Below, in pieces: positions 1 to 64,000 of a stretch of 64,000 nucleotides of DNA. Each line of letters opens with the position of its first letter. Position 1 is the first letter of the stretch. The stretch comes from an uncultured Alistipes sp. (GTDB lineage Bacteria > Bacteroidota > Bacteroidia > Bacteroidales > Rikenellaceae), in NCBI GenBank assembly GCA_944321765.1, contig CALUMQ010000001.1, positions 1 through 64,000 of the forward strand, given 5' to 3'. Made by a program: the position numbers and the translations under genes. The notes under the pieces were generated by a model. The model searched no databases. It was not told the origin of the DNA and was given only the letters and a program-made list of their open reading frames with translations.

Positions 1-99
1 TTATATCGCACCGCTACAACCGCATACCCTTGCTCGATTCCTCGCCTGGGGGATTCTGCAGGAGCTGGTCGTATAAGACTCACCCGGGTGCAAAAGTAG
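1..99. other. left edge, unresolved
   Basis: Plus frame 2 is open from the edge to a TAA at 74-76 and reads like a protein C-terminus (it ends ILQELVV), so an upstream gene could end here. On the minus strand a GTG at about 90 opens a frame running off the edge, and a minus-strand TACTTTTG box lies at 91-98, so a divergent gene is equally possible. I cannot choose between the two and recognise neither. Confidence 0.3.
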
Positions 100-109
100 G
101 AATTTTTTG

Positions 110-117
110 TATCTTTG
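110..117 (+). promoter_or_regulatory. promoter -7 box TATCTTTG for mltG
   Basis: TATCTTTG matches the Bacteroidota -7 consensus TAnnTTTG. It ends 16 bases before the mltG ATG, so the 5' leader would be very short. Confidence 0.6.
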
Positions 118-133
118 CAAAAAAAAACGCCGA

Positions 134-1147
134 ATGCGTAAAAAATCGTTGCTCTACATCGCTCTGGCGGTGGTTGTGCTGGGTGTTGCCGCAGCTGTTG
201 CGCTCTTCGTGCAGTTCAAGGGCTCGGCCGTGGCTGCGGAGTCGGATCTCTATGTGAGTTCGCGGGCTTCCTATGCGGCGCTGACCGACTCGCTGATGCC
301 GCGCATCCGCCACCATGCGGCCTTCCGGACCTATGCCCGACGCCTCGACCTCGCGGATACCTTCAAGCCGGGACATTATGTACTCAAGCCGGGAATGAGC
401 GTCATCGAGGTGGTGCGGATGCTCAAGCTCGGGATGCAAACGCCCGTGCGCGTGACGATCAACAACGTGCGCATCCCGGCGCAGCTGGCGCAGAAGCTCT
501 CCCGACAGCTCGATGCCGACTCCACGGCCTTCATGCAGGCCTTCACGTCGAAGGATCTGGCCCGTGAAGTGGGCTTCGACAGCGTGACGCTCTTCTCGAT
601 GTTCATTCCCGATACCTACGAATTCTATTGGACCGTGACGCCCGAGGAGTTTGTCCGGCGCATGAAGCGGGAGTATGACCGCTTCTGGGACGGTACGCGC
701 GACGACAAACGCCGGCGCAGCGGACTGAGCCGCCTCGAGGTGATGACCCTCGCCTCGATTGTCTATGAGGAGACGCGCCAGAGCGACGAGATGCCGCGCA
801 TTGCGGGGGTCTATGTCAACCGCCTGCGCCGGGGTATTCCGCTGCAGGCCGATCCGACGGTCAAGTACGCCATGCAGGATTTCGGCCTGCGTCGCATCCT
901 CTACCGGCACCTGAAGTACCCGTCGCCCTACAATACGTATGTCAACAAGGGGCTTCCGCCGTCACCGATCTGCATGCCGGGGAAGAATGCCATCGATGCC
1001 GTGCTGAATTTCGAGGAGCACGACTACCTCTTCTTCTGCGCACGTCCTACGTTCGACGGCTACCATAACTTTGCCCGCACGCTGCGCGAGCACAATGTCA
1101 ATGCCCGGGCCTACAGTGCCGAACTGAACCGGCGCAAGATCAAGTGA
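134..1147 (+). CDS. mltG: endolytic transglycosylase MltG
   Basis: Inner-membrane lytic transglycosylase that cleaves nascent peptidoglycan strands and so ends glycan elongation (family knowledge). The 337 aa protein has one N-terminal membrane anchor at about residues 6-27 and then a YceG domain. The family active-site motif is ASIVYEET at 207-214, with its conserved Glu, followed by LQADPTVKYAM at 237-247. I chose the ATG at 134 because an upstream TTG at 107 overlaps the promoter box. It leads a plus-strand run; the next gene starts 21 bases after its stop. Confidence 0.93.
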   Translation: MRKKSLLYIALAVVVLGVAAAVALFVQFKGSAVAAESDLYVSSRASYAALTDSLMPRIRHHAAFRTYARRLDLADTFKPGHYVLKPGMSVIEVVRMLKLGMQTPVRVTINNVRIPAQLAQKLSRQLDADSTAFMQAFTSKDLAREVGFDSVTLFSMFIPDTYEFYWTVTPEEFVRRMKREYDRFWDGTRDDKRRRSGLSRLEVMTLASIVYEETRQSDEMPRIAGVYVNRLRRGIPLQADPTVKYAMQDFGLRRILYRHLKYPSPYNTYVNKGLPPSPICMPGKNAIDAVLNFEEHDYLFFCARPTFDGYHNFARTLREHNVNARAYSAELNRRKIK

Positions 1148-1168
1148 AATGCCAAACGACGAAGATCC

Positions 1169-1771
1169 ATGCTGACAAAGATCTATGCTCAAAATCCTTC
1201 GGAGAAGGAGTTGTCGAAGGTTGTGGCCATCCTCGAGCGGGATGGTGTGGTGATCTATCCCACCGACAGTGTCTATGCCTTCGGCTGTTCGCTGCATGCC
1301 CCGCGGGCTATCGAGCGGCTGCTCCGGCTGCGGGGCAAGTCGGCCGGCGATGTCACGCTGGTCTTCTCCAGCATCTCCCAGATCGCCGAGTATTGCCGGG
1401 TTGACAATGCCGCCTTCCGGATTCTGAAGCGCAACCTTCCGGGCCCCTTTACCTTTGTGCTGCCCGCGTCGTCGCGCGTTCCCGAGAAGACTCTTGCGCG
1501 ACGTCGGACGATCGGCGTGCGCATTCCGTCGAACGGTGTGGCGCGGGCCGTTGTCGAGGCGCTGGGGTGCCCGATGGTCACGGCCTCGGTCAAGGACGAC
1601 GACGAGGTGATCGAATACACGACGGATCCCGAACTGATCGACGAACGCTACGGCCGCGAGGTGGAGCTGGTGATCGACGGGGGTATCGGGGACAACGTAC
1701 CGACGACGGTCGTTGACCTGACGGACGGCGAACCGGAGATACTGCGCGAGGGCAAAGGGGAGCTGTTGTAA
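1169..1771 (+). CDS. YrdC/YciO (Sua5-like) domain protein
   Basis: 200 aa, a single YrdC-like domain. Family members make threonylcarbamoyl-AMP for the tRNA t6A37 modification (TsaC/Sua5); the YciO branch is close but less well understood. Visible motifs are YPTDSVYAFGC near residues 30-40, RLRGK, LPGPFTFVLP and IGVRIP. There is no C-terminal Sua5 domain. It sits between mltG and a DUF4199 gene and is probably co-transcribed with them. Whether it is TsaC or YciO cannot be settled by eye. Confidence 0.85.
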   Translation: MLTKIYAQNPSEKELSKVVAILERDGVVIYPTDSVYAFGCSLHAPRAIERLLRLRGKSAGDVTLVFSSISQIAEYCRVDNAAFRILKRNLPGPFTFVLPASSRVPEKTLARRRTIGVRIPSNGVARAVVEALGCPMVTASVKDDDEVIEYTTDPELIDERYGREVELVIDGGIGDNVPTTVVDLTDGEPEILREGKGELL

Positions 1772-1817
1772 TACGGGGATCTCTTTTCGGACGAAAAACA
1801 AACATCAACGAAATACA

Positions 1818-2339
1818 ATGAACAAATCGAACTTCTGGAATGATGCCGCCTCGTGCGGTGTGTACATGGCATTGCTGGCCATTGTTTTCGACATCGTCGG
1901 ATTTTATACGCAGCACGCTCTGCTGTCGTTGCTGTCGCTGATTCTCTTCGTGTTGCTGCTGACGTGGTGCATGAAGCGTCGGGTTGCCGCGTATGCCACC
2001 GACCGCGAGGGGTACGGATACGGCCGTTGCCTGGGATTCATGGTTGCCGTGATGCTCTGCGCGGGATTCCTTGAGGGGGCCTTCATGAGCGTTGCGGCCA
2101 ACTGGCTCTTTGCCGCGAAGTACGATGCAATGATGAATTCCTCGATCTCGATGCTCGAAAGCACGGGATTCTATACTTCGGACCAGCTGGATCTGATCCT
2201 GCACTGGCTCCACTCTCCGCTGTGGCTGATTCTCGGATCGATGATCGGTGCTGCGTTCAAGGGAGCCTTTTTCGGCCTGTTTATTGCGGCCTTCACGCGT
2301 CGGGAGCCGAATCTGTTCATGACCGACAACCGCGAATGA
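1818..2339 (+). CDS. DUF4199 membrane protein
   Basis: 173 aa with about four hydrophobic segments (roughly 12-30, 35-52, 72-95 and 128-158). It fits DUF4199, a Bacteroidota integral membrane family of unknown function, in length, topology and the Gly-rich GSMIGAAFKGAFFGL segment. Its stop overlaps the start of the following glycosyltransferase (ATGA), implying translational coupling and a shared membrane or envelope context. No enzymatic motif is visible. Confidence 0.75.
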   Translation: MNKSNFWNDAASCGVYMALLAIVFDIVGFYTQHALLSLLSLILFVLLLTWCMKRRVAAYATDREGYGYGRCLGFMVAVMLCAGFLEGAFMSVAANWLFAAKYDAMMNSSISMLESTGFYTSDQLDLILHWLHSPLWLILGSMIGAAFKGAFFGLFIAAFTRREPNLFMTDNRE

Positions 2340-3304
2340 CGATGGAACGTCCGCAACTTGACATATCGGTCGTCGTACCGCTTTACAACGAGGCGGAGTC
2401 GCTGCCCGAGCTGGTGGCGTGGATCGACCGTGTGGCCCGCACCGAGGGGCTGAGCTATGAAATCATCCTGGTCGACGACGGGTCTTCGGACGACTCGTGG
2501 GCGACCATCGAGCGACTGAAGCCGCAGTATCCGGCGATCCGGGCCATCGGATTCACGTGCAACTACGGCAAGTCGGCGGCTCTCTACTGCGGTTTTGCCG
2601 CTGCCGAGGGCGAAGTTGTCTTCACGATGGACGCCGATCTGCAGGACTCTCCTGACGAGATTCCGGCCATGCGGCGTATGGTGCTCGACGAGGGCTATGA
2701 CCTGGTCTCGGGGTGGAAAAAGAAACGCCACGATCCGATCGGCAAACGGTGGCCGAGCAAATTCTTCAACTGGACGGCGCGGTGCGTGTCGGGGATCAGG
2801 CTCCACGACTTCAACTGCGGGCTGAAGGCCTATCGGCGCAAGGTTGTGAAGTCGATCGAGGTCTACGGAGAGATGCACCGGTTCATTCCGATCCTTGCCA
2901 AGAAGGCCGGGTTCGGCCGTATTGGGGAGAAGATCGTGGATCATCATGCGCGCAAGTACGGGCATTCGAAATTCGGACTCGAACGCACGGTCAAGGGGTA
3001 CCTCGATCTGATCACGGTGCTCTTCATGACGCATTTCGGACGCTCTCCGATGTACTTCTTCGGGGGACTGGGCACGGTGATGTTCCTTCTGGGCGGAGGC
3101 ACGACCGTATGGGTCATTGCCGGGAAGCTCTGGAAGCAGGCCCACGGACTTCCGCTGCGGGCCGTTACGGACCAGCCGCTTTTCTATCTGGCTATCCTTG
3201 CCGTGATCCTCGGCGTGCAGCTCTTCCTGGCGGGATTCCTGGGCGAACTCATCAACCGCGGTTCGTCGGACCGCAACAAATACCTGATCGACAAAACGCT
3301 CTGA
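2336..3304 (+). CDS. family 2 glycosyltransferase, DPM1/GtrB-like
   Basis: 322 aa. A GT-A domain begins ISVVVPLYNEAESLPELV, followed by LVDDGSSDDS and the metal-binding DADLQDSPDE segment (DxD-like). Two C-terminal membrane segments lie at about 240-265 and 280-305. Family members move a sugar from a nucleotide donor to polyprenyl phosphate at the inner face of the cytoplasmic membrane. The frame is open further upstream, but the ATG at 2336 overlaps the DUF4199 stop and the homology begins right after it; ATG 2342 is the alternative. The sugar is unknown. Confidence 0.88.
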   Translation: MTMERPQLDISVVVPLYNEAESLPELVAWIDRVARTEGLSYEIILVDDGSSDDSWATIERLKPQYPAIRAIGFTCNYGKSAALYCGFAAAEGEVVFTMDADLQDSPDEIPAMRRMVLDEGYDLVSGWKKKRHDPIGKRWPSKFFNWTARCVSGIRLHDFNCGLKAYRRKVVKSIEVYGEMHRFIPILAKKAGFGRIGEKIVDHHARKYGHSKFGLERTVKGYLDLITVLFMTHFGRSPMYFFGGLGTVMFLLGGGTTVWVIAGKLWKQAHGLPLRAVTDQPLFYLAILAVILGVQLFLAGFLGELINRGSSDRNKYLIDKTL

Positions 3305-3308
3305 AATT

Positions 3309-3770
3309 ATGATACAACGCATTCAAACTCTTTATCTGCTGGTGGTCACGATATTTGTGGGCGTGACCCTTTTTGCGCCGCTGGCGTGGTTTTTCGCCGA
3401 TTCGGTCGACTACAGACTCTGCGCCTTCTCGCTGCAGACGCTCGACGGTACGGCGGTCCAGCCGACCGTCTACATGGGACTGCTGCTCGTGGCATCGTGC
3501 CTGCTTCCGCTGGTGACGATCTTCCTCTATCGCCGCCGTATGCTGCAGATCCGCCTGTGTGTGGTGGAGATGGTGCTGCTGTTGGGCTCCGTGATTATGG
3601 AGGGAATCTACTATTACCTCTGTTCGCGGGCTTTCGCCGACGTGGAGTGCCTCAAGGGACTCAAGCCAGCCATTGCCCTGCCGCTTGTCAGCCTGTTTTT
3701 CATGTACCTGGCTGTCCGTGCGATCTTCCGCGATGAACTGATGGTGCGTGCCGCTGACCGAATTCGCTGA
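3309..3770 (+). CDS. DUF4293 membrane protein
   Basis: 153 aa with four predicted membrane helices. The N-terminus MIQRIQTLYLLVV is typical of DUF4293, a Bacteroidota membrane family of unknown function. It starts five bases after the GT2 stop and so probably shares its transcript. Nothing in the sequence gives a reaction. Confidence 0.75.
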   Translation: MIQRIQTLYLLVVTIFVGVTLFAPLAWFFADSVDYRLCAFSLQTLDGTAVQPTVYMGLLLVASCLLPLVTIFLYRRRMLQIRLCVVEMVLLLGSVIMEGIYYYLCSRAFADVECLKGLKPAIALPLVSLFFMYLAVRAIFRDELMVRAADRIR

Positions 3771-3906
3771 TTCATAGTGAATTGATGCGATTGCCGAGCG
3801 GATTGTGATTTCCTGCGGCATTTTAGAACACAAATGGACTGATCGGCGTGAGGATCCCGAGATATGAAAATCTGGTTACAAAAGTGTAAAGATTTATGCA
3901 AAACCC

Positions 3907-3937
3907 TTTGCTAATCTCAAAAATAACCATATATTTG
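3907..3937 (+). promoter_or_regulatory. promoter TTTG-N19-TATATTTG
   Basis: A -33 TTTG (3907-3910) and a -7 TATATTTG (3930-3937) at the spacing usual for the Bacteroidota primary sigma factor. It lies in AT-rich DNA about 105 bases before the lipoprotein start at 4043. Confidence 0.6.
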
Positions 3938-3944
3938 TAACCCA

Positions 3945-3977
3945 TTTGCCTCGTAAGCGAAATAATTTATATATTTG
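3945..3977 (+). promoter_or_regulatory. second tandem promoter TTTG-N21-TATATTTG
   Basis: TTTG at 3945-3948 and TATATTTG at 3970-3977 repeat the pattern 40 bases downstream, so the lipoprotein locus may have two start sites. Confidence 0.5.
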
Positions 3978-3996
3978 ACGGGGATTGCGGATAAAT

Positions 3997-4013
3997 TGTT
4001 TGATTATCAAACA
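3997..4013. promoter_or_regulatory. perfect 8-1-8 palindrome (operator or leader hairpin)
   Basis: TGTTTGATTATCAAACA has 8-base perfect arms around one base. It lies 20 bases downstream of the second -7 box and 29 bases before the ATG, a good place for a repressor site or a small RNA hairpin. Confidence 0.45.
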
Positions 4014-4042
4014 CATTTAATAAATTTATTAATTAATTACGT

Positions 4043-6416
4043 ATGAAAGCCGTGAATTTTTGGAAAACGTTACTTTTCTCGGTAATGGCACTCGGGGCCT
4101 TTACGGGATGTAACAACGATGATGATCCGAATGAGGGGGGGGGGAATTCCTTCCATCACTGTTAACGGTGAAAAATCGACTTCGGTTGCTCTTGATTATG
4201 AAGGTGGTACAACCAGTGAGATCGAAGTCGTTTCGACGGGATCGTGGACGCTGACGTTCAGCGATGCTTCGGCCACGTGGTGTACGCCGAGCGTTGTTTC
4301 GGGCAACAAGGGGACCACGAAGCTGACCTTCTCGGCCGAAGCCACGACGGTAGACCGTGAAATCACGGCGACGCTGGCCACTTCGGGATCGATCGAAGGC
4401 ATTCCGATGGAGGCGAAGGCTACGATCGTTATCAAGCAGAATGCCGGAGGCATTGCCCCCTCGGACGCACTCTATATCGAGAACTGCGGCGAGGATGTCG
4501 ATAAAAATGGTAACTATTGGCCCTACACGGACCAGTTTACGGGCTGGTCGCGCAAGGGCTCGCTTGACCAGTCGGACGTAACTTACAGCGGTTCGGGAAC
4601 TACCGTAAGCAACAGCGGTAAGAACTATGCTCCTGCCGACGACGAGCGCGGTGTGGTTTCGGATGCTCCGTACACCTATATGGGTAAGGCATCCAATGTT
4701 CTGAATATTGAAAACGTCAACATCGGTTCGAACACCTCCTTCACCTTTACCTTTACGGCACAGGTGCAGGCATCCTATGGCAGCGGTCCGACGTTCACCG
4801 CCATGACACCCTCGATGGTGAAACTCGCCGTCGCTGCTGGTGAACTTGATTATGCTCCGGTAGAGTATACGGTAAAGCAGGTTGCTACGGGTTCGTGGTA
4901 CCTCTGCACCGCCGAGTTCAAGCTTCCCGCCACGGTTACGACCGACAAGATTTCGATCCGTTTCGACTCCTTCGCTTTTGAGGATGCGAAGGCTGAGCAG
5001 CTGCGTATGGATGACTTTACGCTCTATGCTGGCGGAAACGGAGCCGAGTTGCAGCCCGAGACAGCCAAGGTGGTTACGATCGATCAGATCACCGATACGA
5101 GTCTTTATGAGGTGCAGGGTGCCACGGTTGTTGCAACCTACCAAAGAGGTTTTGTAATTCAGGATGCAACGGGTGCGATACTTGTCTACAAATCGGAGGA
5201 TGTTGCCGTTGGCGATGTAGTTACGGTATCGGGTAAAGTCTCGGAATTCGGCGGAGCGCTTCAGTTCTCCAACGCTACGGTGACGAAGACCGGTTCGACG
5301 ACCTATACGCCCGGAACTCCTGAGGCCGTGACATCCGAGAATATCGAGAGCATGATGACCTCTCCGAAGGTTCAGTATGTGAAAATGACGGGAAAGCTTG
5401 TTGTTGACGGTTCGTACAATAATGTTATTTTCGATTTCCACGATACCTACCAGGGATCGATCTCCTATCCCAATGAAGATCTCAACGTCTCCTCGTTCAA
5501 CGGCAAGACGGTAGAGGTGCTGGGTTGGTTCGTCAATGTCTCCAGCAACAAGTACCTCACGATTGTAGCGACTGCTATTTCCGAGGTTGCCGGTTCTGTC
5601 AGCGGTTCGTTCACAGATAGCCCGAAGACCTTCGCTGCCACGTCTCCCGAGGCACAGACGCTTGCCTTTACGGCCAGCGAGGCCGCCGGAGCGGTATCGT
5701 TCGCCATCACGGGCGAGAATGCCGACATGTTCTCCTACGACTACACGGCCGGAGAGACGAAGGTGACGGTATCGGCCAAGGGTGACAACACCTCGGAAGC
5801 TGCTTACAAGGCTACGCTTCAGCTGAAGGCTGCCGATGACACCGTGCTTGACGAGGTTTCTCTGACGCAGGCTGCTCCCGCCTCGGGTGCTGGTTATACG
5901 ATGATCGACAAAGTTGCTGATCTCGTTGCTGGTACCTATTACATGTCGGGATTCTCGGAGAAATACTCCGATACGACGTTTGCTCCCTATTCTTATCATG
6001 TATGGACCGGTGCGGTTTCGGGTTCCTCACCCGAAAAGAGCAATTCGGATCTTATCACGGTGGGCTATGAGTATGCTTCCTCGCAGTTAACGGCAGATCC
6101 GTCAGCCACCAATCAGGCTGCCATGATTACTTTGGAGGCTGTTGCGGGTGCTGAGAATACGTATTATATCAAGTCTGGCGATAAGTACCTCAAGGTGTTT
6201 GCCGATGCCAATCGTCGCATGGGCCTTGCCGATACCTCTGAGGGTGCTGAATGGACATTCTCCGATCATGAAAAAGGAGGCATTCAGATCAGCAATCCGA
6301 ATGGAAGCAATGTATACATTCTCGGAACTGCAGGAGCTCAGTCGAATATGCTTCGTTCCTACAAGAGTCCTGCTACGTCGCTTGTATATGGAGTCTGCTT
6401 CTTCAAGGCGAACTAA
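4043..6416 (+). CDS. BACON/OB-fold surface lipoprotein, out of frame at a G10 tract
   Basis: The ATG at 4043 opens a lipoprotein signal peptide ending FTGC (Cys23) and then NNDDDPNEGGG. The G10 tract (4135-4144) shifts this frame into a TAA at 4163-4165, giving a 40-residue peptide. The rest (765 codons open from 4119) continues in the other frame; 9 or 12 G would join them into about 790 or 791 aa. Downstream domains: a BACON-like domain (ORF residues about 10-110), a beta-sandwich region, an OB-fold-like segment about 315-490 (QGATVVATYQRGFVIQD, GDVVTVSGKV), a second BACON-like repeat about 495-590, and a C-terminal module. It heads the nuclease/TonB locus and has two candidate promoters. 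A sequencing error is the alternative explanation for the frameshift. Confidence 0.8.
4135..4144. repeat. G10 homopolymer tract
   Basis: Ten consecutive G, eleven codons after the start of the mature lipoprotein sequence region (just beyond lipobox Cys23). The reading frame is intact only with a tract length divisible by three (9 or 12), so tract slippage would switch the gene. Confidence 0.9.
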
Positions 6417-6450
6417 TTGACAGTCGAGGAAACCGACTTATAAACCAACC

Positions 6451-6490
6451 ACTCTTGACGGGGTTTTTGTGACCCTGTCAAGAGTTTGGT
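6451..6490 (+). terminator. intrinsic terminator after the BACON/OB lipoprotein
   Basis: Stem arms at 6451-6465 and 6471-6485 pair with a few G-T wobbles around a 5-base loop, then TTGGTTTCT. It separates the lipoprotein from the nuclease gene and shows that the nuclease gene cannot start at the in-frame ATG inside the stem (6469). Confidence 0.65.
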
Positions 6491-6534
6491 TTCTAAAAAG
6501 CACGGTAGATTCAATTTTTATCTTCTTTTTACGG

Positions 6535-7773
6535 ATGGTGTTTGTACCCGTCAGACCAAGGACCCTGCTGCGGATGTTGATGCTTTTCGCAACCCTTTTT
6601 ATAGCTGCGTGCAGCGAGACGACCGAGGATGTACGTTCCTCGGCGACGCTCGAATCCGCGATTGTAGCAGGGACCGCCACAACGACCCGCGTTCTTACCC
6701 AGGGCATTCCTGGCCAAAGTTTTACGGCCCGGCTGGTCTCTGACCCCGAGACGACAGCCTGGTGCTCGTTCGACGCGACGCAGCCCGTCACGTCGACCTC
6801 CGGAAAGGTCGGGACGCCGCTGACCCTTCATGTGGAGGCCAATACCACGGATACGTACCGTGTCGCGGAGCTTGCGGTGACGTTCTCCGGAGGTTCTGCC
6901 ACGACGCTGCGCCTCACGCAGATGCCCGCAACCACTCATGCCGAATACGACAGGGCATGGGGGGAGCTGCCGGCTTACCGCACGGGCGATGATTTTATCT
7001 ATAAGACCTACCATACGACGCTCGTTGGCAACCGCTATTTCATCGGAGGCGAGGTTCGCAACTATACGGTTTGTTACGATACGCAGACGCGCGTATCGCA
7101 ATGGGTCGCCTACCCGGTGTTCTATGCGTTGTACGAATATCCGAAACTGGATCGGGTGAATGCCTTCGGGTACGATCCCAACGATCAGGAGCCTGAGATT
7201 CCCACCTCCTGGCAGCAGAACATCTCGCGGGGCTACAATGCCGGGAGTTACGACCGCGGCCACATGCTGCCGCAGGCCACACGCTACAACAATTACGACA
7301 CCAACCGCATGACCTACTATGCCACGAACATGATGCCGCAGTACAGCCGCCTGAACCAGGGAGTCTGGGCGACGCTCGAGGGCAAGGTGCGCGGTTGGGG
7401 TCCGCTGCCCAGCGGCACGCGTTACGATACGCTCTACGTCGTGACGGGCGCCTGCTTCCAGGATCCCGATGCGACGATCGCCAATGCGAACGGTCCGATT
7501 ACGGTCCCAACGCACTGTTGGAAGGTGTTGCTCAAGCAGACGGGCAACCTCAACAAGCAGCTTTGGGAGCTTTCGGCCGACGAGGTCAAGGCCATCGGCT
7601 TTGTCTTTACGAACGATGCCCAGGGGGCCGGGACGACGATTCTCGAGGCCGCCTGCTCGGTTCGGGAGGTCGAGGAGCTGACGGGCTTCACGTTTTTCCA
7701 GGCTTTGTCTCCGGCAGTATCGTCCGAGGTCAAGAATCGGTTCGATACGACCCAGTGGAGCGGCATATACTGA
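6535..7773 (+). CDS. DNA/RNA non-specific endonuclease (NUC family) lipoprotein
   Basis: 412 aa. The signal peptide ends FIAAC (Cys26), then comes a BACON-like beta domain (about 45-130) and then a NUC (beta-beta-alpha metal) nuclease domain. The active-site motif DRGH is at 240-243, and the downstream TNMMPQYSRLNQGVW carries the Asn metal ligand typical of the family. It probably degrades DNA or RNA at the cell surface. The ATG at 6535 is chosen because the earlier in-frame ATG lies in the upstream terminator stem. It is followed by a second nuclease-fold gene 38 bases downstream. Confidence 0.88.
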   Translation: MVFVPVRPRTLLRMLMLFATLFIAACSETTEDVRSSATLESAIVAGTATTTRVLTQGIPGQSFTARLVSDPETTAWCSFDATQPVTSTSGKVGTPLTLHVEANTTDTYRVAELAVTFSGGSATTLRLTQMPATTHAEYDRAWGELPAYRTGDDFIYKTYHTTLVGNRYFIGGEVRNYTVCYDTQTRVSQWVAYPVFYALYEYPKLDRVNAFGYDPNDQEPEIPTSWQQNISRGYNAGSYDRGHMLPQATRYNNYDTNRMTYYATNMMPQYSRLNQGVWATLEGKVRGWGPLPSGTRYDTLYVVTGACFQDPDATIANANGPITVPTHCWKVLLKQTGNLNKQLWELSADEVKAIGFVFTNDAQGAGTTILEAACSVREVEELTGFTFFQALSPAVSSEVKNRFDTTQWSGIY

Positions 7774-7811
7774 AACACCATGCATAAGATGAATCTAAAC
7801 ATCAGAACGTT

Positions 7812-8846
7812 ATGAAGAGACTCATTTTGACCACGTTGTTCGCCTCGTTGATAGCGGTGTTCTGTTTTGCGCAGAAGCCCTACAAGGTGGTGTTCTACAA
7901 CTTCGAGAACCTGTTCGACACGATCAACGATCCGGGCGTTCTCGACGATGAATTCACGCCCGACGCTCCGAAGCGTTGGAATACGGCGAAGTACACGCGC
8001 AAGTTGTCGAATCTCGAGCGTGTGCTGTTCGACATTGCCGCTACGGATCAGAACTTTCCCGTGGTGATCGGCGTTTCGGAGGTTGAGAACCGCTCGGTGA
8101 TGGAGGATGTGATCGCGCAGCCGAAGCTTGCCGCCGGCAACTACCGGATTGTCCACTACGATTCGCCCGACGCACGCGGTATCGACGTGGGCTTTTATTA
8201 CCGTCCTGACGTGCTGAAGCTGGAGGGCAGCGCTGCCATTCCGTTCGTCATGCCGGGGATGCCCGACTTCAAGACGCGCGATTTCGTGACGATGTGGGGT
8301 ACGATTGACGGGGAGCCGTTCTTCTTCCTGGTGAGCCACTGGCCGTCGCGTCTGGGCGGGAAGTCCGCCTCGGAGGCGAAGCGGCTGGCTGCCGCCGAGC
8401 AGGTGCGCCATATCATCGACTCGGTGCAGACGGCCAATCCCGCGACGAAGGTTGTGGTGATGGGCGACCTGAACGACGATGCCACGGACAAGAGCGTCAT
8501 CAAGGGATTGCGTGCACGGGGCCGCCTCGAGGAGGTCGGCAAGGGCGACATGTTCAATCCCTTTATCGGTGTTTTCAAGGCCGGTTACGGCACGTTGGCC
8601 TATCGTGACGAGTGGAATCTGTTCGACAACATCATCGTGTCGGAGAATCTGGCAACGGGTTCCACGGGAGCCCTGCGGCTCCAGCCCGTTGGCGACACGA
8701 AATTCTACGGCGGGATTTTCCGACGTCCGTACATGATCCAGAAGGAGGGGCAGTACAAGGGTTATCCGTTGCGTGCGTTCGTGGGGAATGACTTCCAGGG
8801 AGGCTTCAGCGACCACCTGCCCGTATACATTTACATTGCAAAATAA
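7812..8846 (+). CDS. secreted endonuclease/exonuclease/phosphatase (EEP) family protein
   Basis: 344 aa with a Sec signal peptide ending near CFAQ (about residue 21). EEP-fold catalytic motifs appear in order: FYNFENLF (Asn), GVSEVEN (Glu), RGIDVGFYYR, SHWPSR (His), MGDLNDD (Asp/Asn) and FSDHLPV (Asp-His). Family members are metal-dependent DNases or phosphodiesterases; the substrate here is inferred from its neighbours to be nucleic acid. It lies 20 bases before the TonB-dependent receptor gene and is most likely co-transcribed with it. Confidence 0.87.
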   Translation: MKRLILTTLFASLIAVFCFAQKPYKVVFYNFENLFDTINDPGVLDDEFTPDAPKRWNTAKYTRKLSNLERVLFDIAATDQNFPVVIGVSEVENRSVMEDVIAQPKLAAGNYRIVHYDSPDARGIDVGFYYRPDVLKLEGSAAIPFVMPGMPDFKTRDFVTMWGTIDGEPFFFLVSHWPSRLGGKSASEAKRLAAAEQVRHIIDSVQTANPATKVVVMGDLNDDATDKSVIKGLRARGRLEEVGKGDMFNPFIGVFKAGYGTLAYRDEWNLFDNIIVSENLATGSTGALRLQPVGDTKFYGGIFRRPYMIQKEGQYKGYPLRAFVGNDFQGGFSDHLPVYIYIAK

Positions 8847-8866
8847 CCCATAACCAGACGAGTGCT

Positions 8867-11698
8867 ATGAGACTCAAAATTCTACTTTTTCTGATGCTTG
8901 TCGGCGGGACCTTCGCGGCCTATGCGCAGGACGGAGGGGTCCGGGGCAAGGTGGTGTCGCGCCTTGGGCGAGAGGCTCTGAACGATGTGCAGGTGGAGGT
9001 TGCGCCGTTGAATCTGATGATCCGCACCGACGCAGACGGGCAGTTTGAGGTTGAGAATCTTCCCGCCGGACGCTACACGCTTCGTTTCACGACGCCCGAT
9101 TACGAGCCGCTCGAACTGGTCGTTCGCGTGGGCGGTGAATACATCCACGATATGCGTTCGGTGGTTCTCGTACCGTCGAACAGCCGCGAGATCGACGAGA
9201 CGGTCTTCATGGAGTACGACATGGACTCTCCGGTGTCGGACATGCAGGCTCTGCCTTCATCACTTTCGGCTTCCGACGACCTGTTCAACGAGGTTGCATC
9301 GTACCGTTTCAGCGAGATGCGTTTCAATGTCCGCGGCTACGATTCGCAGTATTCGGACATCTATCTCAACGGCATTCGCTTCAACGATGCCATGACCGGT
9401 TACGGACCCTGGTCGCTGTGGAGCGGTCTGAACGATGCCACGCGCAACCAGGAGGGTGTTGCGGGCCTGGAGTCGCTCGACTACGGTATCGGCGGCATCG
9501 GCGGCATGACGAACGTCAATGCCCGAGCCTCGCAGATGCGCAAGGGCTTCCGCGTAAGCGTGTCGAACGGTACCCAGCTCTATCGCTTCCGTGCGATGGT
9601 CTCCTACGGTTCGGGACAGCTCGACAACGGCTGGTCGTATGCCTTCTCGGCCGGTACGCGTCAGGGCGGCAACGGCTACGTCGACGGTGTCTACTACAAC
9701 TCCTACTCCTACTTTGCCTCCGTGGAGAAGCTTTTCCGCGGCAACCACCGTCTGGGCTTCACGCTGCTGGCATCGCCTTCGGAGCGCGGAGCACAGCAGG
9801 CGTCGACCGATGAGGCCTACCGGCTCTTCGGCAACAACTACTACAATCCCAACGTCGGTTACCAGGCCGGGAAGCTGCGCAACTCGCGTGTGCGTGACAT
9901 GCACGAACCGATTGCCATGCTGACCTATACGTGGGACATGTCGGAGAACACGCGCCTGAATGCCGCCACGTCGCTGCGCTTCGGACGCAACGGCTACTCG
10001 GCGCTGACGTGGAGCGGCGGACCCGATCCGCGCGGCGACTATTACCGCTACCTTCCCTCGTCGGATGCCACGCAGGTTGTGCCGGGCATCACGACCGACC
10101 GTACGGTCTACTTCTATGCGCTGGATGCCATCCAGGCGGGCAAGGTGTGGGACGGCATGCTCGACTTCGACGGATTCTACCACATGAACGACTATATCGA
10201 TACGGAGCTCACGGATATTGTAGGCGATCTTCACCGTTCGAACTACATGCTTGAGGAGCGCCATACCGACCAGCTGGACTACAACTTTGCCGCCAGCGTG
10301 CAGCACAACATGCGCCACAACATGCGCATCATCGGCGGGGTGAACGTGCGCGTCAACCGTACGAACTACTTCTCGGAGGTAAAGGATCTGCTGGGCGGAG
10401 ACTACTGGTACGACATCGACAAGTTTGCCGAGCGCGACATGGCCAATGTCGAGGCGGCCCAGAACGATCTGGATTACTACTGGGCGACGGGCCACGCGCG
10501 CATAGCCAAGGAGGGTGACAAGTACAGCTACTACTACCGAGCCCACATCTTCGAGTCGAACGCCTGGACGACCTATTCGTGGGCTCGCGGAGGCTTCTCG
10601 CTGGGTGTTTCGGGCGAGATCGGCTATTCGCAGATGTACCGCGAGGGTATGTGGCGCAAGGGACTGTTCCCCAATAACTCGAAGGGCGATTCGAAAAAAC
10701 TCGATTACCTGACCTACGAGGGCAAGCTTGCTCTGGGCTACAAGTTCTCGCGGGCACACTCGCTTGAGGCCAATGTCGCCTATATCCAGCAGGCTCCGAA
10801 ATTTGCTACGGCTTTCGTGTCACCGCGTACGCGCAATACCGTGACTCCGGGGCTGAAGGCCGAGAAGATTTTCGGTGTTGACCTTACGTACAACCTCACG
10901 CTGCCGTTCCTCAAGGCGCGCCTGGCCGGTTACTACACGACCTTTACCGACCAGTCGAAGGTGATTTCGTTCTACGACGATACGCGCAGTTCGTTTACGA
11001 ACTTTGCCATGAGCGGTATCGACAAGGAGCACTATGGCCTTGAGCTGGGCTTCTCGGTTCCGGTCTGGAACGGTATTTCGGTGGTCGGAGCCGTCAGCTG
11101 GGGCGAGTACACCTATACGTCGAATCCCTACTTCGTGCAGACGGTGGACAACATGGACAAGATCGTGCTTCGCGACCGTGTGAACTGGAAGGGCTACCAC
11201 GTGGAGAGTTCGCCGCAGACGGCCATAAATATCGGTCTTGATTTCAGCGGTGTGCGCAACTGGTTTGCAGGCATCAACCTGAACTACTATGACAACCTCT
11301 ACCTCTCTATGAACCCGATGTACCGGACCAACAGCGCTTCGCGCTACTATACCGACCTGATCGCTGCGGAGAGTGCGAAGAGCAATCCCGATGGTGCTGT
11401 GATTCTCGGGGCGGTGCAGGCGATCAAGAAGCTGCGTGCGCAGGAGAAGTTCGGGAACTACTTCACGTTGAGCGCCAACGTGGGCAAGAACTGGTACATC
11501 GGCGACTACATGCTGGGCATGAGCCTTGAGGTGAAGAACATTCTCAACGACCAGAAGATCCGTACGGGCGGTTATGAGCAGATGCGTATGAGCAAGGTTC
11601 GCGGCGAGAGCGGCGACTACATGTACAGCCGCTTCCCCTCGAAATACTTCTACCTGTTCGGCACGACCTACTTCCTGAACGTCTATATTCGTTTCTAA
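8867..11698 (+). CDS. TonB-dependent outer-membrane receptor
   Basis: 943 aa. Signal peptide to about residue 21 (AYAQ), a carboxypeptidase-regulatory-like beta domain (about 23-100), a plug domain with RFNVRGYDSQYSDIYLNGI, then a large beta-barrel ending in YIRF; the terminal Phe is the usual outer-membrane insertion signal. It is shorter than SusC proteins and has no SusD partner. The surrounding nucleases and DUF5689 protein suggest import of nucleic-acid breakdown products, but the ligand is inferred only from context. Confidence 0.9.
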   Translation: MRLKILLFLMLVGGTFAAYAQDGGVRGKVVSRLGREALNDVQVEVAPLNLMIRTDADGQFEVENLPAGRYTLRFTTPDYEPLELVVRVGGEYIHDMRSVVLVPSNSREIDETVFMEYDMDSPVSDMQALPSSLSASDDLFNEVASYRFSEMRFNVRGYDSQYSDIYLNGIRFNDAMTGYGPWSLWSGLNDATRNQEGVAGLESLDYGIGGIGGMTNVNARASQMRKGFRVSVSNGTQLYRFRAMVSYGSGQLDNGWSYAFSAGTRQGGNGYVDGVYYNSYSYFASVEKLFRGNHRLGFTLLASPSERGAQQASTDEAYRLFGNNYYNPNVGYQAGKLRNSRVRDMHEPIAMLTYTWDMSENTRLNAATSLRFGRNGYSALTWSGGPDPRGDYYRYLPSSDATQVVPGITTDRTVYFYALDAIQAGKVWDGMLDFDGFYHMNDYIDTELTDIVGDLHRSNYMLEERHTDQLDYNFAASVQHNMRHNMRIIGGVNVRVNRTNYFSEVKDLLGGDYWYDIDKFAERDMANVEAAQNDLDYYWATGHARIAKEGDKYSYYYRAHIFESNAWTTYSWARGGFSLGVSGEIGYSQMYREGMWRKGLFPNNSKGDSKKLDYLTYEGKLALGYKFSRAHSLEANVAYIQQAPKFATAFVSPRTRNTVTPGLKAEKIFGVDLTYNLTLPFLKARLAGYYTTFTDQSKVISFYDDTRSSFTNFAMSGIDKEHYGLELGFSVPVWNGISVVGAVSWGEYTYTSNPYFVQTVDNMDKIVLRDRVNWKGYHVESSPQTAINIGLDFSGVRNWFAGINLNYYDNLYLSMNPMYRTNSASRYYTDLIAAESAKSNPDGAVILGAVQAIKKLRAQEKFGNYFTLSANVGKNWYIGDYMLGMSLEVKNILNDQKIRTGGYEQMRMSKVRGESGDYMYSRFPSKYFYLFGTTYFLNVYIRF

Positions 11699-11719
11699 TC
11701 GAGAAGAAGAGCAACAACC

Positions 11720-12940
11720 ATGAAAAGATTGAAATTCAAGATAGTATTGGCAGTGCTGGCCGGACTTGTGGTCACGGGCTGCTACAACGATTTCGACACT
11801 CCGGCGCCCGAAAAGCTCTATACCGACGAGGACATGACGACGCTCGGTCTTACGCAGATCTCCATTGCGGATGTCAAGGCGCAGTTCAGCGAGGTCTTCG
11901 GCTCGGTATCGGATACGGGAACCAACAACAACGGCTGGGGAAAGACCAAGACGCTGAAGTTCGGCGACCTGACACCCGAGGAGTCTGAGTTCGAGAGTCT
12001 CGAGGGGTGGCCCGCCGCGGCGAATTACTACATCAAGGGCAAGGTGATCAGCAGCGACCGCCAGGGCAACATCTACAAGTCGCTCTATATCTACGACGGC
12101 ACGGCCGCCATCGAGCTGAAGCTCTATACGGGTCTCTACCTCGACTACTACCTCAACCTCGACACGATGGAGAGTCAGTGGGTCTACGTACGTCTCAACG
12201 GACTCTATCTGGGTAACTACCGCATGATGCTGTCGATCGGCGGGTCTCCGTCGGATGCCATCAACACGGCGGGAACGCACAAGTACTACGCCAATTCGAA
12301 CCTTGACAATCCGAAGATTGCCAAACTGAATGTCTTCCCGGGCGAGGCGACGAAACTCGAGGCCTCGGACATCCTCGAGGTGGATGCCTCGAACTACGAC
12401 CAGTTGGGCGAGAAGGATCTGGCGCGTCTGGTTCGCTTCAAGAACGTGAAGGTCCGCTATGCGGGCATTCCCAACCAGGATGGGGTGACCAATCCTCCGA
12501 TGCTGAACGGCTCCTATGAGAATCTCTATCCGACGTGGATCGTCACCGATTGGGGCACGCCGCGCTATGGGGCGTGGTATCGTTGGGCCTACAACGTCGA
12601 GAACGTGCGTCTTTACGGATCTGTGCTGATCTGCTACAACGACACGGAGACCAATACGGCCAATCCGGGTGTCTATTCGGTGCGTACGAGCGGTTATTCG
12701 CAGTTTGCCATGAAACCCATCCCGCGCGACGGATCCGTCGGTACTGTGCTCGGCATCTATGGGGTCTACGGTCAGCAGTGGGATCAGGCGCAGTTCCAGA
12801 TCTCGGTAAGCCGTCTTGAGGACCTGGACTTCCCGGCCGAGTCGCTGCTCACCGAAGAGGAGATCGAGCGCATGACTCCTGCCGAGTCGTACGATCCTCC
12901 CGTGAAGAATAACAGCGGCGATTACGAAAGCGACGAATAG
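11720..12940 (+). CDS. DUF5689 (OB-fold-like) lipoprotein
   Basis: 406 aa lipoprotein, lipobox VVTGC (Cys21). The segment YYIKGKVISSDRQGN...YIYDGTAAIELKL fits the DUF5689 OB-fold-like domain, a Bacteroidota surface family often beside TonB receptors and EEP nucleases. It starts 21 bases after the receptor stop and is followed by a strong terminator, so it is the last gene of this locus. A substrate-binding role alongside the receptor is an inference. Confidence 0.8.
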   Translation: MKRLKFKIVLAVLAGLVVTGCYNDFDTPAPEKLYTDEDMTTLGLTQISIADVKAQFSEVFGSVSDTGTNNNGWGKTKTLKFGDLTPEESEFESLEGWPAAANYYIKGKVISSDRQGNIYKSLYIYDGTAAIELKLYTGLYLDYYLNLDTMESQWVYVRLNGLYLGNYRMMLSIGGSPSDAINTAGTHKYYANSNLDNPKIAKLNVFPGEATKLEASDILEVDASNYDQLGEKDLARLVRFKNVKVRYAGIPNQDGVTNPPMLNGSYENLYPTWIVTDWGTPRYGAWYRWAYNVENVRLYGSVLICYNDTETNTANPGVYSVRTSGYSQFAMKPIPRDGSVGTVLGIYGVYGQQWDQAQFQISVSRLEDLDFPAESLLTEEEIERMTPAESYDPPVKNNSGDYESDE

Positions 12941-12966
12941 CCGATCCGTAATTTCCCTACAAACCG

Positions 12967-13002
12967 AAGAGCCGCACGTCCATCGGAACGTGCGGCTCTT
13001 TT
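12967..13002 (+). terminator. intrinsic terminator ending the nuclease/TonB locus
   Basis: 13-base perfect arms at 12967-12979 and 12988-13000 around an 8-base loop, then a short T run. Confidence 0.85.
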
Positions 13003-13130
13003 CATCTCTGTCGGTTCCCGTATCTTTTGACAACGCGCTGTGCTTCCGGAAGCGGGCCCGCCGGAGCAGAAATCCGGGCCCTGCCGGCCCCAAAACGACG
13101 CACCTTCCGGTACGCTGTGCCGGAGATGAA

Positions 13131-13163
13131 AAAAGCCTGCCGCACAATCATGCGGCAGGCTTT
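13131..13163 (-). terminator. terminator of the MFS gene
   Basis: GCCTGCCGCA and its complement around CAATCA. On the minus strand it ends in a T run, 33 bases after the MFS stop. Confidence 0.85.
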
Positions 13164-13195
13164 CTGCGTATTTTCGGAAGCCTCTTCGGCCCTAC

Positions 13196-14566
13196 TTATT
13201 TCTTGATGTTGGGCAGTTCGAGCCCGTATCCCTTCTTGCGGTCCTCGATCTTGAGGTAGAAGCTGAAGATGAAGGCCAGCACACCGAAGGTCGAGAAGAT
13301 GATCATCGGCACGGTGTAGCCGCCCGTAGCGTCAAGTACCAACCCGATGAGCAGGGGAACGAGGCAGAGTCCGACGTTCTGAATCCAGAAGATCAGACAG
13401 TAGGCCGAACCGAGGATCTTCGAGTCGATGATCTTCGGCACCGAAGGCCACAGGGCGGCCGGCACGAGCGAGAACGATACGCCGAGCGTCACGACGAGCA
13501 GCAGGGCGAGTCCTTTCGACGGGAAAGCGGGCAGCAGGAAGGCGAAACTCAGGTGGCAGGCGATCATGATGATCGAACCGATCATGAGCATCGTGGCGCC
13601 CTTGCCGCGGAAGTCGAGCAGCGCACCGAGGAAGGGGGTGAGGAGCATGGCCAGAATGGGGAAGCAGCTGAAGAGGCGTGCGGCGGCTTCGGCGTCGATT
13701 CCGAGCGTCACCTCCAGGAAGTTGGGGGCGTAGCGCTGGAAGGGGAAGATGGCCGAGTAGTAGAGCACGCAGAGCAGCGCCACGAGCCAGAACATCTTGC
13801 TGCGGAAGATGAGTCCGAGGTCACGGACATGGAACTCCTCGTCGGATGATTTCTGCTCCTTGAGCTCTCCGGTGGCGATAAGCTGCTTGTCGAGCTTGCG
13901 GTCCATGAGCACGAAGACGCTGTAGCACAGCAACCCGATGACGAGCAGGGCGGTGCAGAAGGCTACGGGGGCGACCACCGACTTGTCGAACTGGTTCGAG
14001 ATCATCGGGGCGAGCCACATGACGGCGAATACGCCCAACCGGGCGATGGCCATCTCAAGTCCCATTGCCAGCGCCATCTCCTTTCCGTCGAACCACTTGG
14101 CGATGGCTTTCGAAACGGTTGTTCCGGCCATCTCGCATCCGCATCCGAAGATCATGAAACCCAGCGAGGCCATTTTGGCGCTGCCGGGGAAGGAGGTCCA
14201 CCAGCTGTTGAGCCAGGCACAGAGTTCGGTGGTCTGGAACCAGTCGGATATTCCGACGAGCTTGATCGAGGCTCCGATGACCATGAGCGAAGCCGAGAGC
14301 AGGCCGGTGAAACGTATGCCCATCTTGTCGAGGATGATGCCGGCAAAGATGAGGAAGAATACGAAGACGTTGAGGAAGTACTCCGAGGAGGCGTACGTTC
14401 CGAAGGTTCCGCTGTCCCATCCGCGGGCGGATTCGATGAGCGACTTGAGCGGGGACATCACGTCGACGAACATGTATCCGAAGAACATCATCAGGGCGAT
14501 GAGCACCAGAGCTGTCCACCGGGCTGCAGGCGAGTCGTTGAGTTTGCGTTGGATCGTTGCTGTCAT
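13196..14566 (-). CDS. MFS transporter
   Basis: 456 aa with about twelve hydrophobic helices and a central hydrophilic loop (about 230-250, GELKEQKSSDEEF), the 6+6 layout of the major facilitator superfamily. Small-residue-rich helices are seen, but no substrate-defining motif was recognised. It faces the nuclease locus convergently, with a terminator for each side between them. The start ATG gives a short cytoplasmic N-terminus before the first helix. Confidence 0.85.
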   Translation of the reverse strand: MTATIQRKLNDSPAARWTALVLIALMMFFGYMFVDVMSPLKSLIESARGWDSGTFGTYASSEYFLNVFVFFLIFAGIILDKMGIRFTGLLSASLMVIGASIKLVGISDWFQTTELCAWLNSWWTSFPGSAKMASLGFMIFGCGCEMAGTTVSKAIAKWFDGKEMALAMGLEMAIARLGVFAVMWLAPMISNQFDKSVVAPVAFCTALLVIGLLCYSVFVLMDRKLDKQLIATGELKEQKSSDEEFHVRDLGLIFRSKMFWLVALLCVLYYSAIFPFQRYAPNFLEVTLGIDAEAAARLFSCFPILAMLLTPFLGALLDFRGKGATMLMIGSIIMIACHLSFAFLLPAFPSKGLALLLVVTLGVSFSLVPAALWPSVPKIIDSKILGSAYCLIFWIQNVGLCLVPLLIGLVLDATGGYTVPMIIFSTFGVLAFIFSFYLKIEDRKKGYGLELPNIKK

Positions 14567-14598
14567 GATATTTTATGTGTTGGGTTTACGGTGTTGTG

Positions 14599-16587
14599 TT
14601 ACTCTTCGATGGAGGCGTATCGTTTCAGTATCTCATAGGCGTCGAGGATTCCGAGTTCTCCGGCCTTCGAGAGGTCGAGACAGCCCTTGCGGGTATCCTT
14701 CATGAAGATCTGTATCATGCCGCGGTTGTAGTATGCTTCGGCGAACTGCGGGTTCAGCTCGATGGCCTTCGAGTAGTCTTCGAAGGCTTCGGGCAGACGT
14801 CCCGAGAGGGCCTGGAGGTTTCCGCGGTTGTAGTATGCGTAGGCGAAGTCGGGGAATAGCTTGATCGCCTTGTTGAGATCGGCCACGGCCTCGTCGTAGT
14901 TGTACGTGCGTTTCGAATTGTTGTTCAGCCGGTTGGCGGGATCCGAGTCGATGGTGATCCGCTGATAGGAGTTGTCTATCGACGAGATGAAGTCGATCAT
15001 CTCGGCGCGGGTTGTCGAACGGTTCAGATAGAGGAACGGGTTCGAGGGGTTCTGCTCGATGGCCGAGGTGTAGGTGCTTACCGAACTGGTGTACTGCTTG
15101 ATGAGCAACTGTGTGACCCCGCGTTCGAAGAGCAGCGTCCAGGAGTTGTCACCCGAGGCGATCCGGTTGGCGTATTGCCTGTCGTAGATCACGAGCGAAT
15201 CGGCCGGGATATTGCTCTCGCGGCACGTGAGGGTGAGGTATTTGTTGTCGAGTCGCTTGAGGAAGTCCTCGACCCGCTGGAGCCGGTAGGGATTCGGTGC
15301 CGGCACCGAATCCGGACGCATGAGCGTGAATTTGAACAGCGGCAGCAGACGCATCTCTTCACGTCCGCCATTGTGCCCCGTGATTCGTTCGAAGCTGCCT
15401 CCCGCGAGGTTGCTGTCGAATGACAGCAGCCGGTCGAAGTGCTGCGTCGTGTCGGCGAAGATCGAATAGGTACTGTCGCTCAGCCGCGAGCGATACTCGG
15501 CGATTTTTTTCTGCGCTGTTTCGCGATCCTGCCGGGCTCCTTTGGGATCCCGGAGCAGTTCGCGGAGCTGCCCGCGGTAGATGTAGGCGTTGGCAAAGTC
15601 GGGGTAGAGCTTGATGGCTTCGGTGTAGTCGTCGACGGCCTTTTCTATTTCTCCGAGCTGGGCATGCACGCCTGCGCGGTTGTAGTATACCAGCACGTTG
15701 TTGGGCGAATAGAGCGCCACACGGTCGTAATCCTCCAGCGCGCGGTTGTAGTCGCCGATCTGCGTGCGCAGCATGGCGCGGTTGAAGTACGTCAGCGAAC
15801 TGGTCGAATCGAGCTGTATCACCTTGTCGAAATCGGCCAGCGCCAGCATCGGGCGATTCGTGGCGTTGTAGACCAGCGCCCGGTTGAAGTAGGAGAGCAG
15901 ATAGGTCGAGTCACACTCGATGGCCTTGTTGAAGTCGGCTTCGGCCTCCTTGTAGCGATGCTGGTCGAGATAGAGACTTCCGCGGCGGTTGTATCCGTTC
16001 GGATATTCGCGGTTGGTGCGTATGGCGGTGTTGAAGTTTTCGTAGGCCTTGAGCGTATCCTTGAGGTGGAGATAGCTCAACCCGCGGCAGATGAAGGCGT
16101 CGGCGACCTTGTTCTCCTGACGTATGAACTTGTCGAAATCCTCGATGGCCTCCTCGAACTGCTGGTTCAGCAGGCGGGTGACGCCGCGGCTGTAGTAGGG
16201 TCCCGGGAGGTCGGGACGCAGCTCGATGGCTTCGCGGAAATCCTGCAGGGCGTCGTCGTAGTTGCCCAGACGCGAACGGGTGATGGCCCGATAGGTATAG
16301 GCTTGCGTGTAGACGGGATTCAGCCGTATGGCCGTCGAGAAATCCTCCTCGGCACCGAGCAGGTCGTCGAGGTTGTATTTGGCGATTCCGCGCAGGAAGT
16401 AGCCCTCGTAAGCCTCGTTGTCGAAGCGCAGCAGGGTATTGAGCGTGCGTATGGCGGCCTGGTAGTCGTTATTCATCATGCACGAGCGTCCCATCCAGAA
16501 AAAGTATTCCCGGTTGTATTGCGTGTGCGAGGGGATTGCCCAGAAGATGGCGATTCCCGCGATGATTCCGATGATGAACTTCCGCAT
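14599..16587 (-). CDS. tetratricopeptide-repeat protein with signal peptide
   Basis: 662 aa with a signal or anchor sequence (MRKFIIGIIAGIAIFWAIP) and then many TPR units with the A-YNRG...G...A-DF-KAI pattern, from about 30-350 and again about 480-655, with a linker (about 370-470) of another fold. Such proteins are periplasmic protein-binding scaffolds. The ATG at 16587 is preferred over an upstream TTG because it begins the hydrophobic segment. It lies directly downstream of era on the same strand. Confidence 0.85.
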   Translation of the reverse strand: MRKFIIGIIAGIAIFWAIPSHTQYNREYFFWMGRSCMMNNDYQAAIRTLNTLLRFDNEAYEGYFLRGIAKYNLDDLLGAEEDFSTAIRLNPVYTQAYTYRAITRSRLGNYDDALQDFREAIELRPDLPGPYYSRGVTRLLNQQFEEAIEDFDKFIRQENKVADAFICRGLSYLHLKDTLKAYENFNTAIRTNREYPNGYNRRGSLYLDQHRYKEAEADFNKAIECDSTYLLSYFNRALVYNATNRPMLALADFDKVIQLDSTSSLTYFNRAMLRTQIGDYNRALEDYDRVALYSPNNVLVYYNRAGVHAQLGEIEKAVDDYTEAIKLYPDFANAYIYRGQLRELLRDPKGARQDRETAQKKIAEYRSRLSDSTYSIFADTTQHFDRLLSFDSNLAGGSFERITGHNGGREEMRLLPLFKFTLMRPDSVPAPNPYRLQRVEDFLKRLDNKYLTLTCRESNIPADSLVIYDRQYANRIASGDNSWTLLFERGVTQLLIKQYTSSVSTYTSAIEQNPSNPFLYLNRSTTRAEMIDFISSIDNSYQRITIDSDPANRLNNNSKRTYNYDEAVADLNKAIKLFPDFAYAYYNRGNLQALSGRLPEAFEDYSKAIELNPQFAEAYYNRGMIQIFMKDTRKGCLDLSKAGELGILDAYEILKRYASIEE

Positions 16588-16628
16588 TGTCGAGGTTTCT
16601 TTCAGCAAACGCTTTTCAGCGTGATTTA

Positions 16629-17510
16629 TTATTCGGGGTCGTATCCGAATTGTTTGAGTTGTCGTTCGTTGTTGCGCCAGTCGTCACTCACCTTGACGAA
16701 GAGCTGCAGGAATACCTTCTTGCCGAGGAACTGTTCGAGATCCTCGCGGGCCGTCTGGCCGACTTTTTTGAGCTTTTCGCCCTTGTGCCCGATGAGTATG
16801 CCCTTCTGCGAGTCGCGGGCCACGAAGATCGTGGCGGAGATACGGTCGATTGTCGGCTCCTCCTTGTAGGCGTCGATAACGATTTCGCAGCAGTAGGGGA
16901 TCTCCTTGTCGTAGAAGCGCAGGATCTTCTCGCGGATGATTTCCGAGGCGAAGAACCGGAGGTTCTTGTCCGTAAGTGTGTCCTTGGGGTAGAAGGCCGG
17001 GCCTTCGGGCAGCAGTTCGAGAATGGTCTTGAAGAGCCCCTCGATGTTGAACTGTTCGCGGGCCGATACGGGGACGATCCGTGCATCGGGAAGCGTTGTG
17101 TGCCACTTCTCGACCAGGGCGTCGAGCGCCGCGGGGTTCGAGAGGTCGATCTTGTTGATGACGACAATCGTCGGGATGTTGCTTTTCCGGATGTTTTCGA
17201 GGACTCCGGCCGAACGGTCACTCTGTTCGACGGTATCGGTGACGTAGAGAATGATGTCGGCATCGGTGAGAGCCCCGTTGACGAATTTCATCATCGACTC
17301 CTGCAACTTGTAGGCAGGTTTCAGAATGCCCGGGGTGTCGGAGTATACGATCTGGAAATCCTCTCCGGAGACGATACCCATGATTCGGTGACGGGTCGTC
17401 TGCGCCTTGGCGTTGATGATCGAGAGTCGTTCTCCGACCAGGGCATTCATGAGCGTGGATTTTCCGACGTTGGGGTTGCCGATGATGTTGACGAAACCGG
17501 ATTTGTGCAT
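16629..17510 (-). CDS. era: GTPase Era
   Basis: 293 aa, the usual Era length. GTPase motifs: G1 GNPNVGKST (11-19), G2 TTRHR, G3 DTPG, G4 NKID, G5 in VSAREQ. A C-terminal KH domain holds HKGEKLKKVGQTARED. Era binds 16S rRNA and acts in late 30S assembly. The frame is open 40 codons further upstream, but the ATG at 17510 follows a promoter box by 28 bases and begins the conserved domain. Confidence 0.97.
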   Translation of the reverse strand: MHKSGFVNIIGNPNVGKSTLMNALVGERLSIINAKAQTTRHRIMGIVSGEDFQIVYSDTPGILKPAYKLQESMMKFVNGALTDADIILYVTDTVEQSDRSAGVLENIRKSNIPTIVVINKIDLSNPAALDALVEKWHTTLPDARIVPVSAREQFNIEGLFKTILELLPEGPAFYPKDTLTDKNLRFFASEIIREKILRFYDKEIPYCCEIVIDAYKEEPTIDRISATIFVARDSQKGILIGHKGEKLKKVGQTAREDLEQFLGKKVFLQLFVKVSDDWRNNERQLKQFGYDPE

Positions 17511-17538
17511 GCTTTCCTGAGAATTGGCGATATCTTCG

Positions 17539-17546
17539 CAAAGATA
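17539..17546 (-). promoter_or_regulatory. promoter -7 box TATCTTTG for era
   Basis: Minus-strand TATCTTTG, with a TTG about 20 bases upstream. It decides the start of era at 17510 rather than the longer frame. Confidence 0.65.
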
Positions 17547-17646
17547 GGGATAAATAGTGCCTTGTGCAACCCCTCCGCCGATAATTTGTCGGCTAAAATG
17601 TGCCGTTGAGGCGGAATCTCCCGGATGCACCCTTATCCGGAAATGA

Positions 17647-17681
17647 AACCCCCGGGGATGTGTGGCACTCCCGGGGTTGAT
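17647..17681 (-). terminator. terminator of ffh
   Basis: Imperfect GC-rich hairpin (AACCCCGGGA with TCCCCGGGGGTT, one bulge) just beyond the ffh stop, followed by TTTCATTT on the minus strand. Confidence 0.65.
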
Positions 17682-17711
17682 TCATCGTATTTTTATGCAG
17701 CCTGCCGAAGT

Positions 17712-19043
17712 CTATCGCCGGCGCATCATGCCGGGTATCTTGGGCATCTTCATGCCGCCGCCCGCCACGGCCTTCATCATCTTGCGCGTGTCGTCGAACT
17801 GCTTCATCAGCCGGTTTACCTCCGCCACGGTCGTTCCCGAGCCCTTGGCGATGCGTTCGCGCCGCTTGGCGTTGATGATTTCGGGGTGTTCGCGCTCCGC
17901 GGGGGTCATCGACGAGATGATCGCCTCGGTCTGCTTGAACACATCGTCCGGGATGTCGACGTTTTTCAACATCTTGCCCATGCCGGGCAGCATCGAGGCC
18001 AGATCCTTGAGGTTGCCCATCTTCTTGATCTGCTGGATCTGTGCGATGAAGTCGTTGAAGTTGAACTGATCCTTGACGAGTTTCTTCTTGAGTTTGCGTG
18101 CCTCCTCCTCATCGAACTGCTCCTGGGCGCGCTCGACGAGCGACACGACGTCACCCATGCCCAGAATACGGTCGGCCATACGTTCTGGATGGAATACCTG
18201 CAGGGCATCCATCTTCTCGCCGCTGGAGATGAACTTCAGCGGTTTGTTGACCACCGAGCGGATCGAGATGGCGGCACCGCCGCGGGTCTCGCCGTCGAGT
18301 TTCGTGAGCACCACGCCGTCGAAGTCGAGCCTGTCGTTGAACTCCTTGGCCGTGTTGACGGCATCCTGACCCGTCATGGCATCGACGACGAAGAGCGTCT
18401 CCGAAGGTTTCACGGCCGCCTTGATGGCCGTAATCTCCTGCATCATCGCCTCGTCGACGGCCAGACGTCCGGCCGTATCGACAATCACCGTGTTGAATCC
18501 CTTCTGCCGGGCGTAGCGGATGGCGTTTTCGGCAATCTCGACGGGATTGCGGTTCCCCTCCTCGGTGTATACCTCCACGCCGACCTGTCCTCCGAGGACC
18601 TTCAGCTGGTCGATGGCTGCCGGGCGGTATACGTCTCCGGCCACGAGAAGCACCTGCCGACCCTTTTTGCTCTTGAGCATCAGGGCGAGCTTTCCGGAGA
18701 AGGTTGTTTTACCGGAACCCTGCAGACCGGCGATGAGGATCACGGCGGGATTTCCTTCCAGCCGGATGTCGGAGGCCGTTCCACCCATGAGCTGCGCCAG
18801 TTCGTCGCGCACGATCTTGGTCATCATCTGCCCGGGCTTGACGGCCTTGAGCACGTTCTGTCCCAGCGCCTTCTGCTTCACCTCGTCGGTGAAGGATTTG
18901 GCGACCTTGTAATTGACGTCGGCGTCGATCAGCGCCCGGCGGATCTCCTTGAGCGTTTCGGCGACATTGATTTCGGTGATGCGGCCTTCGCCCTTGAGGA
19001 TTTTGAACGACCGTTCGAGTTTGTCGGTCAGGTTTTCAAACAT
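17712..19043 (-). CDS. ffh: signal recognition particle protein Ffh
   Basis: 443 aa. N domain (1-90), then G domain with GLQGSGKTTFSGKLA (P-loop), DTAGR and TKLDG, then a methionine-rich M domain (about 300-443) with LPGMGKMLK and GSGTTVAEVNRLMKQF. It binds SRP RNA and signal sequences and delivers nascent membrane proteins to FtsY. Its own promoter box lies upstream and a terminator downstream, so it appears monocistronic. Confidence 0.97.
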   Translation of the reverse strand: MFENLTDKLERSFKILKGEGRITEINVAETLKEIRRALIDADVNYKVAKSFTDEVKQKALGQNVLKAVKPGQMMTKIVRDELAQLMGGTASDIRLEGNPAVILIAGLQGSGKTTFSGKLALMLKSKKGRQVLLVAGDVYRPAAIDQLKVLGGQVGVEVYTEEGNRNPVEIAENAIRYARQKGFNTVIVDTAGRLAVDEAMMQEITAIKAAVKPSETLFVVDAMTGQDAVNTAKEFNDRLDFDGVVLTKLDGETRGGAAISIRSVVNKPLKFISSGEKMDALQVFHPERMADRILGMGDVVSLVERAQEQFDEEEARKLKKKLVKDQFNFNDFIAQIQQIKKMGNLKDLASMLPGMGKMLKNVDIPDDVFKQTEAIISSMTPAEREHPEIINAKRRERIAKGSGTTVAEVNRLMKQFDDTRKMMKAVAGGGMKMPKIPGMMRRR

Positions 19044-19078
19044 ATCTGTCTAAGAATTCGTGCGGTTGATATTTCGCG

Positions 19079-19086
19079 CAAAGGTA
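19079..19086 (-). promoter_or_regulatory. promoter -7 box TACCTTTG for ffh
   Basis: TAnnTTTG match 36 bases upstream of the ffh start. Confidence 0.55.
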
Positions 19087-19140
19087 CGAAATTATTCACA
19101 AAGCGCAAATCCGCCGGGCGTGAATTCTCCGATAAGCGAA

Positions 19141-19174
19141 GCGGGAGGCTGCAATCCATGTTGCAGCCTCCCGC
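19141..19174 (-). terminator. 14-bp perfect hairpin after the SusCD-protease operon
   Basis: Arms GCGGGAGGCTGCAA (19141-19154) and complement (19161-19174). It lies 73 bases after the last minus-strand gene. The T run is weak, so it is a probable rather than certain terminator. Confidence 0.6.
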
Positions 19175-19246
19175 TCCGGGATTGTTCCGCCTTTCGGGAC
19201 TCCTCTCCCCATGGGTTCGGATCCCGTTGCGGCATCAAAGCAAATG

Positions 19247-19744
19247 CTACTTGTCCTCCTTTTCGGCGTCGATTTCGTCCTTGTAGAGATCGAGGATCTC
19301 CTGCGGGATTCCGTCGCAGCGTCCGTATACCGAGACGTTTTCGGCATTGTCGGTTGCCGTCCACGTCATGCGGTCGGAGAAGAGGTCGCTGATGATGTAG
19401 CGGCTTGTCCAGTCGCCGTTTTCGTAGTCGTACATGCCGCGGATCACCGTTCCGAGAGCGTCGTCGGTGTAGAGGGCATAGTCGCCGGTGATGCGACGCG
19501 GGCCGAAGCTGTCGAGGTTTTGGTAGATTGTGAACCGATACCCGTCGCGATACTCCAGTTCGAGGTATACGTAGCTTCCTTCGGCCAGCGATGCGCCGTT
19601 GTTCCAGGAATCGAGTTTCCAGGTTCCCGAGATGTTGTAGGGCGTGACCTCGAGTCCGGGATCTTGGTAGCTGTTGTCCTTCTCGCAGCTTGCGAAGCTT
19701 ACGGCAAACATCAGCAGAAGCGTGAATTTCAGTAAATGTTTCAT
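19247..19744 (-). CDS. lipocalin-like lipoprotein
   Basis: 165 aa, lipobox VSFASC (Cys20). After the lipobox, NISGTWKLDSWNNG and alternating strands (YVYLELEYRDGYRFTIYQ) resemble the lipocalin-like beta-barrel lipoproteins of Bacteroidota. Function is not known. The ATG at 19744 is preferred over one four codons upstream because it starts the basic-hydrophobic signal. It follows a DUF1573 gene by 15 bases and is the last gene of the operon. Confidence 0.65.
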   Translation of the reverse strand: MKHLLKFTLLLMFAVSFASCEKDNSYQDPGLEVTPYNISGTWKLDSWNNGASLAEGSYVYLELEYRDGYRFTIYQNLDSFGPRRITGDYALYTDDALGTVIRGMYDYENGDWTSRYIISDLFSDRMTWTATDNAENVSVYGRCDGIPQEILDLYKDEIDAEKEDK

Positions 19745-19759
19745 ATCGTTGATCAATTG

Positions 19760-20587
19760 TTATTCGCGTTGTTTCGTTTCGTCGCTCTCCGGGGCGATGC
19801 GGATCGTGATGCTGCTTTCGCCGGGCGAAACCCCGAGCCCCTTCAGAAAGAGCGGGATGCGTTGTGCGGGTTTGCCTGCGGCGGGGTCGAAGCGCACGAT
19901 GAGTTCACCCAGGCCTCCGGGCGCGAGTTTCTCGGGCGAGAACACCGCCTTGATGCAGGGGGGCAGCATACGGGTATCGACTGCGACGCGCAGCGTGTCG
20001 TCCCCGGCGTTGAGACACTCGATGCTTTCGGTGCTGAGCGTCGAAGGGTCGAACCGCAACTCCTGCCGTTTGAGCAGCAGTTTTCCTTTTGCGTAGGGAT
20101 ATGCGTAGGTCGGACGCGTCGAGGGCACCACCTGCCCGGTGAGTTGGAGTATTGCCGAGGGAAGGCTTGCCGAGAGCTGCGTAAAGATAAAGATCTTCCG
20201 CTGAATGCGTCCCGGGTGCCCTTTGGGGTGATAGGTCACTGTCATCTCGCTGGTTTGTCCGGGCATGACCGGTTGCCGGTCGTACGAAGGAACCGTGCAT
20301 CCGCACGTGGTGTTCACCCTCGTAATGACCAGCGGGATCTTTCCGACGTTTTTCCAACGGTAGGTAACGCTCTTCGCCCCGTCATCCTCCCCGATATCAC
20401 CGGTGCTGATGACCAGTTGTTCGAACTGCATCGCTTCGGAGCCGTTTGCCCTGGAGGGATTTGCCAGACTGTCGAGCCGTTCGCGCGGGATGACACGTAT
20501 CTGGCCCTGCACCGGGGCGGCGGCCAGAAGGGCCGTCGCCGCCCCGAGCGGGAGCAGAAGGTATCGTATGACGTTGTCGAACCGCAT
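19760..20587 (-). CDS. DUF1573 exported protein
   Basis: 275 aa with an N-terminal signal peptide (about 1-28). The first DUF1573 (Ig-like) unit carries the typical TTCGCTVPSYDRQPVMPG motif followed by YHPKGHPGR; a second beta-rich region follows. These domains occur in periplasmic or surface proteins of Bacteroidota and their role is poorly defined. It is encoded 15 bases after the subtilase gene. A second, unrelated-context DUF1573 protein lies at 39562. Confidence 0.8.
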   Translation of the reverse strand: MRFDNVIRYLLLPLGAATALLAAAPVQGQIRVIPRERLDSLANPSRANGSEAMQFEQLVISTGDIGEDDGAKSVTYRWKNVGKIPLVITRVNTTCGCTVPSYDRQPVMPGQTSEMTVTYHPKGHPGRIQRKIFIFTQLSASLPSAILQLTGQVVPSTRPTYAYPYAKGKLLLKRQELRFDPSTLSTESIECLNAGDDTLRVAVDTRMLPPCIKAVFSPEKLAPGGLGELIVRFDPAAGKPAQRIPLFLKGLGVSPGESSITIRIAPESDETKQRE

Positions 20588-20602
20588 GACTGTCGTTGTC
20601 CG

Positions 20603-22774
20603 TTAGAGCCAGCCGCTGCCGTTTGCCGACTTGCGTACGGTGATGTTGAACGTGTGCGTTTCGTTGTTGCTGGCCGTGATCGTCGCGGAGGTAGCACCCT
20701 CTTTCAGTCCGGTGAATACGACCTTTCCGTCCTTGATCTCGCCGGTGGCAATCGACGTGTCGTTGATCTTCAGAACGTAGGTCAGGGATTCGCCTCCGAC
20801 GAAGTAGCGGGCGGGCGTCTCCGTGACGGCGTTCTCCTCGCCGATGCCGAGATAGATGTTCGGGAAGGTCATCTTGCTTCCGCTGTTGTCGTCGGCTATG
20901 GCCTTGAGGAGCAGTTCGGCGTTGACCAGACCTCCGTTCTTGCCGACATACTGCGACAGGGGGGTCTCCTTGAGATAGGTCGTTCCCAGATCGGTCACGT
21001 AGTGGTAGTAGAACTTCGATCCCACCTGATACTCGTCGATGGGCGTAACGCTCTCGACGAGGAGTTTGCGGAACTCTGCGGCCGTGAAGTGCTTGCGGAG
21101 CTGTGCGGCATACGAGAGACCGAGCGCTGCGACACCCGATACGTGGGGGCAGGCCATCGAGGTGCCCTCCATGTAGCCGTATCCCGTCTCGCCGCTTACC
21201 TGCGGAGGCATGGTCGAGAGTACGCATCCGACGGATCCGATCTGGTGGTCGTCGTCATAGAATTCGTAGTAGTAGTCCTGGTCTCCTCCGGGCGCGGAGA
21301 TGTTGGATCCCGTTCCGTAGTTCGAGAAGGTGGAGATGGTGTAGTCCGGGGCGATGGCGTTCACCGAGACACAGTAGTCTGCAGCACCGGGGAATCCGGC
21401 CGACGGAGCATACTCGTTGCCCGACGCGAAGACCGGAATACCGCCTTCGATGGGGCCGTTGGGCGAGCCGGCGTTGTGGACGAAGTAGTCGAGCGCGGCT
21501 TTCTCCAGCGGACAGGTGGCTTCCCACTCCTCCTGGGTGGCGAATCCCGGGGAATTTTCGTATCCGTTGGCCGTTCCGGAGGTGTAACCCCAGCTGCACT
21601 GCAGGATGACGGCGCCGTTGTCGGCCGCATACTTGATGGCCCGCACCAGACTGATGGTGTTGCTCGAGGAGTTTCCGGAGAAGATCTGGCATGACATGAC
21701 CTTTACACCGGGCTTCTCCTTCGTACCACCGGCGATGGAGACCATGCTGAAGGAGTCGTCGCCGGCATTCTCGTCGTTGTTGTTGCGAGCGGCGATGACG
21801 CCCGCAACGTGCGTTCCGTGGCCGGTGTCGGCCGTCGCGTCGCACGAGATGACCCCGGTGTTGTTGATGAAGTCGTATCCGTAGTGGTCTCCGGCATATC
21901 CGTTGTTGTCACGGTCCTCGTGGGAGACGTTCTGTCCGGCCTCGTCGCTGTAGTAGGGCTCGTCCTCGTTCTCCCACATGTTGTTGATCAGATCGGGGTG
22001 GCGCCAGTAGATACCCTCATCAAGAACGGCGACCACGATCGAGGGGTCACCCGTGGAGAGTTCCCAGGCCTTTTCGCAGTTGATGTCTGCGCCGGCGCGG
22101 AATTTCGCCTTGGCCTTTTCGATCTCCTCGCTTTCGAGCGTGCTGTTTGCCTCATCGCCCTCGATGACGAATACGTCCTGGTATCCGCGGTTGATGATGT
22201 TCCACTGATAGGGGAGGAGGTTGTCGTTGTAGATGTATCCGTTGGCGCCTTCCGCGCGGGTTCTGGCGCGCTTGACCATCTCCTTGGTCAGCGGAATGGG
22301 CTTGCGGTCGGTGCGGTATGCGCGCTTGATGGTGCGGTTGGGCGTTGCGACCTGAACCTCTCCGAGCTGCGAGAAGCGGGCGATGACATCCTCTACGGAA
22401 TTTTTATCGCTGAAGCGTACGACATACCACAGATGCAGTCCGGCTTCGCGGGTACGGGTTTCGTTGCGTTTGTCGATCGGGAAGATACGCTCCAATTCGC
22501 AGTCACCGAGCAGGTCGAGGACCTCGTCGACGGAGAGGATTCCCGAACGGGTGGCAGCTGCACCGCTGCGGGTTTTGGCGACACCCAGTTCGTCGAGCAT
22601 GTCGCTGACGTAGGGTGCGAACTTTACGATGATCTCCCCCGACATCTGGGTCGGTTCGGTCTCGGTACCGGGGGTTCCGGGCGCGGGCTCTACAGGCTCC
22701 TCGGTGGAGCAGGCGCTGAAGAGGATCAGCGACAGGGCGCTGAGTGCGGAAACAAGATATTTGTTCATTTTCAT
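20603..22774 (-). CDS. subtilisin-like (S8) serine protease lipoprotein
   Basis: 723 aa, lipobox LFSAC (Cys22). A propeptide-like region (about 45-150) precedes the S8 domain. The catalytic triad is visible: Asp252 in VVAVLDEGI, His319 in GHGTHVAG, Ser539 in GTSMACPH, with oxyanion Asn453 in ASGNE. A C-terminal Ig-like domain spans about 635-715. It is probably displayed on the cell surface, where it would cut proteins or mature neighbouring gene products. It is the only hydrolase in this SusCD operon, which points to a protein or peptide substrate. Confidence 0.92.
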   Translation of the reverse strand: MKMNKYLVSALSALSLILFSACSTEEPVEPAPGTPGTETEPTQMSGEIIVKFAPYVSDMLDELGVAKTRSGAAATRSGILSVDEVLDLLGDCELERIFPIDKRNETRTREAGLHLWYVVRFSDKNSVEDVIARFSQLGEVQVATPNRTIKRAYRTDRKPIPLTKEMVKRARTRAEGANGYIYNDNLLPYQWNIINRGYQDVFVIEGDEANSTLESEEIEKAKAKFRAGADINCEKAWELSTGDPSIVVAVLDEGIYWRHPDLINNMWENEDEPYYSDEAGQNVSHEDRDNNGYAGDHYGYDFINNTGVISCDATADTGHGTHVAGVIAARNNNDENAGDDSFSMVSIAGGTKEKPGVKVMSCQIFSGNSSSNTISLVRAIKYAADNGAVILQCSWGYTSGTANGYENSPGFATQEEWEATCPLEKAALDYFVHNAGSPNGPIEGGIPVFASGNEYAPSAGFPGAADYCVSVNAIAPDYTISTFSNYGTGSNISAPGGDQDYYYEFYDDDHQIGSVGCVLSTMPPQVSGETGYGYMEGTSMACPHVSGVAALGLSYAAQLRKHFTAAEFRKLLVESVTPIDEYQVGSKFYYHYVTDLGTTYLKETPLSQYVGKNGGLVNAELLLKAIADDNSGSKMTFPNIYLGIGEENAVTETPARYFVGGESLTYVLKINDTSIATGEIKDGKVVFTGLKEGATSATITASNNETHTFNITVRKSANGSGWL

Positions 22775-22786
22775 AGTGTCAAATCG

Positions 22787-24538
22787 TTATCGGCTCGAAG
22801 CGTCCGCATTTTCGGAGTCGTCGGAGGTATTTGCAAGCTTTTTCTTGACATACTCCTTGTAATATTCGTTCAGGTTCGAGGGGGTGTTGGAGAAGCCGGT
22901 GAGGTTGCCGAGTTCATCCTTGCCCTCCTGGGAGAAGAGCAGCGTGTAGGGGTCCCACCAGTCGAGCGACGGATGCCAGAGGATCCAGTCGGGGAGTTGG
23001 CCGGTCAGACGGTTGAGGTTCAGGGCCAGCATCTTCAGCTGGGGCATGACGCGCTTGACGGTAAGCAGTTTCCGGGGCAGTGTGTCGGCGCTGTTGGCGA
23101 TATCGGCCTCGGTGTAATATCCGACGTTCGGGTCATCCTCGAACGAGGGGATCTCGCCCTGGAGGTAGTTCACCGAGAGGATCAGCGTATCGAGACCCTT
23201 TACGGATTCGTTTTTCGAGTTGGTGCCGGGCTCCCAGCGAAGCAGCCACTCGGGGAAGGGCCCGAACTGTTTGGTGGTGGAGTTGTAGGCCGTCTCCTGG
23301 TAGAGACCTCCGAAATTCGTAGCCACGTTGTTGCTCAGGTCGTAGATCAGCTTCCGCTGGTTGTTGGCCATCTTCAGCACATGGAGATTCGGGAAGTTCT
23401 CGGGGGTGAGCATGTCGGGAACCGCTTCGAAGTTGTTGCTTCCCAGATCGAGGTACTCGAGTTCACGGAGGTTTTTGAAATCCTCGTGCAGCGAGGTCAG
23501 ACCGTAGGCGCCGATGGTGAGGCGTTTGAGGTGCTCGAGCTTGCAGATGTACTCGCCGGTGTCAAGATTGAGCTGGAAGGTGTTGACGTTGCTGTAGAAC
23601 TGCAGTTCCTGGGCGCCGGTCAGATACTGCACCTCGAAGGGCAGTCCCTCCTTTGTCGAGAACATGAAGAACCGGGCATATTTCACACGGCCCTCCAGTG
23701 AATCGACGTATCCGTCCATACCCTTTTCCCAGAGTATCACGCCGTCCCAGTTGTCCATTTTCTCTCCCGAGGTTTCCCAGTCGGAAGCCCATACTTCGAG
23801 AGAGCGGGCGATGCTGAGCAGCGCTACGGAGTCACCCTCACGGGTTCCGCGCTTGATCTCCTCGGCGGCGCCCTGTTTGATGGTGAGTTTGTCGTTGCGG
23901 GCGAGCATCTCTTCCGAGACCTTGCTCTCCTCGGAGGGGACGAAGGAGATCTCGGCGATTCGTTCCGCAGGACGGGAGTTGATGCCCCATGTAAAGTGTA
24001 CGGTCACTTCGCGGGGACGCAGTCCGCGGTCGAGATCGACGTCGAAGCGGTCGGTCTTTACCCAGCTGGTCACATCGTCGGGGACCTTCACCTCGAAGTC
24101 CACGTTGGTCTTTACCCGGACGTCGAACTTCCGGTCGTCGAGCGCCGCATAGTTGGCGATCGATACTTCGGGCTCCTCGAGCGTGATGGCATAGTCGAAT
24201 CCCTTCTGCTCGATTCGCACCTCCTGATAATCGGCGCTGTTTTCGGTCTTGGTGATGCGCACGACACCCGTACGGACCTGGTTCGTCAGCGCAGAGTCGA
24301 TGATCAGGCTGCACTCCTTGCTGCCCTTTCCGTTGGCCGGGGATACCGTGATCCAGGGCACCGAGGAGGCTGCCACCCAGTTTTCGCCGGCGGAGATGTT
24401 GATGCGTTTGGTGCCGCCTACGGCCTCGACGGTGAACGAATCGGTGTCGATGCCGAACGGGATGTTCTCGTCATTGGTACAAGCGCCCAGGGCGGATGCT
24501 GCGAGAATCGATAATGCGATATAATAGCGTACTTTCAT
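22787..24538 (-). CDS. BACON plus leucine-rich-repeat lipoprotein
   Basis: 583 aa, lipobox ALGAC (Cys20). A BACON domain (about 30-115: WITVSPANGKGSKECSL) and a second beta domain (about 120-220) are followed by leucine-rich repeats (LEHLKRLTIGAYGLTSL, LRELEYLDLGSNNFEAVP, LKMLALNLNRLTGQLP) to the C-terminus. Such proteins bind ligands at the surface. I reject the longer frame to 24787 because the signal peptide begins at 24538, 14 bases after the previous stop. Confidence 0.85.
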   Translation of the reverse strand: MKVRYYIALSILAASALGACTNDENIPFGIDTDSFTVEAVGGTKRINISAGENWVAASSVPWITVSPANGKGSKECSLIIDSALTNQVRTGVVRITKTENSADYQEVRIEQKGFDYAITLEEPEVSIANYAALDDRKFDVRVKTNVDFEVKVPDDVTSWVKTDRFDVDLDRGLRPREVTVHFTWGINSRPAERIAEISFVPSEESKVSEEMLARNDKLTIKQGAAEEIKRGTREGDSVALLSIARSLEVWASDWETSGEKMDNWDGVILWEKGMDGYVDSLEGRVKYARFFMFSTKEGLPFEVQYLTGAQELQFYSNVNTFQLNLDTGEYICKLEHLKRLTIGAYGLTSLHEDFKNLRELEYLDLGSNNFEAVPDMLTPENFPNLHVLKMANNQRKLIYDLSNNVATNFGGLYQETAYNSTTKQFGPFPEWLLRWEPGTNSKNESVKGLDTLILSVNYLQGEIPSFEDDPNVGYYTEADIANSADTLPRKLLTVKRVMPQLKMLALNLNRLTGQLPDWILWHPSLDWWDPYTLLFSQEGKDELGNLTGFSNTPSNLNEYYKEYVKKKLANTSDDSENADASSR

Positions 24539-24552
24539 AGTTCCGAGATCTG

Positions 24553-27330
24553 TTATTCGAGCATGTCCGCGCAGTTGGTGATGTTCTGCGTTTTGTCGTA
24601 GATGAGGTTGAAGGCTCCGGCCTGCCAGTAGTAGCAGATATCCGAGGCGTCGAACGTAATATTGGGGTTGTCGCTGATATCGAGGTTGTAGATCAGGTAG
24701 GAGATCGTGTCGTCGATTTTGCGCAGGTCGTTCGACCCGAGGAACAAACCGCGGAGACCTGTATGCTTGTAGATACCCAGGGGCCACTCTTTCAGACAGC
24801 GGGCACCGTTGTCGTCACGCTGTCCGCGCACGGCGAGAACCGTAAGGCTCATGGCATCGGTCGGGTTCCACGGGAACGCGTCGAATGCGTTGTAGGAGAG
24901 GTCCACACCGTAGAGATACGGCAGGTTTCCTGCGTGGAACTCGTCGGGAAGTTTCTTTATTCTGTTGTATGTGAGGTCGATCGAGATGAGATTTGCCATC
25001 GTCTCGGGCTTGGGACTGGTGAAGCAGCCTTCCTCGAAGGACTCCAGACCGTTTCCTGCAAGAATGATGTAACTGATCTGCGAGTTACTTTTGGCCATGC
25101 AGGCAGGATACTCCTTGATCTGGTTTCCGGAGAGGGTGAACGTCGTGACGTTGATACCTTGATAGGTGCCGTTGTCGGCATTCTGGAAACGGGTGATCTT
25201 GTTATATGCGAAGAGTGCGCTCGAGAGGTAATAGGGCGTATCGCTGGTAAAGATATCGGGCACCTCCGTGAGCTGATTGTACGAAGCCGAGAAGGTTTCC
25301 AGGTTGTCGGTGTTGCAGAAGATGCGACGACCTCCGGCGATCTCTACCGTCTTGAATTCCGTGATTTGGTTGTTGTCGAAATAGAGCTCTGTAGGCATGA
25401 AGTCATTGCCGAAGGCTTCGAGCGGTCCGGAGATCTTGTTGTTGGCCAGGTCGAGGAGCCCGAGGTATTCCATGGCGGCAATCTCCTTGGTCGGGATGGA
25501 CTCCAGGTTGTTGTCGCGGGCGTAGAGCATCTGGATCGTGTTCTTCGAGGCGCCGGTTGCCAGATTGATGATGGCGGTGCGCAGCTCCTCGTCGGTCCAG
25601 CCGGGGATGGTCTTGGTTCCCGAGTTGCAGGAGATGTTCACCTGTACGAGAGCCGGCATCTCCTTCACCGTCTGGGGCAGGCCGTGCATGTTGGGGCAGT
25701 TGTAGATTTCGAGCAGCGTGCACGACTTGAGGTGGCAGATCGAATCGGGCAGCATCTCGATGGGGCTGTTGCCGATGTAGAGGTATTCGAGCTTCGAGAG
25801 CCGTCCGATATCGTTGGGCAGGCTGAGGAGGTTGTTGCAGAAGCGTCCTGCGATGACATCCTTGGGCTGAATCTCACGCTGCTTGCCGGTCTTCTTGTCG
25901 AAGATCTGCTCTTCGGTGTACCCCTGCTCGTAGAGGGCCATGGCCGGGCTCGAGAGGTTGTGCTCCTTGAGCGCCAGGGCGCAGGGGTATGACATCTGCG
26001 GCTGGATGTGCGTGGCTGCAAGATACTGCTTGTTGTACTCCAGCCGATTGCGGTTGCGGTCCTCGAGCGACTTCGAAGGATCGAGCATCGGATCGTAGGT
26101 TCCGGTATTCGTATCGTTGTGGGTTCCGAGGTAGAGCTCGACCAGCTCGGTAAGCTGTCCGATGGCGGCGGGCATGTGACCGCTGATGCCGAACTCGCTC
26201 AGCACGATTTTCGCCACACGGCCGTTGGAGTGAACCTCGACGCCGGGCTGTGCGCTCCACAGGTCGGGTGACTTGTTGAAATCCCAGTTGCAACCCTTGT
26301 TGTAGTCCTGTCCGCCGTAGTACCAGTTGGGGCCGTCGAGCGCCTCCCAGATGGCCTTCAGGGCGTAGTTGTCCTTCATGTATTCGTCGGCCTGATAGAG
26401 CTGGATGGGCACATCGGCCTCGGTGGTCTGGTTGTCCGCGACGGTGAATTCGCTGCCGGCGAGCGTGTCGTGGCACTCCTCGAGAAGAACCTTGTTGGAG
26501 TCATAGGTGGCGTACCCGACGATTTCGTAGGTTCCGGCCGGGAGCGAGAGCAGCGAGTCGCAGGTGATCGACGAGGTCTGGTAGCCGAAGTCCTCGCTGG
26601 GAATATTTTCGATGCCGTCTTCTCCGAAGTGTACGGAGAATTCCGCCTGGAGGTAGGAGAAGGTGATGTTGTCCTTGTCGGTACCTACCTCATGCACGGT
26701 CACGTCGAAATACCCGATTTCGTCGAACGTATATTCGCGCTGGCGGTCAGCGGCACGCGTGGGTGCGGGATCATAGTCGAGCGAGCCGTCGAAATTCTTC
26801 ATATCCTTCAGCAGGTTGAACTGCACCTTTCCGCGGGGTGTCACCTTGGCGGTGAGGTCGTGCACGGTCAGGCCGCCCGCAACCACGGAGAATTTGTTGT
26901 TCTGCGTGGTTCCGATGTAAAGCTGGTTGTCCAGAACGTCGTACAGCGTGTAGGAGACGATCTGATACTCTCCGGTGAGCAGCTGGAGCTTGTCGCTGCG
27001 CAGGCCGAATTCGGCGCTCTCCTTGTCGGCATAATTGAGCGTCAGGGTCTGCGTGATGGTCACGTTTCCACCGGCCAGCATCTGTATTTCGATCTTGCGG
27101 GCATCGGAGAGGAATTCGAGTTCGTCCACGATGGTGGATCCGTCGGCGCGTGTTTGGAGTTCGGCGCTCGGTGTTTCGGGCACGAGCCCCTCCTTGTAGA
27201 GCTTGAACTGTACGTACCCGTAGTCGAGCTCGCGGTTGTCGATACCGTCGTCGTCGGAGCAAGCCGCGGCGAAGAGCGACGCGAAGCAGGCGACGAAGGC
27301 GAATATAGCGATGTTTTTGAAAAGTTTCAT
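24553..27330 (-). CDS. DUF4458-type leucine-rich-repeat lipoprotein
   Basis: 925 aa, lipobox LFAAAC (Cys24). Two similar N-terminal beta domains (about 35-165 and 170-310, each starting VQF/YFDV-like and ending with a GEYQIVSYTLYD / GTYEIVGYATYD signature) fit tandem DUF4458. A long leucine-rich-repeat region follows (about 330-900: LVELYLG, LEYLYIGNSPIEMLP, LGLLDLANNKISG). It is probably a surface adhesin or substrate-binding protein. An internal terminator-like hairpin lies upstream of it in the operon, so its expression may be lower than that of SusCD. Confidence 0.82.
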   Translation of the reverse strand: MKLFKNIAIFAFVACFASLFAAACSDDDGIDNRELDYGYVQFKLYKEGLVPETPSAELQTRADGSTIVDELEFLSDARKIEIQMLAGGNVTITQTLTLNYADKESAEFGLRSDKLQLLTGEYQIVSYTLYDVLDNQLYIGTTQNNKFSVVAGGLTVHDLTAKVTPRGKVQFNLLKDMKNFDGSLDYDPAPTRAADRQREYTFDEIGYFDVTVHEVGTDKDNITFSYLQAEFSVHFGEDGIENIPSEDFGYQTSSITCDSLLSLPAGTYEIVGYATYDSNKVLLEECHDTLAGSEFTVADNQTTEADVPIQLYQADEYMKDNYALKAIWEALDGPNWYYGGQDYNKGCNWDFNKSPDLWSAQPGVEVHSNGRVAKIVLSEFGISGHMPAAIGQLTELVELYLGTHNDTNTGTYDPMLDPSKSLEDRNRNRLEYNKQYLAATHIQPQMSYPCALALKEHNLSSPAMALYEQGYTEEQIFDKKTGKQREIQPKDVIAGRFCNNLLSLPNDIGRLSKLEYLYIGNSPIEMLPDSICHLKSCTLLEIYNCPNMHGLPQTVKEMPALVQVNISCNSGTKTIPGWTDEELRTAIINLATGASKNTIQMLYARDNNLESIPTKEIAAMEYLGLLDLANNKISGPLEAFGNDFMPTELYFDNNQITEFKTVEIAGGRRIFCNTDNLETFSASYNQLTEVPDIFTSDTPYYLSSALFAYNKITRFQNADNGTYQGINVTTFTLSGNQIKEYPACMAKSNSQISYIILAGNGLESFEEGCFTSPKPETMANLISIDLTYNRIKKLPDEFHAGNLPYLYGVDLSYNAFDAFPWNPTDAMSLTVLAVRGQRDDNGARCLKEWPLGIYKHTGLRGLFLGSNDLRKIDDTISYLIYNLDISDNPNITFDASDICYYWQAGAFNLIYDKTQNITNCADMLE

Positions 27331-27350
27331 AAAAAACCTTGTCTTGTAAA

Positions 27351-27366
27351 CTCTTTAATTATAGTT
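27351..27366. repeat. left copy of a 16-bp inverted repeat pair
   Basis: CTCTTTAATTATAGTT on the plus strand. Its exact complement is at 29148-29163. Each copy starts 21 bases upstream of a start codon (27330 and 29127). Confidence 0.6.
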
Positions 27367-27370
27367 TTAA

Positions 27371-27412
27371 GAAAACCGGGGCCCCGCCCCATTCAACGGG
27401 GCCCGGGTTTTC
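27371..27412 (-). terminator. internal terminator or attenuator in the SusCD operon
   Basis: Near-perfect 16-base arms (GAAAACC..GGGGCCCCG) around a 10-base loop, then TTAAAACT on the minus strand. It lies 20 bases after the gene at 27433-29127 and would limit read-through into the LRR and protease genes. Confidence 0.65.
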
Positions 27413-27432
27413 GGTCGATGGGATGCCTCAGA

Positions 27433-29127
27433 TCAGTAGTTGCGGATGCAGATGATGCGGGCAGCGATGTTTCCGTCGGAACCATAGAAGACGATGGAAC
27501 CCTTGTCTCCGGTCGCACCCTGAGCCCAGTCCTCTCCGGACATGCCGATGACACACTTTCCGTCATCGACCATTCCCGATGTGACATCGTAGAATACGAG
27601 CCAGTTGTTGCCGTAGGGCATGGTCATGACCATGGAGTATTCTCCAGCGATATCCAGCTGCAGGGATCCTTCGCTCATGGAGGAGTTGTTGTAGGTCAGC
27701 CGATAGAGCTTTGCGCCCATTTCGATCTCCCCGGCATTGGCGGCCACATCCTCGTCGGTGTTGGGATCCACGTTGGTCAGGTCCTCGAACTTGAAGTAGT
27801 TCAGCATCTCGTACATGTTGTTGCCCGATCCCGAGGAGATCGAGAAACCGCTGTCGCCACCCGACTCGCCGCCGGCCTGCTCGATCGTTGCAAGGATGTA
27901 GGGCTTGTACTCCTCCTTGAAATCTTTGCCGGTGTTGTCGAAGAGATCGGTGTCGGGATTCGAGATCTGGTCAGCCATGCTCTTGGGCAGGACGAGCAGC
28001 GTCGCCGTGCGGGGCGTGGCATTGGGGGTTACCTGAATGGTGTAGGTGTGCGTCTGGAATACGCCGCCATTCTCATCCCAGGAGTCGGTTACGGTCACCC
28101 AGCCGGTCATCTCGGGCGAAGCGTAGTAGTACGTGCCGTCGGATACGGCGACATAGAACTTGACGCCGGCGGTGCTGGAGATCTCACCCGTGCAGTCGTA
28201 ATCCTCGATCACTGTACCGTTCATGTCGACATAGTTTCCATCGGCGTTGAACGAATAGGTGGTTCCGAAGTCGTTCGAGCGGATGATGTCGCGGAAGGCG
28301 GGCATCGTGACGCAGTACTTGTTGTGCGCGTTGTTGCCCGGATCCTGGGTCTTGTCGTCGAGGCTGGCATCATAGAAGTCGATCACGCCGACGGCTCCGT
28401 CGATGTTCTCTTCGGTGAACTCGCCGTTGACGGTGATCTGGTAGGCGCCGTCCTCACCCTCGACGGGCGTCGAGGTGACAGAGAGCCATTCGGGGGTGGA
28501 GGCGAGCCAGTTGAAATTGCTCGTGCTCTTGAAGACATACATGAATCCACCGACACGCACGGGCCATTTCAGCTCGACGGCTCCTTCCGGAGCATCCTCG
28601 AGCGCCAGTGAGGTCTCCGAGCCGGTATATTTGGCCAGTGCGGAGCCGCTATAGGTGTAGGGGATGATGAAGTCATCGTCCGAGGCGCTGTAGTCCGAAG
28701 CGAAGAGGTCGAATTCGCGGGCGGTCGTCAGACGGGTAATCTTGGCGATGACCCTGGTTTCGCCGCCCATGGTGAGCGACACTTCGCAGACGGGTGCGAG
28801 GTCGAACGAGGTCTGATCCGAGGTCTCGACGGTGATGGTCACCGGCGAGGTGCTGGCTTTTCCTGAGATGGAGGTGGTTGTAATTTCTCCGTCGCGGAGT
28901 TTGAACCAGCGGGCCGTTTCGGCATCGGTAGGTATGCTGACCGTCCAGTCGAGGTTGGGGGTGAAGGATACCTCACACGTGGTCTCGCCGGCCGGGATGT
29001 TTAAGGTAGCGGCTTCCGGGAAGACGGGAGTGGGTTGGGGCTCATTCTCGTCCGTCGAGCATGAGGTCGACAACGCCACTACGCCTGCCAACAGAACCGA
29101 AGTCCAGTGTTGAATCATTCTTTTCAT
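27433..29127 (-). CDS. BACON-like/DUF5003-type surface lipoprotein
   Basis: 564 aa, lipobox STSC (Cys23). It is beta-rich: an N-terminal BACON-like unit (about 38-125, AARWF and ITTTSISGKASTSPVTITVET) and a middle region with repeats of similar type, ending SDGNIAARIICIRNY. It resembles the DUF5003-type proteins encoded in SusCD loci, but I am unsure of the exact family. The ATG at 29127 starts the signal peptide; the longer frame upstream has no support. It is flanked by a 16-bp inverted repeat pair and followed by a terminator. Confidence 0.7.
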   Translation of the reverse strand: MKRMIQHWTSVLLAGVVALSTSCSTDENEPQPTPVFPEAATLNIPAGETTCEVSFTPNLDWTVSIPTDAETARWFKLRDGEITTTSISGKASTSPVTITVETSDQTSFDLAPVCEVSLTMGGETRVIAKITRLTTAREFDLFASDYSASDDDFIIPYTYSGSALAKYTGSETSLALEDAPEGAVELKWPVRVGGFMYVFKSTSNFNWLASTPEWLSVTSTPVEGEDGAYQITVNGEFTEENIDGAVGVIDFYDASLDDKTQDPGNNAHNKYCVTMPAFRDIIRSNDFGTTYSFNADGNYVDMNGTVIEDYDCTGEISSTAGVKFYVAVSDGTYYYASPEMTGWVTVTDSWDENGGVFQTHTYTIQVTPNATPRTATLLVLPKSMADQISNPDTDLFDNTGKDFKEEYKPYILATIEQAGGESGGDSGFSISSGSGNNMYEMLNYFKFEDLTNVDPNTDEDVAANAGEIEMGAKLYRLTYNNSSMSEGSLQLDIAGEYSMVMTMPYGNNWLVFYDVTSGMVDDGKCVIGMSGEDWAQGATGDKGSIVFYGSDGNIAARIICIRNY

Positions 29128-29147
29128 AAGGCATTGCTTTTGGTTGT

Positions 29148-29163
29148 AACTATAATTAAAGAG
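29148..29163. repeat. right copy of the 16-bp inverted repeat pair
   Basis: AACTATAATTAAAGAG on the plus strand, the exact complement of 27351-27366. Together they bracket one gene and its terminator (about 1.8 kb). Confidence 0.6.
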
Positions 29164-29191
29164 AATGGGGATTATCATCTCGCAATACAGG

Positions 29192-30142
29192 CTATTCCGG
29201 ACGTTGCGGGATTCTCGGTCCCGACATATTCTCTTCCTCCTTGAGGCGAATGGCCTCTTCCAGCGACACCCATTCCAGAATGTTATAGTAGTCACCAACG
29301 GTCCCGACCATCGTCCCCATATTCTTGAGGTATACGTAGAGCCACAGGGTTACGTAACGCTGGCAGGTGTTGTAATAGGAATTGTTGTAGGGGCTGACGG
29401 TTCCGAGGATCTTGTCATCGGCGTTGATCTGCCCGAAGACGGTCTGTTCGTCGCTCAGCATCTGGTCCTCGTCCATCTCGATGAGAGGTTCGGCGGGGTC
29501 GTCGGTGTTGAATCGCATGGTCACGTCGTATCCGTCGTAAAGGAAATCATGCAGGATGATGGTGTTGGGCTCCGTGGGGTGCTTTTCGGTGAGGATCAAG
29601 CGCTGGTAGCTGGTATCCAGGGCGCTGGGGTAGTCGTAAAGCAGCAGGGAGGTGACCACGCACCATCCGGTGAATGTTTCGGGATCGAACGGACAACCCT
29701 TGTAGAGTACGACCTTCGTCTGGTCGAAGTCGGCGTAGATGTTGTTCCACTTGAGCTGTTCGGGCATCACCAGCTTGAGGATGAATCCCAGGGAGTCGGT
29801 ATCCTGGATGTGGTCGTAGTTTCCGGCCACCTCGACATTGGCGGTACGTTCTCCGGCCTTGATGGTGATGGTGTTCGAGCGCAGCCGATAGTGATACCCT
29901 TCGATGGCGGTGCTGCCCTGGTCAATCACCTCGACGCCGATCGTGCGATCGTAGTCGCAGGCCGTGGTCGAAGTGATGGGGACGGTGAAATATTCTTCAT
30001 CCTGGAAGACCAGATTTGTCGACAGCGTATCGGCGAACATGATGTATTCGGCGTCGGAGTAGGTTTTGCCCTCCGAGTTACAACCTGTCGCAAGGATTCC
30101 GGCGGCGCCGGCTGCGAGCAGAAATGCAGTAATTCGTCTCAT
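29192..30142 (-). CDS. DUF4843/DUF4984-type lipoprotein
   Basis: 316 aa, lipobox ILATGC (Cys21). The N-terminal half, with FADTLSTNLVFQDEEYFTVPITST and TIKAGERTANVEV, fits the Calx-beta-like DUF4843 type, and the C-terminal half resembles DUF4984. It is typically encoded just after SusD and thought to be a surface accessory protein of the import complex. It starts 27 bases after the SusD stop. The ligand is unknown. Confidence 0.7.
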   Translation of the reverse strand: MRRITAFLLAAGAAGILATGCNSEGKTYSDAEYIMFADTLSTNLVFQDEEYFTVPITSTTACDYDRTIGVEVIDQGSTAIEGYHYRLRSNTITIKAGERTANVEVAGNYDHIQDTDSLGFILKLVMPEQLKWNNIYADFDQTKVVLYKGCPFDPETFTGWCVVTSLLLYDYPSALDTSYQRLILTEKHPTEPNTIILHDFLYDGYDVTMRFNTDDPAEPLIEMDEDQMLSDEQTVFGQINADDKILGTVSPYNNSYYNTCQRYVTLWLYVYLKNMGTMVGTVGDYYNILEWVSLEEAIRLKEEENMSGPRIPQRPE

Positions 30143-30169
30143 GGTTCGTATCTGTTTGTCTGAAAATCG

Positions 30170-31687
30170 TTAGTTGTTGCTTTCGTTGGGCTTGATCTGC
30201 GAACCGGGAGCCTCGAGTTCGTGGCGCGGGATGGGCCAAACGAAGCGCGGGTCGTCGGCCTCGATCTTGAGCGAGCTGCCCTCGGGGAGCGAGCACGACT
30301 GAGGCTTGCGTTCGAATCCCATGTGCCAGCGCTTGAGGTCGTTGAGGCGGAAGCCCTCCATGTAGAGTTCGCGCACGCGCTCTTCGGAGATGGTCTGGAG
30401 CCAGTTGCCGGCGCTGACGGTGATGGTTCCGGCGCCTCCCGAGAAGCGTTTTGCGCGCAGTGTGGAGAGATCCTTGCCGGCCGCCGTGTAGTTGGGCGTG
30501 GGAAGGTTGCAGTAAGCCTCGGCACGGATCAGATACTGCTCGGCCAGGCGGAAGAGTTTGGGCATCGACACCATGAAGATGTTTGCCGAGGAGACGAAGG
30601 TCCTGTTTCCGAAGTATTTGATCAGCAGGGGCCACGTCAGTCCGTTGGCATATCCCGTCGTATACTGGTAGAAGTAGGCGTCGTAGCGCAGGTCGTTGTC
30701 CGTGTAGGCATCGAGCACCCACTGCGCGGGGACATAGTCGGGATAGGTGTACGTGTAGTCACGGTTCACGTTGAGGAATACCTGCCCGAGAGCACCGCCG
30801 TAGGAGGTTGTGGTGAACCCGATCTTCCAGATGATCTCGAAGCTCGAGTCGTAGTTCCACATGTAGGTGAGGTAGGTATCCGTCGAGGAGTAGTTGACCG
30901 TTCCGTCGGCGAGCTGGAAGACATCGTTGTCGATGACCTTCGAGGCGTAGTCGATGGCGGTCTGCCAGTCCTGCATGTAGAGCGCCACGCGGGCGTGCAG
31001 AGCCTGTGCTGCGGCAGCCGTAGCGTAGATCGTGTTGTACTGGTCGTCGTCGTTGTCGAGCAACTCCTCGGCCTTTTTCAGATCGTCGAGGACGAACTGG
31101 TAGGAGTCCTTGAGCGATGCGCGGACCATGGGCTCGGGTTCGGAGTATTTCGAGCGCAGCACGACGCCGAGTTCATTTTCGGCCGTTGCGGGGTCGTAGG
31201 CCTTGCAGAAGCACTCGATGAGTTTCGAGTAGCAGAGTGCACGGATCGTGTAGACCTCTCCGGAGTAGGAGTCGAGGTAGTTGACATTGTCGGCGTTGGT
31301 CTCCTGGGCTTTCACCGCGTCGACGCGCTCGAGGAAGAAGTTGCACCGGCTGATGATGGTGTAGAGTCCGGCGTATACGGATTCCACATCGCTGTCGGTG
31401 GAGAGGATGTTCCACTGCCAGATGCTTCCATAGACATTCGAGAAGTTCTCGACGGCATATGCCAGGTCGGCCTGGAGATCAGGCATGACGGTCAGGGAAC
31501 CGCTGAAGAGCGAGCTGCTCATCAGACCGGCGTAGATACCCGTTACGACCTGTTCGGCGTCGTTGAAGGTCTGCATGGCCTCGTTCTCGGGGATGGACGA
31601 TCCGGGGATCTTGTCGAGGCACGAGGAGGTTCCCGACATCAGCAGCAGGGCTGCGAGATAGAGTTTGATATTTCGTAACATATTCAT
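30170..31687 (-). CDS. SusD/RagB-like substrate-binding lipoprotein
   Basis: 505 aa, lipobox GTSSC (Cys23). It has the helical TPR-like SusD fold with typical landmarks: AEQVVTGIYAGL near the N-terminus, a central LHARVALYMQDW TPR segment, and C-terminal AEQYLIRAEAYCN and ERVRELYMEGFRLNDLKRW. It caps the SusC barrel at the cell surface and binds the ligand. It starts nine bases after the SusC stop. Confidence 0.95.
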   Translation of the reverse strand: MNMLRNIKLYLAALLLMSGTSSCLDKIPGSSIPENEAMQTFNDAEQVVTGIYAGLMSSSLFSGSLTVMPDLQADLAYAVENFSNVYGSIWQWNILSTDSDVESVYAGLYTIISRCNFFLERVDAVKAQETNADNVNYLDSYSGEVYTIRALCYSKLIECFCKAYDPATAENELGVVLRSKYSEPEPMVRASLKDSYQFVLDDLKKAEELLDNDDDQYNTIYATAAAAQALHARVALYMQDWQTAIDYASKVIDNDVFQLADGTVNYSSTDTYLTYMWNYDSSFEIIWKIGFTTTSYGGALGQVFLNVNRDYTYTYPDYVPAQWVLDAYTDNDLRYDAYFYQYTTGYANGLTWPLLIKYFGNRTFVSSANIFMVSMPKLFRLAEQYLIRAEAYCNLPTPNYTAAGKDLSTLRAKRFSGGAGTITVSAGNWLQTISEERVRELYMEGFRLNDLKRWHMGFERKPQSCSLPEGSSLKIEADDPRFVWPIPRHELEAPGSQIKPNESNN

Positions 31688-31696
31688 GGGCTACTG

Positions 31697-34642
31697 TTAG
31701 AACATAAGGTCGAGACCGAACGTAAATTGCCGCGACATGGGGTACTGTGCCTGGTACATGTTGCCGACGCCTTCGGGATCGAGGCCCGAGAATTTGGTAA
31801 ATGTCAGCAGGTTCTGTGCCTGGGCGTAAATCTTGAGGCCGCCGATGAACCGGGTTTTCCTGAGCAGTTCCTCGGGGAATGTATAGCTTAACATGACGTT
31901 TTTGAGTCGCAGGAACGAGGCATCCTCGAGCAGCCGGTCGTCGAATTCGGTGTAGACGCCGTGACGGGGGATGTCGGTGATGTCACCGGGCTTTTTCCAG
32001 CGGTTGAGCAGTTTGCGCGACTGGTTGTAGGTGCTGTATCGGCCGTTGGACTCGTCGAAGTACCGGTCGTTGTTGATCATCCACCGGTCGGCAACCCAGG
32101 AGAACTGAGCCGAGAGGGCGATGCCCTTCCAGGAGAGGTTGGTTCCGAAACCGCCGATCCAGGGGGCGTTCATGCTCTTTCCGACGAGGACCTTGTCTTC
32201 GTCGCGCATTTCGTTGGTGAGCTCGCCGTTCTTGGTGTACCACAGGGCGTCGCCGTTGGCGGGGTTGACACCTGCGAAGCGGTTGATGTAGAACTCGCCC
32301 GAGTCGTGTCCGACGACGAGTTTCATCGAGGTCTGCGACATCTCGTACTCCTGAACGCCGTTGTAGAGCTCAACGATCTTGTTCTTGTTGTAGGAGACGT
32401 TGGCATTGAGCGACCACATGAAGTTTTTGGTGGCGATGACGGTTCCCGAGAGGTTGATCTCGGCACCCCGGTTGACCATGACGCCGATGTTGTCCCAGCA
32501 GGCGCCGTATCCCTTGTTCGCGTAGGACTCGGGCACGAGCATGAGCATGTCCGACGTACGCTTGTTGTAGAACTCGAGGTCTACGTTCAGACGGTTCCAG
32601 AACCCGAGGTGGAAGGCGAGGTTCGAAGTCCAGAGCTTCTCCCATCCGAGGTCGTCGCTTCCGGGCTGGCTGGGAGCGATACCGGCGTCGCCATAGTAGT
32701 TGAGTCCTCCGCTTATCAGTGCGAGGTGCTCGTAGTTGGGAATCGAGGAGTTACCCGAGGTTCCGGAGCTTACGGCGATCTGGGCATTCGTCAGCCAGCG
32801 GCGGGCGCCCTCCATGAAACGCTCGTCGCGGAGGTTCCACATGAAGCTCAGGGACCAGAATCCGGCCCAGCGGCGGTTGGCACCGAAGCGCGACGAGGCG
32901 TCGGCGCGCAGCGAGAAGTCGGCGTAATAGCGGTTGTCGTAGTTGTACTCTCCGCGGCCGAAGAACGAGAGATAGGCGTAATCGTCATCGGTTGTGTCGC
33001 TCCACGACGAAACGCGCGTACCGTTGGAGATGGTGACGAGTTTGTCATTGTTCTGGCCCTCGGCGAGCAACGAGAATCCTTCGTAGTGGTAGTCGACGCC
33101 CTCCTGACCTACCAGGAAGTTGAACGAGTGCTTGCCGTTGACGCGGAACTGATAGTTTGCCGTGTTGGTCACCGAGAGGGTCAGACCGTCGGTGGACATG
33201 CGCTGCGCGCTACCTTCACCGAGGTTGGGGGTGTAGCTCGGCGTGGAGCTTCCGAACCCGGTCATGTGCGAATAGTCGACGTTGAACTGCGATTTGATCG
33301 TGAGCCCCTCGACGGGAGCGGCCTCAGCGAAGATGCTCGAGACGATCTTGTATTTCTTGTATTCACGGCGGTTGTTGGCGAGCCACTCAAGAGGGTTCTG
33401 CCCGTCGCCCTTCCACGAACCGTCGTTGATCGAAGCGAGCGAACCGTCGGGTTTGTAGGGATTCCAGTAGGGGAGCATGAAGCGAGCGGCCGAGATCGGG
33501 GTTACGAGGGTGTACTCGCCCTCGTCGGCCTGCTCGATGCCCTGATAGTTGAGCATGGTGTTGGTACCGAGCTTGAGCCACTTGGCGGCGCGCTGTTCGA
33601 TGTTCGCACGGATGGAGTAGCGGTCGAAGTTCGAGCCTACGGCAATACCTTCCTGGCTGTAGTATCCGCCCGACACGTAATAATTGGTCTTCTCGGTAGC
33701 TCCCGATACGGAGATTTCGTAATTCTGGAGCATGGCGGCGTTGTTGTAGACCTCGTCGAGCCAGCAGATATCGGTTTTGCTCAGCAGGTTGTAATCCTTG
33801 CCGGTGGTGAGTCCGATCTCCTTTTCATACTGGATGCGCTCGGCGGTGTTCATCAGGTCCCAGTTGCCCTTTGCCAGCTGGGAGAATCCGAGCTGCATGC
33901 GATAGGTGATGTTGGGTTTGGAGTCCAGCTGTCCGCGCTTGGTGGTGATGACCACGACGCCGTTGGCAGCCCGGGCGCCGTAGATCGAGGTCGACGACGC
34001 ATCCTTGAGCACCGAGATGGACTCGATGTCGGCGGGATTGATGGCGTTGAAGTCGGCGCTGGAGATGGGGATACCGTCGAGAATGAAGAGGGGCGAGGTT
34101 CCGGAGTTGATGGAGTTCGTACCGCGGATGCTGAGCGTTGCGGCAACGCTCGGTTCACCCGAACTGGAGAGCACGGTCAAACCGGGGACCTGACCCTGGA
34201 GGGCCTGGTCGAATGCAGCCGTAGGGGTGCTTTCGATCTTTTCGGCCTTGACGGTCGAGACGGATCCGGCGATGGTACCCTTCTTGCGCACACCGTATGC
34301 GATGACCACCACGTCGTCGAGCGCCTGAGCTTCGGTCTGAAGTTCGACGTTGTGTGTTACGCTTTTGGCGCCTTCGGGCACGGTGAACTCAGCGACCTGA
34401 TACCCGATGTAGTGGTAGGATAAGACGGTTCCGGGAGCGACGGATATCGAGTATGATCCGTCGGCGAGCGAGCTGACGCCGCTTGTAGAGCCGGAAATAA
34501 CATGGACACCAATGAGAGGTTGTTTATCCTCTGCAGAGGTGACGATTCCGCTGACCGTAACGGTTCCCCCCCCCTGAGCGAGGGCGGGTAATGAACCCAG
34601 AAGGAAAGCGAATTTCAAGAGTAGAAATTTGGTTTTTTGCAT
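31697..34642 (-). CDS. SusC/RagA-type TonB-linked outer-membrane protein
   Basis: 981 aa. Signal peptide MQKTKF...LPALAQ, then GGG encoded inside a C9/G9 tract, a carboxypeptidase-regulatory-like domain (about 30-110), a TonB-box-like region (DDVVVIAYG), a plug with SIRGTNSINSGTSPLFILDGIPIS and KDASSTSIYGARAANGVVVITTK, and a barrel ending GLDLMF with terminal Phe. It imports ligands with the adjacent SusD. The ATG at 34642 starts the signal peptide; an upstream in-frame start at 34696 has no support. No glycosidase accompanies it, so a glycan substrate is not indicated. Confidence 0.95.
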   Translation of the reverse strand: MQKTKFLLLKFAFLLGSLPALAQGGGTVTVSGIVTSAEDKQPLIGVHVISGSTSGVSSLADGSYSISVAPGTVLSYHYIGYQVAEFTVPEGAKSVTHNVELQTEAQALDDVVVIAYGVRKKGTIAGSVSTVKAEKIESTPTAAFDQALQGQVPGLTVLSSSGEPSVAATLSIRGTNSINSGTSPLFILDGIPISSADFNAINPADIESISVLKDASSTSIYGARAANGVVVITTKRGQLDSKPNITYRMQLGFSQLAKGNWDLMNTAERIQYEKEIGLTTGKDYNLLSKTDICWLDEVYNNAAMLQNYEISVSGATEKTNYYVSGGYYSQEGIAVGSNFDRYSIRANIEQRAAKWLKLGTNTMLNYQGIEQADEGEYTLVTPISAARFMLPYWNPYKPDGSLASINDGSWKGDGQNPLEWLANNRREYKKYKIVSSIFAEAAPVEGLTIKSQFNVDYSHMTGFGSSTPSYTPNLGEGSAQRMSTDGLTLSVTNTANYQFRVNGKHSFNFLVGQEGVDYHYEGFSLLAEGQNNDKLVTISNGTRVSSWSDTTDDDYAYLSFFGRGEYNYDNRYYADFSLRADASSRFGANRRWAGFWSLSFMWNLRDERFMEGARRWLTNAQIAVSSGTSGNSSIPNYEHLALISGGLNYYGDAGIAPSQPGSDDLGWEKLWTSNLAFHLGFWNRLNVDLEFYNKRTSDMLMLVPESYANKGYGACWDNIGVMVNRGAEINLSGTVIATKNFMWSLNANVSYNKNKIVELYNGVQEYEMSQTSMKLVVGHDSGEFYINRFAGVNPANGDALWYTKNGELTNEMRDEDKVLVGKSMNAPWIGGFGTNLSWKGIALSAQFSWVADRWMINNDRYFDESNGRYSTYNQSRKLLNRWKKPGDITDIPRHGVYTEFDDRLLEDASFLRLKNVMLSYTFPEELLRKTRFIGGLKIYAQAQNLLTFTKFSGLDPEGVGNMYQAQYPMSRQFTFGLDLMF
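34566..34574. repeat. 9-base C (coding-strand G9) tract in susC-like gene
   Basis: On the coding strand it encodes Gly-Gly-Gly just after signal peptide LALAQ. With nine bases the frame is intact; eight or ten would truncate the protein. Confidence 0.9.
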
Positions 34643-34799
34643 GGTGAAATTACTTTCTGACGCTGCAAAAAAAGGTAATATATGTGATTTAAACAAATGC
34701 GTAACCCGAACGAAATGTAAGCCTAAAGAAGTAAGAAAAGGCTGGAGTTGCGTTTTTTAAATTATTTAATATTGTGTTTTACAGTTGTTTGTATTAAAA

Positions 34800-34816
34800 T
34801 TACGGATTGTAATCAT
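34800..34816. repeat. 17-bp direct repeat, copy 1 (operator-like)
   Basis: TTACGGATTGTAATCAT, identical to 35114-35130. It contains the GATT-GT-AATC dyad. It lies between the putative promoter and the SusC start. Confidence 0.6.
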
Positions 34817-34924
34817 GAGACGTAAAAAAAAGTAAAAAAAGTTTTTTCAAGTGGTCTGTTTTGGATATGATTTGTTTTTAAATCTTTCTTGTTCCATCCC
34901 TTCGGCGCTTTCGGAAATGGAGAG

Positions 34925-34932
34925 CAAAAGTA
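34925..34932 (-). promoter_or_regulatory. candidate promoter -7 box TACTTTTG for the SusCD operon
   Basis: Matches TAnnTTTG but no clear TTTG is seen at -33; such operons often depend on ECF sigma factors. It would give a leader of roughly 275-280 bases. Confidence 0.4.
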
Positions 34933-35113
34933 CCCGAAAAAAAGAAAAAAAATATGATGAAATTTCTGAAAAAAGGTGTTATATGCCTCTTAAAGAGCTA
35001 TTTTTACTTTCAACGTCATATGTTCGAGAGGTCCCGAAGAGTTCTGTTTTCGGACTCTCGCGAAACCTCTCGGTGAGGTAAATATCGATTAGATATATTC
35101 GGGGTTTCGAAAG

Positions 35114-35130
35114 TTACGGATTGTAATCAT
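35114..35130. repeat. 17-bp direct repeat, copy 2
   Basis: Exact second copy of 34800-34816, 314 bases away and upstream of the candidate promoter. Confidence 0.6.
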
Positions 35131-35240
35131 TTCGCCTCCCTGGAGTGTCAATATGAAAAAATCCAATATAATCTTGTAAGAAGCGGGATTCAGAACATCC
35201 TCCGGACCGGTCCGACATCCCCGACCGTTTCACTCTGTTT

Positions 35241-35831
35241 CTACCTGAGAAGCCCCGCTTCGTAGTAGACCACGATCTGTTCGATGATCCGGTCTTCGCC
35301 CATCCTGTCGTACTCCGCCTTGAGGTCCTGACCGAAGATTTTCGACACTCCCTGCCAGAATCCGGCGATGAATCCTCCGCGGAACTCCCGGAGCACTTCG
35401 TAGGCCGTATATTGGGTTTCGCGGTCGATAAGTTTGAGCAGCACCTTTCCCTGTGTTCGGGTCATACGCTTCAACACGGGAGTGTATTCGGCCTTTATTT
35501 CGTCGTATACCTTCCGGATATACTCCTTTTGGGCCTTTTTATCGGGTATCGAGGCGAGATCCGCCTCCATCGTGCGCAGTTTGTCGCGGGCGATCCGGGC
35601 AATGGGGTAGACCTTGATGACGGCGTCGACCAGTCGGCGGTAGCGGCGCAGGTCAACGGGGCGGCTGAATACGTAGACCGGGAGGATGTGCACGAGCGGT
35701 ATGGAGTCTCCCTTATCGACAGTCCACTCCTGCAACATGAACCCACGGCCTCCCTGGGCTCTGGCTTCGGATGCCGGGGCAAGACACGCCGCTGCGAGCA
35801 GCAGCAGGGGGATCAATCGCAGCAATCGCAT
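35241..35831 (-). CDS. DUF4294 exported protein
   Basis: 196 aa with a signal peptide (LIPLLLLAAACLAPASEARA, about 1-25). The mature part shows DUF4294 features: HILPVYVFSRP, RRYRRLVDAVIKVYPIARIA and KAEYTPVLKRMTRTQGKVLLKLIDRET. The family is widespread in Bacteroidota and its function is unknown. I place the start at 35831, where the signal begins. It is divergent from the thioesterase gene. Confidence 0.8.
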   Translation of the reverse strand: MRLLRLIPLLLLAAACLAPASEARAQGGRGFMLQEWTVDKGDSIPLVHILPVYVFSRPVDLRRYRRLVDAVIKVYPIARIARDKLRTMEADLASIPDKKAQKEYIRKVYDEIKAEYTPVLKRMTRTQGKVLLKLIDRETQYTAYEVLREFRGGFIAGFWQGVSKIFGQDLKAEYDRMGEDRIIEQIVVYYEAGLLR

Positions 35832-35915
35832 GTGCAAATGTACGTTTTCTTGACGAGAGGGGGTCAATTTCGCAGCGTTTTTTTACGGGATGCAGACCTC
35901 TTTCGTGAAAAAGCG

Positions 35916-35923
35916 TATCTTTG
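35916..35923 (+). promoter_or_regulatory. promoter -7 box TATCTTTG for the thioesterase
   Basis: Consensus box 71 bases upstream of the ATG at 35995. Confidence 0.6.
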
Positions 35924-35994
35924 CACTCCGACGAGGAGCTTTCACTCAGCGAAGCTTCGCCGGTATGTGGACAATAATCTAAAGGAGAAAAAGA

Positions 35995-36369
35995 ATGCTT
36001 GAAAAAGGACTTTCGGCCCGAAGCGACACAACGGTTTCGGAGCAGAATACGGCCGCCACGATGGGATCGGGCGATTTGCCGGTGTTTGCCACCCCGGCCA
36101 TGGTGGCGCTGATGGAGCATGCCGCCATGACGGCCGTGGCGGCCCATCTTCCCGAGGGCTCGACGACGGTCGGTGCCGAGATGAACGTTACCCATATCAA
36201 ACCATCGGCGCTTGGTGCGGCGATCTCCGCTACTGCGGTGCTAACTGCCGTCGAGGGTCGCAAACTGACCTTCAACGTCGGCGCGCGGGATGCCGAGGGG
36301 GTGATTGGCGAGGGCGTGCACATCCGCTATGTTGTCGACCGGGAACGATTCATGGCCAAACTCCGTTAG
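35995..36369 (+). CDS. hotdog-fold thioesterase (FlK-like)
   Basis: 124 aa, a single hotdog domain. Motifs include FATPAMVALMEHAA, followed by GSTTVGAEMNVTHIKPSALG and a C-terminal strand region. This resembles the fluoroacetyl-CoA-thioesterase-like family of acyl-CoA hydrolases; the natural acyl substrate is unknown. An unusually clear Shine-Dalgarno (AAAGGAG) precedes the ATG. It has its own promoter and a shared terminator with nhaD. Confidence 0.83.
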   Translation: MLEKGLSARSDTTVSEQNTAATMGSGDLPVFATPAMVALMEHAAMTAVAAHLPEGSTTVGAEMNVTHIKPSALGAAISATAVLTAVEGRKLTFNVGARDAEGVIGEGVHIRYVVDRERFMAKLR

Positions 36370-36400
36370 GAAACGCCTCCCGACAACAGGAAGGGATGCA

Positions 36401-36441
36401 ATAAGAGGGGCGGTGCAAAAGTCTTGCGCCGCCCCTCTTAT
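36401..36441. terminator. bidirectional terminator between thioesterase and nhaD
   Basis: ATAAGAGGGGCGG and complement around a 15-base loop, flanked by convergent genes on both sides. Confidence 0.75.
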
Positions 36442-36462
36442 CGTGAGTCGGGAATTTGCGCT

Positions 36463-37812
36463 TTAAAGCAGCGGGGTAATCAGGTTCTCGATGTAGATGA
36501 CGACGATTCCTGCCAGGTATCCGATCAGTGCGAGGAGCGAGATGTGCTTGAGATACCAGCCGAAGTTGATCTTTTCGAGACCCATGGCCACAACGCCGGC
36601 AGCCGAACCGATGATGAGAAGGCTTCCGCCGACTCCCGCACAGTAGGTGAGCAGGTGCCAGAAGAGTCCGTCCTGTACGAATGCCTGGGTGAAAGCGGGG
36701 TCGACACTAGCGGCAACGGCTGCGGAGTCGACAACCGGATACATGCCCATGCTGGCGGCGACGAGCGGAACGTTATCGATGACCGAGGAGAGGATACCGA
36801 TGGATCCGGCGATGGTGAACGGTTCGTGAATGTTCTTGTCGAGCCAGTCGGCCATGTCGGTGAGCACGCCGCCGGTCTGGAGTGCACCGACGGCCATCAG
36901 GATTCCGAGGAAGAAGAGGATCGTCGGCATGTCGATGTGCTTGAGGACCTTGGCCACACGGGGCTGAATGGACTCCTCGAGGTTGCGTATGCTGCGTTTG
37001 CGGTAGTATATCAGTTCGGAGAGGATCCACATGACACCGAGTGAGATCATCATGCCCATGTAGGGGGGCAGTCCGGTGATGCTTTTGAATACGGGGACGA
37101 AGAGCAGGCTCAGGATTCCGACGACGAGCATGAATTTCCGCAACCGGGGACCGATACCGGGAGGGCATCCCGTTGCGAGGTTGTCGGCGGAAACGGGTTC
37201 CGCATTGGTATTGTGTACGTATCGGCAGGCAATGGCCGTGGGAATGACCACCGAGACCAGGCAGGGGAGGAAGAGGCTTGCGACGAGGTTGGCCGCCGTG
37301 ACGTTTCCGCGCATCCAGAGCATGATGGTCGTGACGTCGCCGATGGGGGACCATGCGCCGCCGCAGTTAGCCGCGATGACGATGACGCCTGCGAAGATCC
37401 AGCGGTCGTGTTTGTCGGCGATCAGGCGACGCAGGAGCATGACCATGATGATGGTGGTGGTCATGTTGTCGAGAGCTGCCGACATGAAGAAGGTGATGAT
37501 CGAGAGCAGCCAGAGGAGTTTGTGTTTGTTGCGGGTAGTGATCTGGTCGGTGATGATACCGAATCCTCCGTAACTGTCTATGAGGTCGACGATGGTCATG
37601 GCGCCGATCAGGAAGACGAGAATTTCGCAGGTATCGCCGAGCTGGTCGATCAGGTCGTGTTCGATCTGGGGATCGTTTCCGAGCAGACTGAAGATCGTCC
37701 AGATGGCTCCGGCCATCAGCAGGGCGATAGGTGTCTTGTCGATTTTTGTTTTGTGCTCCAGGGCTATGAAGGCGTAGCCCACGACGAAGAGCAGAATCAT
37801 GGATGTAATCAT
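36463..37812 (-). CDS. nhaD: NhaD-type Na+/H+ antiporter
   Basis: 449 aa with about a dozen hydrophobic segments. NhaD/ArsB-like features include FLIGAMTIVDLIDSYGGF, ALDNMTTTIIMVMLLRRL and ANCGGAWSPIGDVTTIMLW. It exchanges Na+ or Li+ for protons across the cytoplasmic membrane. The ATG at 37812 begins the first helix and lies 27 bases downstream of a consensus -7 box; MILLF at 37800 is an alternative. Confidence 0.92.
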   Translation of the reverse strand: MITSMILLFVVGYAFIALEHKTKIDKTPIALLMAGAIWTIFSLLGNDPQIEHDLIDQLGDTCEILVFLIGAMTIVDLIDSYGGFGIITDQITTRNKHKLLWLLSIITFFMSAALDNMTTTIIMVMLLRRLIADKHDRWIFAGVIVIAANCGGAWSPIGDVTTIMLWMRGNVTAANLVASLFLPCLVSVVIPTAIACRYVHNTNAEPVSADNLATGCPPGIGPRLRKFMLVVGILSLLFVPVFKSITGLPPYMGMMISLGVMWILSELIYYRKRSIRNLEESIQPRVAKVLKHIDMPTILFFLGILMAVGALQTGGVLTDMADWLDKNIHEPFTIAGSIGILSSVIDNVPLVAASMGMYPVVDSAAVAASVDPAFTQAFVQDGLFWHLLTYCAGVGGSLLIIGSAAGVVAMGLEKINFGWYLKHISLLALIGYLAGIVVIYIENLITPLL

Positions 37813-37839
37813 AAATCTAGTCTCTTTAGGATTTTGCGG

Positions 37840-37847
37840 CAAAGATA
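37840..37847 (-). promoter_or_regulatory. promoter -7 box TATCTTTG for nhaD
   Basis: Consensus box just upstream of the nhaD start; it excludes the longer frame to 37881. Confidence 0.6.
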
Positions 37848-37929
37848 CGAAAATAGGGCCGAAAAAGGTAGAAACATCCACGGTCTTTTATATTTTCGGG
37901 GCATGGGTTGAAAATTGTGAATTTTTGTG

Positions 37930-37937
37930 TATCTTTG
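37930..37937 (+). promoter_or_regulatory. promoter -7 box TATCTTTG for tRNA-Gln
   Basis: Consensus box 23 bases before the tRNA, with TTG-containing sequence about 20 bases upstream. Confidence 0.65.
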
Positions 37938-37960
37938 CCCACGCTTTCGAGCGTACTGTT

Positions 37961-38031
37961 TGAGCTGTGGTGTAATGGTAACACAGCAGATTTTGGTTCT
38001 GTCGTTCTGGGTTCGAATCCCGGCAGCTCAA
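37961..38031 (+). tRNA. tRNA-Gln (UUG)
   Basis: Acceptor TGAGCTG pairs with CAGCTCA, D stem GTG/CAC, anticodon stem GCAGA/TCTGT with loop TTTTGGT (anticodon TTG), and T loop in GGGTTCGAATCCC. CCA is not encoded. Confidence 0.95.
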
Positions 38032-38036
38032 CACGA

Positions 38037-38075
38037 CGAGGGTGATCCGATTCAAAATCGGATCACCCTCGTTCG
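38037..38075 (+). terminator. terminator of tRNA-Gln
   Basis: Perfect 15-base arms CGAGGGTGATCCGAT and complement around TCAAA, directly after the tRNA, followed by a T-rich stretch. Confidence 0.85.
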
Positions 38076-38156
38076 TTTGTATGACGGACTGCGATGTTGA
38101 CGTCCGGATAATACAATAACCCGCAAGCCGCCTTTCGGCAGAATCTTCCGGGAGTG

Positions 38157-38387
38157 CTATTTTGACTTTCGGATCTTTTCGCGAACCTTATCGGCGGCGA
38201 CCTCCACCTGCTGTTCGACGACATCGGTGGCGTGGAGGATCTTTTCCTTCATGCGGTTTTCCACCTGGACGTGTTTTTCTCGGGCGCAGCGCGACGCGGC
38301 GTCAATGCGGTCGGCGATCAGATCGATGGTCTCCTTGGCGGAATCCGCGGCGCGGTCGATTCCGTCATTGATGCTTTTGTGATCCAT
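38157..38387 (-). CDS. small amphipathic-helical protein
   Basis: 76 aa, no cysteine-rich or membrane segment; nearly all charged or amphipathic helix (DRAADSAKETIDLIADRID, VVEQQVEVAADKVREKIRK). I do not recognise a named family, but such helical proteins are seen beside GlsB/YeaQ membrane proteins and may be stress-related. It starts 12 bases after the GlsB-like stop on the same strand. Confidence 0.65.
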   Translation of the reverse strand: MDHKSINDGIDRAADSAKETIDLIADRIDAASRCAREKHVQVENRMKEKILHATDVVEQQVEVAADKVREKIRKSK

Positions 38388-38399
38388 GAGAGTAGGCCT

Positions 38400-38651
38400 T
38401 CAGCGGGTTTTGCGGTGAGAGACGAGTGCGGCGATCCACAACAGAAGGATCGATCCGATAATGGCCGTCACGAGGCTTCCGAGGGTCCCGACGGCAACGA
38501 ATCCGAGCAGCGAGAGCACCCAGCCTCCGAGCAATCCTCCGATGAGGCCGACGATCAGGTTGATGAGGAGTCCGGCGCTTCCGCCCTTGACGATCAGATT
38601 GGCGAGCCATCCGGCGGCCAGTCCGATGAGGAGATACCAAACGATGTACAT
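38400..38651 (-). CDS. GlsB/YeaQ/YmgE-family stress membrane protein
   Basis: 83 aa, three hydrophobic Gly-rich segments (YLLIGLAAGWLANLIVKGG, INLIVGLIGGLLGGWVL, AIIGSILLLWIAALV) typical of transglycosylase-associated or YeaQ-type proteins, an inner-membrane family linked to stress. The ATG at 38651 matches the usual MYIVWYLLIG start. It probably forms an operon with the small helical gene. Confidence 0.88.
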   Translation of the reverse strand: MYIVWYLLIGLAAGWLANLIVKGGSAGLLINLIVGLIGGLLGGWVLSLLGFVAVGTLGSLVTAIIGSILLLWIAALVSHRKTR

Positions 38652-38775
38652 ACTCTTAGCGTTTATGTTTGACGCGGGAGCAAGAACAAAATCCGTTCCG
38701 AAACGAAGTCCCACGTTCAAACTTCGGGAGCTCTCATCCCACTCGGCGTCGATTCTACCGCCTCCGCGCGGACCG

Positions 38776-39024
38776 CTATCGGACGGTTTTGAGCGCCCGT
38801 GCGAGCTGATCGGGGCACGACGTACCTTTCCCGTGGCAGTCTATGCCGTCGAGGCGGGCGATGGCCTCTTCGACGCGCATGCCGCGTACGAGGGCGGCGA
38901 TGCCCTGGGTGTTTCCGTGACAGCCTCCGGTGAAGGCGACGCGGAGAATGGTCCCCTCTTCGATATCGATATCGATCTGCCGCGAGCAGGTGCCCTGGCA
39001 GGTATGGGTGATGTGACGTATCAT
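38776..39024 (-). CDS. TSCPD domain protein (TIGR03905-like)
   Basis: 82 aa. Conserved Cys residues lie in HTCQGTCSRQI and GGCHGNTQG, and the TSCPDQLARAL signature sits near the C-terminus. TSCPD domains occur in B12-dependent ribonucleotide reductases and as free-standing proteins of unclear function, possibly metal-binding. It has its own promoter box upstream. Confidence 0.88.
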   Translation of the reverse strand: MIRHITHTCQGTCSRQIDIDIEEGTILRVAFTGGCHGNTQGIAALVRGMRVEEAIARLDGIDCHGKGTSCPDQLARALKTVR

Positions 39025-39046
39025 GATGGATGAGTTTTTTCGGGCG

Positions 39047-39054
39047 CAAAGCTA
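39047..39054 (-). promoter_or_regulatory. promoter -7 box TAGCTTTG for the TSCPD gene
   Basis: TAnnTTTG match 23 bases upstream of the ATG at 39024. Confidence 0.5.
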
Positions 39055-39080
39055 CGAAACACCGGGACAAAAAGCAAAAA

Positions 39081-39110
39081 AACGGGAACCGCTTCTCGAC
39101 GGTTCCCGTT
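39081..39110 (-). terminator. terminator of the nusB-DUF1573-yajC operon
   Basis: AACGGGAACCG and complement around an 8-base loop, then a run of T on the minus strand. Confidence 0.85.
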
Positions 39111-39150
39111 CGGGACAGCCTTCTCCTGCCGGATTGCAGGAGCGACTTGC

Positions 39151-39477
39151 TTATTGACGCTGGAGCTCCGAGTTGTCGGCAACGACCATGTTCTTGTCGA
39201 TGCGCAGCGTGACGTTGCTGTCGACCTCGATGAGCAGCGAGTTGTCCTTGACCTCTTTGACGGTGCCGTAGATACCGCCTGCGGTGATGATTTTGTCACC
39301 CTTTTTCAGACCTTCGCGGAACGCCTGCATCTGCTTACGGCGCTTGGCCTCGGGGCGCCACATGAAGAGCCACAGGACGAGGACCATGAGGGCGATCGTG
39401 ATGATGAATCCGTACTGCTGCATGAAGGTCGGATTCTGCGTGGGATCCACGGGCGGAGTTTGAAGGAAGTTGATCAT
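39151..39477 (-). CDS. yajC: preprotein translocase subunit YajC
   Basis: 108 aa: short periplasmic N-terminus, one membrane helix (about 23-40, FIITIALMVLVLWLFMW), then the conserved RPEAKRRKQMQAFREGLKKGDKIITAGGIYGTV segment. It associates with SecDF at the Sec translocon. It is downstream of nusB and a DUF1573 gene, an arrangement common in Bacteroidota. Confidence 0.95.
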   Translation of the reverse strand: MINFLQTPPVDPTQNPTFMQQYGFIITIALMVLVLWLFMWRPEAKRRKQMQAFREGLKKGDKIITAGGIYGTVKEVKDNSLLIEVDSNVTLRIDKNMVVADNSELQRQ

Positions 39478-39526
39478 AATGGTTTATCGTTTTTGTGTTT
39501 GTTGGCGTGTTTTTTACTAAACGTCG

Positions 39527-39534
39527 CAAATATA
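39527..39534 (-). promoter_or_regulatory. candidate promoter -7 box TATATTTG before yajC
   Basis: TAnnTTTG match in the 84-base gap upstream of yajC; an internal promoter is possible. Confidence 0.4.
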
Positions 39535-39561
39535 CGAATTATTGTCGAATCTGCAAGGGTT

Positions 39562-39996
39562 TTATTCGACCTCCGCCTCGACGAAGAGCCGAAGTGGACG
39601 GGATGCTTCCGCGAGTGTGATGTCGAGGATTTTGAGCTGCCAGCCGTGCTGGCCGCGGGAGTCGAATGTCAATGCGACGCGTTGTGCCTGTCCGCTGCGA
39701 ATGGGCTGGGCGTCAAACTCCAGGCTTGTGCATCCGCAGTCGGTGTCATACGAGACGACGGCCGTCGGACGGGCTGCCCGGTTCTCGATCCACAGCTGTT
39801 TCACGGCAATCTCTCCGGAGTGCAGGCGCCCGAAACGCACGGTATCCGAGCCTCCGGCCGAGAGGATCGAGTCCGTCAGAGCGATGATCGAGCCTTTGTG
39901 TTCGGTGAGCGGAGCCGTGCGGTTTCCGCACGCCGTGAATCCGCCGATAAGGGCGGCGGCAATCCCCGCAAGGCCGAGATTTCGAGTCCAGCGCAT
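39562..39996 (-). CDS. DUF1573 lipoprotein
   Basis: 144 aa, lipobox GFTAC (Cys23). One DUF1573 Ig-like unit with the hallmark SYDTDCGCTSLEFDAQPI. The open frame continues to 40479 through nusB in another frame, but the ATG at 39996 begins a lipoprotein signal and lies 11 bases after the nusB stop. Function unknown; position between nusB and yajC is conserved in Bacteroidota. Confidence 0.85.
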   Translation of the reverse strand: MRWTRNLGLAGIAAALIGGFTACGNRTAPLTEHKGSIIALTDSILSAGGSDTVRFGRLHSGEIAVKQLWIENRAARPTAVVSYDTDCGCTSLEFDAQPIRSGQAQRVALTFDSRGQHGWQLKILDITLAEASRPLRLFVEAEVE

Positions 39997-40007
39997 TCCG
40001 GAGGGGG

Positions 40008-40943
40008 TCAGATCAGCCCGCGGCCGCTCTTCTTGATGCGTCCCTCTTCGGTGAGCGAAGCGACGATCTTGTCCAGCACGCCGTTGATGAAGGTGCTGCT
40101 GCCGGGGGTGGAGTAGTATTTCGAGATTTCGATCCACTCGTCGAGGGTCACCTTGACGGGAATCGAGGGGAACGACACGAGTTCGGTCATGGCCGTACCC
40201 AGAATGAGGTTGTCCATGAAGACAATTCGCTCCAGATCCCAGTTCGCGGTGAACTTCTCGATATAGTCCTGGTTGGCGTTGTAGTTGATCAGAGACTTTT
40301 CGAACAGGGTCTTGACGAATTGCGGATCCTCCTCGCTCTTGAACTCCGCGGGGACCTTCAGTTCGGTGTGCGAGGGTCGCAGTCCGGAGAGCGATCGGAG
40401 TATCATGATGACGATGTAGGGGAGGTCGTCGCTCCAGAGCATCGAGATCTCCTCCAGCACGTCGTCCAGGGCGTCGCACTCCTGCAGTCCGTTGAAGAAT
40501 GTTTCGAGCAGCCGTTTGTCGTCGTCGAACGAACGCTCCTCACGCTGCATGTACTCCTTGTAGTAGTCGCTTTCGGTGAGTTGCGTGTAGAGCGTGCGGA
40601 TCAGTTCGGGATATTGTTTCCATCCGAGGCGGCGTGCGGCGATACGGTCGTTCACGGCGTCGCTGTTTGCGATCGTGCGGATGACGACGTTGTCGATGAA
40701 TTTCGTATTCGGGTTGAGATCCTCGTATGTGGGCAGTTTTTTCTGTCGGGCAATCTCCAGGCGTTGCGAGGCGTACTCGGCGATCTCCACGGGGAGGGTC
40801 AGAATCTGGAAGTAGAGGTCGTAAGCCTTGTCCACGGAGGCCATCAGCGTTTTTTCCGAGGCCATCATGTTGTCGGCTCCCGACTTGATGTGTGCAAACA
40901 GGGCCTTGATGACCTTGATACGGAGTAATCTTCTGCTCAACAT
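40008..40943 (-). CDS. nusB: transcription antitermination factor NusB (extended)
   Basis: 311 aa, more than twice the E. coli protein. The C-terminal NusB core is clear (LERIVFMDNLILGTAMTELVSFPSIPVKVTLDEWIEISKYY, FINGVLDKI), and the long N-terminal half, starting MLSRRLLRIKVIKALFAH, is typical of Bacteroidota NusB. It acts with NusA/E/G in rRNA antitermination. Confidence 0.95.
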   Translation of the reverse strand: MLSRRLLRIKVIKALFAHIKSGADNMMASEKTLMASVDKAYDLYFQILTLPVEIAEYASQRLEIARQKKLPTYEDLNPNTKFIDNVVIRTIANSDAVNDRIAARRLGWKQYPELIRTLYTQLTESDYYKEYMQREERSFDDDKRLLETFFNGLQECDALDDVLEEISMLWSDDLPYIVIMILRSLSGLRPSHTELKVPAEFKSEEDPQFVKTLFEKSLINYNANQDYIEKFTANWDLERIVFMDNLILGTAMTELVSFPSIPVKVTLDEWIEISKYYSTPGSSTFINGVLDKIVASLTEEGRIKKSGRGLI

Positions 40944-40969
40944 ATCTTTTAGAACGAGTTTAACGGCCG

Positions 40970-40977
40970 CAAAAATA
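40970..40977 (-). promoter_or_regulatory. promoter -7 box TATTTTTG for nusB
   Basis: TAnnTTTG match 27 bases upstream of the nusB start. Confidence 0.5.
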
Positions 40978-41075
40978 CAATTAATAATTAAGAATTAAAA
41001 ATTAAGCCGGGAGAATTCTTTCTCCGGGCAGTTTCCGCGCGGCCGTCGCGGCGGATTCCGCCGTATCCGAAAAAA

Positions 41076-41097
41076 CGGGAGGCGCGATGGCCTCCCG
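41076..41097 (-). terminator. terminator of the small membrane-protein gene
   Basis: CGGGAGGC/GCCTCCCG hairpin followed on the minus strand by TTTTTT, ten bases after the stop at 41107. Confidence 0.85.
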
Positions 41098-41106
41098 ATG
41101 CTGCAA

Positions 41107-41583
41107 CTACTTTTCCTGGATCGACTTTCTTTTGCCTACATGACTTTGATAGACACAATAAACGATTCCGGCCACGAGCAGGACAAGGATGCAATAGCCG
41201 GTGCTTCGGGCACTGGCTGTGAGCATGCTTTCGAGAGACATTTCCGGATAGAGAAGTGCGAAGACACAAAGGAAATAGATGAAGCAGGCGCCCATGTTTC
41301 GCAAAGTGAGGAACCGGGAAATTCTCAAATCGTCGTCTTTTGTCTCTTTTGCATCGGGAACCGGACACGTATCGGGACATTTATCCGGACCCTTTCTGAT
41401 TCGGTTCCAAAAATAGACGGTCGAAAAGATCACGATGCTTACGATTGTATAAATGATGATGCACCGCACGAGGCGTCCCGGAGAGTAATCTCTTCCGGGT
41501 GTGGGCAGAAACGCTATAATCATCAGAATGACGTAGAAATTAGCCAATCCTTTGAGAAACACTTTCAGCTCGGTTTTGTTCAT
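41107..41583 (-). CDS. hypothetical membrane protein
   Basis: 158 aa with four hydrophobic segments (about 12-28, 42-60, 95-113 and 128-146) and a charged loop with CPDTCPVPDAKETKDDD between the second and third. I recognise no family. It is preceded by a 22-residue candidate ORF 16 bases upstream and followed by its own terminator, so it is probably a real, separately transcribed unit. Confidence 0.6.
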   Translation of the reverse strand: MNKTELKVFLKGLANFYVILMIIAFLPTPGRDYSPGRLVRCIIIYTIVSIVIFSTVYFWNRIRKGPDKCPDTCPVPDAKETKDDDLRISRFLTLRNMGACFIYFLCVFALLYPEMSLESMLTASARSTGYCILVLLVAGIVYCVYQSHVGKRKSIQEK

Positions 41584-41599
41584 GGCAGATTCATTTTAA

Positions 41600-41668
41600 T
41601 TAAATTTCCTCTCCGGCCTCTTCCCTCATGGCCATGATTACGATCAAGTAAAAGTAATAACGTTTCAT
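41600..41668 (-). CDS. candidate 22-residue small ORF
   Basis: ATG at 41668 to TAA at 41600, MKRYYFYLIVIMAM followed by an acidic tail (REEAGEEI). A hydrophobic start with an acidic tail, 16 bases upstream of the membrane-protein gene on the same strand. It could be a leader peptide or a small membrane protein; coding is not proven. Confidence 0.3.
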   Translation of the reverse strand: MKRYYFYLIVIMAMREEAGEEI

Positions 41669-41837
41669 GGCAAAATAGTTTTAAGGGTTAATGTGTGACC
41701 AATATAATATTTTTTTTGTGGAATAATAATAATTTTTTCGAAAAAAATAGAGTAATGGTGATTTTTTTGATAGAAAATCAAGCTGTCAGATGTGATTTTT
41801 AATAATACCTCTTGGATGATCGCGTTCAAATTCTTCT

Positions 41838-41845
41838 TATCTTTG
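41838..41845 (+). promoter_or_regulatory. promoter TATCTTTG (TTG at 41814) for the flavoprotein
   Basis: Strong match with TTG about 20 bases upstream. The box ends only seven bases before the ATG at 41853, so the mRNA would be nearly leaderless, or translation starts at ATG 41862. Confidence 0.65.
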
Positions 41846-41852
41846 CACCCGT

Positions 41853-43139
41853 ATGGAATCCATGGAGAAACAACCGATCACCGAGAAAGAGCCGTTCGAC
41901 GTGATTGTCGTCGGCGCGGGCGCCGCGGGCCTGATGGCCGCGGGTACGGCGGCCAATGCCGGGAAGCGTGTGCTGCTGCTCGAGAAGATGGAAAAATCGG
42001 GCCGCAAGGTCCGCATTTCGGGCAAGGGGCGCTGCAACGTCACCAATGCGCGTCCGGCCGAAGAGTTTGCCTCGCAGGTGCGCACGAATGCCGATTTTTT
42101 CGCCCCGGCCTTTGCGGGGTTCGACAACCGGGCGACGATGCGTTTTTTCGAACGGCGGGGCGTGAAGCTCGACGTCGAGCGCGGCGATCGGGTCTTTCCG
42201 CACAGCGGCAAGGCGTGGGATATCGCCAATGCCCTTCTGGACTTCTGCGTCGAGAACGGCGTGAAGATTCTCTACGATACGCGCGTCACGGAGATCCTGA
42301 CCCTCGGGGGGCATGTTTTCGGCGTGAAATATATCAACAAGCGGGGCTTCGAACGCAAGGAGGAGTGCCCGCGGGTGATCCTCGCCACGGGAGGCGTGTC
42401 CTACCCGGCTACCGGATCGACGGGTGACGGATACACCTTTGCTGCCGATCTGGGCCATACGATCGAACCGTTGCGGCCGTCGCTCACGCCGCTGGTCACG
42501 ACCCACCCGCAAATTCGCCATCTGCACAAGCTGCTGCTGCGCAACGTCCGCGCGACGCTCTATGTCGACAATACACCGGTTCGCGAGGAGTTCGGCGAGG
42601 TGGGATTCTCGGAGCGCGGCATCGAAGGAGCCGTGGCCCTGCGCATGAGCCGCGATGCGGTCGACGCCCTGATTGACGGACGCCGTGTGAAGATGGTTCT
42701 GGACCTCAAGCCGGCGCTGACGGAGGAGGTGCTCCGCGAGCGCATCGCCCGCGAGCGGGCCGAACTCGCCCCGACGGAGTTTTTCGGCGAACTGCTGCGC
42801 AAACTTGTGCCGCAGCCGCTGGTCATGCCGCTCTGCTACGAGATTGACATCCACTCGAAGACCTACCTTTCGAAGATCACCGACGAGCAGGTGACACGCC
42901 TGATCCGCACGCTCAAGGGGCTGACCTTCCCTATCTCCGACTATGCCCCCTTCCAGTATGCCGTCACGACGGCGGGCGGGGTTCGCTGCGACGAGGTGAA
43001 TCCCCGCACGATGGAGTCATTGAAGGTTCCCGGACTCTATTTCGCCGGCGAGGTGCTCGATCTCGACGCCAATACGGGCGGTTATAACCTTCAGATCGCC
43101 TTTTCGACGGGACGTTTGGCCGGATTGCTTAAAAAGTGA
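41853..43139 (+). CDS. HI0933/BaiN-like NAD(P)/FAD-dependent oxidoreductase
   Basis: 428 aa. An FAD Rossmann motif, DVIVVGAGAAGLMAAGTAA, sits near residue 16, then GRKVRISGKGRCNVTNA, ILATGGVSYPATGSTGDGY and the C-terminal GGVRCDEVNPRTMES...GLYFAGEVLDLDANTGGYN signature. The family includes flavoproteins of largely unknown substrate, among them BaiN in bile-acid metabolism. It overlaps the following gene by four bases. Confidence 0.9.
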   Translation: MESMEKQPITEKEPFDVIVVGAGAAGLMAAGTAANAGKRVLLLEKMEKSGRKVRISGKGRCNVTNARPAEEFASQVRTNADFFAPAFAGFDNRATMRFFERRGVKLDVERGDRVFPHSGKAWDIANALLDFCVENGVKILYDTRVTEILTLGGHVFGVKYINKRGFERKEECPRVILATGGVSYPATGSTGDGYTFAADLGHTIEPLRPSLTPLVTTHPQIRHLHKLLLRNVRATLYVDNTPVREEFGEVGFSERGIEGAVALRMSRDAVDALIDGRRVKMVLDLKPALTEEVLRERIARERAELAPTEFFGELLRKLVPQPLVMPLCYEIDIHSKTYLSKITDEQVTRLIRTLKGLTFPISDYAPFQYAVTTAGGVRCDEVNPRTMESLKVPGLYFAGEVLDLDANTGGYNLQIAFSTGRLAGLLKK

Positions 43140-43657
43140 CGGACGTGCGATTCGGACGCCATACCTTTTCGTTACACCTGCCGGGCCGAGTGGCCAACCT
43201 CGGCAACCGGCTTGCACGGGCCCGTTATTTCCGGGGCCATGGAGTCCATTCGCCGTACGTCTATGCCATCGTCCGCGAGGTCTTCATGCGCCACACGCTG
43301 CTGGAGGGCGACCGCTCGCTCTACGAGACGTTGAGCCGTGCGGGCGTTCCGCATCGTCGTGCCGTGCAGTTGCAGAACCTCGCCATCCATTGCCACTGTG
43401 CCACCTGGTCGCTGAACCGTGCCGATGCCGACCTGTGCGTGGCGCTGCGCGATCTTCCGCGACAGGAGACGCTGGCACTGGTACGTGCGGCTGCCGCCGC
43501 ACGTCATACGGTCGTCGTCATGTCTCCTTACGAGGGACGCGAACGCCAGGCGCTGTGCGCGCAGATCGTTGCCGAACACCGCTCGACGACGGTCGACAAT
43601 CGGGGCTACCTGATCGTATTCAACAACCACCTTCCGAAACAACATTTCCGGATATGA
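43136..43657 (+). CDS. degenerate methyltransferase-like protein
   Basis: 173 aa, GTG start overlapping the previous stop. The N-terminal YFRGHGVHSPYVYAIVREVF and C-terminal end (FNNHLPKQHFRI) resemble the two ends of a Bacteroidota class I SAM-methyltransferase family, but the central nucleotide-binding glycine motif is absent and the protein is shorter than those enzymes. It may be a degenerate or repurposed member. It overlaps the cobalamin adenosyltransferase gene (ATGA), so it is translated as part of the operon. Confidence 0.6.
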   Translation: MTDVRFGRHTFSLHLPGRVANLGNRLARARYFRGHGVHSPYVYAIVREVFMRHTLLEGDRSLYETLSRAGVPHRRAVQLQNLAIHCHCATWSLNRADADLCVALRDLPRQETLALVRAAAAARHTVVVMSPYEGRERQALCAQIVAEHRSTTVDNRGYLIVFNNHLPKQHFRI

Positions 43658-44205
43658 AAATCTATACCAAAACGGGAGACCGCGGTATGACGTCGCTCAT
43701 AGGCGGCGAGCGGGTCTTCAAGAGTGACGAACGTGTCGAGGCCTACGGCACGGTGGACGAACTGACGGCATTTACGGCGTTGCTTGCCGACGAGCTGCGA
43801 GCCGATGCCACGGCTGCGGCGTATGTCGATGATCTGAATCGCATTCTGTCACGCCTGATGAGTGTCGAGGCGATGCTGGCCACGGGAACGTCGGGCAGCG
43901 ACAAGGTGGCACCTCTGCCTGCGGAGGCCGTATCCTGGCTTGAGGAGCGGATCGACGCCATGCAGAGCACCTTGACGCCGATCGACAAGTTCACCCTTCC
44001 GGGCGGACACCGGAGCGTTTCGCTGAGCCACGTCTGCCGGACGGTGTGCCGCCGGGCCGAACGGGCGGCGCTGCGGGCCGATGCCCGCTACGGGGTTGAT
44101 CCAACGGCCCTGATGTGGCTGAACCGCCTTTCGGATTACTTCTATACGCTCGGACGTGCGCTCACGGCCCATTACGGGGTCGAGGAGACGCTGTGGATTC
44201 CCTGA
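43654..44205 (+). CDS. PduO-type cob(I)alamin adenosyltransferase
   Basis: 183 aa. Motifs TKTGDRGMTSLIGGERV (5-21), YGTVDELTAF (31-40), FTLPGGH and RTVCRRAERAALR identify the PduO/ATR family, which transfers the adenosyl group of ATP to cob(I)alamin to make coenzyme B12. The ATG at 43654 overlaps the upstream stop. I saw no cobalamin riboswitch in the leader. Confidence 0.94.
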   Translation: MKIYTKTGDRGMTSLIGGERVFKSDERVEAYGTVDELTAFTALLADELRADATAAAYVDDLNRILSRLMSVEAMLATGTSGSDKVAPLPAEAVSWLEERIDAMQSTLTPIDKFTLPGGHRSVSLSHVCRTVCRRAERAALRADARYGVDPTALMWLNRLSDYFYTLGRALTAHYGVEETLWIP

Positions 44206-44281
44206 TTGTCTGATATTCAGTATATAGGAATCAGTAGCGCTATATTTTTCTTTTTTTTCTTTGAACTTCTTGTTTTTTTTA

Positions 44282-44289
44282 TACTTTTG
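44282..44289 (+). promoter_or_regulatory. promoter -7 box TACTTTTG for the DUF2795 gene
   Basis: Consensus box with TTG near 44261 upstream; leader of about 77 bases. Confidence 0.6.
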
Positions 44290-44366
44290 CAGATCAGTCA
44301 TGACGGTGTGCAAACCTTTCGGAGGTTTTATTCCGTTGATATTTTGGAACTTAAAACTTTTCTACT

Positions 44367-44588
44367 ATGTATTGGACGCTTGAACTGGCATCGAAACTCG
44401 AAGATGCTCCGTGGCCTGCGACGAAAGAGGAATTGATTGACTATGCAGTACGATCGGGCGCACCCCTTGAAGTTCTGGAGAATCTGCAGGAGATCGAGGA
44501 TGAAGGAGATATTTACGAATCCATCGAAGATATCTGGCCCGACTATCCGTCGAAAGATGACTTCTTCTTCAACGAGGAAGAGTATTGA
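44367..44588 (+). CDS. DUF2795 protein, target of a 22-bp duplication at its 3' end
   Basis: 73 aa small acidic protein (MYWTLELASKLEDAPWPATKEELIDYAVRSG..., then Glu/Asp-rich, ending FFFNEEEY), fitting DUF2795, a small domain of unknown function. The last 22 coding bases (44565-44586) recur at 45783-45804. Here the stop is TGA, supplied by the inserted DNA; at the distant copy the frame would end in TAA followed by a terminator. The gene therefore keeps its full product after the insertion. Confidence 0.85.
   Translation: MYWTLELASKLEDAPWPATKEELIDYAVRSGAPLEVLENLQEIEDEGDIYESIEDIWPDYPSKDDFFFNEEEY
44565..44586. repeat. left 22-bp direct repeat (attL-like)
   Basis: Exact copy of 45783-45804, inside the 3' end of the DUF2795 gene. 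It contains the dyad TCTTC-N6-GAAGA. At 22 bp it is longer than usual transposon target duplications. Confidence 0.85.
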
Positions 44589-44597
44589 CGCTCATCG

Positions 44598-44614
44598 ATT
44601 CGAATAGTTCGAAT
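44598..44614. repeat. 7-3-7 palindrome at the left end of the island
   Basis: ATTCGAA-TAG-TTCGAAT, 12 bases inside the left repeat. Position and symmetry suggest a recombinase or regulator site. Confidence 0.4.
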
Positions 44615-44617
44615 ATT

Positions 44618-44682
44618 AGGCCATCAAATATCAGCGCGACAAACAATGAGAATTTGTTTGCCGCGCTGGTGTTTTATGGCCT
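44618..44682 (+). terminator. long imperfect hairpin at the left end of the island
   Basis: Arms of about 28 bases (44618-44644 and 44655-44682, from AGGCCAT to ATGGCCT) with a few mismatches. It could terminate the DUF2795 transcript that lost its native terminator, or be a structural end of the element. There is no long T run. Confidence 0.45.
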
Positions 44683-44786
44683 CAATGTTTGGCCATAAAT
44701 AATAATAATATCGTAGAAAAGTTGAAGAAAAACACTATTTTTATAAATTTAAATTACAATCACATAGTAAAATATCAGCCCTCATC

Positions 44787-45635
44787 ATGATTAGAATTTC
44801 TTTTTTTGAAAAATATGAAAAAGACCTTCGATTAAAGTTTCAACGTTTTATTAATGAAGCCAAGCATAATGCACTGGAAGTTTCAGACTTTTTAGTTTGC
44901 CAACAAGGAGGATTTTATAATTGGGAAGGATACCCTTGTATTGGTTTAGGAGAAGTTGGATTAAATAATCTACAAAAAGCACATATCATTGATAATTTAG
45001 GTCCAGCTATATGCACTTCTAATGATAATTATTATAAAGAAAACGGTAACAGATTCTTTAATGGAACAACTGATTTTGAGAGTTGCATAATGAAAGTCTG
45101 CAATATGTATCTCGATATTTGGGAAAATGAGTGGTTTCTTAGAATTTTTAAAGAACTTGTTCTGATAGCCAATGGAAAGCATTATGATTGGGATCTAGAT
45201 TTAAGTAAACTTAAGGATACCGGGAAAGGTAATTTTATTAGAAATGAGATAATCGGAGGCCTTGATACGTACCCATATTTACAAGAAGTAGTAAAAGTTG
45301 GATATAATAGCGATCTTCGTAATGCTGTAGGCCATTCTCAATATCATATCGTACCAGGAGGTATATGGTTTGATAATTTTGGAAGAAATAAATATTCAAC
45401 ATCAAGAGGCCTTTCTTTTGAAGAATGGGAAAAAATAATTATTTACGCTTGGCTTATTTTTAGACTCGTATTCAGCATATTGTATCAGTTGGCAACCACT
45501 ACATTCTTTACAATAGCCCAAAAAACCATATCAGGAGGTGTACCAATTATGGTACCAGACAAAAACGGAACATGGCGTTATCAATATATTTATCCAGATT
45601 CTACCGGTCATGTTTGGAGATTTACAAAACAATGA
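44787..45635 (+). CDS. Rx4H (HEPN-like) island cargo protein
   Basis: 282 aa, AT-rich, the only intact gene in the island. The notable motif is LRNAVGHSQY with Arg178-x4-His183, the pattern of HEPN ribonucleases and abortive-infection proteins; helix-rich sequence precedes it and FEEWEKIIIYAWLIFRLVF follows. No signal peptide. The last residues overlap the start of a second ORF (ATGA). I infer a toxin or phage-defence role from motif and context; no specific family was recognised. Confidence 0.6.
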   Translation: MIRISFFEKYEKDLRLKFQRFINEAKHNALEVSDFLVCQQGGFYNWEGYPCIGLGEVGLNNLQKAHIIDNLGPAICTSNDNYYKENGNRFFNGTTDFESCIMKVCNMYLDIWENEWFLRIFKELVLIANGKHYDWDLDLSKLKDTGKGNFIRNEIIGGLDTYPYLQEVVKVGYNSDLRNAVGHSQYHIVPGGIWFDNFGRNKYSTSRGLSFEEWEKIIIYAWLIFRLVFSILYQLATTTFFTIAQKTISGGVPIMVPDKNGTWRYQYIYPDSTGHVWRFTKQ

Positions 45636-45745
45636 ACAAAATTAAAGAATTGTGTGAATCAAGGATATTTCCCCGTCCACACTTATTCCTTCCATCGCCT
45701 CAGAGCGTCTCAGACGGTACGGTTAGTTTGCGCAAATTTCATTGA
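45632..45745 (+). pseudogene. 37-codon ORF overlapping the cargo gene, probably truncated
   Basis: ATG at 45632 overlaps the cargo stop as ATGA. It begins MNKIKELCESRIF in AT-rich DNA and then changes into GC-richer sequence (PRPHLFLPSPQ...) to a stop at 45743-45745. The change of composition about 40 bases in suggests a second gene of the cargo operon that was cut by a deletion. Confidence 0.4.
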
Positions 45746-45773
45746 TTATTGCATAATGTATTGATAATCAATG
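45740..45773. repeat. 10-bp inverted repeat at the right end of the island
   Basis: CATTGATTAT and its exact complement ATAATCAATG separated by 14 bases, ending nine bases before the right 22-bp repeat; plausible recombinase arm site. Confidence 0.45.
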
Positions 45774-45782
45774 TAGATAAAT

Positions 45783-45804
45783 TTCTTCAACGAGGAAGAG
45801 TATT
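45783..45804. repeat. right 22-bp direct repeat (attR-like)
   Basis: Exact copy of 44565-44586. Read in the DUF2795 frame it ends TAT TAA and is followed by that gene's terminator, so this is the original gene end. Confidence 0.85.
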
Positions 45805-45855
45805 AAGCCTGTTTCGGAGGCAAAAACCTCAAAATACGCCTTTTAAAAACTTTCT

Positions 45856-45882
45856 AATGCGACCTTCGGGTCGCATTTTTTA
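45856..45882 (+). terminator. original DUF2795 terminator
   Basis: AATGCGACC-TTCG-GGTCGCATT followed by TTTTT. It now lies about 1.27 kb from the gene it served. Confidence 0.85.
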
Positions 45883-46001
45883 TGATGAAAAGTGCTTGGA
45901 GAGGAGGCATTTTGCGCACAACTGTGTAAATTTGCAGTACGTGCGGATTTCGATCTGTATGTGTTGATGATCCCGAACCCTTTTATTCAAATCTTATATT
46001 C

Positions 46002-46418
46002 ATGAATACCGCAAATACCCCCAACCTCTCATGTCGTGTGGCGCGTATGCTGTCCGTGTCTCTGCTGATGGCCGGAACCGCGCTTCTTACGGGCTGTAAA
46101 ACTTCGTCCGGGACGAGTGATGGCCCGGTGATCATTGCTGCCAGAATGCACGTAAAAAGCGAATGCGTCGGGGCTTTCAAGCAGCTTGCCGCTCCGTTGA
46201 TCGAGACGACGCGCCAGGAGCCCGGATGTCTTCAGTATGATTTTTACCAGGAGGCCCAGGATTCTACCGTGTTTTTCTTTTACGAGGTATATGCTGACCG
46301 GGCTGCACAGGAGTTGCACTCCGGGAGTGATTACCTTGCGCGTTTTGTGCAGGCGCGTGCTCCCATGCTTTGCAGCCCTTCGGAGGCTACCATCTACGAT
46401 GGGGCCCGGAAACGTTAA
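46002..46418 (+). CDS. antibiotic-biosynthesis-monooxygenase-like (ABM) lipoprotein
   Basis: 138 aa, lipobox LLTGC (Cys32). The mature part is one ABM dimeric ferredoxin-like domain: IIAARMHVKSECVGAFKQLAAPLIETTRQEPGCLQYDFYQ and FFFYEVYADRAAQELHSGSDYL. Related proteins (YgiN-like) oxidise quinols or have unknown substrates; export as a lipoprotein is a variation seen in Bacteroidota. It is a single gene just downstream of the island. Confidence 0.85.
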   Translation: MNTANTPNLSCRVARMLSVSLLMAGTALLTGCKTSSGTSDGPVIIAARMHVKSECVGAFKQLAAPLIETTRQEPGCLQYDFYQEAQDSTVFFFYEVYADRAAQELHSGSDYLARFVQARAPMLCSPSEATIYDGARKR

Positions 46419-46429
46419 ATGAACAGGGT

Positions 46430-46469
46430 GGGATTCAGCCGGGAGAAGGTACTCTCTTGGTTGAATCCC
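46430..46469 (+). terminator. hairpin after the ABM gene
   Basis: 17-base arms with two mismatches or wobbles around AGGTAC, eleven bases after the stop. No T run, so it may be a weak terminator or processing structure. Confidence 0.4.
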
Positions 46470-46617
46470 GCTGTTGCCTGTTCTCCGGATAATTTTCCCG
46501 AAAAGAACTGCCGTCGGACTTCGGGATCGACAGCTTTGTCAAACTGTCTCAGATGTTGTTTCTCGCATCCCGAGCCGGAAGATTCCGTGTCCACCCACCG
46601 CCCCGGCCGGATAAAAC

Positions 46618-46654
46618 GAAAGAAGCGATGACCGTTTCGATCATCGCTTCTTTT
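46618..46654. terminator. terminator of tRNA-Lys (bidirectional)
   Basis: AGAAGCGATGA and complement around a 9-base loop directly 3' of the tRNA on the minus strand, with T/A runs on both sides. Confidence 0.75.
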
Positions 46655-46655
46655 C

Positions 46656-46731
46656 TGGTACCCCCCCAGGGGCTCGAACCCTGGACCCCAACATTAAGAG
46701 TGTCGTGCTCTACCAACTGAGCTAGAGAGGC
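46656..46731 (-). tRNA. tRNA-Lys (CUU)
   Basis: Minus-strand cloverleaf: acceptor GCCTCTC pairs with GGGGGGT (three G-U pairs), D arm GCTC/GAGC, anticodon stem CGACA/TGTTG with loop CTCTTAA (anticodon CTT), T stem CAGGG/CCCTG with TTCGAGC loop, discriminator A and encoded CCA. Confidence 0.95.
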
Positions 46732-46756
46732 ATCAATCATTATCTGATTGCGAGTG

Positions 46757-46764
46757 CAAAGGTA
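46757..46764 (-). promoter_or_regulatory. promoter -7 box TACCTTTG for tRNA-Lys
   Basis: TAnnTTTG match 25 bases upstream of the tRNA 5' end. Confidence 0.6.
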
Positions 46765-46870
46765 GCTACAATTTTTGATATTCCAAATAAATCGGCAATT
46801 TTTTTTAATTTTTTTGCGATTTTTTCGTTACCCCTTCTGTTTTTGCCCGTCCTGATTCTGTTGTCGACGG

Positions 46871-48169
46871 TTACTCCAGCTGCAACGGATCGTTGTTCCA
46901 TTCGCCGCCGCCATCGGGGTAGATCAACGGGCGGGAATCCTCGAACCGTTTCAGATTCAGATAACTTTCGTAGAGATTGATGCCGTTGGACGACTGCCGG
47001 GCGAGCGAAAAGGCGATGACCGACGGGTGCCGCTTGGTCGTATGGTAGCTGTTTGCCGTGCGTTCGATGTATGCCGACTCCCATTGCGGGTCGTTGGACG
47101 GATTGCCGCCGATGCGTCGCGAGTCTCCGCTGCGCCGGGTGTCGATGGGCGCCTGGGCGATGACGAAGAGCCCCCAACGGTCGCAGGAGTCGAGCAGCGG
47201 CTCGGAAACGGGTCCGGGCAGCAGTTTGAAGGTGTTGTATCCTTCGGCATGCATAGCCTTGATTTCTGCGGGCGAACTGTTTGCGGGCACTTCGCGAACG
47301 CGCAGTGTCCGGGGCTCGCCGTTGATCGACAGTTGCTGCTTCTCGACCGTAGCGGTGCGGAATCCCAGCGGCATCTGCATATACTCTTCGAAACGACCTT
47401 CGTACTGCGTCTTCAGCTTGAGGGTGTAGAGCGTGGGGCTCTCCGGAGCCCAGAGCGAGTCCTTGGGAATACGGGCAACGAAGCGCACGGTGTCCTCACG
47501 GCGCATGTCGAGCGTAATCTCCTTGTATCCCGTGGCGGCATTCAGTCCCGTGGGGGAGAACAGATCATAGCAGATGCGCGAAGTCCGGGGATTTAGCGCG
47601 TCGCTTTTCACGACGATAGCCACCTCGGTGGTTGCATCGCCATCTTCCGAGAGACGCGTACGGACTGCCACGTCGCGGATGTGCATCGTGGGCTGACTCA
47701 TCACGCAGGCACGGCCGATGGCGGGTGCCGGATTCTCCTTCCAGCTTTCGAGCGGTGCCGTGGGCGAGGGCTGTGCGAGGATCACCTCGATCCGGTTTCG
47801 GCCTTCCTCCACCAATTTGGTGATGTTGATCGATGCCGGGGCGTTCGCATCGGCGTTGTATGCCGCCGTACGGCCGTTGATCCGCACTTCATAATCTCCC
47901 GAAGCCTGATCCAGACAGAAGAATACCTGCCGGTTGATCCACGCGAAGGGTACGGTGAACTCCGTGGCGAATTCTCCGCCGTTCTGCTCCCAGTTGTTCA
48001 GACGGGTCATGTAACGATTGTCGGCTTCGGCCGCCGTCTCCGCCGAAGTTTCGGTGGGGTGTACGGTCAGGGCGCCGCGGGGCGCTTCGAGCCCCTGGGA
48101 GGGGGTGTATTCCTGGGCCTGTATTCCGCAGAGGGAAAAAATTGTCAGTATCGAAAGGATCGTGCGCAT
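46871..48169 (-). CDS. GH2-like protein lacking the usual catalytic Asn-Glu
   Basis: 432 aa exported protein (signal ending near GIQAQ). Order of regions: sugar-binding jelly-roll domain (about 30-165), Ig-like domain (about 170-280), then a short TIM-barrel-like part. The segment that in GH2 reads SLGNES is SLARQSS here (in HPSVIAFSLARQSSNG), so the acid/base Glu is missing, and the protein stops soon after, before the nucleophile region. It may bind rather than cleave. The ATG at 48169 begins the signal peptide. Confidence 0.75.
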   Translation of the reverse strand: MRTILSILTIFSLCGIQAQEYTPSQGLEAPRGALTVHPTETSAETAAEADNRYMTRLNNWEQNGGEFATEFTVPFAWINRQVFFCLDQASGDYEVRINGRTAAYNADANAPASINITKLVEEGRNRIEVILAQPSPTAPLESWKENPAPAIGRACVMSQPTMHIRDVAVRTRLSEDGDATTEVAIVVKSDALNPRTSRICYDLFSPTGLNAATGYKEITLDMRREDTVRFVARIPKDSLWAPESPTLYTLKLKTQYEGRFEEYMQMPLGFRTATVEKQQLSINGEPRTLRVREVPANSSPAEIKAMHAEGYNTFKLLPGPVSEPLLDSCDRWGLFVIAQAPIDTRRSGDSRRIGGNPSNDPQWESAYIERTANSYHTTKRHPSVIAFSLARQSSNGINLYESYLNLKRFEDSRPLIYPDGGGEWNNDPLQLE

Positions 48170-48221
48170 TCGTTTCGTATATTTGTCCTGCGTAAAGGTA
48201 CGTATTTTTTTCGATACTGCG

Positions 48222-48668
48222 ATGTCGGAGCTTCCGAAACTCAATTTTCCCGCCATACGCCTGCGGGCGCGCCGCCGCGAGGGGGTGGTTGAGGTATGGG
48301 ATGCCCTGCGGGGCAGCTACCTGGTGCTGACTCCCGAGGAGTGGGTTCGCCAGCACCTGATCGCCTACCTTACGACGCATTGCGGCGTGCAGCCCACGCG
48401 TATTGTCGAGGAGTACGCCGTACCGTTGAACGGGCAGCCGCAGCGGGCCGACGTGGTGGTTGTGGACGATCATGCCGCTCCGCTGCTGCTTGTTGAGTGC
48501 AAGGCGCCGGGCATTCCCGTCGGACGCCATACGCTGGAGCAGGCCGTTCGCTACAATTCGGTGCTTCACGCGCGCTACATAGTGCTGACCAACGGCCTGA
48601 AGCACTACTGCTGCGAACAGCGAGACGGGGTCTATGTGCCGCTCGACGGGTTTCCCGTCCTTTCCTGA
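48222..48668 (+). CDS. HsdR N-terminal-like (PD-(D/E)xK) domain protein
   Basis: 148 aa. The segment RADVVVVDDHAAPLLLVECKAP carries the D...ExK nuclease-fold signature of type I restriction HsdR N-terminal domains, without the helicase part. It is divergent from the GH2-like gene, and no methylase or specificity subunit is nearby. Free-standing proteins of this type are common in Bacteroidota with no established function. ATG at 48222 chosen because upstream frame lies in the divergent signal region. Confidence 0.82.
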   Translation: MSELPKLNFPAIRLRARRREGVVEVWDALRGSYLVLTPEEWVRQHLIAYLTTHCGVQPTRIVEEYAVPLNGQPQRADVVVVDDHAAPLLLVECKAPGIPVGRHTLEQAVRYNSVLHARYIVLTNGLKHYCCEQRDGVYVPLDGFPVLS

Positions 48669-48704
48669 TTCCGCGGCCCCGCCGTTTCCCGAAAGAAAAA
48701 AGGT

Positions 48705-49445
48705 TCAGAGCGTCTGGAAATTCCGCTCAATATACTCCTGAAAGGCCTCCTTGTAATTCTCCCCGATGGGTATATACTCCTCGTCGTTGAGGTATACGCG
48801 TCCCTTTACGAAGCTGCGTATCATCTTCAGATTGACAATGTAGGAGCGATGCACGCGCATGAAGAGCTCCGAGGGGAGTGCGGCTTCCATGTTTTTGAGC
48901 CGGAAGAGGGTGGTGATGGTCGAGCCGTCGGCCAGGTGCATGCGGACATATTCCCCCTCGCTTTCGAGATAGACAATGTCGGCGATTCGTACGAGCGACA
49001 CCTTGTAGTCGGCCTTCACCGAGATGTACTCCTTGTCTTTGGGGAGAGCTTCGGAGGGGGTCTCCTGTGCGGCCCGGCGGCCGTTGCGCAATTCGTAGAG
49101 CGATTGCGCCTTTGCTGCCGAGCGGCTGAACTCCGCGAAGCTGAAGGGCTTGAGCAGATAGTCCACGGCGTCGAGCTTGAACCCCTCGATGGCATATTCC
49201 GAATAGGCGGTGGTGAAGATCACCATCGGACGGTCGGAGAGTGAACGAACGAAGTCCACGCCGTTGAGATCGGGCATGTTTATGTCGACGAAGATCAGAT
49301 CGACCTTCAGCCGGATAAGTTGCTGCTGGGCTTCAAGGGCGTTGTTGCATGTTGCGACGAGTTCCAGATAGGGGATCTTCGCAATGTAGCCTGTCAGCTG
49401 GCGCAGGGCCAGCGGTTCGTCGTCTATGGCGATACATTTAAGCAT
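48705..49445 (-). CDS. LytTR-family response regulator
   Basis: 246 aa. Receiver domain with phospho-acceptor Asp54 in IFVDINMPDLNG, conserved Thr in FTTAYSEYA and Lys in LLKPFSF, then a LytTR DNA-binding domain (about 140-240, YLESEGEYVRMHL and RVHRSYIVNLKMI). It would bind promoter DNA when phosphorylated. It overlaps its histidine-kinase gene by 8 bases, which indicates that they form a pair. Confidence 0.94.
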   Translation of the reverse strand: MLKCIAIDDEPLALRQLTGYIAKIPYLELVATCNNALEAQQQLIRLKVDLIFVDINMPDLNGVDFVRSLSDRPMVIFTTAYSEYAIEGFKLDAVDYLLKPFSFAEFSRSAAKAQSLYELRNGRRAAQETPSEALPKDKEYISVKADYKVSLVRIADIVYLESEGEYVRMHLADGSTITTLFRLKNMEAALPSELFMRVHRSYIVNLKMIRSFVKGRVYLNDEEYIPIGENYKEAFQEYIERNFQTL

Positions 49446-50514
49446 GCAGGGTCGGAATTACGAGTTTTACGGTGTAGGTATTTTGGTTTTCGGAGATCTG
49501 GAGTGAATAGTTCTCCTCTCCGTAGATGAGAGCGAGCCGTTTGCGGACGTTTTCAAGCCCAATTCCGGTGTCGTGGCGCGGGGATGTCGTCGGGTGCTTG
49601 CTGTTTTCGATGACGCTGCAGACGGTGTTGTCGGCGTATTCGATGTGGAGTTGTATGAACGAGGGGCTGTTGTAGCTCACGCCGTGCTTGAAGGCGTTTT
49701 CAACGAAAACGATCAACAGCAGCGGGGGAATGGAGACCGATTCCGGAAGGTTGTGCGGATACTCCACGCGGATGTCCACGGCGTCGGTATAACGTATGCG
49801 CATCAGTTCGATGTAGTTCTTCAGGAATTGAATGTCCCGATTCAGGGAGATTCGTTCGTATCCAGAGTCGTAGAGCACGTAGCGCATCATTTTCGAGAGC
49901 TCAATCACGGCGTTTTTGGCCGATTCGGTGTCGATGTCGATCAGCGCATGGATGTTGTTGAGCGTGTTCATGAAGAAATGGGGGTTGATCTGATACTTCA
50001 GATAGTCCATTTCGGCCTGGAGGTTCTGGCGTTTGAGCACCTCCATTTTCTGTTCGTCGCGCATCGACTGATAGATGAGCTTGATACCCGTGTTGGCTCC
50101 GGTCATGAAGAATCCCAGCACGACGTTCCAGTATATTTCGAGGTTCGAGAAGGACGCCTTTCGGTAGGCGTCGAGTTGTTCGGGATCGGCCTGGTTTTTC
50201 ATGAGCAGACTGCCGGTGATATGCTCTTCGTAGATCTGCACGATCCAGAACACGACGATAATCAGCGAGATATTGCACAGGAGGTATTTCACGTATTTCC
50301 TGCGGAGCATGTATCGCGGAGCGATGAAATAGTTGTGTATGAGGAAGATGATCAGATATGGTGCGATCTGTCTCCAGGCGATGAGGACATTCTCGAGATT
50401 GATGTGCATTTCGGACATCATCTGCGAGTTGAGCACCGGCACGAGGATGATGGCCGACCATACCATGAGGTATAGGAGGTTTTCTCCGATGGCTTGTTTT
50501 CCCTGGATCTTCAT
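49438..50514 (-). CDS. LytS/YehU-type sensor histidine kinase
   Basis: 358 aa. Four membrane helices (about 12-30, 50-66, 78-95, 128-146), then a His_kinase domain with YQINPHFFMNTLNNIHAL (His179), an ATP-binding N box FVENAFKHGV and GIGLENVRKRLALIYG. It has no extracellular sensor domain, so the signal is probably membrane-related or internal. A -7 box ends five bases upstream of the ATG. Confidence 0.94.
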   Translation of the reverse strand: MKIQGKQAIGENLLYLMVWSAIILVPVLNSQMMSEMHINLENVLIAWRQIAPYLIIFLIHNYFIAPRYMLRRKYVKYLLCNISLIIVVFWIVQIYEEHITGSLLMKNQADPEQLDAYRKASFSNLEIYWNVVLGFFMTGANTGIKLIYQSMRDEQKMEVLKRQNLQAEMDYLKYQINPHFFMNTLNNIHALIDIDTESAKNAVIELSKMMRYVLYDSGYERISLNRDIQFLKNYIELMRIRYTDAVDIRVEYPHNLPESVSIPPLLLIVFVENAFKHGVSYNSPSFIQLHIEYADNTVCSVIENSKHPTTSPRHDTGIGLENVRKRLALIYGEENYSLQISENQNTYTVKLVIPTLHA

Positions 50515-50518
50515 GGCC

Positions 50519-50526
50519 CAAAGATA
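50519..50526 (-). promoter_or_regulatory. promoter -7 box TATCTTTG for the histidine kinase
   Basis: The box ends only four bases before the ATG at 50514, so the message would be leaderless or nearly so. Confidence 0.55.
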
Positions 50527-50588
50527 CGAAAAAAAGTGATGGCGCCATACGGTTGTCCCGGGCCGCCAGAAGAAAGGGGCACCATGGA

Positions 50589-50597
50589 CCCCCCCCC
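50589..50597. repeat. C9 tract upstream of the histidine-kinase promoter
   Basis: Nine C (minus-strand G9) 62 bases upstream of the -7 box and 13 bases beyond the acyl-CoA ligase stop. Length changes could alter promoter geometry. Confidence 0.8.
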
Positions 50598-50610
50598 TGT
50601 ACGGCCCCGG

Positions 50611-52311
50611 CTATTTGTTGAGCAGGGAGGGCTCGTAGAGGTATCGCTTGATGCTGCGTTTGGGCGTCTTCTCGAACTCCGTGGGGTAAATCGTAATGCC
50701 CGAGACCTGTTCGTAGGCCGCCAGCTGCGCATTCAGCTCCTTGAGGTTGTTCTCCATGATCTGCGGAAGCTCCGACTTGTCGACCCCTTCGGCATCTGCC
50801 TGCTCGTAGTCGGGGACGACGAGAGCCTTCAGCCGGCCGTTTCCGGCGTCGAGCACCAGCGATTCAAGCACCAGATACATGTTGTTGAGCTTGTCCTCGA
50901 TCTCCTCGGGATAGATGTTCTGACCATTTCCCGAGAGAATCATGGTCTTCGAGCGTCCGCGGATGTAGAGCGTTCCGTCGGGGTCCATCGTGGCCATGTC
51001 GCCCGTGTGGAGCCACCCTTCGTCGTCAAGTACCTTGCGGGTGTCCTTTTCGTTTTTGTAATACCCCTTCATCACGTGCTCGCCGCGCACGAGGATCTCT
51101 CCGGCGACATGCTCCGGGTCGGGGGAGTCGATTTTCACTTCGAGCAGATCGTGCAGGTAGCGGCCGCACGATCCGGCCTTGAATTCGTTGTCGGGGGTGA
51201 AACTGATGAGCGGGGCGCACTCGGTCATTCCGTAACCGATGGTGATCGGGAAGTGGATCTTCATGAGGAACGATTCGGTCTCCTGATTCATGGGAGCGCC
51301 GCCGACGATAAAGATCGAGACGTTGTTTCCGAAAGCCTCAAGGAGCTTCTTGCGGATGACGGAGTAGATGGCCGAGTTCACGAGGGGAATCTTCATGGCG
51401 ATGGACATGGGCCCCTTCTCAAGCATCGGGAGCACCTGCTTGCGATAGACCTTTTCGAGGACCATCGGTACGCAGCAGATGATCGTGGGTTTCACGAAGG
51501 CCATGGCTTCGAGGAGAATCTTCGGCGCCGGGATCTTTCCGAGCAGGGTGACGTGCCCGCCGACGGCCATCGGGGCCAGGAAGTCGAAGGCGCATCCGTA
51601 TGCATGGGCCAGGGGAAGGAACGAGAGCGTGCGTCCTCCGCGCTGGAAATAAAGTTGTCCGGTCTGGGTGTTGAGGGCCGAAATGGCGAACAAGACGTTT
51701 CCGGTGAGGTTGTTCACCGTGAGCATGACACCCTTCGAGTAGCCGGTCGTTCCGGAGGTATAGTTCAGGAGAATGACTTCGTCGTTGGGGATGTCGGGAT
51801 ATTTGATGTCGTTGACGCTGAAGCCCCGGGGGTATTTGGCGCGATAATTCTTGATGATGTCGCGCTGGAATTTGGTGATGGCCTTTCCGCCGCGTTCGTA
51901 GATGACGTGAAAGTCCGTAAGCGAGAAGACGGCGTCGATCTGACGGATCTGATCCTCCTCGATGAGGTCCCAGAAGTTGTCGCTCAGAAAGAGCAGCCGG
52001 CTCTCCGAGTGGTTGATGATGTGGATGATATCGGGGGCGGTGAAGTCCTGAAGGATGGGGACGATGACGGCTCCGTAGGTGATCGTAGCCAGATAGGTGA
52101 TGCACCACCTGGGGTTGTTCCGGCCGATGAGAGCGATTTTGTCACCGCGTTTGATGCCGGCCTTCTTGTAGACGAGGTGGAGCTTGGCAATCTCCTTGGC
52201 CATTTCGTAATACGAGAAGGTCTCGTTCTTGAAGTAGTCGGTCAGGGCCGACATTTCGCGGTTTTCCCGAAAGCTTGTTTCGTATATTTTTATAAGGTTC
52301 TCCTTTAGCAT
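50611..52311 (-). CDS. AMP-binding long-chain acyl-CoA synthetase
   Basis: 566 aa. ANL motifs are clear: LLNYTSGTTGYSKGVMLT (phosphate loop), IGYGMTECAPLISF, HTGDMATMDPDGTLYIRGRSK and GQNIYPEEIEDKLN near the C-terminus. Activates fatty acids with ATP and CoA for membrane lipids. It has its own promoter and lies upstream of plsY in the same direction, consistent with a phospholipid-synthesis context. Confidence 0.92.
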   Translation of the reverse strand: MLKENLIKIYETSFRENREMSALTDYFKNETFSYYEMAKEIAKLHLVYKKAGIKRGDKIALIGRNNPRWCITYLATITYGAVIVPILQDFTAPDIIHIINHSESRLLFLSDNFWDLIEEDQIRQIDAVFSLTDFHVIYERGGKAITKFQRDIIKNYRAKYPRGFSVNDIKYPDIPNDEVILLNYTSGTTGYSKGVMLTVNNLTGNVLFAISALNTQTGQLYFQRGGRTLSFLPLAHAYGCAFDFLAPMAVGGHVTLLGKIPAPKILLEAMAFVKPTIICCVPMVLEKVYRKQVLPMLEKGPMSIAMKIPLVNSAIYSVIRKKLLEAFGNNVSIFIVGGAPMNQETESFLMKIHFPITIGYGMTECAPLISFTPDNEFKAGSCGRYLHDLLEVKIDSPDPEHVAGEILVRGEHVMKGYYKNEKDTRKVLDDEGWLHTGDMATMDPDGTLYIRGRSKTMILSGNGQNIYPEEIEDKLNNMYLVLESLVLDAGNGRLKALVVPDYEQADAEGVDKSELPQIMENNLKELNAQLAAYEQVSGITIYPTEFEKTPKRSIKRYLYEPSLLNK

Positions 52312-52341
52312 GGTAGAAATTTACGCGTGTTGGATTAGTTG

Positions 52342-52349
52342 CAAAGATA
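52342..52349 (-). promoter_or_regulatory. promoter -7 box TATCTTTG for the acyl-CoA synthetase
   Basis: Consensus box 30 bases upstream of the ATG at 52311. Confidence 0.6.
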
Positions 52350-52419
52350 AGGCGAAAAAGGGAGAATCCCAGCCCGGAGGTTCTGGAAAATGTCGGAAGA
52401 TCTTATTTTTAGGTCGGAA

Positions 52420-53148
52420 TTACCTGTCGGTATCCGGCGATGGATTTTCCGGATCGCTTTTTTCGGACGGGGATTGCTGATTTCCGTCGGGGTTGATCTT
52501 CACCTTGTGGGGCTTCCAGATGTATATTTTCGATTCGGTGCCGGCCTTGAGTCGTTCGATGTTCTTGCGATGGGTGTATATGAGGAGTATGGCGATGACG
52601 AACGAGAAGACGACAAAGGGGATCGAACCGTTGACCTTCGGGGAGATGAGGGTGAAAACGGGGAAGCAGCATCCTGCGACCATCGAGGCGAGGGATACGT
52701 AGTGGAAGATCATGAGTATGACGAACCACACGCCGAAACATAGCAGGGCGACGGGGGGATAGATACCCGTAACGGCCCCGACGAGCGTAGCGACGCCCTT
52801 TCCGCCGCGGAACCCTGCGAAAATGGGGAATATGTGTCCGAGCACGGCGGCGAAAACGGCTCCGATCTTGAGGTTTATGAGGTCGTTGGCCCCGATGAGG
52901 TCGTCATACTGCATGAGTTCGATGATGGTCACGGCGACAAAACCCTTCAGGAAGTCGAGGGCGAATACGGGGAGAGCGGCCCTGCGGCCGAGGACCCTGA
53001 GCATGTTTGTTGTTCCGGCGTTTTTGGAGCCGTATTCGCGGATGTCTATACCGTAGTATTTTTTGCCGATCCACACGGCGCTCGGTATCGAGCCCAGCAG
53101 ATAGGCGAGGATGATCATGGTGGTGGCTGTATAGATTGTCAGAATCAT
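52420..53148 (-). CDS. plsY: glycerol-3-phosphate acyltransferase PlsY
   Basis: 242 aa. GSIPSAVWIGKKYYG, YGSKNAGTTNMLRVLG and FRGGKGVAT are the three conserved PlsY motifs, with about five membrane helices. It transfers acyl from acyl phosphate to sn-glycerol-3-phosphate, the first step of phospholipid synthesis. The C-terminus carries a charged extension (HRKNIERLKAGTESKIYIW, then Pro/Ser/Asp-rich) beyond the usual end. The start at 53148 begins the first helix. Confidence 0.94.
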   Translation of the reverse strand: MILTIYTATTMIILAYLLGSIPSAVWIGKKYYGIDIREYGSKNAGTTNMLRVLGRRAALPVFALDFLKGFVAVTIIELMQYDDLIGANDLINLKIGAVFAAVLGHIFPIFAGFRGGKGVATLVGAVTGIYPPVALLCFGVWFVILMIFHYVSLASMVAGCCFPVFTLISPKVNGSIPFVVFSFVIAILLIYTHRKNIERLKAGTESKIYIWKPHKVKINPDGNQQSPSEKSDPENPSPDTDR

Positions 53149-53192
53149 GTTTGGGATGTTTGAGATGTTTTTTAAGGTTAATGATCCGAATA

Positions 53193-53211
53193 CAAATATA
53201 CAACAAATATA
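53193..53211 (-). promoter_or_regulatory. overlapping promoter boxes TATATTTG for plsY
   Basis: Two TATATTTG boxes (53193-53200 and 53204-53211) 44 and 55 bases upstream of the ATG. Confidence 0.5.
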
Positions 53212-53282
53212 CGAAAAAAACCAAGAAGCGCCGCAGCCCGGAAAAAACGTAATACGAATGGGGGTATTTGCTGAGAAATTCG

Positions 53283-53290
53283 TATCTTTG
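53283..53290 (+). promoter_or_regulatory. promoter -7 box TATCTTTG for the YitT gene
   Basis: Consensus box 99 bases upstream of the ATG at 53390; divergent from plsY. Confidence 0.6.
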
Positions 53291-53389
53291 CGTCCGGAGT
53301 GGATTTCCGGCATCCGGGAGGGGTGGCGGGAGACGCTTCGAAGCCTCTTTTCGACCATAAGGTCGACACGGATCACATAAACTGTCAGT

Positions 53390-54379
53390 ATGAATACCAA
53401 GGCATTGCTCGAACCGATGGGCTCCTGGGCGTGGTGGCGCTCGTGGTTTCTGATCTTTTTCGGATGTTCGGTCATGGGCACGGGCTTCGTGCTTTTCATC
53501 AACCCCTATAATTTTGTTCCGGGGGGTGTGTACGGCATGGGCATCGTGTTGCACAACCTTTTTCCGTCGATCCAGGTGGGAACGTTCGGTTACATGTTCG
53601 ACATTCCGTTGATGATCACGGCAATGCTGATCTTCGGCAGCCAGTTCGGGACGCGTACGGTGCTTGCGGCGCTCTATACGCCGGGCTACATGAACATTCT
53701 CACGCGCCTGGTCTATCCGACTCCCGAGGCCGTGGAGTCACTCGATCCGTCGCTGCTGCTGGGCGGACGGCTCGATCTGTCGAACGATCTGCTGCTGGCG
53801 TGCATCATCGGTGCGGTTCTCATTGGCGTGGGTCTGGGTATCGTCGTGCGGCAGCAGGCCACGACGGGCGGTACGGACATCGTGGGCATGCTCCTGCAGA
53901 AGTTTGCCGGGATCAAGTTCTCGACGGGCATTCTGCTGGCCGACGGATTCGTGGTGCTGTCGGGACTGGTGGTGATCGGTTTCGGCGTGGGCACCGACGA
54001 GCCGTCGTCGAGCGGATGGATGCTGACGCTCTATTCGCTGATTACGATCTACACCTCGTCGCGTGTGGTTGCCTACCTGCTCGACGGCGCTTCGTACGAC
54101 AAGCTGCTCTTCATCATCAGCGACCACCAGGAAGAGCTTCGTAAATTCATTCTCGACGATATCGAGCGCAGCGCAACCTATCTGAAGGGCCGGGGCATGT
54201 TCACGAACCAGGATCGGGATGTCATCTTTCTGGTGGTGAGCCGCAAGGAGGTGCACCTTGTGCAGAACAAGATCCGGGAGATCGACCCGAAGGCGTTCGT
54301 CGTGGTGACCGACGCCTACGAGACGTTCGGCGAGGGCTTCAAGCAGTTCCCGGACAAGAACGAGATTCAGGCACAATAG
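53390..54379 (+). CDS. YitT family membrane protein (DUF2179)
   Basis: 329 aa. N-terminal half with six hydrophobic segments (MGTGFVLFINPYNFVPGGVYGMGIV..., ATTGGTDIVGMLLQKFAG) and a C-terminal DUF2179 domain (about 235-320: LFIISDHQEELRKFILDD, SRKEVHLVQNKIREIDPKAFVVVTDA). Transporter-like family of unknown substrate. It starts the transcript that continues into miaB 13 bases downstream. Confidence 0.9.
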   Translation: MNTKALLEPMGSWAWWRSWFLIFFGCSVMGTGFVLFINPYNFVPGGVYGMGIVLHNLFPSIQVGTFGYMFDIPLMITAMLIFGSQFGTRTVLAALYTPGYMNILTRLVYPTPEAVESLDPSLLLGGRLDLSNDLLLACIIGAVLIGVGLGIVVRQQATTGGTDIVGMLLQKFAGIKFSTGILLADGFVVLSGLVVIGFGVGTDEPSSSGWMLTLYSLITIYTSSRVVAYLLDGASYDKLLFIISDHQEELRKFILDDIERSATYLKGRGMFTNQDRDVIFLVVSRKEVHLVQNKIREIDPKAFVVVTDAYETFGEGFKQFPDKNEIQAQ

Positions 54380-54392
54380 CAATTAGTAAGGC

Positions 54393-55763
54393 ATGTCTTT
54401 TTCCGTGAATGCAAATAACGTGAATACGCTGCGTCCGCTCGAAGGAGCCGGACGCAAACTCTTTGTCGAGACCTACGGCTGCCAGATGAACGTCGGCGAT
54501 ACGGAGATCGTCGTGTCGCTCATGCAGCGCGAGGGCTATGTCTATACGGACCGTATCGAGGAGGCGGATGTCGTGCTGATCAACACCTGTTCGATCCGCG
54601 ACAATGCCGAGCAACGCATCTGGGGCCGTTTGGCGGAGATGAAACGGCTGCGACGTACGCATCCGGGCCTTGTGGTGGGCATCCTCGGCTGCATGGCCGA
54701 GCGCCTGCGGGAGCGGCTGCTCGACGGCTCCACGGGGGTGGATGTCGTGGCGGGTCCCGATGCATACCGCGATCTGCCGCGCCTTGTCCGCGAGGCCGAG
54801 GCGGGCCACAAGGGGGTGAACGTACTGCTGTCCACCGAGGAGACCTATGCCGAGATTGCTCCGGTGCGTCTGGACCGCAACGGTGTGAGCGCCTTTGTGG
54901 CGATCATGCGGGGGTGCAACAACTTCTGCTCCTATTGCGTGGTTCCCTACACGCGGGGTCGGGAGCGGAGCCGCGATGCCGCGACGATCGTCGCCGAGGC
55001 GCGGAGCCTCTTCGAGAACGGCTACCGCGAGGTGACGCTGCTGGGTCAGAACGTGAACTCCTACCGTACGGGCGATGTCGATTTCCCGGAGCTGCTGCGG
55101 CGTGTTGCGGAGATCTCGCCGCTGCTGCGCGTGCGCTTTGCCACGTCGCATCCCAAGGACATGAGCGACCGCCTGCTCGAAACCATGGCCTCGATGCCGA
55201 ACATCTGCCGGTCGATCCACCTTCCGGCACAATCGGGCGCCACGACGATGCTCGAACGCATGAACCGCAAATATACGCGTGAGTGGTACCTCGACCGCAT
55301 TGCGGCCATCCGCCGGCTGCTGCCCGACTGCTCGATCACCACGGACCTCATCGCCGGATTTTCGGGTGAGACGGAGGAGGAGCACCAGCAGACGCTGTCT
55401 CTCATGCGCGAAGTGGGCTACGACTTTGCCTACATGTTCAAGTACTCGGAGCGTCCGGGCACCTTTGCCCAACGGCACCTTCCGGACGACGTTCCCGACG
55501 AGGTGAAGTCGCGGCGCCTGCAGGAGATCATCGCCCTGCAGAACGAGCTGGGACTGGCGAGCTACCGGCGCGACGTGGGCCGGGAGTTCGAGGTGCTGGT
55601 CGAGGGCGCCTCGAAACGGGACGAAAACCAGCTTTCGGGACGTACGTCGCAGAACAAGGTGGTGGTTTTCGACCGCGGGGAGCATCGCGTGGGCGAGTAC
55701 GTTCGGGTGCGCATCACGGGCTGTACGGCGGCGACGCTCTTCGGCGAGGCAACAGACAATTGA
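54393..55763 (+). CDS. miaB: tRNA-2-methylthio-N6-isopentenyladenosine synthase MiaB
   Basis: 456 aa. N-terminal UPF0004 domain with conserved Cys in ETYGCQMNVGDTE, NTCSIRDNAE and LGCMAE; radical-SAM cluster motif RGCNNFCSYCVVPYTRGRERSR; C-terminal TRAM domain (about 385-450). It adds the methylthio group to i6A37 in tRNA using two [4Fe-4S] clusters. Start ATG follows the YitT stop by 13 bases. Confidence 0.96.
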   Translation: MSFSVNANNVNTLRPLEGAGRKLFVETYGCQMNVGDTEIVVSLMQREGYVYTDRIEEADVVLINTCSIRDNAEQRIWGRLAEMKRLRRTHPGLVVGILGCMAERLRERLLDGSTGVDVVAGPDAYRDLPRLVREAEAGHKGVNVLLSTEETYAEIAPVRLDRNGVSAFVAIMRGCNNFCSYCVVPYTRGRERSRDAATIVAEARSLFENGYREVTLLGQNVNSYRTGDVDFPELLRRVAEISPLLRVRFATSHPKDMSDRLLETMASMPNICRSIHLPAQSGATTMLERMNRKYTREWYLDRIAAIRRLLPDCSITTDLIAGFSGETEEEHQQTLSLMREVGYDFAYMFKYSERPGTFAQRHLPDDVPDEVKSRRLQEIIALQNELGLASYRRDVGREFEVLVEGASKRDENQLSGRTSQNKVVVFDRGEHRVGEYVRVRITGCTAATLFGEATDN

Positions 55764-55807
55764 TGAGATGAGAGAAGCATTGTAAGAGTAAAAATCAGAA
55801 TCTATCC

Positions 55808-57295
55808 ATGCGATTTGACGAACTGGACCTGGAGGATGAGATCCTCGACGGTCTCGAAGATATGAATTTTCATGAGATGACGCCCGTTCAGGAGCAGACC
55901 ATTCCGGTGATACTTTCGGGACGCGACATCATCGGATGTGCCCAGACGGGTACGGGCAAGACGGCGGCCTATACGCTTCCGTTGCTGAACAAACTGCTGC
56001 TCGAAGGAAACCCCGACAATGTGGTCAAGTCGCTGATCATCGTGCCGACGCGCGAACTGGCGCAGCAGATCGACCAGCAGTTCCAGGGTTTTTCGTACTA
56101 CCTTCCTGTTTCGACGACGGTTGTTTACGGCGGCGGCGACGGCAAGGGGTGGGACCTTCAGAAACGGGGCATGCTGAACGGTTCGGATGTGGTGATTGCC
56201 ACCCCGGGGCGCATGATCGCCCACCTTCAGAACAGCGGCGTGGACCTTTCGCATGTCGAGTACCTGATTCTCGACGAGGCGGACCGGATGCTGGATATGG
56301 GTTTCAGCGACGACATCATGAAGATCATCTCCTACATGCCGCACGAACGGCAGACGATCATGTTTTCGGCGACGCTCCCACCGAAGATCCGCGAACTGGC
56401 GAAGACGATTCTTCGCAATCCCGTCGAGGTAAGCATTGCCGTCTCGAAGCCCAACGAGGCGATCGACCAGTCGGCCTATATTTGTTATGAAAGCCAGAAG
56501 CTTGGAATCATCCGCGAGCTGTTTGCCGAGCCCACGGAGTCGAAGACGATCATCTTCTCCTCGTCGAAGCTGAAGGTCAAGGAGCTGGCGCATACGCTCA
56601 AACGCATGAAACTGGATGTTGCGGCGATGCACTCCGACCTGGAGCAGGCGCAGCGCGAGGAGGTGATGTTGAATTTCAAGAACAACAAGGTGAAGATCCT
56701 GGTGGCGACGGATATCGTGGCGCGCGGCATCGACATCGAGGATATCGGCCTGGTGATCAACTACGACGTTCCGCATGACCCCGAGGATTATATCCACCGC
56801 ATCGGCCGTACGGCGCGGGCCGCCGCAACGGGCAGCGCCATAACGTTTGTCAATGAGGAGGAGCAGGGCAAATTCCACCAGATCGAGAAGTTCATCGACC
56901 GCGATATCCGCAAGGCCGATCTTCCGGCGAGCGTGGGTGAGGGGCCGAAATATGCTCCCGAGGAGAGCCGCGGCCGGGGCGGACGCGGAGGCCGGAGCCG
57001 CAGCAAGGGAGGCGACGGTCGTGGCCATGGTCGCGGACGCCGTGACCGGCTGCGTGACAAACCGAGGGGAATAGCCGCACAGCGCAACGGACAGACTGCG
57101 GAACCGGTATCGACCGCGACGCCTGCGTCGACCTCCAATCCCTCCGCCACCCCCTCATCGGGTGCAGGCGTTGCACCTGCAGCGGGCGGCGAGGGCAGCG
57201 CGAAACGGCGTCGGCGCCATCGCGGAGGCCGTAACCGCCGCCGTGGCGGTACGCCGCAGGAGGGGTCGAACGGCCCGGCGCCGCAGACGGAATGA
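55808..57295 (+). CDS. DEAD-box RNA helicase (RhlE-like)
   Basis: 495 aa. Q motif FHEMTPVQEQTIPVIL, Walker A AQTGTGKT, TPGR, DEAD, SAT, and HRIGRTARA. After the two RecA domains (to about 375) comes a basic Arg/Gly-rich low-complexity tail (GRGGRGGRSRSKGG, RRRRHRGGRNRRRGG) that probably binds RNA. It unwinds RNA duplexes, likely in ribosome assembly or cold adaptation. It is 44 bases after miaB. Confidence 0.93.
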   Translation: MRFDELDLEDEILDGLEDMNFHEMTPVQEQTIPVILSGRDIIGCAQTGTGKTAAYTLPLLNKLLLEGNPDNVVKSLIIVPTRELAQQIDQQFQGFSYYLPVSTTVVYGGGDGKGWDLQKRGMLNGSDVVIATPGRMIAHLQNSGVDLSHVEYLILDEADRMLDMGFSDDIMKIISYMPHERQTIMFSATLPPKIRELAKTILRNPVEVSIAVSKPNEAIDQSAYICYESQKLGIIRELFAEPTESKTIIFSSSKLKVKELAHTLKRMKLDVAAMHSDLEQAQREEVMLNFKNNKVKILVATDIVARGIDIEDIGLVINYDVPHDPEDYIHRIGRTARAAATGSAITFVNEEEQGKFHQIEKFIDRDIRKADLPASVGEGPKYAPEESRGRGGRGGRSRSKGGDGRGHGRGRRDRLRDKPRGIAAQRNGQTAEPVSTATPASTSNPSATPSSGAGVAPAAGGEGSAKRRRRHRGGRNRRRGGTPQEGSNGPAPQTE

Positions 57296-57481
57296 CGGGA
57301 GGCGGCGTTCTTGATCGTTGAGTCACGTCTTTTGCAGGACTCTTCCGATCAGTCTGACCAGTCTTGATTCCGATCCGAGATTCGGGGCCTCCGGATTTCA
57401 TGGCTTCAGGATGCGCAGACTCCCAGCCGGTATTGCATCGCTGGCTTATTTATTCTTGTCATCTGCCGTATTCGGATTTTC

Positions 57482-57520
57482 CGGACGCATGTCGTGTTAA
57501 CGACATGCGTCCGTTTTTTT
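57482..57520 (+). terminator. strong terminator 187 bases after the helicase gene
   Basis: Perfect 14-base arms CGGACGCATGTCGT and complement around GTTA, then seven T. Confidence 0.9.
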
Positions 57521-57977
57521 GCCAAGACCATTATTCATATTTTGTCTTTCAGACTTTGTTCTCGTCGGTTTGTCCTCTCCGCGTCTTTGCCATTATTACC
57601 CATGTCGCCACTTTTACGCCAGATACGACAGGTGTTGCCACGGAAATTCTCAGACAGATCTGTTTGATAGGTTCAACATATTGTTTTAAAAGGGTTCGAT
57701 GAGACATTTAGGATAATTGGTTGCTGAAAAAGATAACTGCCGGATCCTTGTGAACCGCTATTTTTGTGACATGGAACAAAGGGTTTTTCGAATCTGCAGC
57801 ATGTGAATGGCTGTATTTGCGGCATGTTGCGGTTCCTCCGGAAAGCTCCACTCCCGGCTACCGGATTAATTCCGTCGAGAGCCGCCCCGGGGTTTCATAT
57901 GCCGTCCGTTTTCCGGGATTCGCCCGACTGCGGAAAGTCTCCGGGACCCGACGTCATGATTTCTCAAAGAGACGAAC
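57521..57977. other. 457-base intergenic stretch
   Basis: No gene is supported. The open frames here lack homology and one overlaps the terminator. A TATTTTTG box at 57759-57766 could be the -7 element for the metallophosphoesterase gene, but no matching -33 element is clear. Confidence 0.4.
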
Positions 57978-58784
57978 ATGAAACGATACGCGATAGCAGA
58001 TGTGGCAGCAATAATACTGATGACATTGACGTCCTGTCAGGTTGACTACCATCCCTATGATACCCGGATTCAGGGAGAATGCGGGATCAATGCGAAGAAT
58101 ATCTCCCGTATCGAGGCCTCTACTTTCGGGAAGACGACCATTCGTTTTGCCGTAATTTCCGACACGCAGCGCTGGTATGACGAGACCCGGGAGGCAGTCG
58201 ATGCACTCAATGCCCGTACGGATATCGATTTTGTACTCCATGCCGGGGACATGGCCGATTTCGGGATGAAAGCGGAGTTCGAGCGTCAACGCGACATTCT
58301 GAATCGGCTTCGGGTCCCGTATGTTGTTCTGCTGGGCAATCATGACTGTCTGGCCACGGGAGAGGAGATTTTCCGTTCGATATTCGGAGCTTTCAATTTT
58401 GCATTTACAGCGGGAAACGTCCGGGTTCTGGGATTGAATACCAATGCTCTGGAGTTTGATCTACGGGAGTCCGTTCCGAATTTCGAGTTTCTCGAGACGG
58501 AACTGGCGAATTATCCATCGGCAGCTACAAAGACTGTCGTTGCGATGCATGCAAAGCCTTACACGGAGCAGTTCGGAGATAATGTTGCCAAGGGTTTTCA
58601 ATATGTCATAACACGTTTCCCGGGTTTGCAGTGCTGTATCAACGGACACGGGCACAATTTCAAGATCGTGGATATTTTTGACGATGGGGTTCTGTATTAC
58701 GAATGCGACAACATTGCCAAAAGGACCTATTTGCTGGTTACCGTAAACGAGGATGGTTATGTTTGTGAGCGGATCAAGTTTTAA
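57978..58784 (+). CDS. calcineurin-like metallophosphoesterase lipoprotein
   Basis: 268 aa, lipobox TLTSC (Cys20). Metallophosphoesterase motifs: FAVISDTQ (the usual DxH reads Asp-x-Gln here), HAGDMAD, LGNHDC, VAMHAKP and NGHGHNF. It probably hydrolyses a phosphoester in the periplasm or at the surface. Its 3' end overlaps the next gene by 32 bases, which suggests coupling with the putative outer-membrane protein. Confidence 0.85.
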   Translation: MKRYAIADVAAIILMTLTSCQVDYHPYDTRIQGECGINAKNISRIEASTFGKTTIRFAVISDTQRWYDETREAVDALNARTDIDFVLHAGDMADFGMKAEFERQRDILNRLRVPYVVLLGNHDCLATGEEIFRSIFGAFNFAFTAGNVRVLGLNTNALEFDLRESVPNFEFLETELANYPSAATKTVVAMHAKPYTEQFGDNVAKGFQYVITRFPGLQCCINGHGHNFKIVDIFDDGVLYYECDNIAKRTYLLVTVNEDGYVCERIKF

Positions 58785-59442
58785 ACGGCTACTGCTGGTA
58801 GTGGCAGGCGTTCTGACAGTATCATACGCAGCGGCCGGATCCCGTTCGTTTGGGGACTCCGTGGATTCCCGGCCACTCGACGATCGGAAACATTTCGGAT
58901 ACGACTCGTGGAAGAGGCTGCTCCCTACGCATGTCAAGGTTCAATATGCCGGAGGTATGGGGGTTGTGTCCGTGGGTTATGGATGGGATTACGGACGGAA
59001 ATGCCGCTGGGAGACCGATCTGCTGACCGGGGTGTTGCCCCGCGCCTATTCGGAGCGTACGCACATGACTTTTACTCTCAAACAGAATTACATTCCGTGG
59101 AGTGTTCGATGCGGTGGTTGTTTTGCCATCGAGCCTTTTTCGTGCGGTATTTACATGAATTTCATATCGGGCGAGAATTACTGGATTCGTGAACCGGACC
59201 GATATCCCGGAGACCAATATTATAATTTCACTTCGCGGCTGCGGTTTCATCTCTACGTAGGGCAACGAGTAACCTTCTATCTGAGAAGCGATACGTCGCT
59301 GCGGAACATAACTCTTTATTATGAGTTGACGGCCAATGATCTGGATATAGTGGCCAAATGCGGGAACCGGACACTCGGACTGGACGATATTGTCTATTTT
59401 TCTGCCGGTCTGAAGTTACAGATCTTCGGGACAGATCGATGA
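58753..59442 (+). CDS. putative outer-membrane protein
   Basis: 229 aa with a signal peptide (FKRLLLVVAGVLTVSYAAAG, about 9-29). The mature part has alternating amphipathic strands (KVQYAGGMGVVSVGYGWDYG, FTLKQNYIPWSV, RLRFHLYVGQRVTFYLRSD), as in small outer-membrane beta-barrels. I recognise no family. The start overlaps the upstream gene by 32 bases; the ATG at 58759 is an alternative. Confidence 0.6.
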   Translation: MVMFVSGSSFKRLLLVVAGVLTVSYAAAGSRSFGDSVDSRPLDDRKHFGYDSWKRLLPTHVKVQYAGGMGVVSVGYGWDYGRKCRWETDLLTGVLPRAYSERTHMTFTLKQNYIPWSVRCGGCFAIEPFSCGIYMNFISGENYWIREPDRYPGDQYYNFTSRLRFHLYVGQRVTFYLRSDTSLRNITLYYELTANDLDIVAKCGNRTLGLDDIVYFSAGLKLQIFGTDR

Positions 59443-59515
59443 TGTTGTCCGACGGAGATTCGTTTTCCCCGGAGTCTGGGTGCATGGAGCGATTTATTAT
59501 TATTAACGGGATGAT

Positions 59516-60541
59516 ATGAAAATACTGGTAACGGGTGCCGCCGGATTTATCGGCTATCATTTGAGTCGGCGTCTGCTGAACGACGGACATGAGGTTGTGG
59601 GAATCGATTCGCTCAATGACTATTACGATGTGCGGCTTAAGCGTGCGCGGCTTGCGGATCTTGGACTTCCGACAACCGACTTCACCTACGGAGAGACGTA
59701 TGGCAGGCAGCAGGTGCCAAGTTTTCGCTTTCTGAGACTTCAGCTTGAAGATCGGGGGGCTTTGGAACGGCTTTTTTCGATGGAACATTTCGATTATGTT
59801 GTCAATCTTGCTGCACAGGCCGGGGTTCGCTATTCGCTTGAAAATCCGTATGCATATGTTGACAGCAATGTTCTGGGATTTGTCGATCTGCTCGAATGTT
59901 GCCGGCGGCATTCCGTGAAACACGTGCTCTACGCGTCGTCGAGTTCGGTTTACGGCGGCAATACGAAGGTGCCTTTTTCAGAGGATGATGTAGCCGATAC
60001 CCCCGTGTCGCTCTATGCTGCGACCAAACGCAGTGACGAGTTGATCGCACAGGTATATGCTCGGCTTTACGGTATACCGCTTACCGGATTGCGTTTTTTT
60101 ACCGTTTACGGACCCTGGGGGCGTCCCGACATGGCTCCGATGCTTTTTTCGAAGGCGATTCTTGCCGGGGAGCCCATCCGCCTTTTCAACGGCGGGGATA
60201 TGCAGCGGGACTTCACCTATGTGGATGATATCGTGGAAGGCATCGTCCGTCTGCTGGATCACGCTCCTGGAGGATGCATTCCGATCGAGATTTACAATAT
60301 CGGCTGCGGACATCCGATGTCCCTGATGACATTTGTCCGGGAACTGGAGGCAGCTCTGGGTCGTTCTGCGCACTACGATCTTCGCCCCATGCAGCCAGGC
60401 GATGTTCCGCAGACATGGGCGGATACTACGAAGCTGCAGCGAAAGATTCGCTTCCGTCCCCGGGTCACGCTGAAAGAGGGAGTCCGGCATTTCGTGGCAT
60501 GGTATCTTTCCGATCGCAATCCATTGTTGAACCAAGAGTAA
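59516..60541 (+). CDS. UDP-glucuronate 4-epimerase-like sugar-nucleotide epimerase
   Basis: 341 aa extended SDR. NAD-binding GAAGFIGYHLSRRL (8-21), catalytic SSSSVYGG...YAATKRSDE (Ser / Tyr-x3-Lys). The DSLNDYYDVRLKRARL insert is typical of the CapI-type epimerases converting UDP-glucuronate to UDP-galacturonate. Inference: it supplies the sugar for the downstream transferases. The next gene starts 22 bases later. Confidence 0.85.
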   Translation: MKILVTGAAGFIGYHLSRRLLNDGHEVVGIDSLNDYYDVRLKRARLADLGLPTTDFTYGETYGRQQVPSFRFLRLQLEDRGALERLFSMEHFDYVVNLAAQAGVRYSLENPYAYVDSNVLGFVDLLECCRRHSVKHVLYASSSSVYGGNTKVPFSEDDVADTPVSLYAATKRSDELIAQVYARLYGIPLTGLRFFTVYGPWGRPDMAPMLFSKAILAGEPIRLFNGGDMQRDFTYVDDIVEGIVRLLDHAPGGCIPIEIYNIGCGHPMSLMTFVRELEAALGRSAHYDLRPMQPGDVPQTWADTTKLQRKIRFRPRVTLKEGVRHFVAWYLSDRNPLLNQE

Positions 60542-60563
60542 ATCCGTATAAACGCTTTTCCCC

Positions 60564-61295
60564 ATGAATCACACTTCAGAATACGATTTTACGATCATCT
60601 GTCCCATTTACAACGAACGGGATAACATTCCCCGGTTAGAAGAGTCATTTCGCCGCTATCTTCCGGCGGCGAGTCGTCGCGCGTGTGTACTTTTCGTTGA
60701 CGACGGTTCGACGGACGGGAGTCTGGACCTGCTGAAGCTCGTCTGTGGCCGCAATCGCGGATTTTACTACCTCTCCTTTGTCCGGAACGCGGGATTGAGC
60801 GCAGCGATCAAGGCCGGAATTGATCATATTGCGTCTCCGCTCGTGGGTTATATCGATGCCGATTTGCAGACCCGGCCTGAGGACTTCGAGCTTCTTCTGC
60901 CGTTAATTTCTGATCATCAGCTTGTCACGGGCGTCCGCACCGGAAGGAAGGATACGTTTTTCAAGCGTTTTCAATCGAAGTTTGCCAATGCGTTCCGACG
61001 AATGATGACTCACGACGGGGCTGCCGACACGGGATGTCCCCTCAAGGTGTTGCAGCTTGAAACGGCCCGGCGCCTTCCTCTTTTCAAAGGTATGCATCGG
61101 TTTCTTCCGGCCCTTGTTTTGCTGCAGGAGGAGGCCACGTATGCGGAGGTACCGGTGCCGCATTATCCACGGACGGCCGGGCAATCGAAGTTTCATTTGT
61201 GGAACCGTCTTGTATCGCCGCTGGTGGATTGCTTTGCCTATCGTTGGATGCGGAAGCGAGCGATCAATTACCGAATCGGACAAAGCGATTTGTAA
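60564..61295 (+). CDS. family 2 glycosyltransferase, polyprenyl-phosphate type
   Basis: 243 aa. IICPIYNERDNIPRLEESF, FVDDGSTDGSLDLL, RNAGLSAAIKAGIDH, GYIDADLQTRPEDF (metal-binding Asp). No C-terminal membrane helix, unlike the GT2 at 2336. This resembles ArnC/DPM1-type enzymes that put a sugar on polyprenyl phosphate. It is three bases from the next gene. Confidence 0.87.
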   Translation: MNHTSEYDFTIICPIYNERDNIPRLEESFRRYLPAASRRACVLFVDDGSTDGSLDLLKLVCGRNRGFYYLSFVRNAGLSAAIKAGIDHIASPLVGYIDADLQTRPEDFELLLPLISDHQLVTGVRTGRKDTFFKRFQSKFANAFRRMMTHDGAADTGCPLKVLQLETARRLPLFKGMHRFLPALVLLQEEATYAEVPVPHYPRTAGQSKFHLWNRLVSPLVDCFAYRWMRKRAINYRIGQSDL

Positions 61296-61298
61296 CCC

Positions 61299-61925
61299 AT
61301 GGGTTGGATCTATGCTGTCGGATTTCTGGCGCAGCTCTTTTTTTCGGCGCGGATATTGATCCAGTGGATACTTTCCGAGCGGGCCCATCGTATCGTATCG
61401 CCTTCGGCCTACTGGATCTGCTCGTTGGCCGGATCGTGGCTGTTGTTTCTCTACGGGTGGCTGCGCGATGATTTTGCGATAATTCTCGGTCAATTGTTGT
61501 CCTATTACATATACCTATGGAATCTGAATCTCAAGGGATTGTATCGACGGATTCCGAGGTTGGTGCGGATCGTTCTGCTTGCGACTCCCGTAGCGGTGGT
61601 GATGGCCATTGCGGGGCATGCGGAGCAGTTTGTGACGAATTTTCTGCAGAATGACGATGTTCCTTTCCGGTTGCTTCTGTTCGGCACGCTCGGACAGGCC
61701 GTCTTCTCCCTGCGTTTTGTCTATCAATGGATCTACTCCTTCCGGCACGGGGAGTCGAGTCTTCCGACGGGCTTTTGGGTGATGAGTCTCGTCGGCTCGG
61801 GGATGATTATCTGCTACGGATTGCTCCGGCTCGATCCCGTGTTGATTTTGGGACAATCTGTCGGTTTCGGAGCCTATGCCCGTAACCTTTTCATCGGATA
61901 CACAAGCAGTCATGACAAAAAATAG
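61299..61925 (+). CDS. LAB_N (lipid-A-disaccharide-synthase N-terminal) membrane protein, duplicated
   Basis: 208 aa with six hydrophobic segments in two similar halves: FLAQLFFSARILIQWILSE...SAYWICSLAGSWLLFLYG (about 7-55) and TLGQAVFSLRFVYQWIYSF...TGFWVMSLVGSGMIICYG (about 129-175). LAB_N proteins occur with GT2 and ArnT-like enzymes and are suspected to help move the lipid-linked sugar across the membrane. It overlaps the next gene by 14 bases. Confidence 0.85.
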   Translation: MGWIYAVGFLAQLFFSARILIQWILSERAHRIVSPSAYWICSLAGSWLLFLYGWLRDDFAIILGQLLSYYIYLWNLNLKGLYRRIPRLVRIVLLATPVAVVMAIAGHAEQFVTNFLQNDDVPFRLLLFGTLGQAVFSLRFVYQWIYSFRHGESSLPTGFWVMSLVGSGMIICYGLLRLDPVLILGQSVGFGAYARNLFIGYTSSHDKK

Positions 61926-63519
61926 AGACATCATTCTGTTGTTCGCCTTCATCGTGGCATTGCTGCCGGTGATGCTTCTGCGTGATTTCACACCCTCGAA
62001 TGAGCTTCGCTACCTGAGCATTGCCGACGAAGCGCTTCGGGAGGGACACTTTTTCGCCTTCACCAACCATGGAGAGGCCTATGCGGACAAGCCTCCTCTG
62101 TATCTGTGGCTTGTCATGTTCGGCAAGCAGCTTTTCGGTCGGCACATCATGCTCTTTTTATCGATGTTCTCACTGATCCCGGCCTTGGTCATTCTGAGGA
62201 CGATGGATCGATGGACGAGGGAGTATCTCGGCGAACGGGATCGTATGACCGCCATGCTGCTGCTGATGACATCGGGACTGTTTCTCGGTCTGGCGGTGTT
62301 CGTGCGAATGGACATGCTGATGTGTATGTTCATCACGCTGGCACTCCGCTCCTTTTGGCGCATGTATACCGGGACGGGCCAAGGGACGCGGGACAGGATT
62401 CTTTTCCCGCTTTACACCTGGCTTGCTCTTTTTACCAAGGGGCCGGTTGGGCTGCTTGTCCCAATTCTTTCGGTTGTGGTATTTCTGATTATCCGGCGGG
62501 AATCCGGGGCGATCGGGCATTACTGCGGGTGGCGGACGTGGGGTATTCTTGCGGCCGGGTGTGCGGTTTGGTTCACGCTGGTGTGGTTCGAGGGCGGTCC
62601 GGCGTATCTGAACAATCTGCTGTTCCATCAGACGTTCGATCGAGCCGTGGATGCCTTTCATCACAAGGAGCCTTTCTGGTACTATCTTGTATCGGTGTGG
62701 TATTCGCTGGCTCCATGGTCGCTGCTTGTGCTCGGAGTTATCGTGGCGGCTCTGGTCCGGCGGGACCGGTTTAGCTCCCTGGAACTGTTTTTTCTGACCG
62801 TCATTGGTACTACCTTATGCATGCTGTCGGCATTCAGTTCCAAACTTGCCGTTTATCTGGCTCCGACGTTTCCGTTTATCGTCTATCTTGCTGCGTTGCT
62901 CATGCATCGGCGGCCCGTTTCCTGCTGGATGAGACTTTCGGTGGTGATTCCGGCTGTGGTATGGATAGGAGCTGCGCCGATCCTGTTTCTTTTCCGGCAT
63001 TATCCGGATCTTGCGATGGTGAATAGTGGCTGGTGTATGGCTGCTGCAGGAATTCTTTCCGTGACGGGAATAGTAGCTGTGGTGTCAATGCGAAGATCCC
63101 GGGATATTCGTCGTTCTGTCGGGACGATGGCAGCGGGCACGCTCATCGCCGTTTTTGTCGGAGGCATGGCGCTTCCGGAGCTGAATGTCCGATTGGGTTA
63201 CGGCGTGTTATGCCGGGAAGCGGCCCAACTGGTTCATTCGAAAGGCCTGTCGACGTGTTATGTTTGGGAAATGCGCCGAGCGGAGTCGATGGATGTTTAT
63301 CTGGGTCAGCCGGTTGTGGAGGTGAGTGCCGAAGAGCTGTGTTCCGGGATGTGTCGGAATGGAATCGTGATGCTTCCCGAGCGAAAATTGCAGGACAATG
63401 ACAGAATGCAGCGATTCCTTGCCGACAAATGTTGCTATTCTGTCGGCGAATATCTGATTGTAGAACTTCCGGATCAGAATCCGCAACGGCGGCATGATCG
63501 ACCGAGCCCGTACGTATAA
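61912..63519 (+). CDS. ArnT-like GT39 family glycosyltransferase
   Basis: 535 aa, about twelve hydrophobic segments. The first periplasmic loop has SNELRYLSIADEALREGHFF and YADKPPLYLWLV, the acidic/Arg pattern of PMT/ArnT enzymes that transfer sugar from polyprenyl phosphate to lipid A or core. ATG at 61912 overlaps the LAB_N gene. The frame is open from 61876 but the hydrophobic domain begins after 61912. Target and sugar are inferred only from neighbours. Confidence 0.87.
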   Translation: MTKNRDIILLFAFIVALLPVMLLRDFTPSNELRYLSIADEALREGHFFAFTNHGEAYADKPPLYLWLVMFGKQLFGRHIMLFLSMFSLIPALVILRTMDRWTREYLGERDRMTAMLLLMTSGLFLGLAVFVRMDMLMCMFITLALRSFWRMYTGTGQGTRDRILFPLYTWLALFTKGPVGLLVPILSVVVFLIIRRESGAIGHYCGWRTWGILAAGCAVWFTLVWFEGGPAYLNNLLFHQTFDRAVDAFHHKEPFWYYLVSVWYSLAPWSLLVLGVIVAALVRRDRFSSLELFFLTVIGTTLCMLSAFSSKLAVYLAPTFPFIVYLAALLMHRRPVSCWMRLSVVIPAVVWIGAAPILFLFRHYPDLAMVNSGWCMAAAGILSVTGIVAVVSMRRSRDIRRSVGTMAAGTLIAVFVGGMALPELNVRLGYGVLCREAAQLVHSKGLSTCYVWEMRRAESMDVYLGQPVVEVSAEELCSGMCRNGIVMLPERKLQDNDRMQRFLADKCCYSVGEYLIVELPDQNPQRRHDRPSPYV

Positions 63520-63603
63520 GACGGGGTTTCATCCGGCATCGGGAGAAACCAGTAGATCCGCCTTTGCAGGTGCCTGTCCGAGAGTCGAGTTGTGAATTGC
63601 GCA

Positions 63604-63641
63604 AAAGCCGGACGACCCGTGAAGGTTGTCCGGCTTTGTTT
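63604..63641. terminator. bidirectional terminator between GT39 and methyltransferase genes
   Basis: AAAGCCGGACGACC and complement (one G-T pair) around a 6-base loop, with T-rich sequence after. Confidence 0.8.
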
Positions 63642-63666
63642 GTATGATCGGCTCCGACCGACGGTT

Positions 63667-64000
63667 CTATTTCGTTGCCACGCAGAAGAGATCGAAACTC
63701 TGCTCGCTGACGGGCCCGATGGTATAATCCTCCATGCGGATCGAGGAGGTGAGCGAGGTGTTTTCGCGGAGCAGCCGACGGCGATTCATCCGGTTGAGCA
63801 GGTCGTAGGGGAGGCGAAGCATCCATGCCGGAAGCCGGTGTTGCAGATCGAGGGGGTCGAACCGCGTGATGCGCTCCACACCGCGACGATTCTTCTCGTA
63901 ATACTCCATCACGCGGTCATTTCCCGCAACGCCGAGCACCACAACATCGCGGAATTGCTCCATGAGCAGTCGTTTCAATGCTTCGGGCGTGTATTCGCGT
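63667..64000 (-). CDS. class I methyltransferase-like protein, C-terminal part
   Basis: Runs off the right edge; 110 residues visible. The REYTPEALKRLLMEQF segment and following FRDVVVLGVAGNDRVMEYYEKN resemble the C-terminal part of class I SAM methyltransferases; the rest is basic (LLNRMNRRRLLRENTS) and ends SFDLFCVATK. The SAM-binding motif would lie beyond the edge, so the call is not certain. It faces the GT39 gene with a shared terminator. Confidence 0.6.
   Translation of the reverse strand, partial: REYTPEALKRLLMEQFRDVVVLGVAGNDRVMEYYEKNRRGVERITRFDPLDLQHRLPAWMLRLPYDLLNRMNRRRLLRENTSLTSSIRMEDYTIGPVSEQSFDLFCVATK

Follow-up and report, generated by a model that had tools for sequence, protein, structure and literature searches.

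Introduction

How did an AT-rich segment with a single long gene come to occupy the 3' end of a DUF2795 gene, and is it what is left of a larger element or a unit moved by an integrase encoded elsewhere? The question is raised by a stretch of 64,000 nucleotides from an uncultured Alistipes sp. (GCA_944321765.1, contig CALUMQ010000001.1, positions 1 to 64,000), referred to below as the window. An initial annotation had described the segment as a minimal, recombinase-free island and had allowed for both origins. In the present work, the locus was compared with its counterparts in 180 genomes of the genus, which are cited by handle (G for genomes, L for loci) where they have to be told apart.

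Results

The island and its boundaries

The features discussed below are, in window coordinates:

44367..44588, plus strand: DUF2795 gene, 73 aa, the integration target (PF11387, E 9.2e-18)
44565..44586, plus strand: left att core, 22 bp, in the DUF2795 3' end (exact repeat)
44587..45782, no strand: island between the two cores (33% GC; missing from the junction of gene and native flank in 8 relatives)
44627..44673, plus strand: strong hairpin, probable terminator for the DUF2795 gene (fold energy and siblings)
44787..45635, plus strand: cargo gene, 282 aa, with HEPN-like RNxxxHS motif (intact ORF; motif residues invariant)
45709..45740, plus strand: right arm-type repeat, putative integrase binding site (score 49; aligns with other right ends)
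45741..45782, plus strand: right-end conserved sequence, terminating in GATAATCAATGTAGATAAAT (pattern over 45763-45804 in 8 of 180 genomes)
45783..45804, plus strand: right att core, 22 bp (exact repeat)
45805..45880, plus strand: native DUF2795 3' flank and terminator, hairpin 45856-45877 (adjoins the gene in 8 relatives; terminator-like site)

The sequence TTCTTCAACGAGGAAGAGTATT was found in the window search at 44565-44586 and again at 45783-45804 with 0 mismatches and a start-to-start spacing of 1218 bp, which confirms the exact 22-bp repeat reported earlier. At up to 3 mismatches, the window contains no third copy (maximum number of matches in 100 shuffles, 0), and the sequence is absent elsewhere in the 2.31-Mb assembly, which is 88.6% complete. 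The repeat had been taken for the last 22 bp of the gene; the identity is exact, but the repeat consists of the final 21 coding bases and the T of the stop codon. The 1196 bp between the cores have a GC content of 33%, and the flanks (42000-44250 and 46000-50000) range roughly from 49 to 64% in 500-base windows. The insert is thus AT-rich, as had been noted, and the one intact gene ascribed to it is the 282-aa ORF at 44787-45635, the next ORF of at least 60 aa being a single opposing 61-aa frame. No Pfam match at E <= 1 was obtained for the island ORFs, and these two frames include no integration, excision, conjugation or mobilization genes. The island is bounded by attL and attR, as indicated by the exact cores, by the right flank that joins the gene in relatives and by the right-end pattern. 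It lies inside a 302.7-kb contig of a draft assembly of 40 contigs.

The 3' end of the target gene

The DUF2795 gene was matched in 159 of the 180 genus genomes, and 28 of the matches listed, the own one included, reach 100% protein identity. Its present stop codon, TGA, is derived from the island, in agreement with the earlier proposal that the island rebuilds the 3' end of its target. Behind the second core, the bases AA complete a TAA codon, which is followed by a terminator; this arrangement, also described in the initial annotation, matches the sequence located 3' of the gene in relatives. The region 44620-44700 folds at -37.6 kcal/mol (z -7.0), a value equalled by 0 of 200 shuffles. A second, smaller hairpin (44674-44698) stands directly 3' of the main one, where siblings carry the left arm-type site. 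The left end of the window island belongs to a group of 27 loci, of which 26 were folded, L126 being too short; judged singly, all 26 left ends, the window's included, form a long hairpin, and these hairpins are of two different sequence types. RNAalifold returned no common structure for the 26 left ends, among which the two types fail to align. Because the island hairpin has no perfect T-run and the terminator scan flagged the minus strand only, its role is read from context: it is probably a terminator supplied to the DUF2795 gene. The stop codon and the strong hairpin of this gene now come from the island. All Rfam matches across the region were far under the gathering scores.

The insertion site in related genomes

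The right flank of the window lies directly 3' of the DUF2795 gene in 8 of the 180 genomes (G176, G149, G007, G154, G143, G008, G156 and G151), with 71-94% identity over 92-120 bp at the junction (in G149 only 329 bp are visible). Any match to this flank was obtained in 24 genomes, those beyond the eight being partial or located elsewhere. The predicted empty site is therefore present in relatives, in a comparison that is cross-species: for the upstream flank, the best-scoring relative (G007) is 84% identical. Two of the eight, G007 (L061) and G176 (L111), are not strictly empty, because a tyrosine integrase ORF begins 164 bp past the stop, behind an otherwise native terminator; this element may have captured the native terminator or may use a nearby site.

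Occupied sites, for which the initial annotation had proposed a search next to DUF2795 genes, were found as well. In G137, G138 and G179, an island right end similar to that of the window island stands in front of the right flank. The pattern of right end plus core (45763-45804) was matched in 8 of the 180 genomes, the own genome among them, and its reversed control in 0. The right-end family can be aligned over about 100 bp inside the island, and its signature also marks a 10.15-kb island in G016, in which a type I restriction system and an integrase, the latter truncated, were recognised. A degenerate core pattern, restricted to TAA/TGA endings, was matched in 93 of 180 genomes (reversed control 0). 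Two viral matches of a shorter pattern were rejected as coincidental ends of unrelated phage genes. Moreover, tandem sites, at which a further left end comes after a right end, were observed in G001, G067, G122, G129 and G153. Stacked islands are seen at the tandem junctions L139, L213 and L251 (G153, G129), and G153 is a one-contig genome. In G010 (L212) and G153 (L251), the right end comes after a TetR-like and an ankyrin-like gene (by eye) that are the same in both; these genes are cargo common to the two, or they belong to the host and adjoin what remains of a right end.

At L138, L144 and L157 (G002, G160 and G155), an island-type left end with its hairpin stands directly in front of two genes, one sigma-factor-like (by eye) and one for a membrane protein. 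The sigma-factor-like gene has relatives downstream of DUF2795 in loci of the G037 type too (L037, L039, L045), and the hairpin in G002, G155 and G160 may be a host terminator of the same type or the scar of a lost island. Because of this context, a left end of this type alone is no proof of an island. The genus thus has an integration hotspot at the DUF2795 3' end. The survey drew on 150 genomes, which supplied 151 stretches containing the gene (two from G172); 111 of these extend at least 2.5 kb downstream and 88 extend at least 9 kb. Because the stretches are short (at most 20 kb) and many contigs end within islands, counts of absence are unreliable and short islands are favoured.

Closed islands and their genes

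An island was regarded as closed when the gene end recurred with no more than 4 of 20 bases mismatched and with its GARGARGARTAY terminus intact, followed by TA or TG. Looser second-core matches inside coding sequence (L058, L073 and the second in L153) were dropped under this stricter GARGARGARTAY rule. In the stretches read, 12 gene-bearing islands closed:

Small: G000 (window), 1218 bp; G031, 754 bp; G103, 1491 bp; G086, 1824 bp; G079, 2089 bp; G067, 2205 bp
Large: G122, about 7.8 kb; G016, 10.2 kb; G054, 11.7 kb; G153, 12.4 kb; G066, 13.1 kb; G128, 13.4 kb

A tyrosine integrase was detected in G016 (truncated), G054, G066 and G153 and in none of the other 8, although recombinases of other classes could escape the search, above all in G128 and G122, since it used a single profile grown from the G016 protein and ORFs of at least 80 aa. 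In G014 and G168, a second core copy stands 18-20 kb off, and the interval extends beyond the stretches read. In G110 (L038), a diverged second core (4 mismatches) 142 bp past the stop encloses about 160 bp that are hairpin-like and contain no gene.

Six of the closed islands, all between 754 and 2205 bp, have one long gene:

Window: HEPN-like protein
G031: small protein with signal-like start (by eye)
G086 and G103: BspA-type LRR protein
G067: GmrSD_N protein
G079: Big_2 protein

Any further ORF of at least 60 aa within the six is short or overlaps the main gene, and G079 adds 93-97-aa frames alongside. The gene starts 202-239 bp past the stop in five islands and 520 bp past it in G079, and it occupies the position where siblings have the integrase. 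The G086 and G103 islands are 85% identical at the left and 95% at the right, and they seem to be a single island present in two species. The right end of G067 is 77-80% identical to theirs and its cargo is unrelated; the pattern of this right end was found in 4 of 180 genomes. Likewise, one-gene G079 and the 13.1-kb, integrase-bearing G066 have identical 30 bp before the core. Among the larger siblings, G016 carries a type I and G128 a type III restriction system, the G128 island also holds a Mob_Pre relaxase-like fragment, and the first gene in G177 is an adenine methylase.

Integrases and arm-type sites

In the 27-locus group, a tyrosine integrase ORF lies near the left end at 11 loci, its longest-ORF start being 38-281 bp past the stop (the G168 integrase is in pieces); of the 16 other loci, at least 4 are too short to tell. 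The sibling integrases have the Arm-DNA-bind_5/SAM_5/Phage_integrase architecture of tyrosine recombinases, and the intact one of G153 matches PF00589 at 3.1e-21. In G016 (L118), a truncated integrase spans 235-1380 bp past the stop, and its C-terminal tail resembles by eye that of the G128 Mob_Pre protein, which suggests that a deletion joined two genes. The own genome yielded a single match to the sibling integrase at E <= 1e-10, 27% identical, and a helper integrase could be missed at this threshold in an assembly 88.6% complete.

An arm-type consensus was made by eye from the right ends. The right arm of the window reaches a local score of 49 against a shuffle maximum of 20. At the left (first 200 bp), 7 of the 11 integrase-bearing elements and 5 integrase-less elements were tested. 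The repeat beat the best of 200 shuffles in all seven of the former, by 2-8 points, and in none of the five latter, window island included. The left end of G177 resembles the arm repeat by eye yet fails to beat the shuffles.

The cargo protein

The cargo of the window island gave no significant Pfam, NCBIfam or PDB-sequence match. Its relatives were found at 34 genome loci, with 17-25% identity to the aligned members; by record title, most of the hosts are Bacteroidota and a few are Cloacimonadota or Ignavibacteria. The gene is sporadic: matches were obtained in 4 of 268 family genomes, one of which is regarded as chance, and in 3 of 395 genomes of the phylum, the own genome being counted in both. 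The match in G215 (E 7e-4) was set aside as chance, as it contains two internal stops and overlaps a long ORF of another gene. No match was found in phage records or viral contigs, and one plasmid matches weakly.

HEPN domains have a conserved R-x4-6-H motif. The residues R178, N179, H183 and S184 of the cargo, which fit this pattern, are invariant in 31 of 31 aligned homologs, and RNxxxHS is present at 33 of the 34 homologous loci, the remaining one, L203, being interrupted by a stop. A HEPN family is absent from the Pfam/NCBIfam matches of the 31 members at E <= 0.1, and a weak PADLOC match to Cas13a (4 of 31 members, best 5.6e-4) stands beside other weak matches. The AlphaFold2 model is confident (mean pLDDT 89), and no Foldseek match at E <= 0.001 was found for it in PDB or BFVD. 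The motif suggests that the cargo may be a HEPN RNase.

The neighbourhood of the homologs was surveyed through 96 proteins, at most 2 per side, around 31 of the 34 loci. Neighbours match AbiE (AbiEii, AbiEi), type I specificity, type IIG, reverse transcriptase and Cas1 families (among the first 25 of 198 PADLOC families), and they also include sugar-metabolism and housekeeping genes. In G038 and G169, the cargo relatives adjoin AbiE-like genes (by eye). This partly defence-like neighbourhood is only suggestive; the cargo perhaps has an anti-phage role.

Discussion

The most probable reading, and one that we hold with reasonable though incomplete confidence, is that the window contains a decayed, integrase-less, att-flanked island of the CIME-like kind at a DUF2795 3'-end hotspot. 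To judge from the siblings, an element with a tyrosine recombinase would have inserted by recombination within the 22-bp core, whereby the gene end would have been replaced by the identical end of the element together with its stop codon and hairpin terminator. Given the undetectable left arm site, a deletion may then have removed the left arm-type site and the integrase, so that one cargo gene and the right end would have survived and all else would be gone. The cargo, probably an RNase of the HEPN type, would have been retained, perhaps as an anti-phage gene. In its present state, the island would be unable to move, except where a sibling integrase came to act on it in trans or where a sibling element landed alongside and carried it in cis. 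Of the two origins put forward in the initial annotation, the remnant of a larger element is favoured, because the left arm site is undetectable, and movement in trans is the less supported half of that proposal. Half of the 12 closed gene-bearing islands have one long gene, and this weighs against decay, being more regular than random decay suggests; the regularity is tempered by the fact that short islands were the easiest to close in stretches of at most about 16 kb.

An unlikely but substantial alternative is that the small islands are non-autonomous one-gene cassettes, each composed of a target 3' end, a terminator, the gene and a right end. They would be moved in trans by integrases that sibling islands encode at this site, and they would stack in tandem in the manner of integron cassettes or SCC elements. 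This alternative would account for six islands of 754-2205 bp with varied cargo, for the gene start at the integrase's place in five of them, for the right end that G067 has in common with G086/G103 in front of an unrelated gene, for the 30 bp that G079 shares with integrase-bearing G066, and for the tandem junctions in five genomes. However, the left arm site of the window island is undetectable, the own genome yields a single distant integrase match, the right-end pattern is, as an exact match, absent from viral contigs, and the ease with which short islands close applies here too. In its boldest form, this alternative would give Alistipes species a docking port in the 3' end of the DUF2795 gene. 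Integrase-less cassettes of one gene, each with its own terminator for the upstream gene, would be moved there in trans by sibling tyrosine integrases and stacked in tandem, a system similar in function to integrons or SCC and unrelated to both; this extension is offered tentatively and is doubtful.

A small att-flanked island that carries defence cargo is typical of satellites, and this anatomy is what would speak for a remnant of a prophage or phage satellite instead of a plasmid-like or conjugative element. The cargo, however, is unmatched in phage records and viral contigs, the right-end pattern is missing from viral contigs, and sibling G128 bears a Mob_Pre relaxase-like fragment, which makes this origin improbable. 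An assembly artefact, a transposon target duplication or a coding coincidence is scarcely credible: the draft state of the assembly and the 2 matches of the degenerate 22-mer in viral contigs, at the ends of unrelated phage genes, are outweighed by the position of the island within a 302.7-kb contig, by the closed islands found at this position in 11 further genomes, by the 0 matches of the reversed control pattern in 180 genomes, by a repeat that at 22 bp is long for a target duplication, and by the finding of no inverted repeat pairing the two island ends.

The decayed island can be set beside several known systems. SCC elements insert at rlmH/orfX by means of serine Ccr recombinases. Like SCC and pseudo-SCC at rlmH, the DUF2795 islands leave a 3'-end target intact, occur in tandem and in part have no recombinase; unlike them, they use the DUF2795 gene, and the siblings employ a tyrosine integrase. 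The available part of one description of streptococcal CIMEs gives their definition and their tandem accretion at the site (PMC5704250), and that of another puts CIMEs that carry cargo at 1.2-13 kb and microCIMEs at 130-220 bp (PMC7563491). As far as these sources go, the likeness comprises att flanks, a content without integrase or transfer genes, a conserved-gene 3' end, same-site tandem accretion (here in relatives) and a size within the range of cargo-bearing CIMEs (PMC7563491); in the same way, the gene-free repeat pair of about 160 bp in G110 resembles microCIMEs. The phylum and the target gene differ, the island supplies a hairpin to its target, and islands with one long gene are frequent among the closed ones; the likeness is one of anatomy, and descent from a conjugative or mobilizable parent is conjectural. 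Integron cassettes and CALINs, in the part of the account available (PMC11389934), are similarly integrase-less units potentially moved in trans and arranged in tandem arrays, whereas the present unit brings a hairpin and its site is a fixed chromosomal gene end. The cargo may be compared, by motif, with the HEPN RNase defence protein Tha, for which the accessible portion of the report (PMC11087260) indicates an R-x4-H type motif in a solitary protein; unlike Tha, the cargo has no significant Pfam, NCBIfam or PDB match. Among the papers listed, the literature search found nothing on this hotspot or on DUF2795 as an integration site; in the library searched, DUF2795 is mentioned in 2 papers, which by title are proteomics. 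Recombinase-less att-flanked islands are already known, and the island is filed as CIME-like; the host group and the target gene are new.

Summarizing, the results name a recurrent integration hotspot in a gut genus, at which one-gene islands and larger islands with restriction systems are found at one place. The question whether integrase-less islands are relics or are moved by a helper becomes directly testable here with small pieces of DNA. Moreover, an undescribed HEPN-like protein family is flagged as a candidate defence gene.
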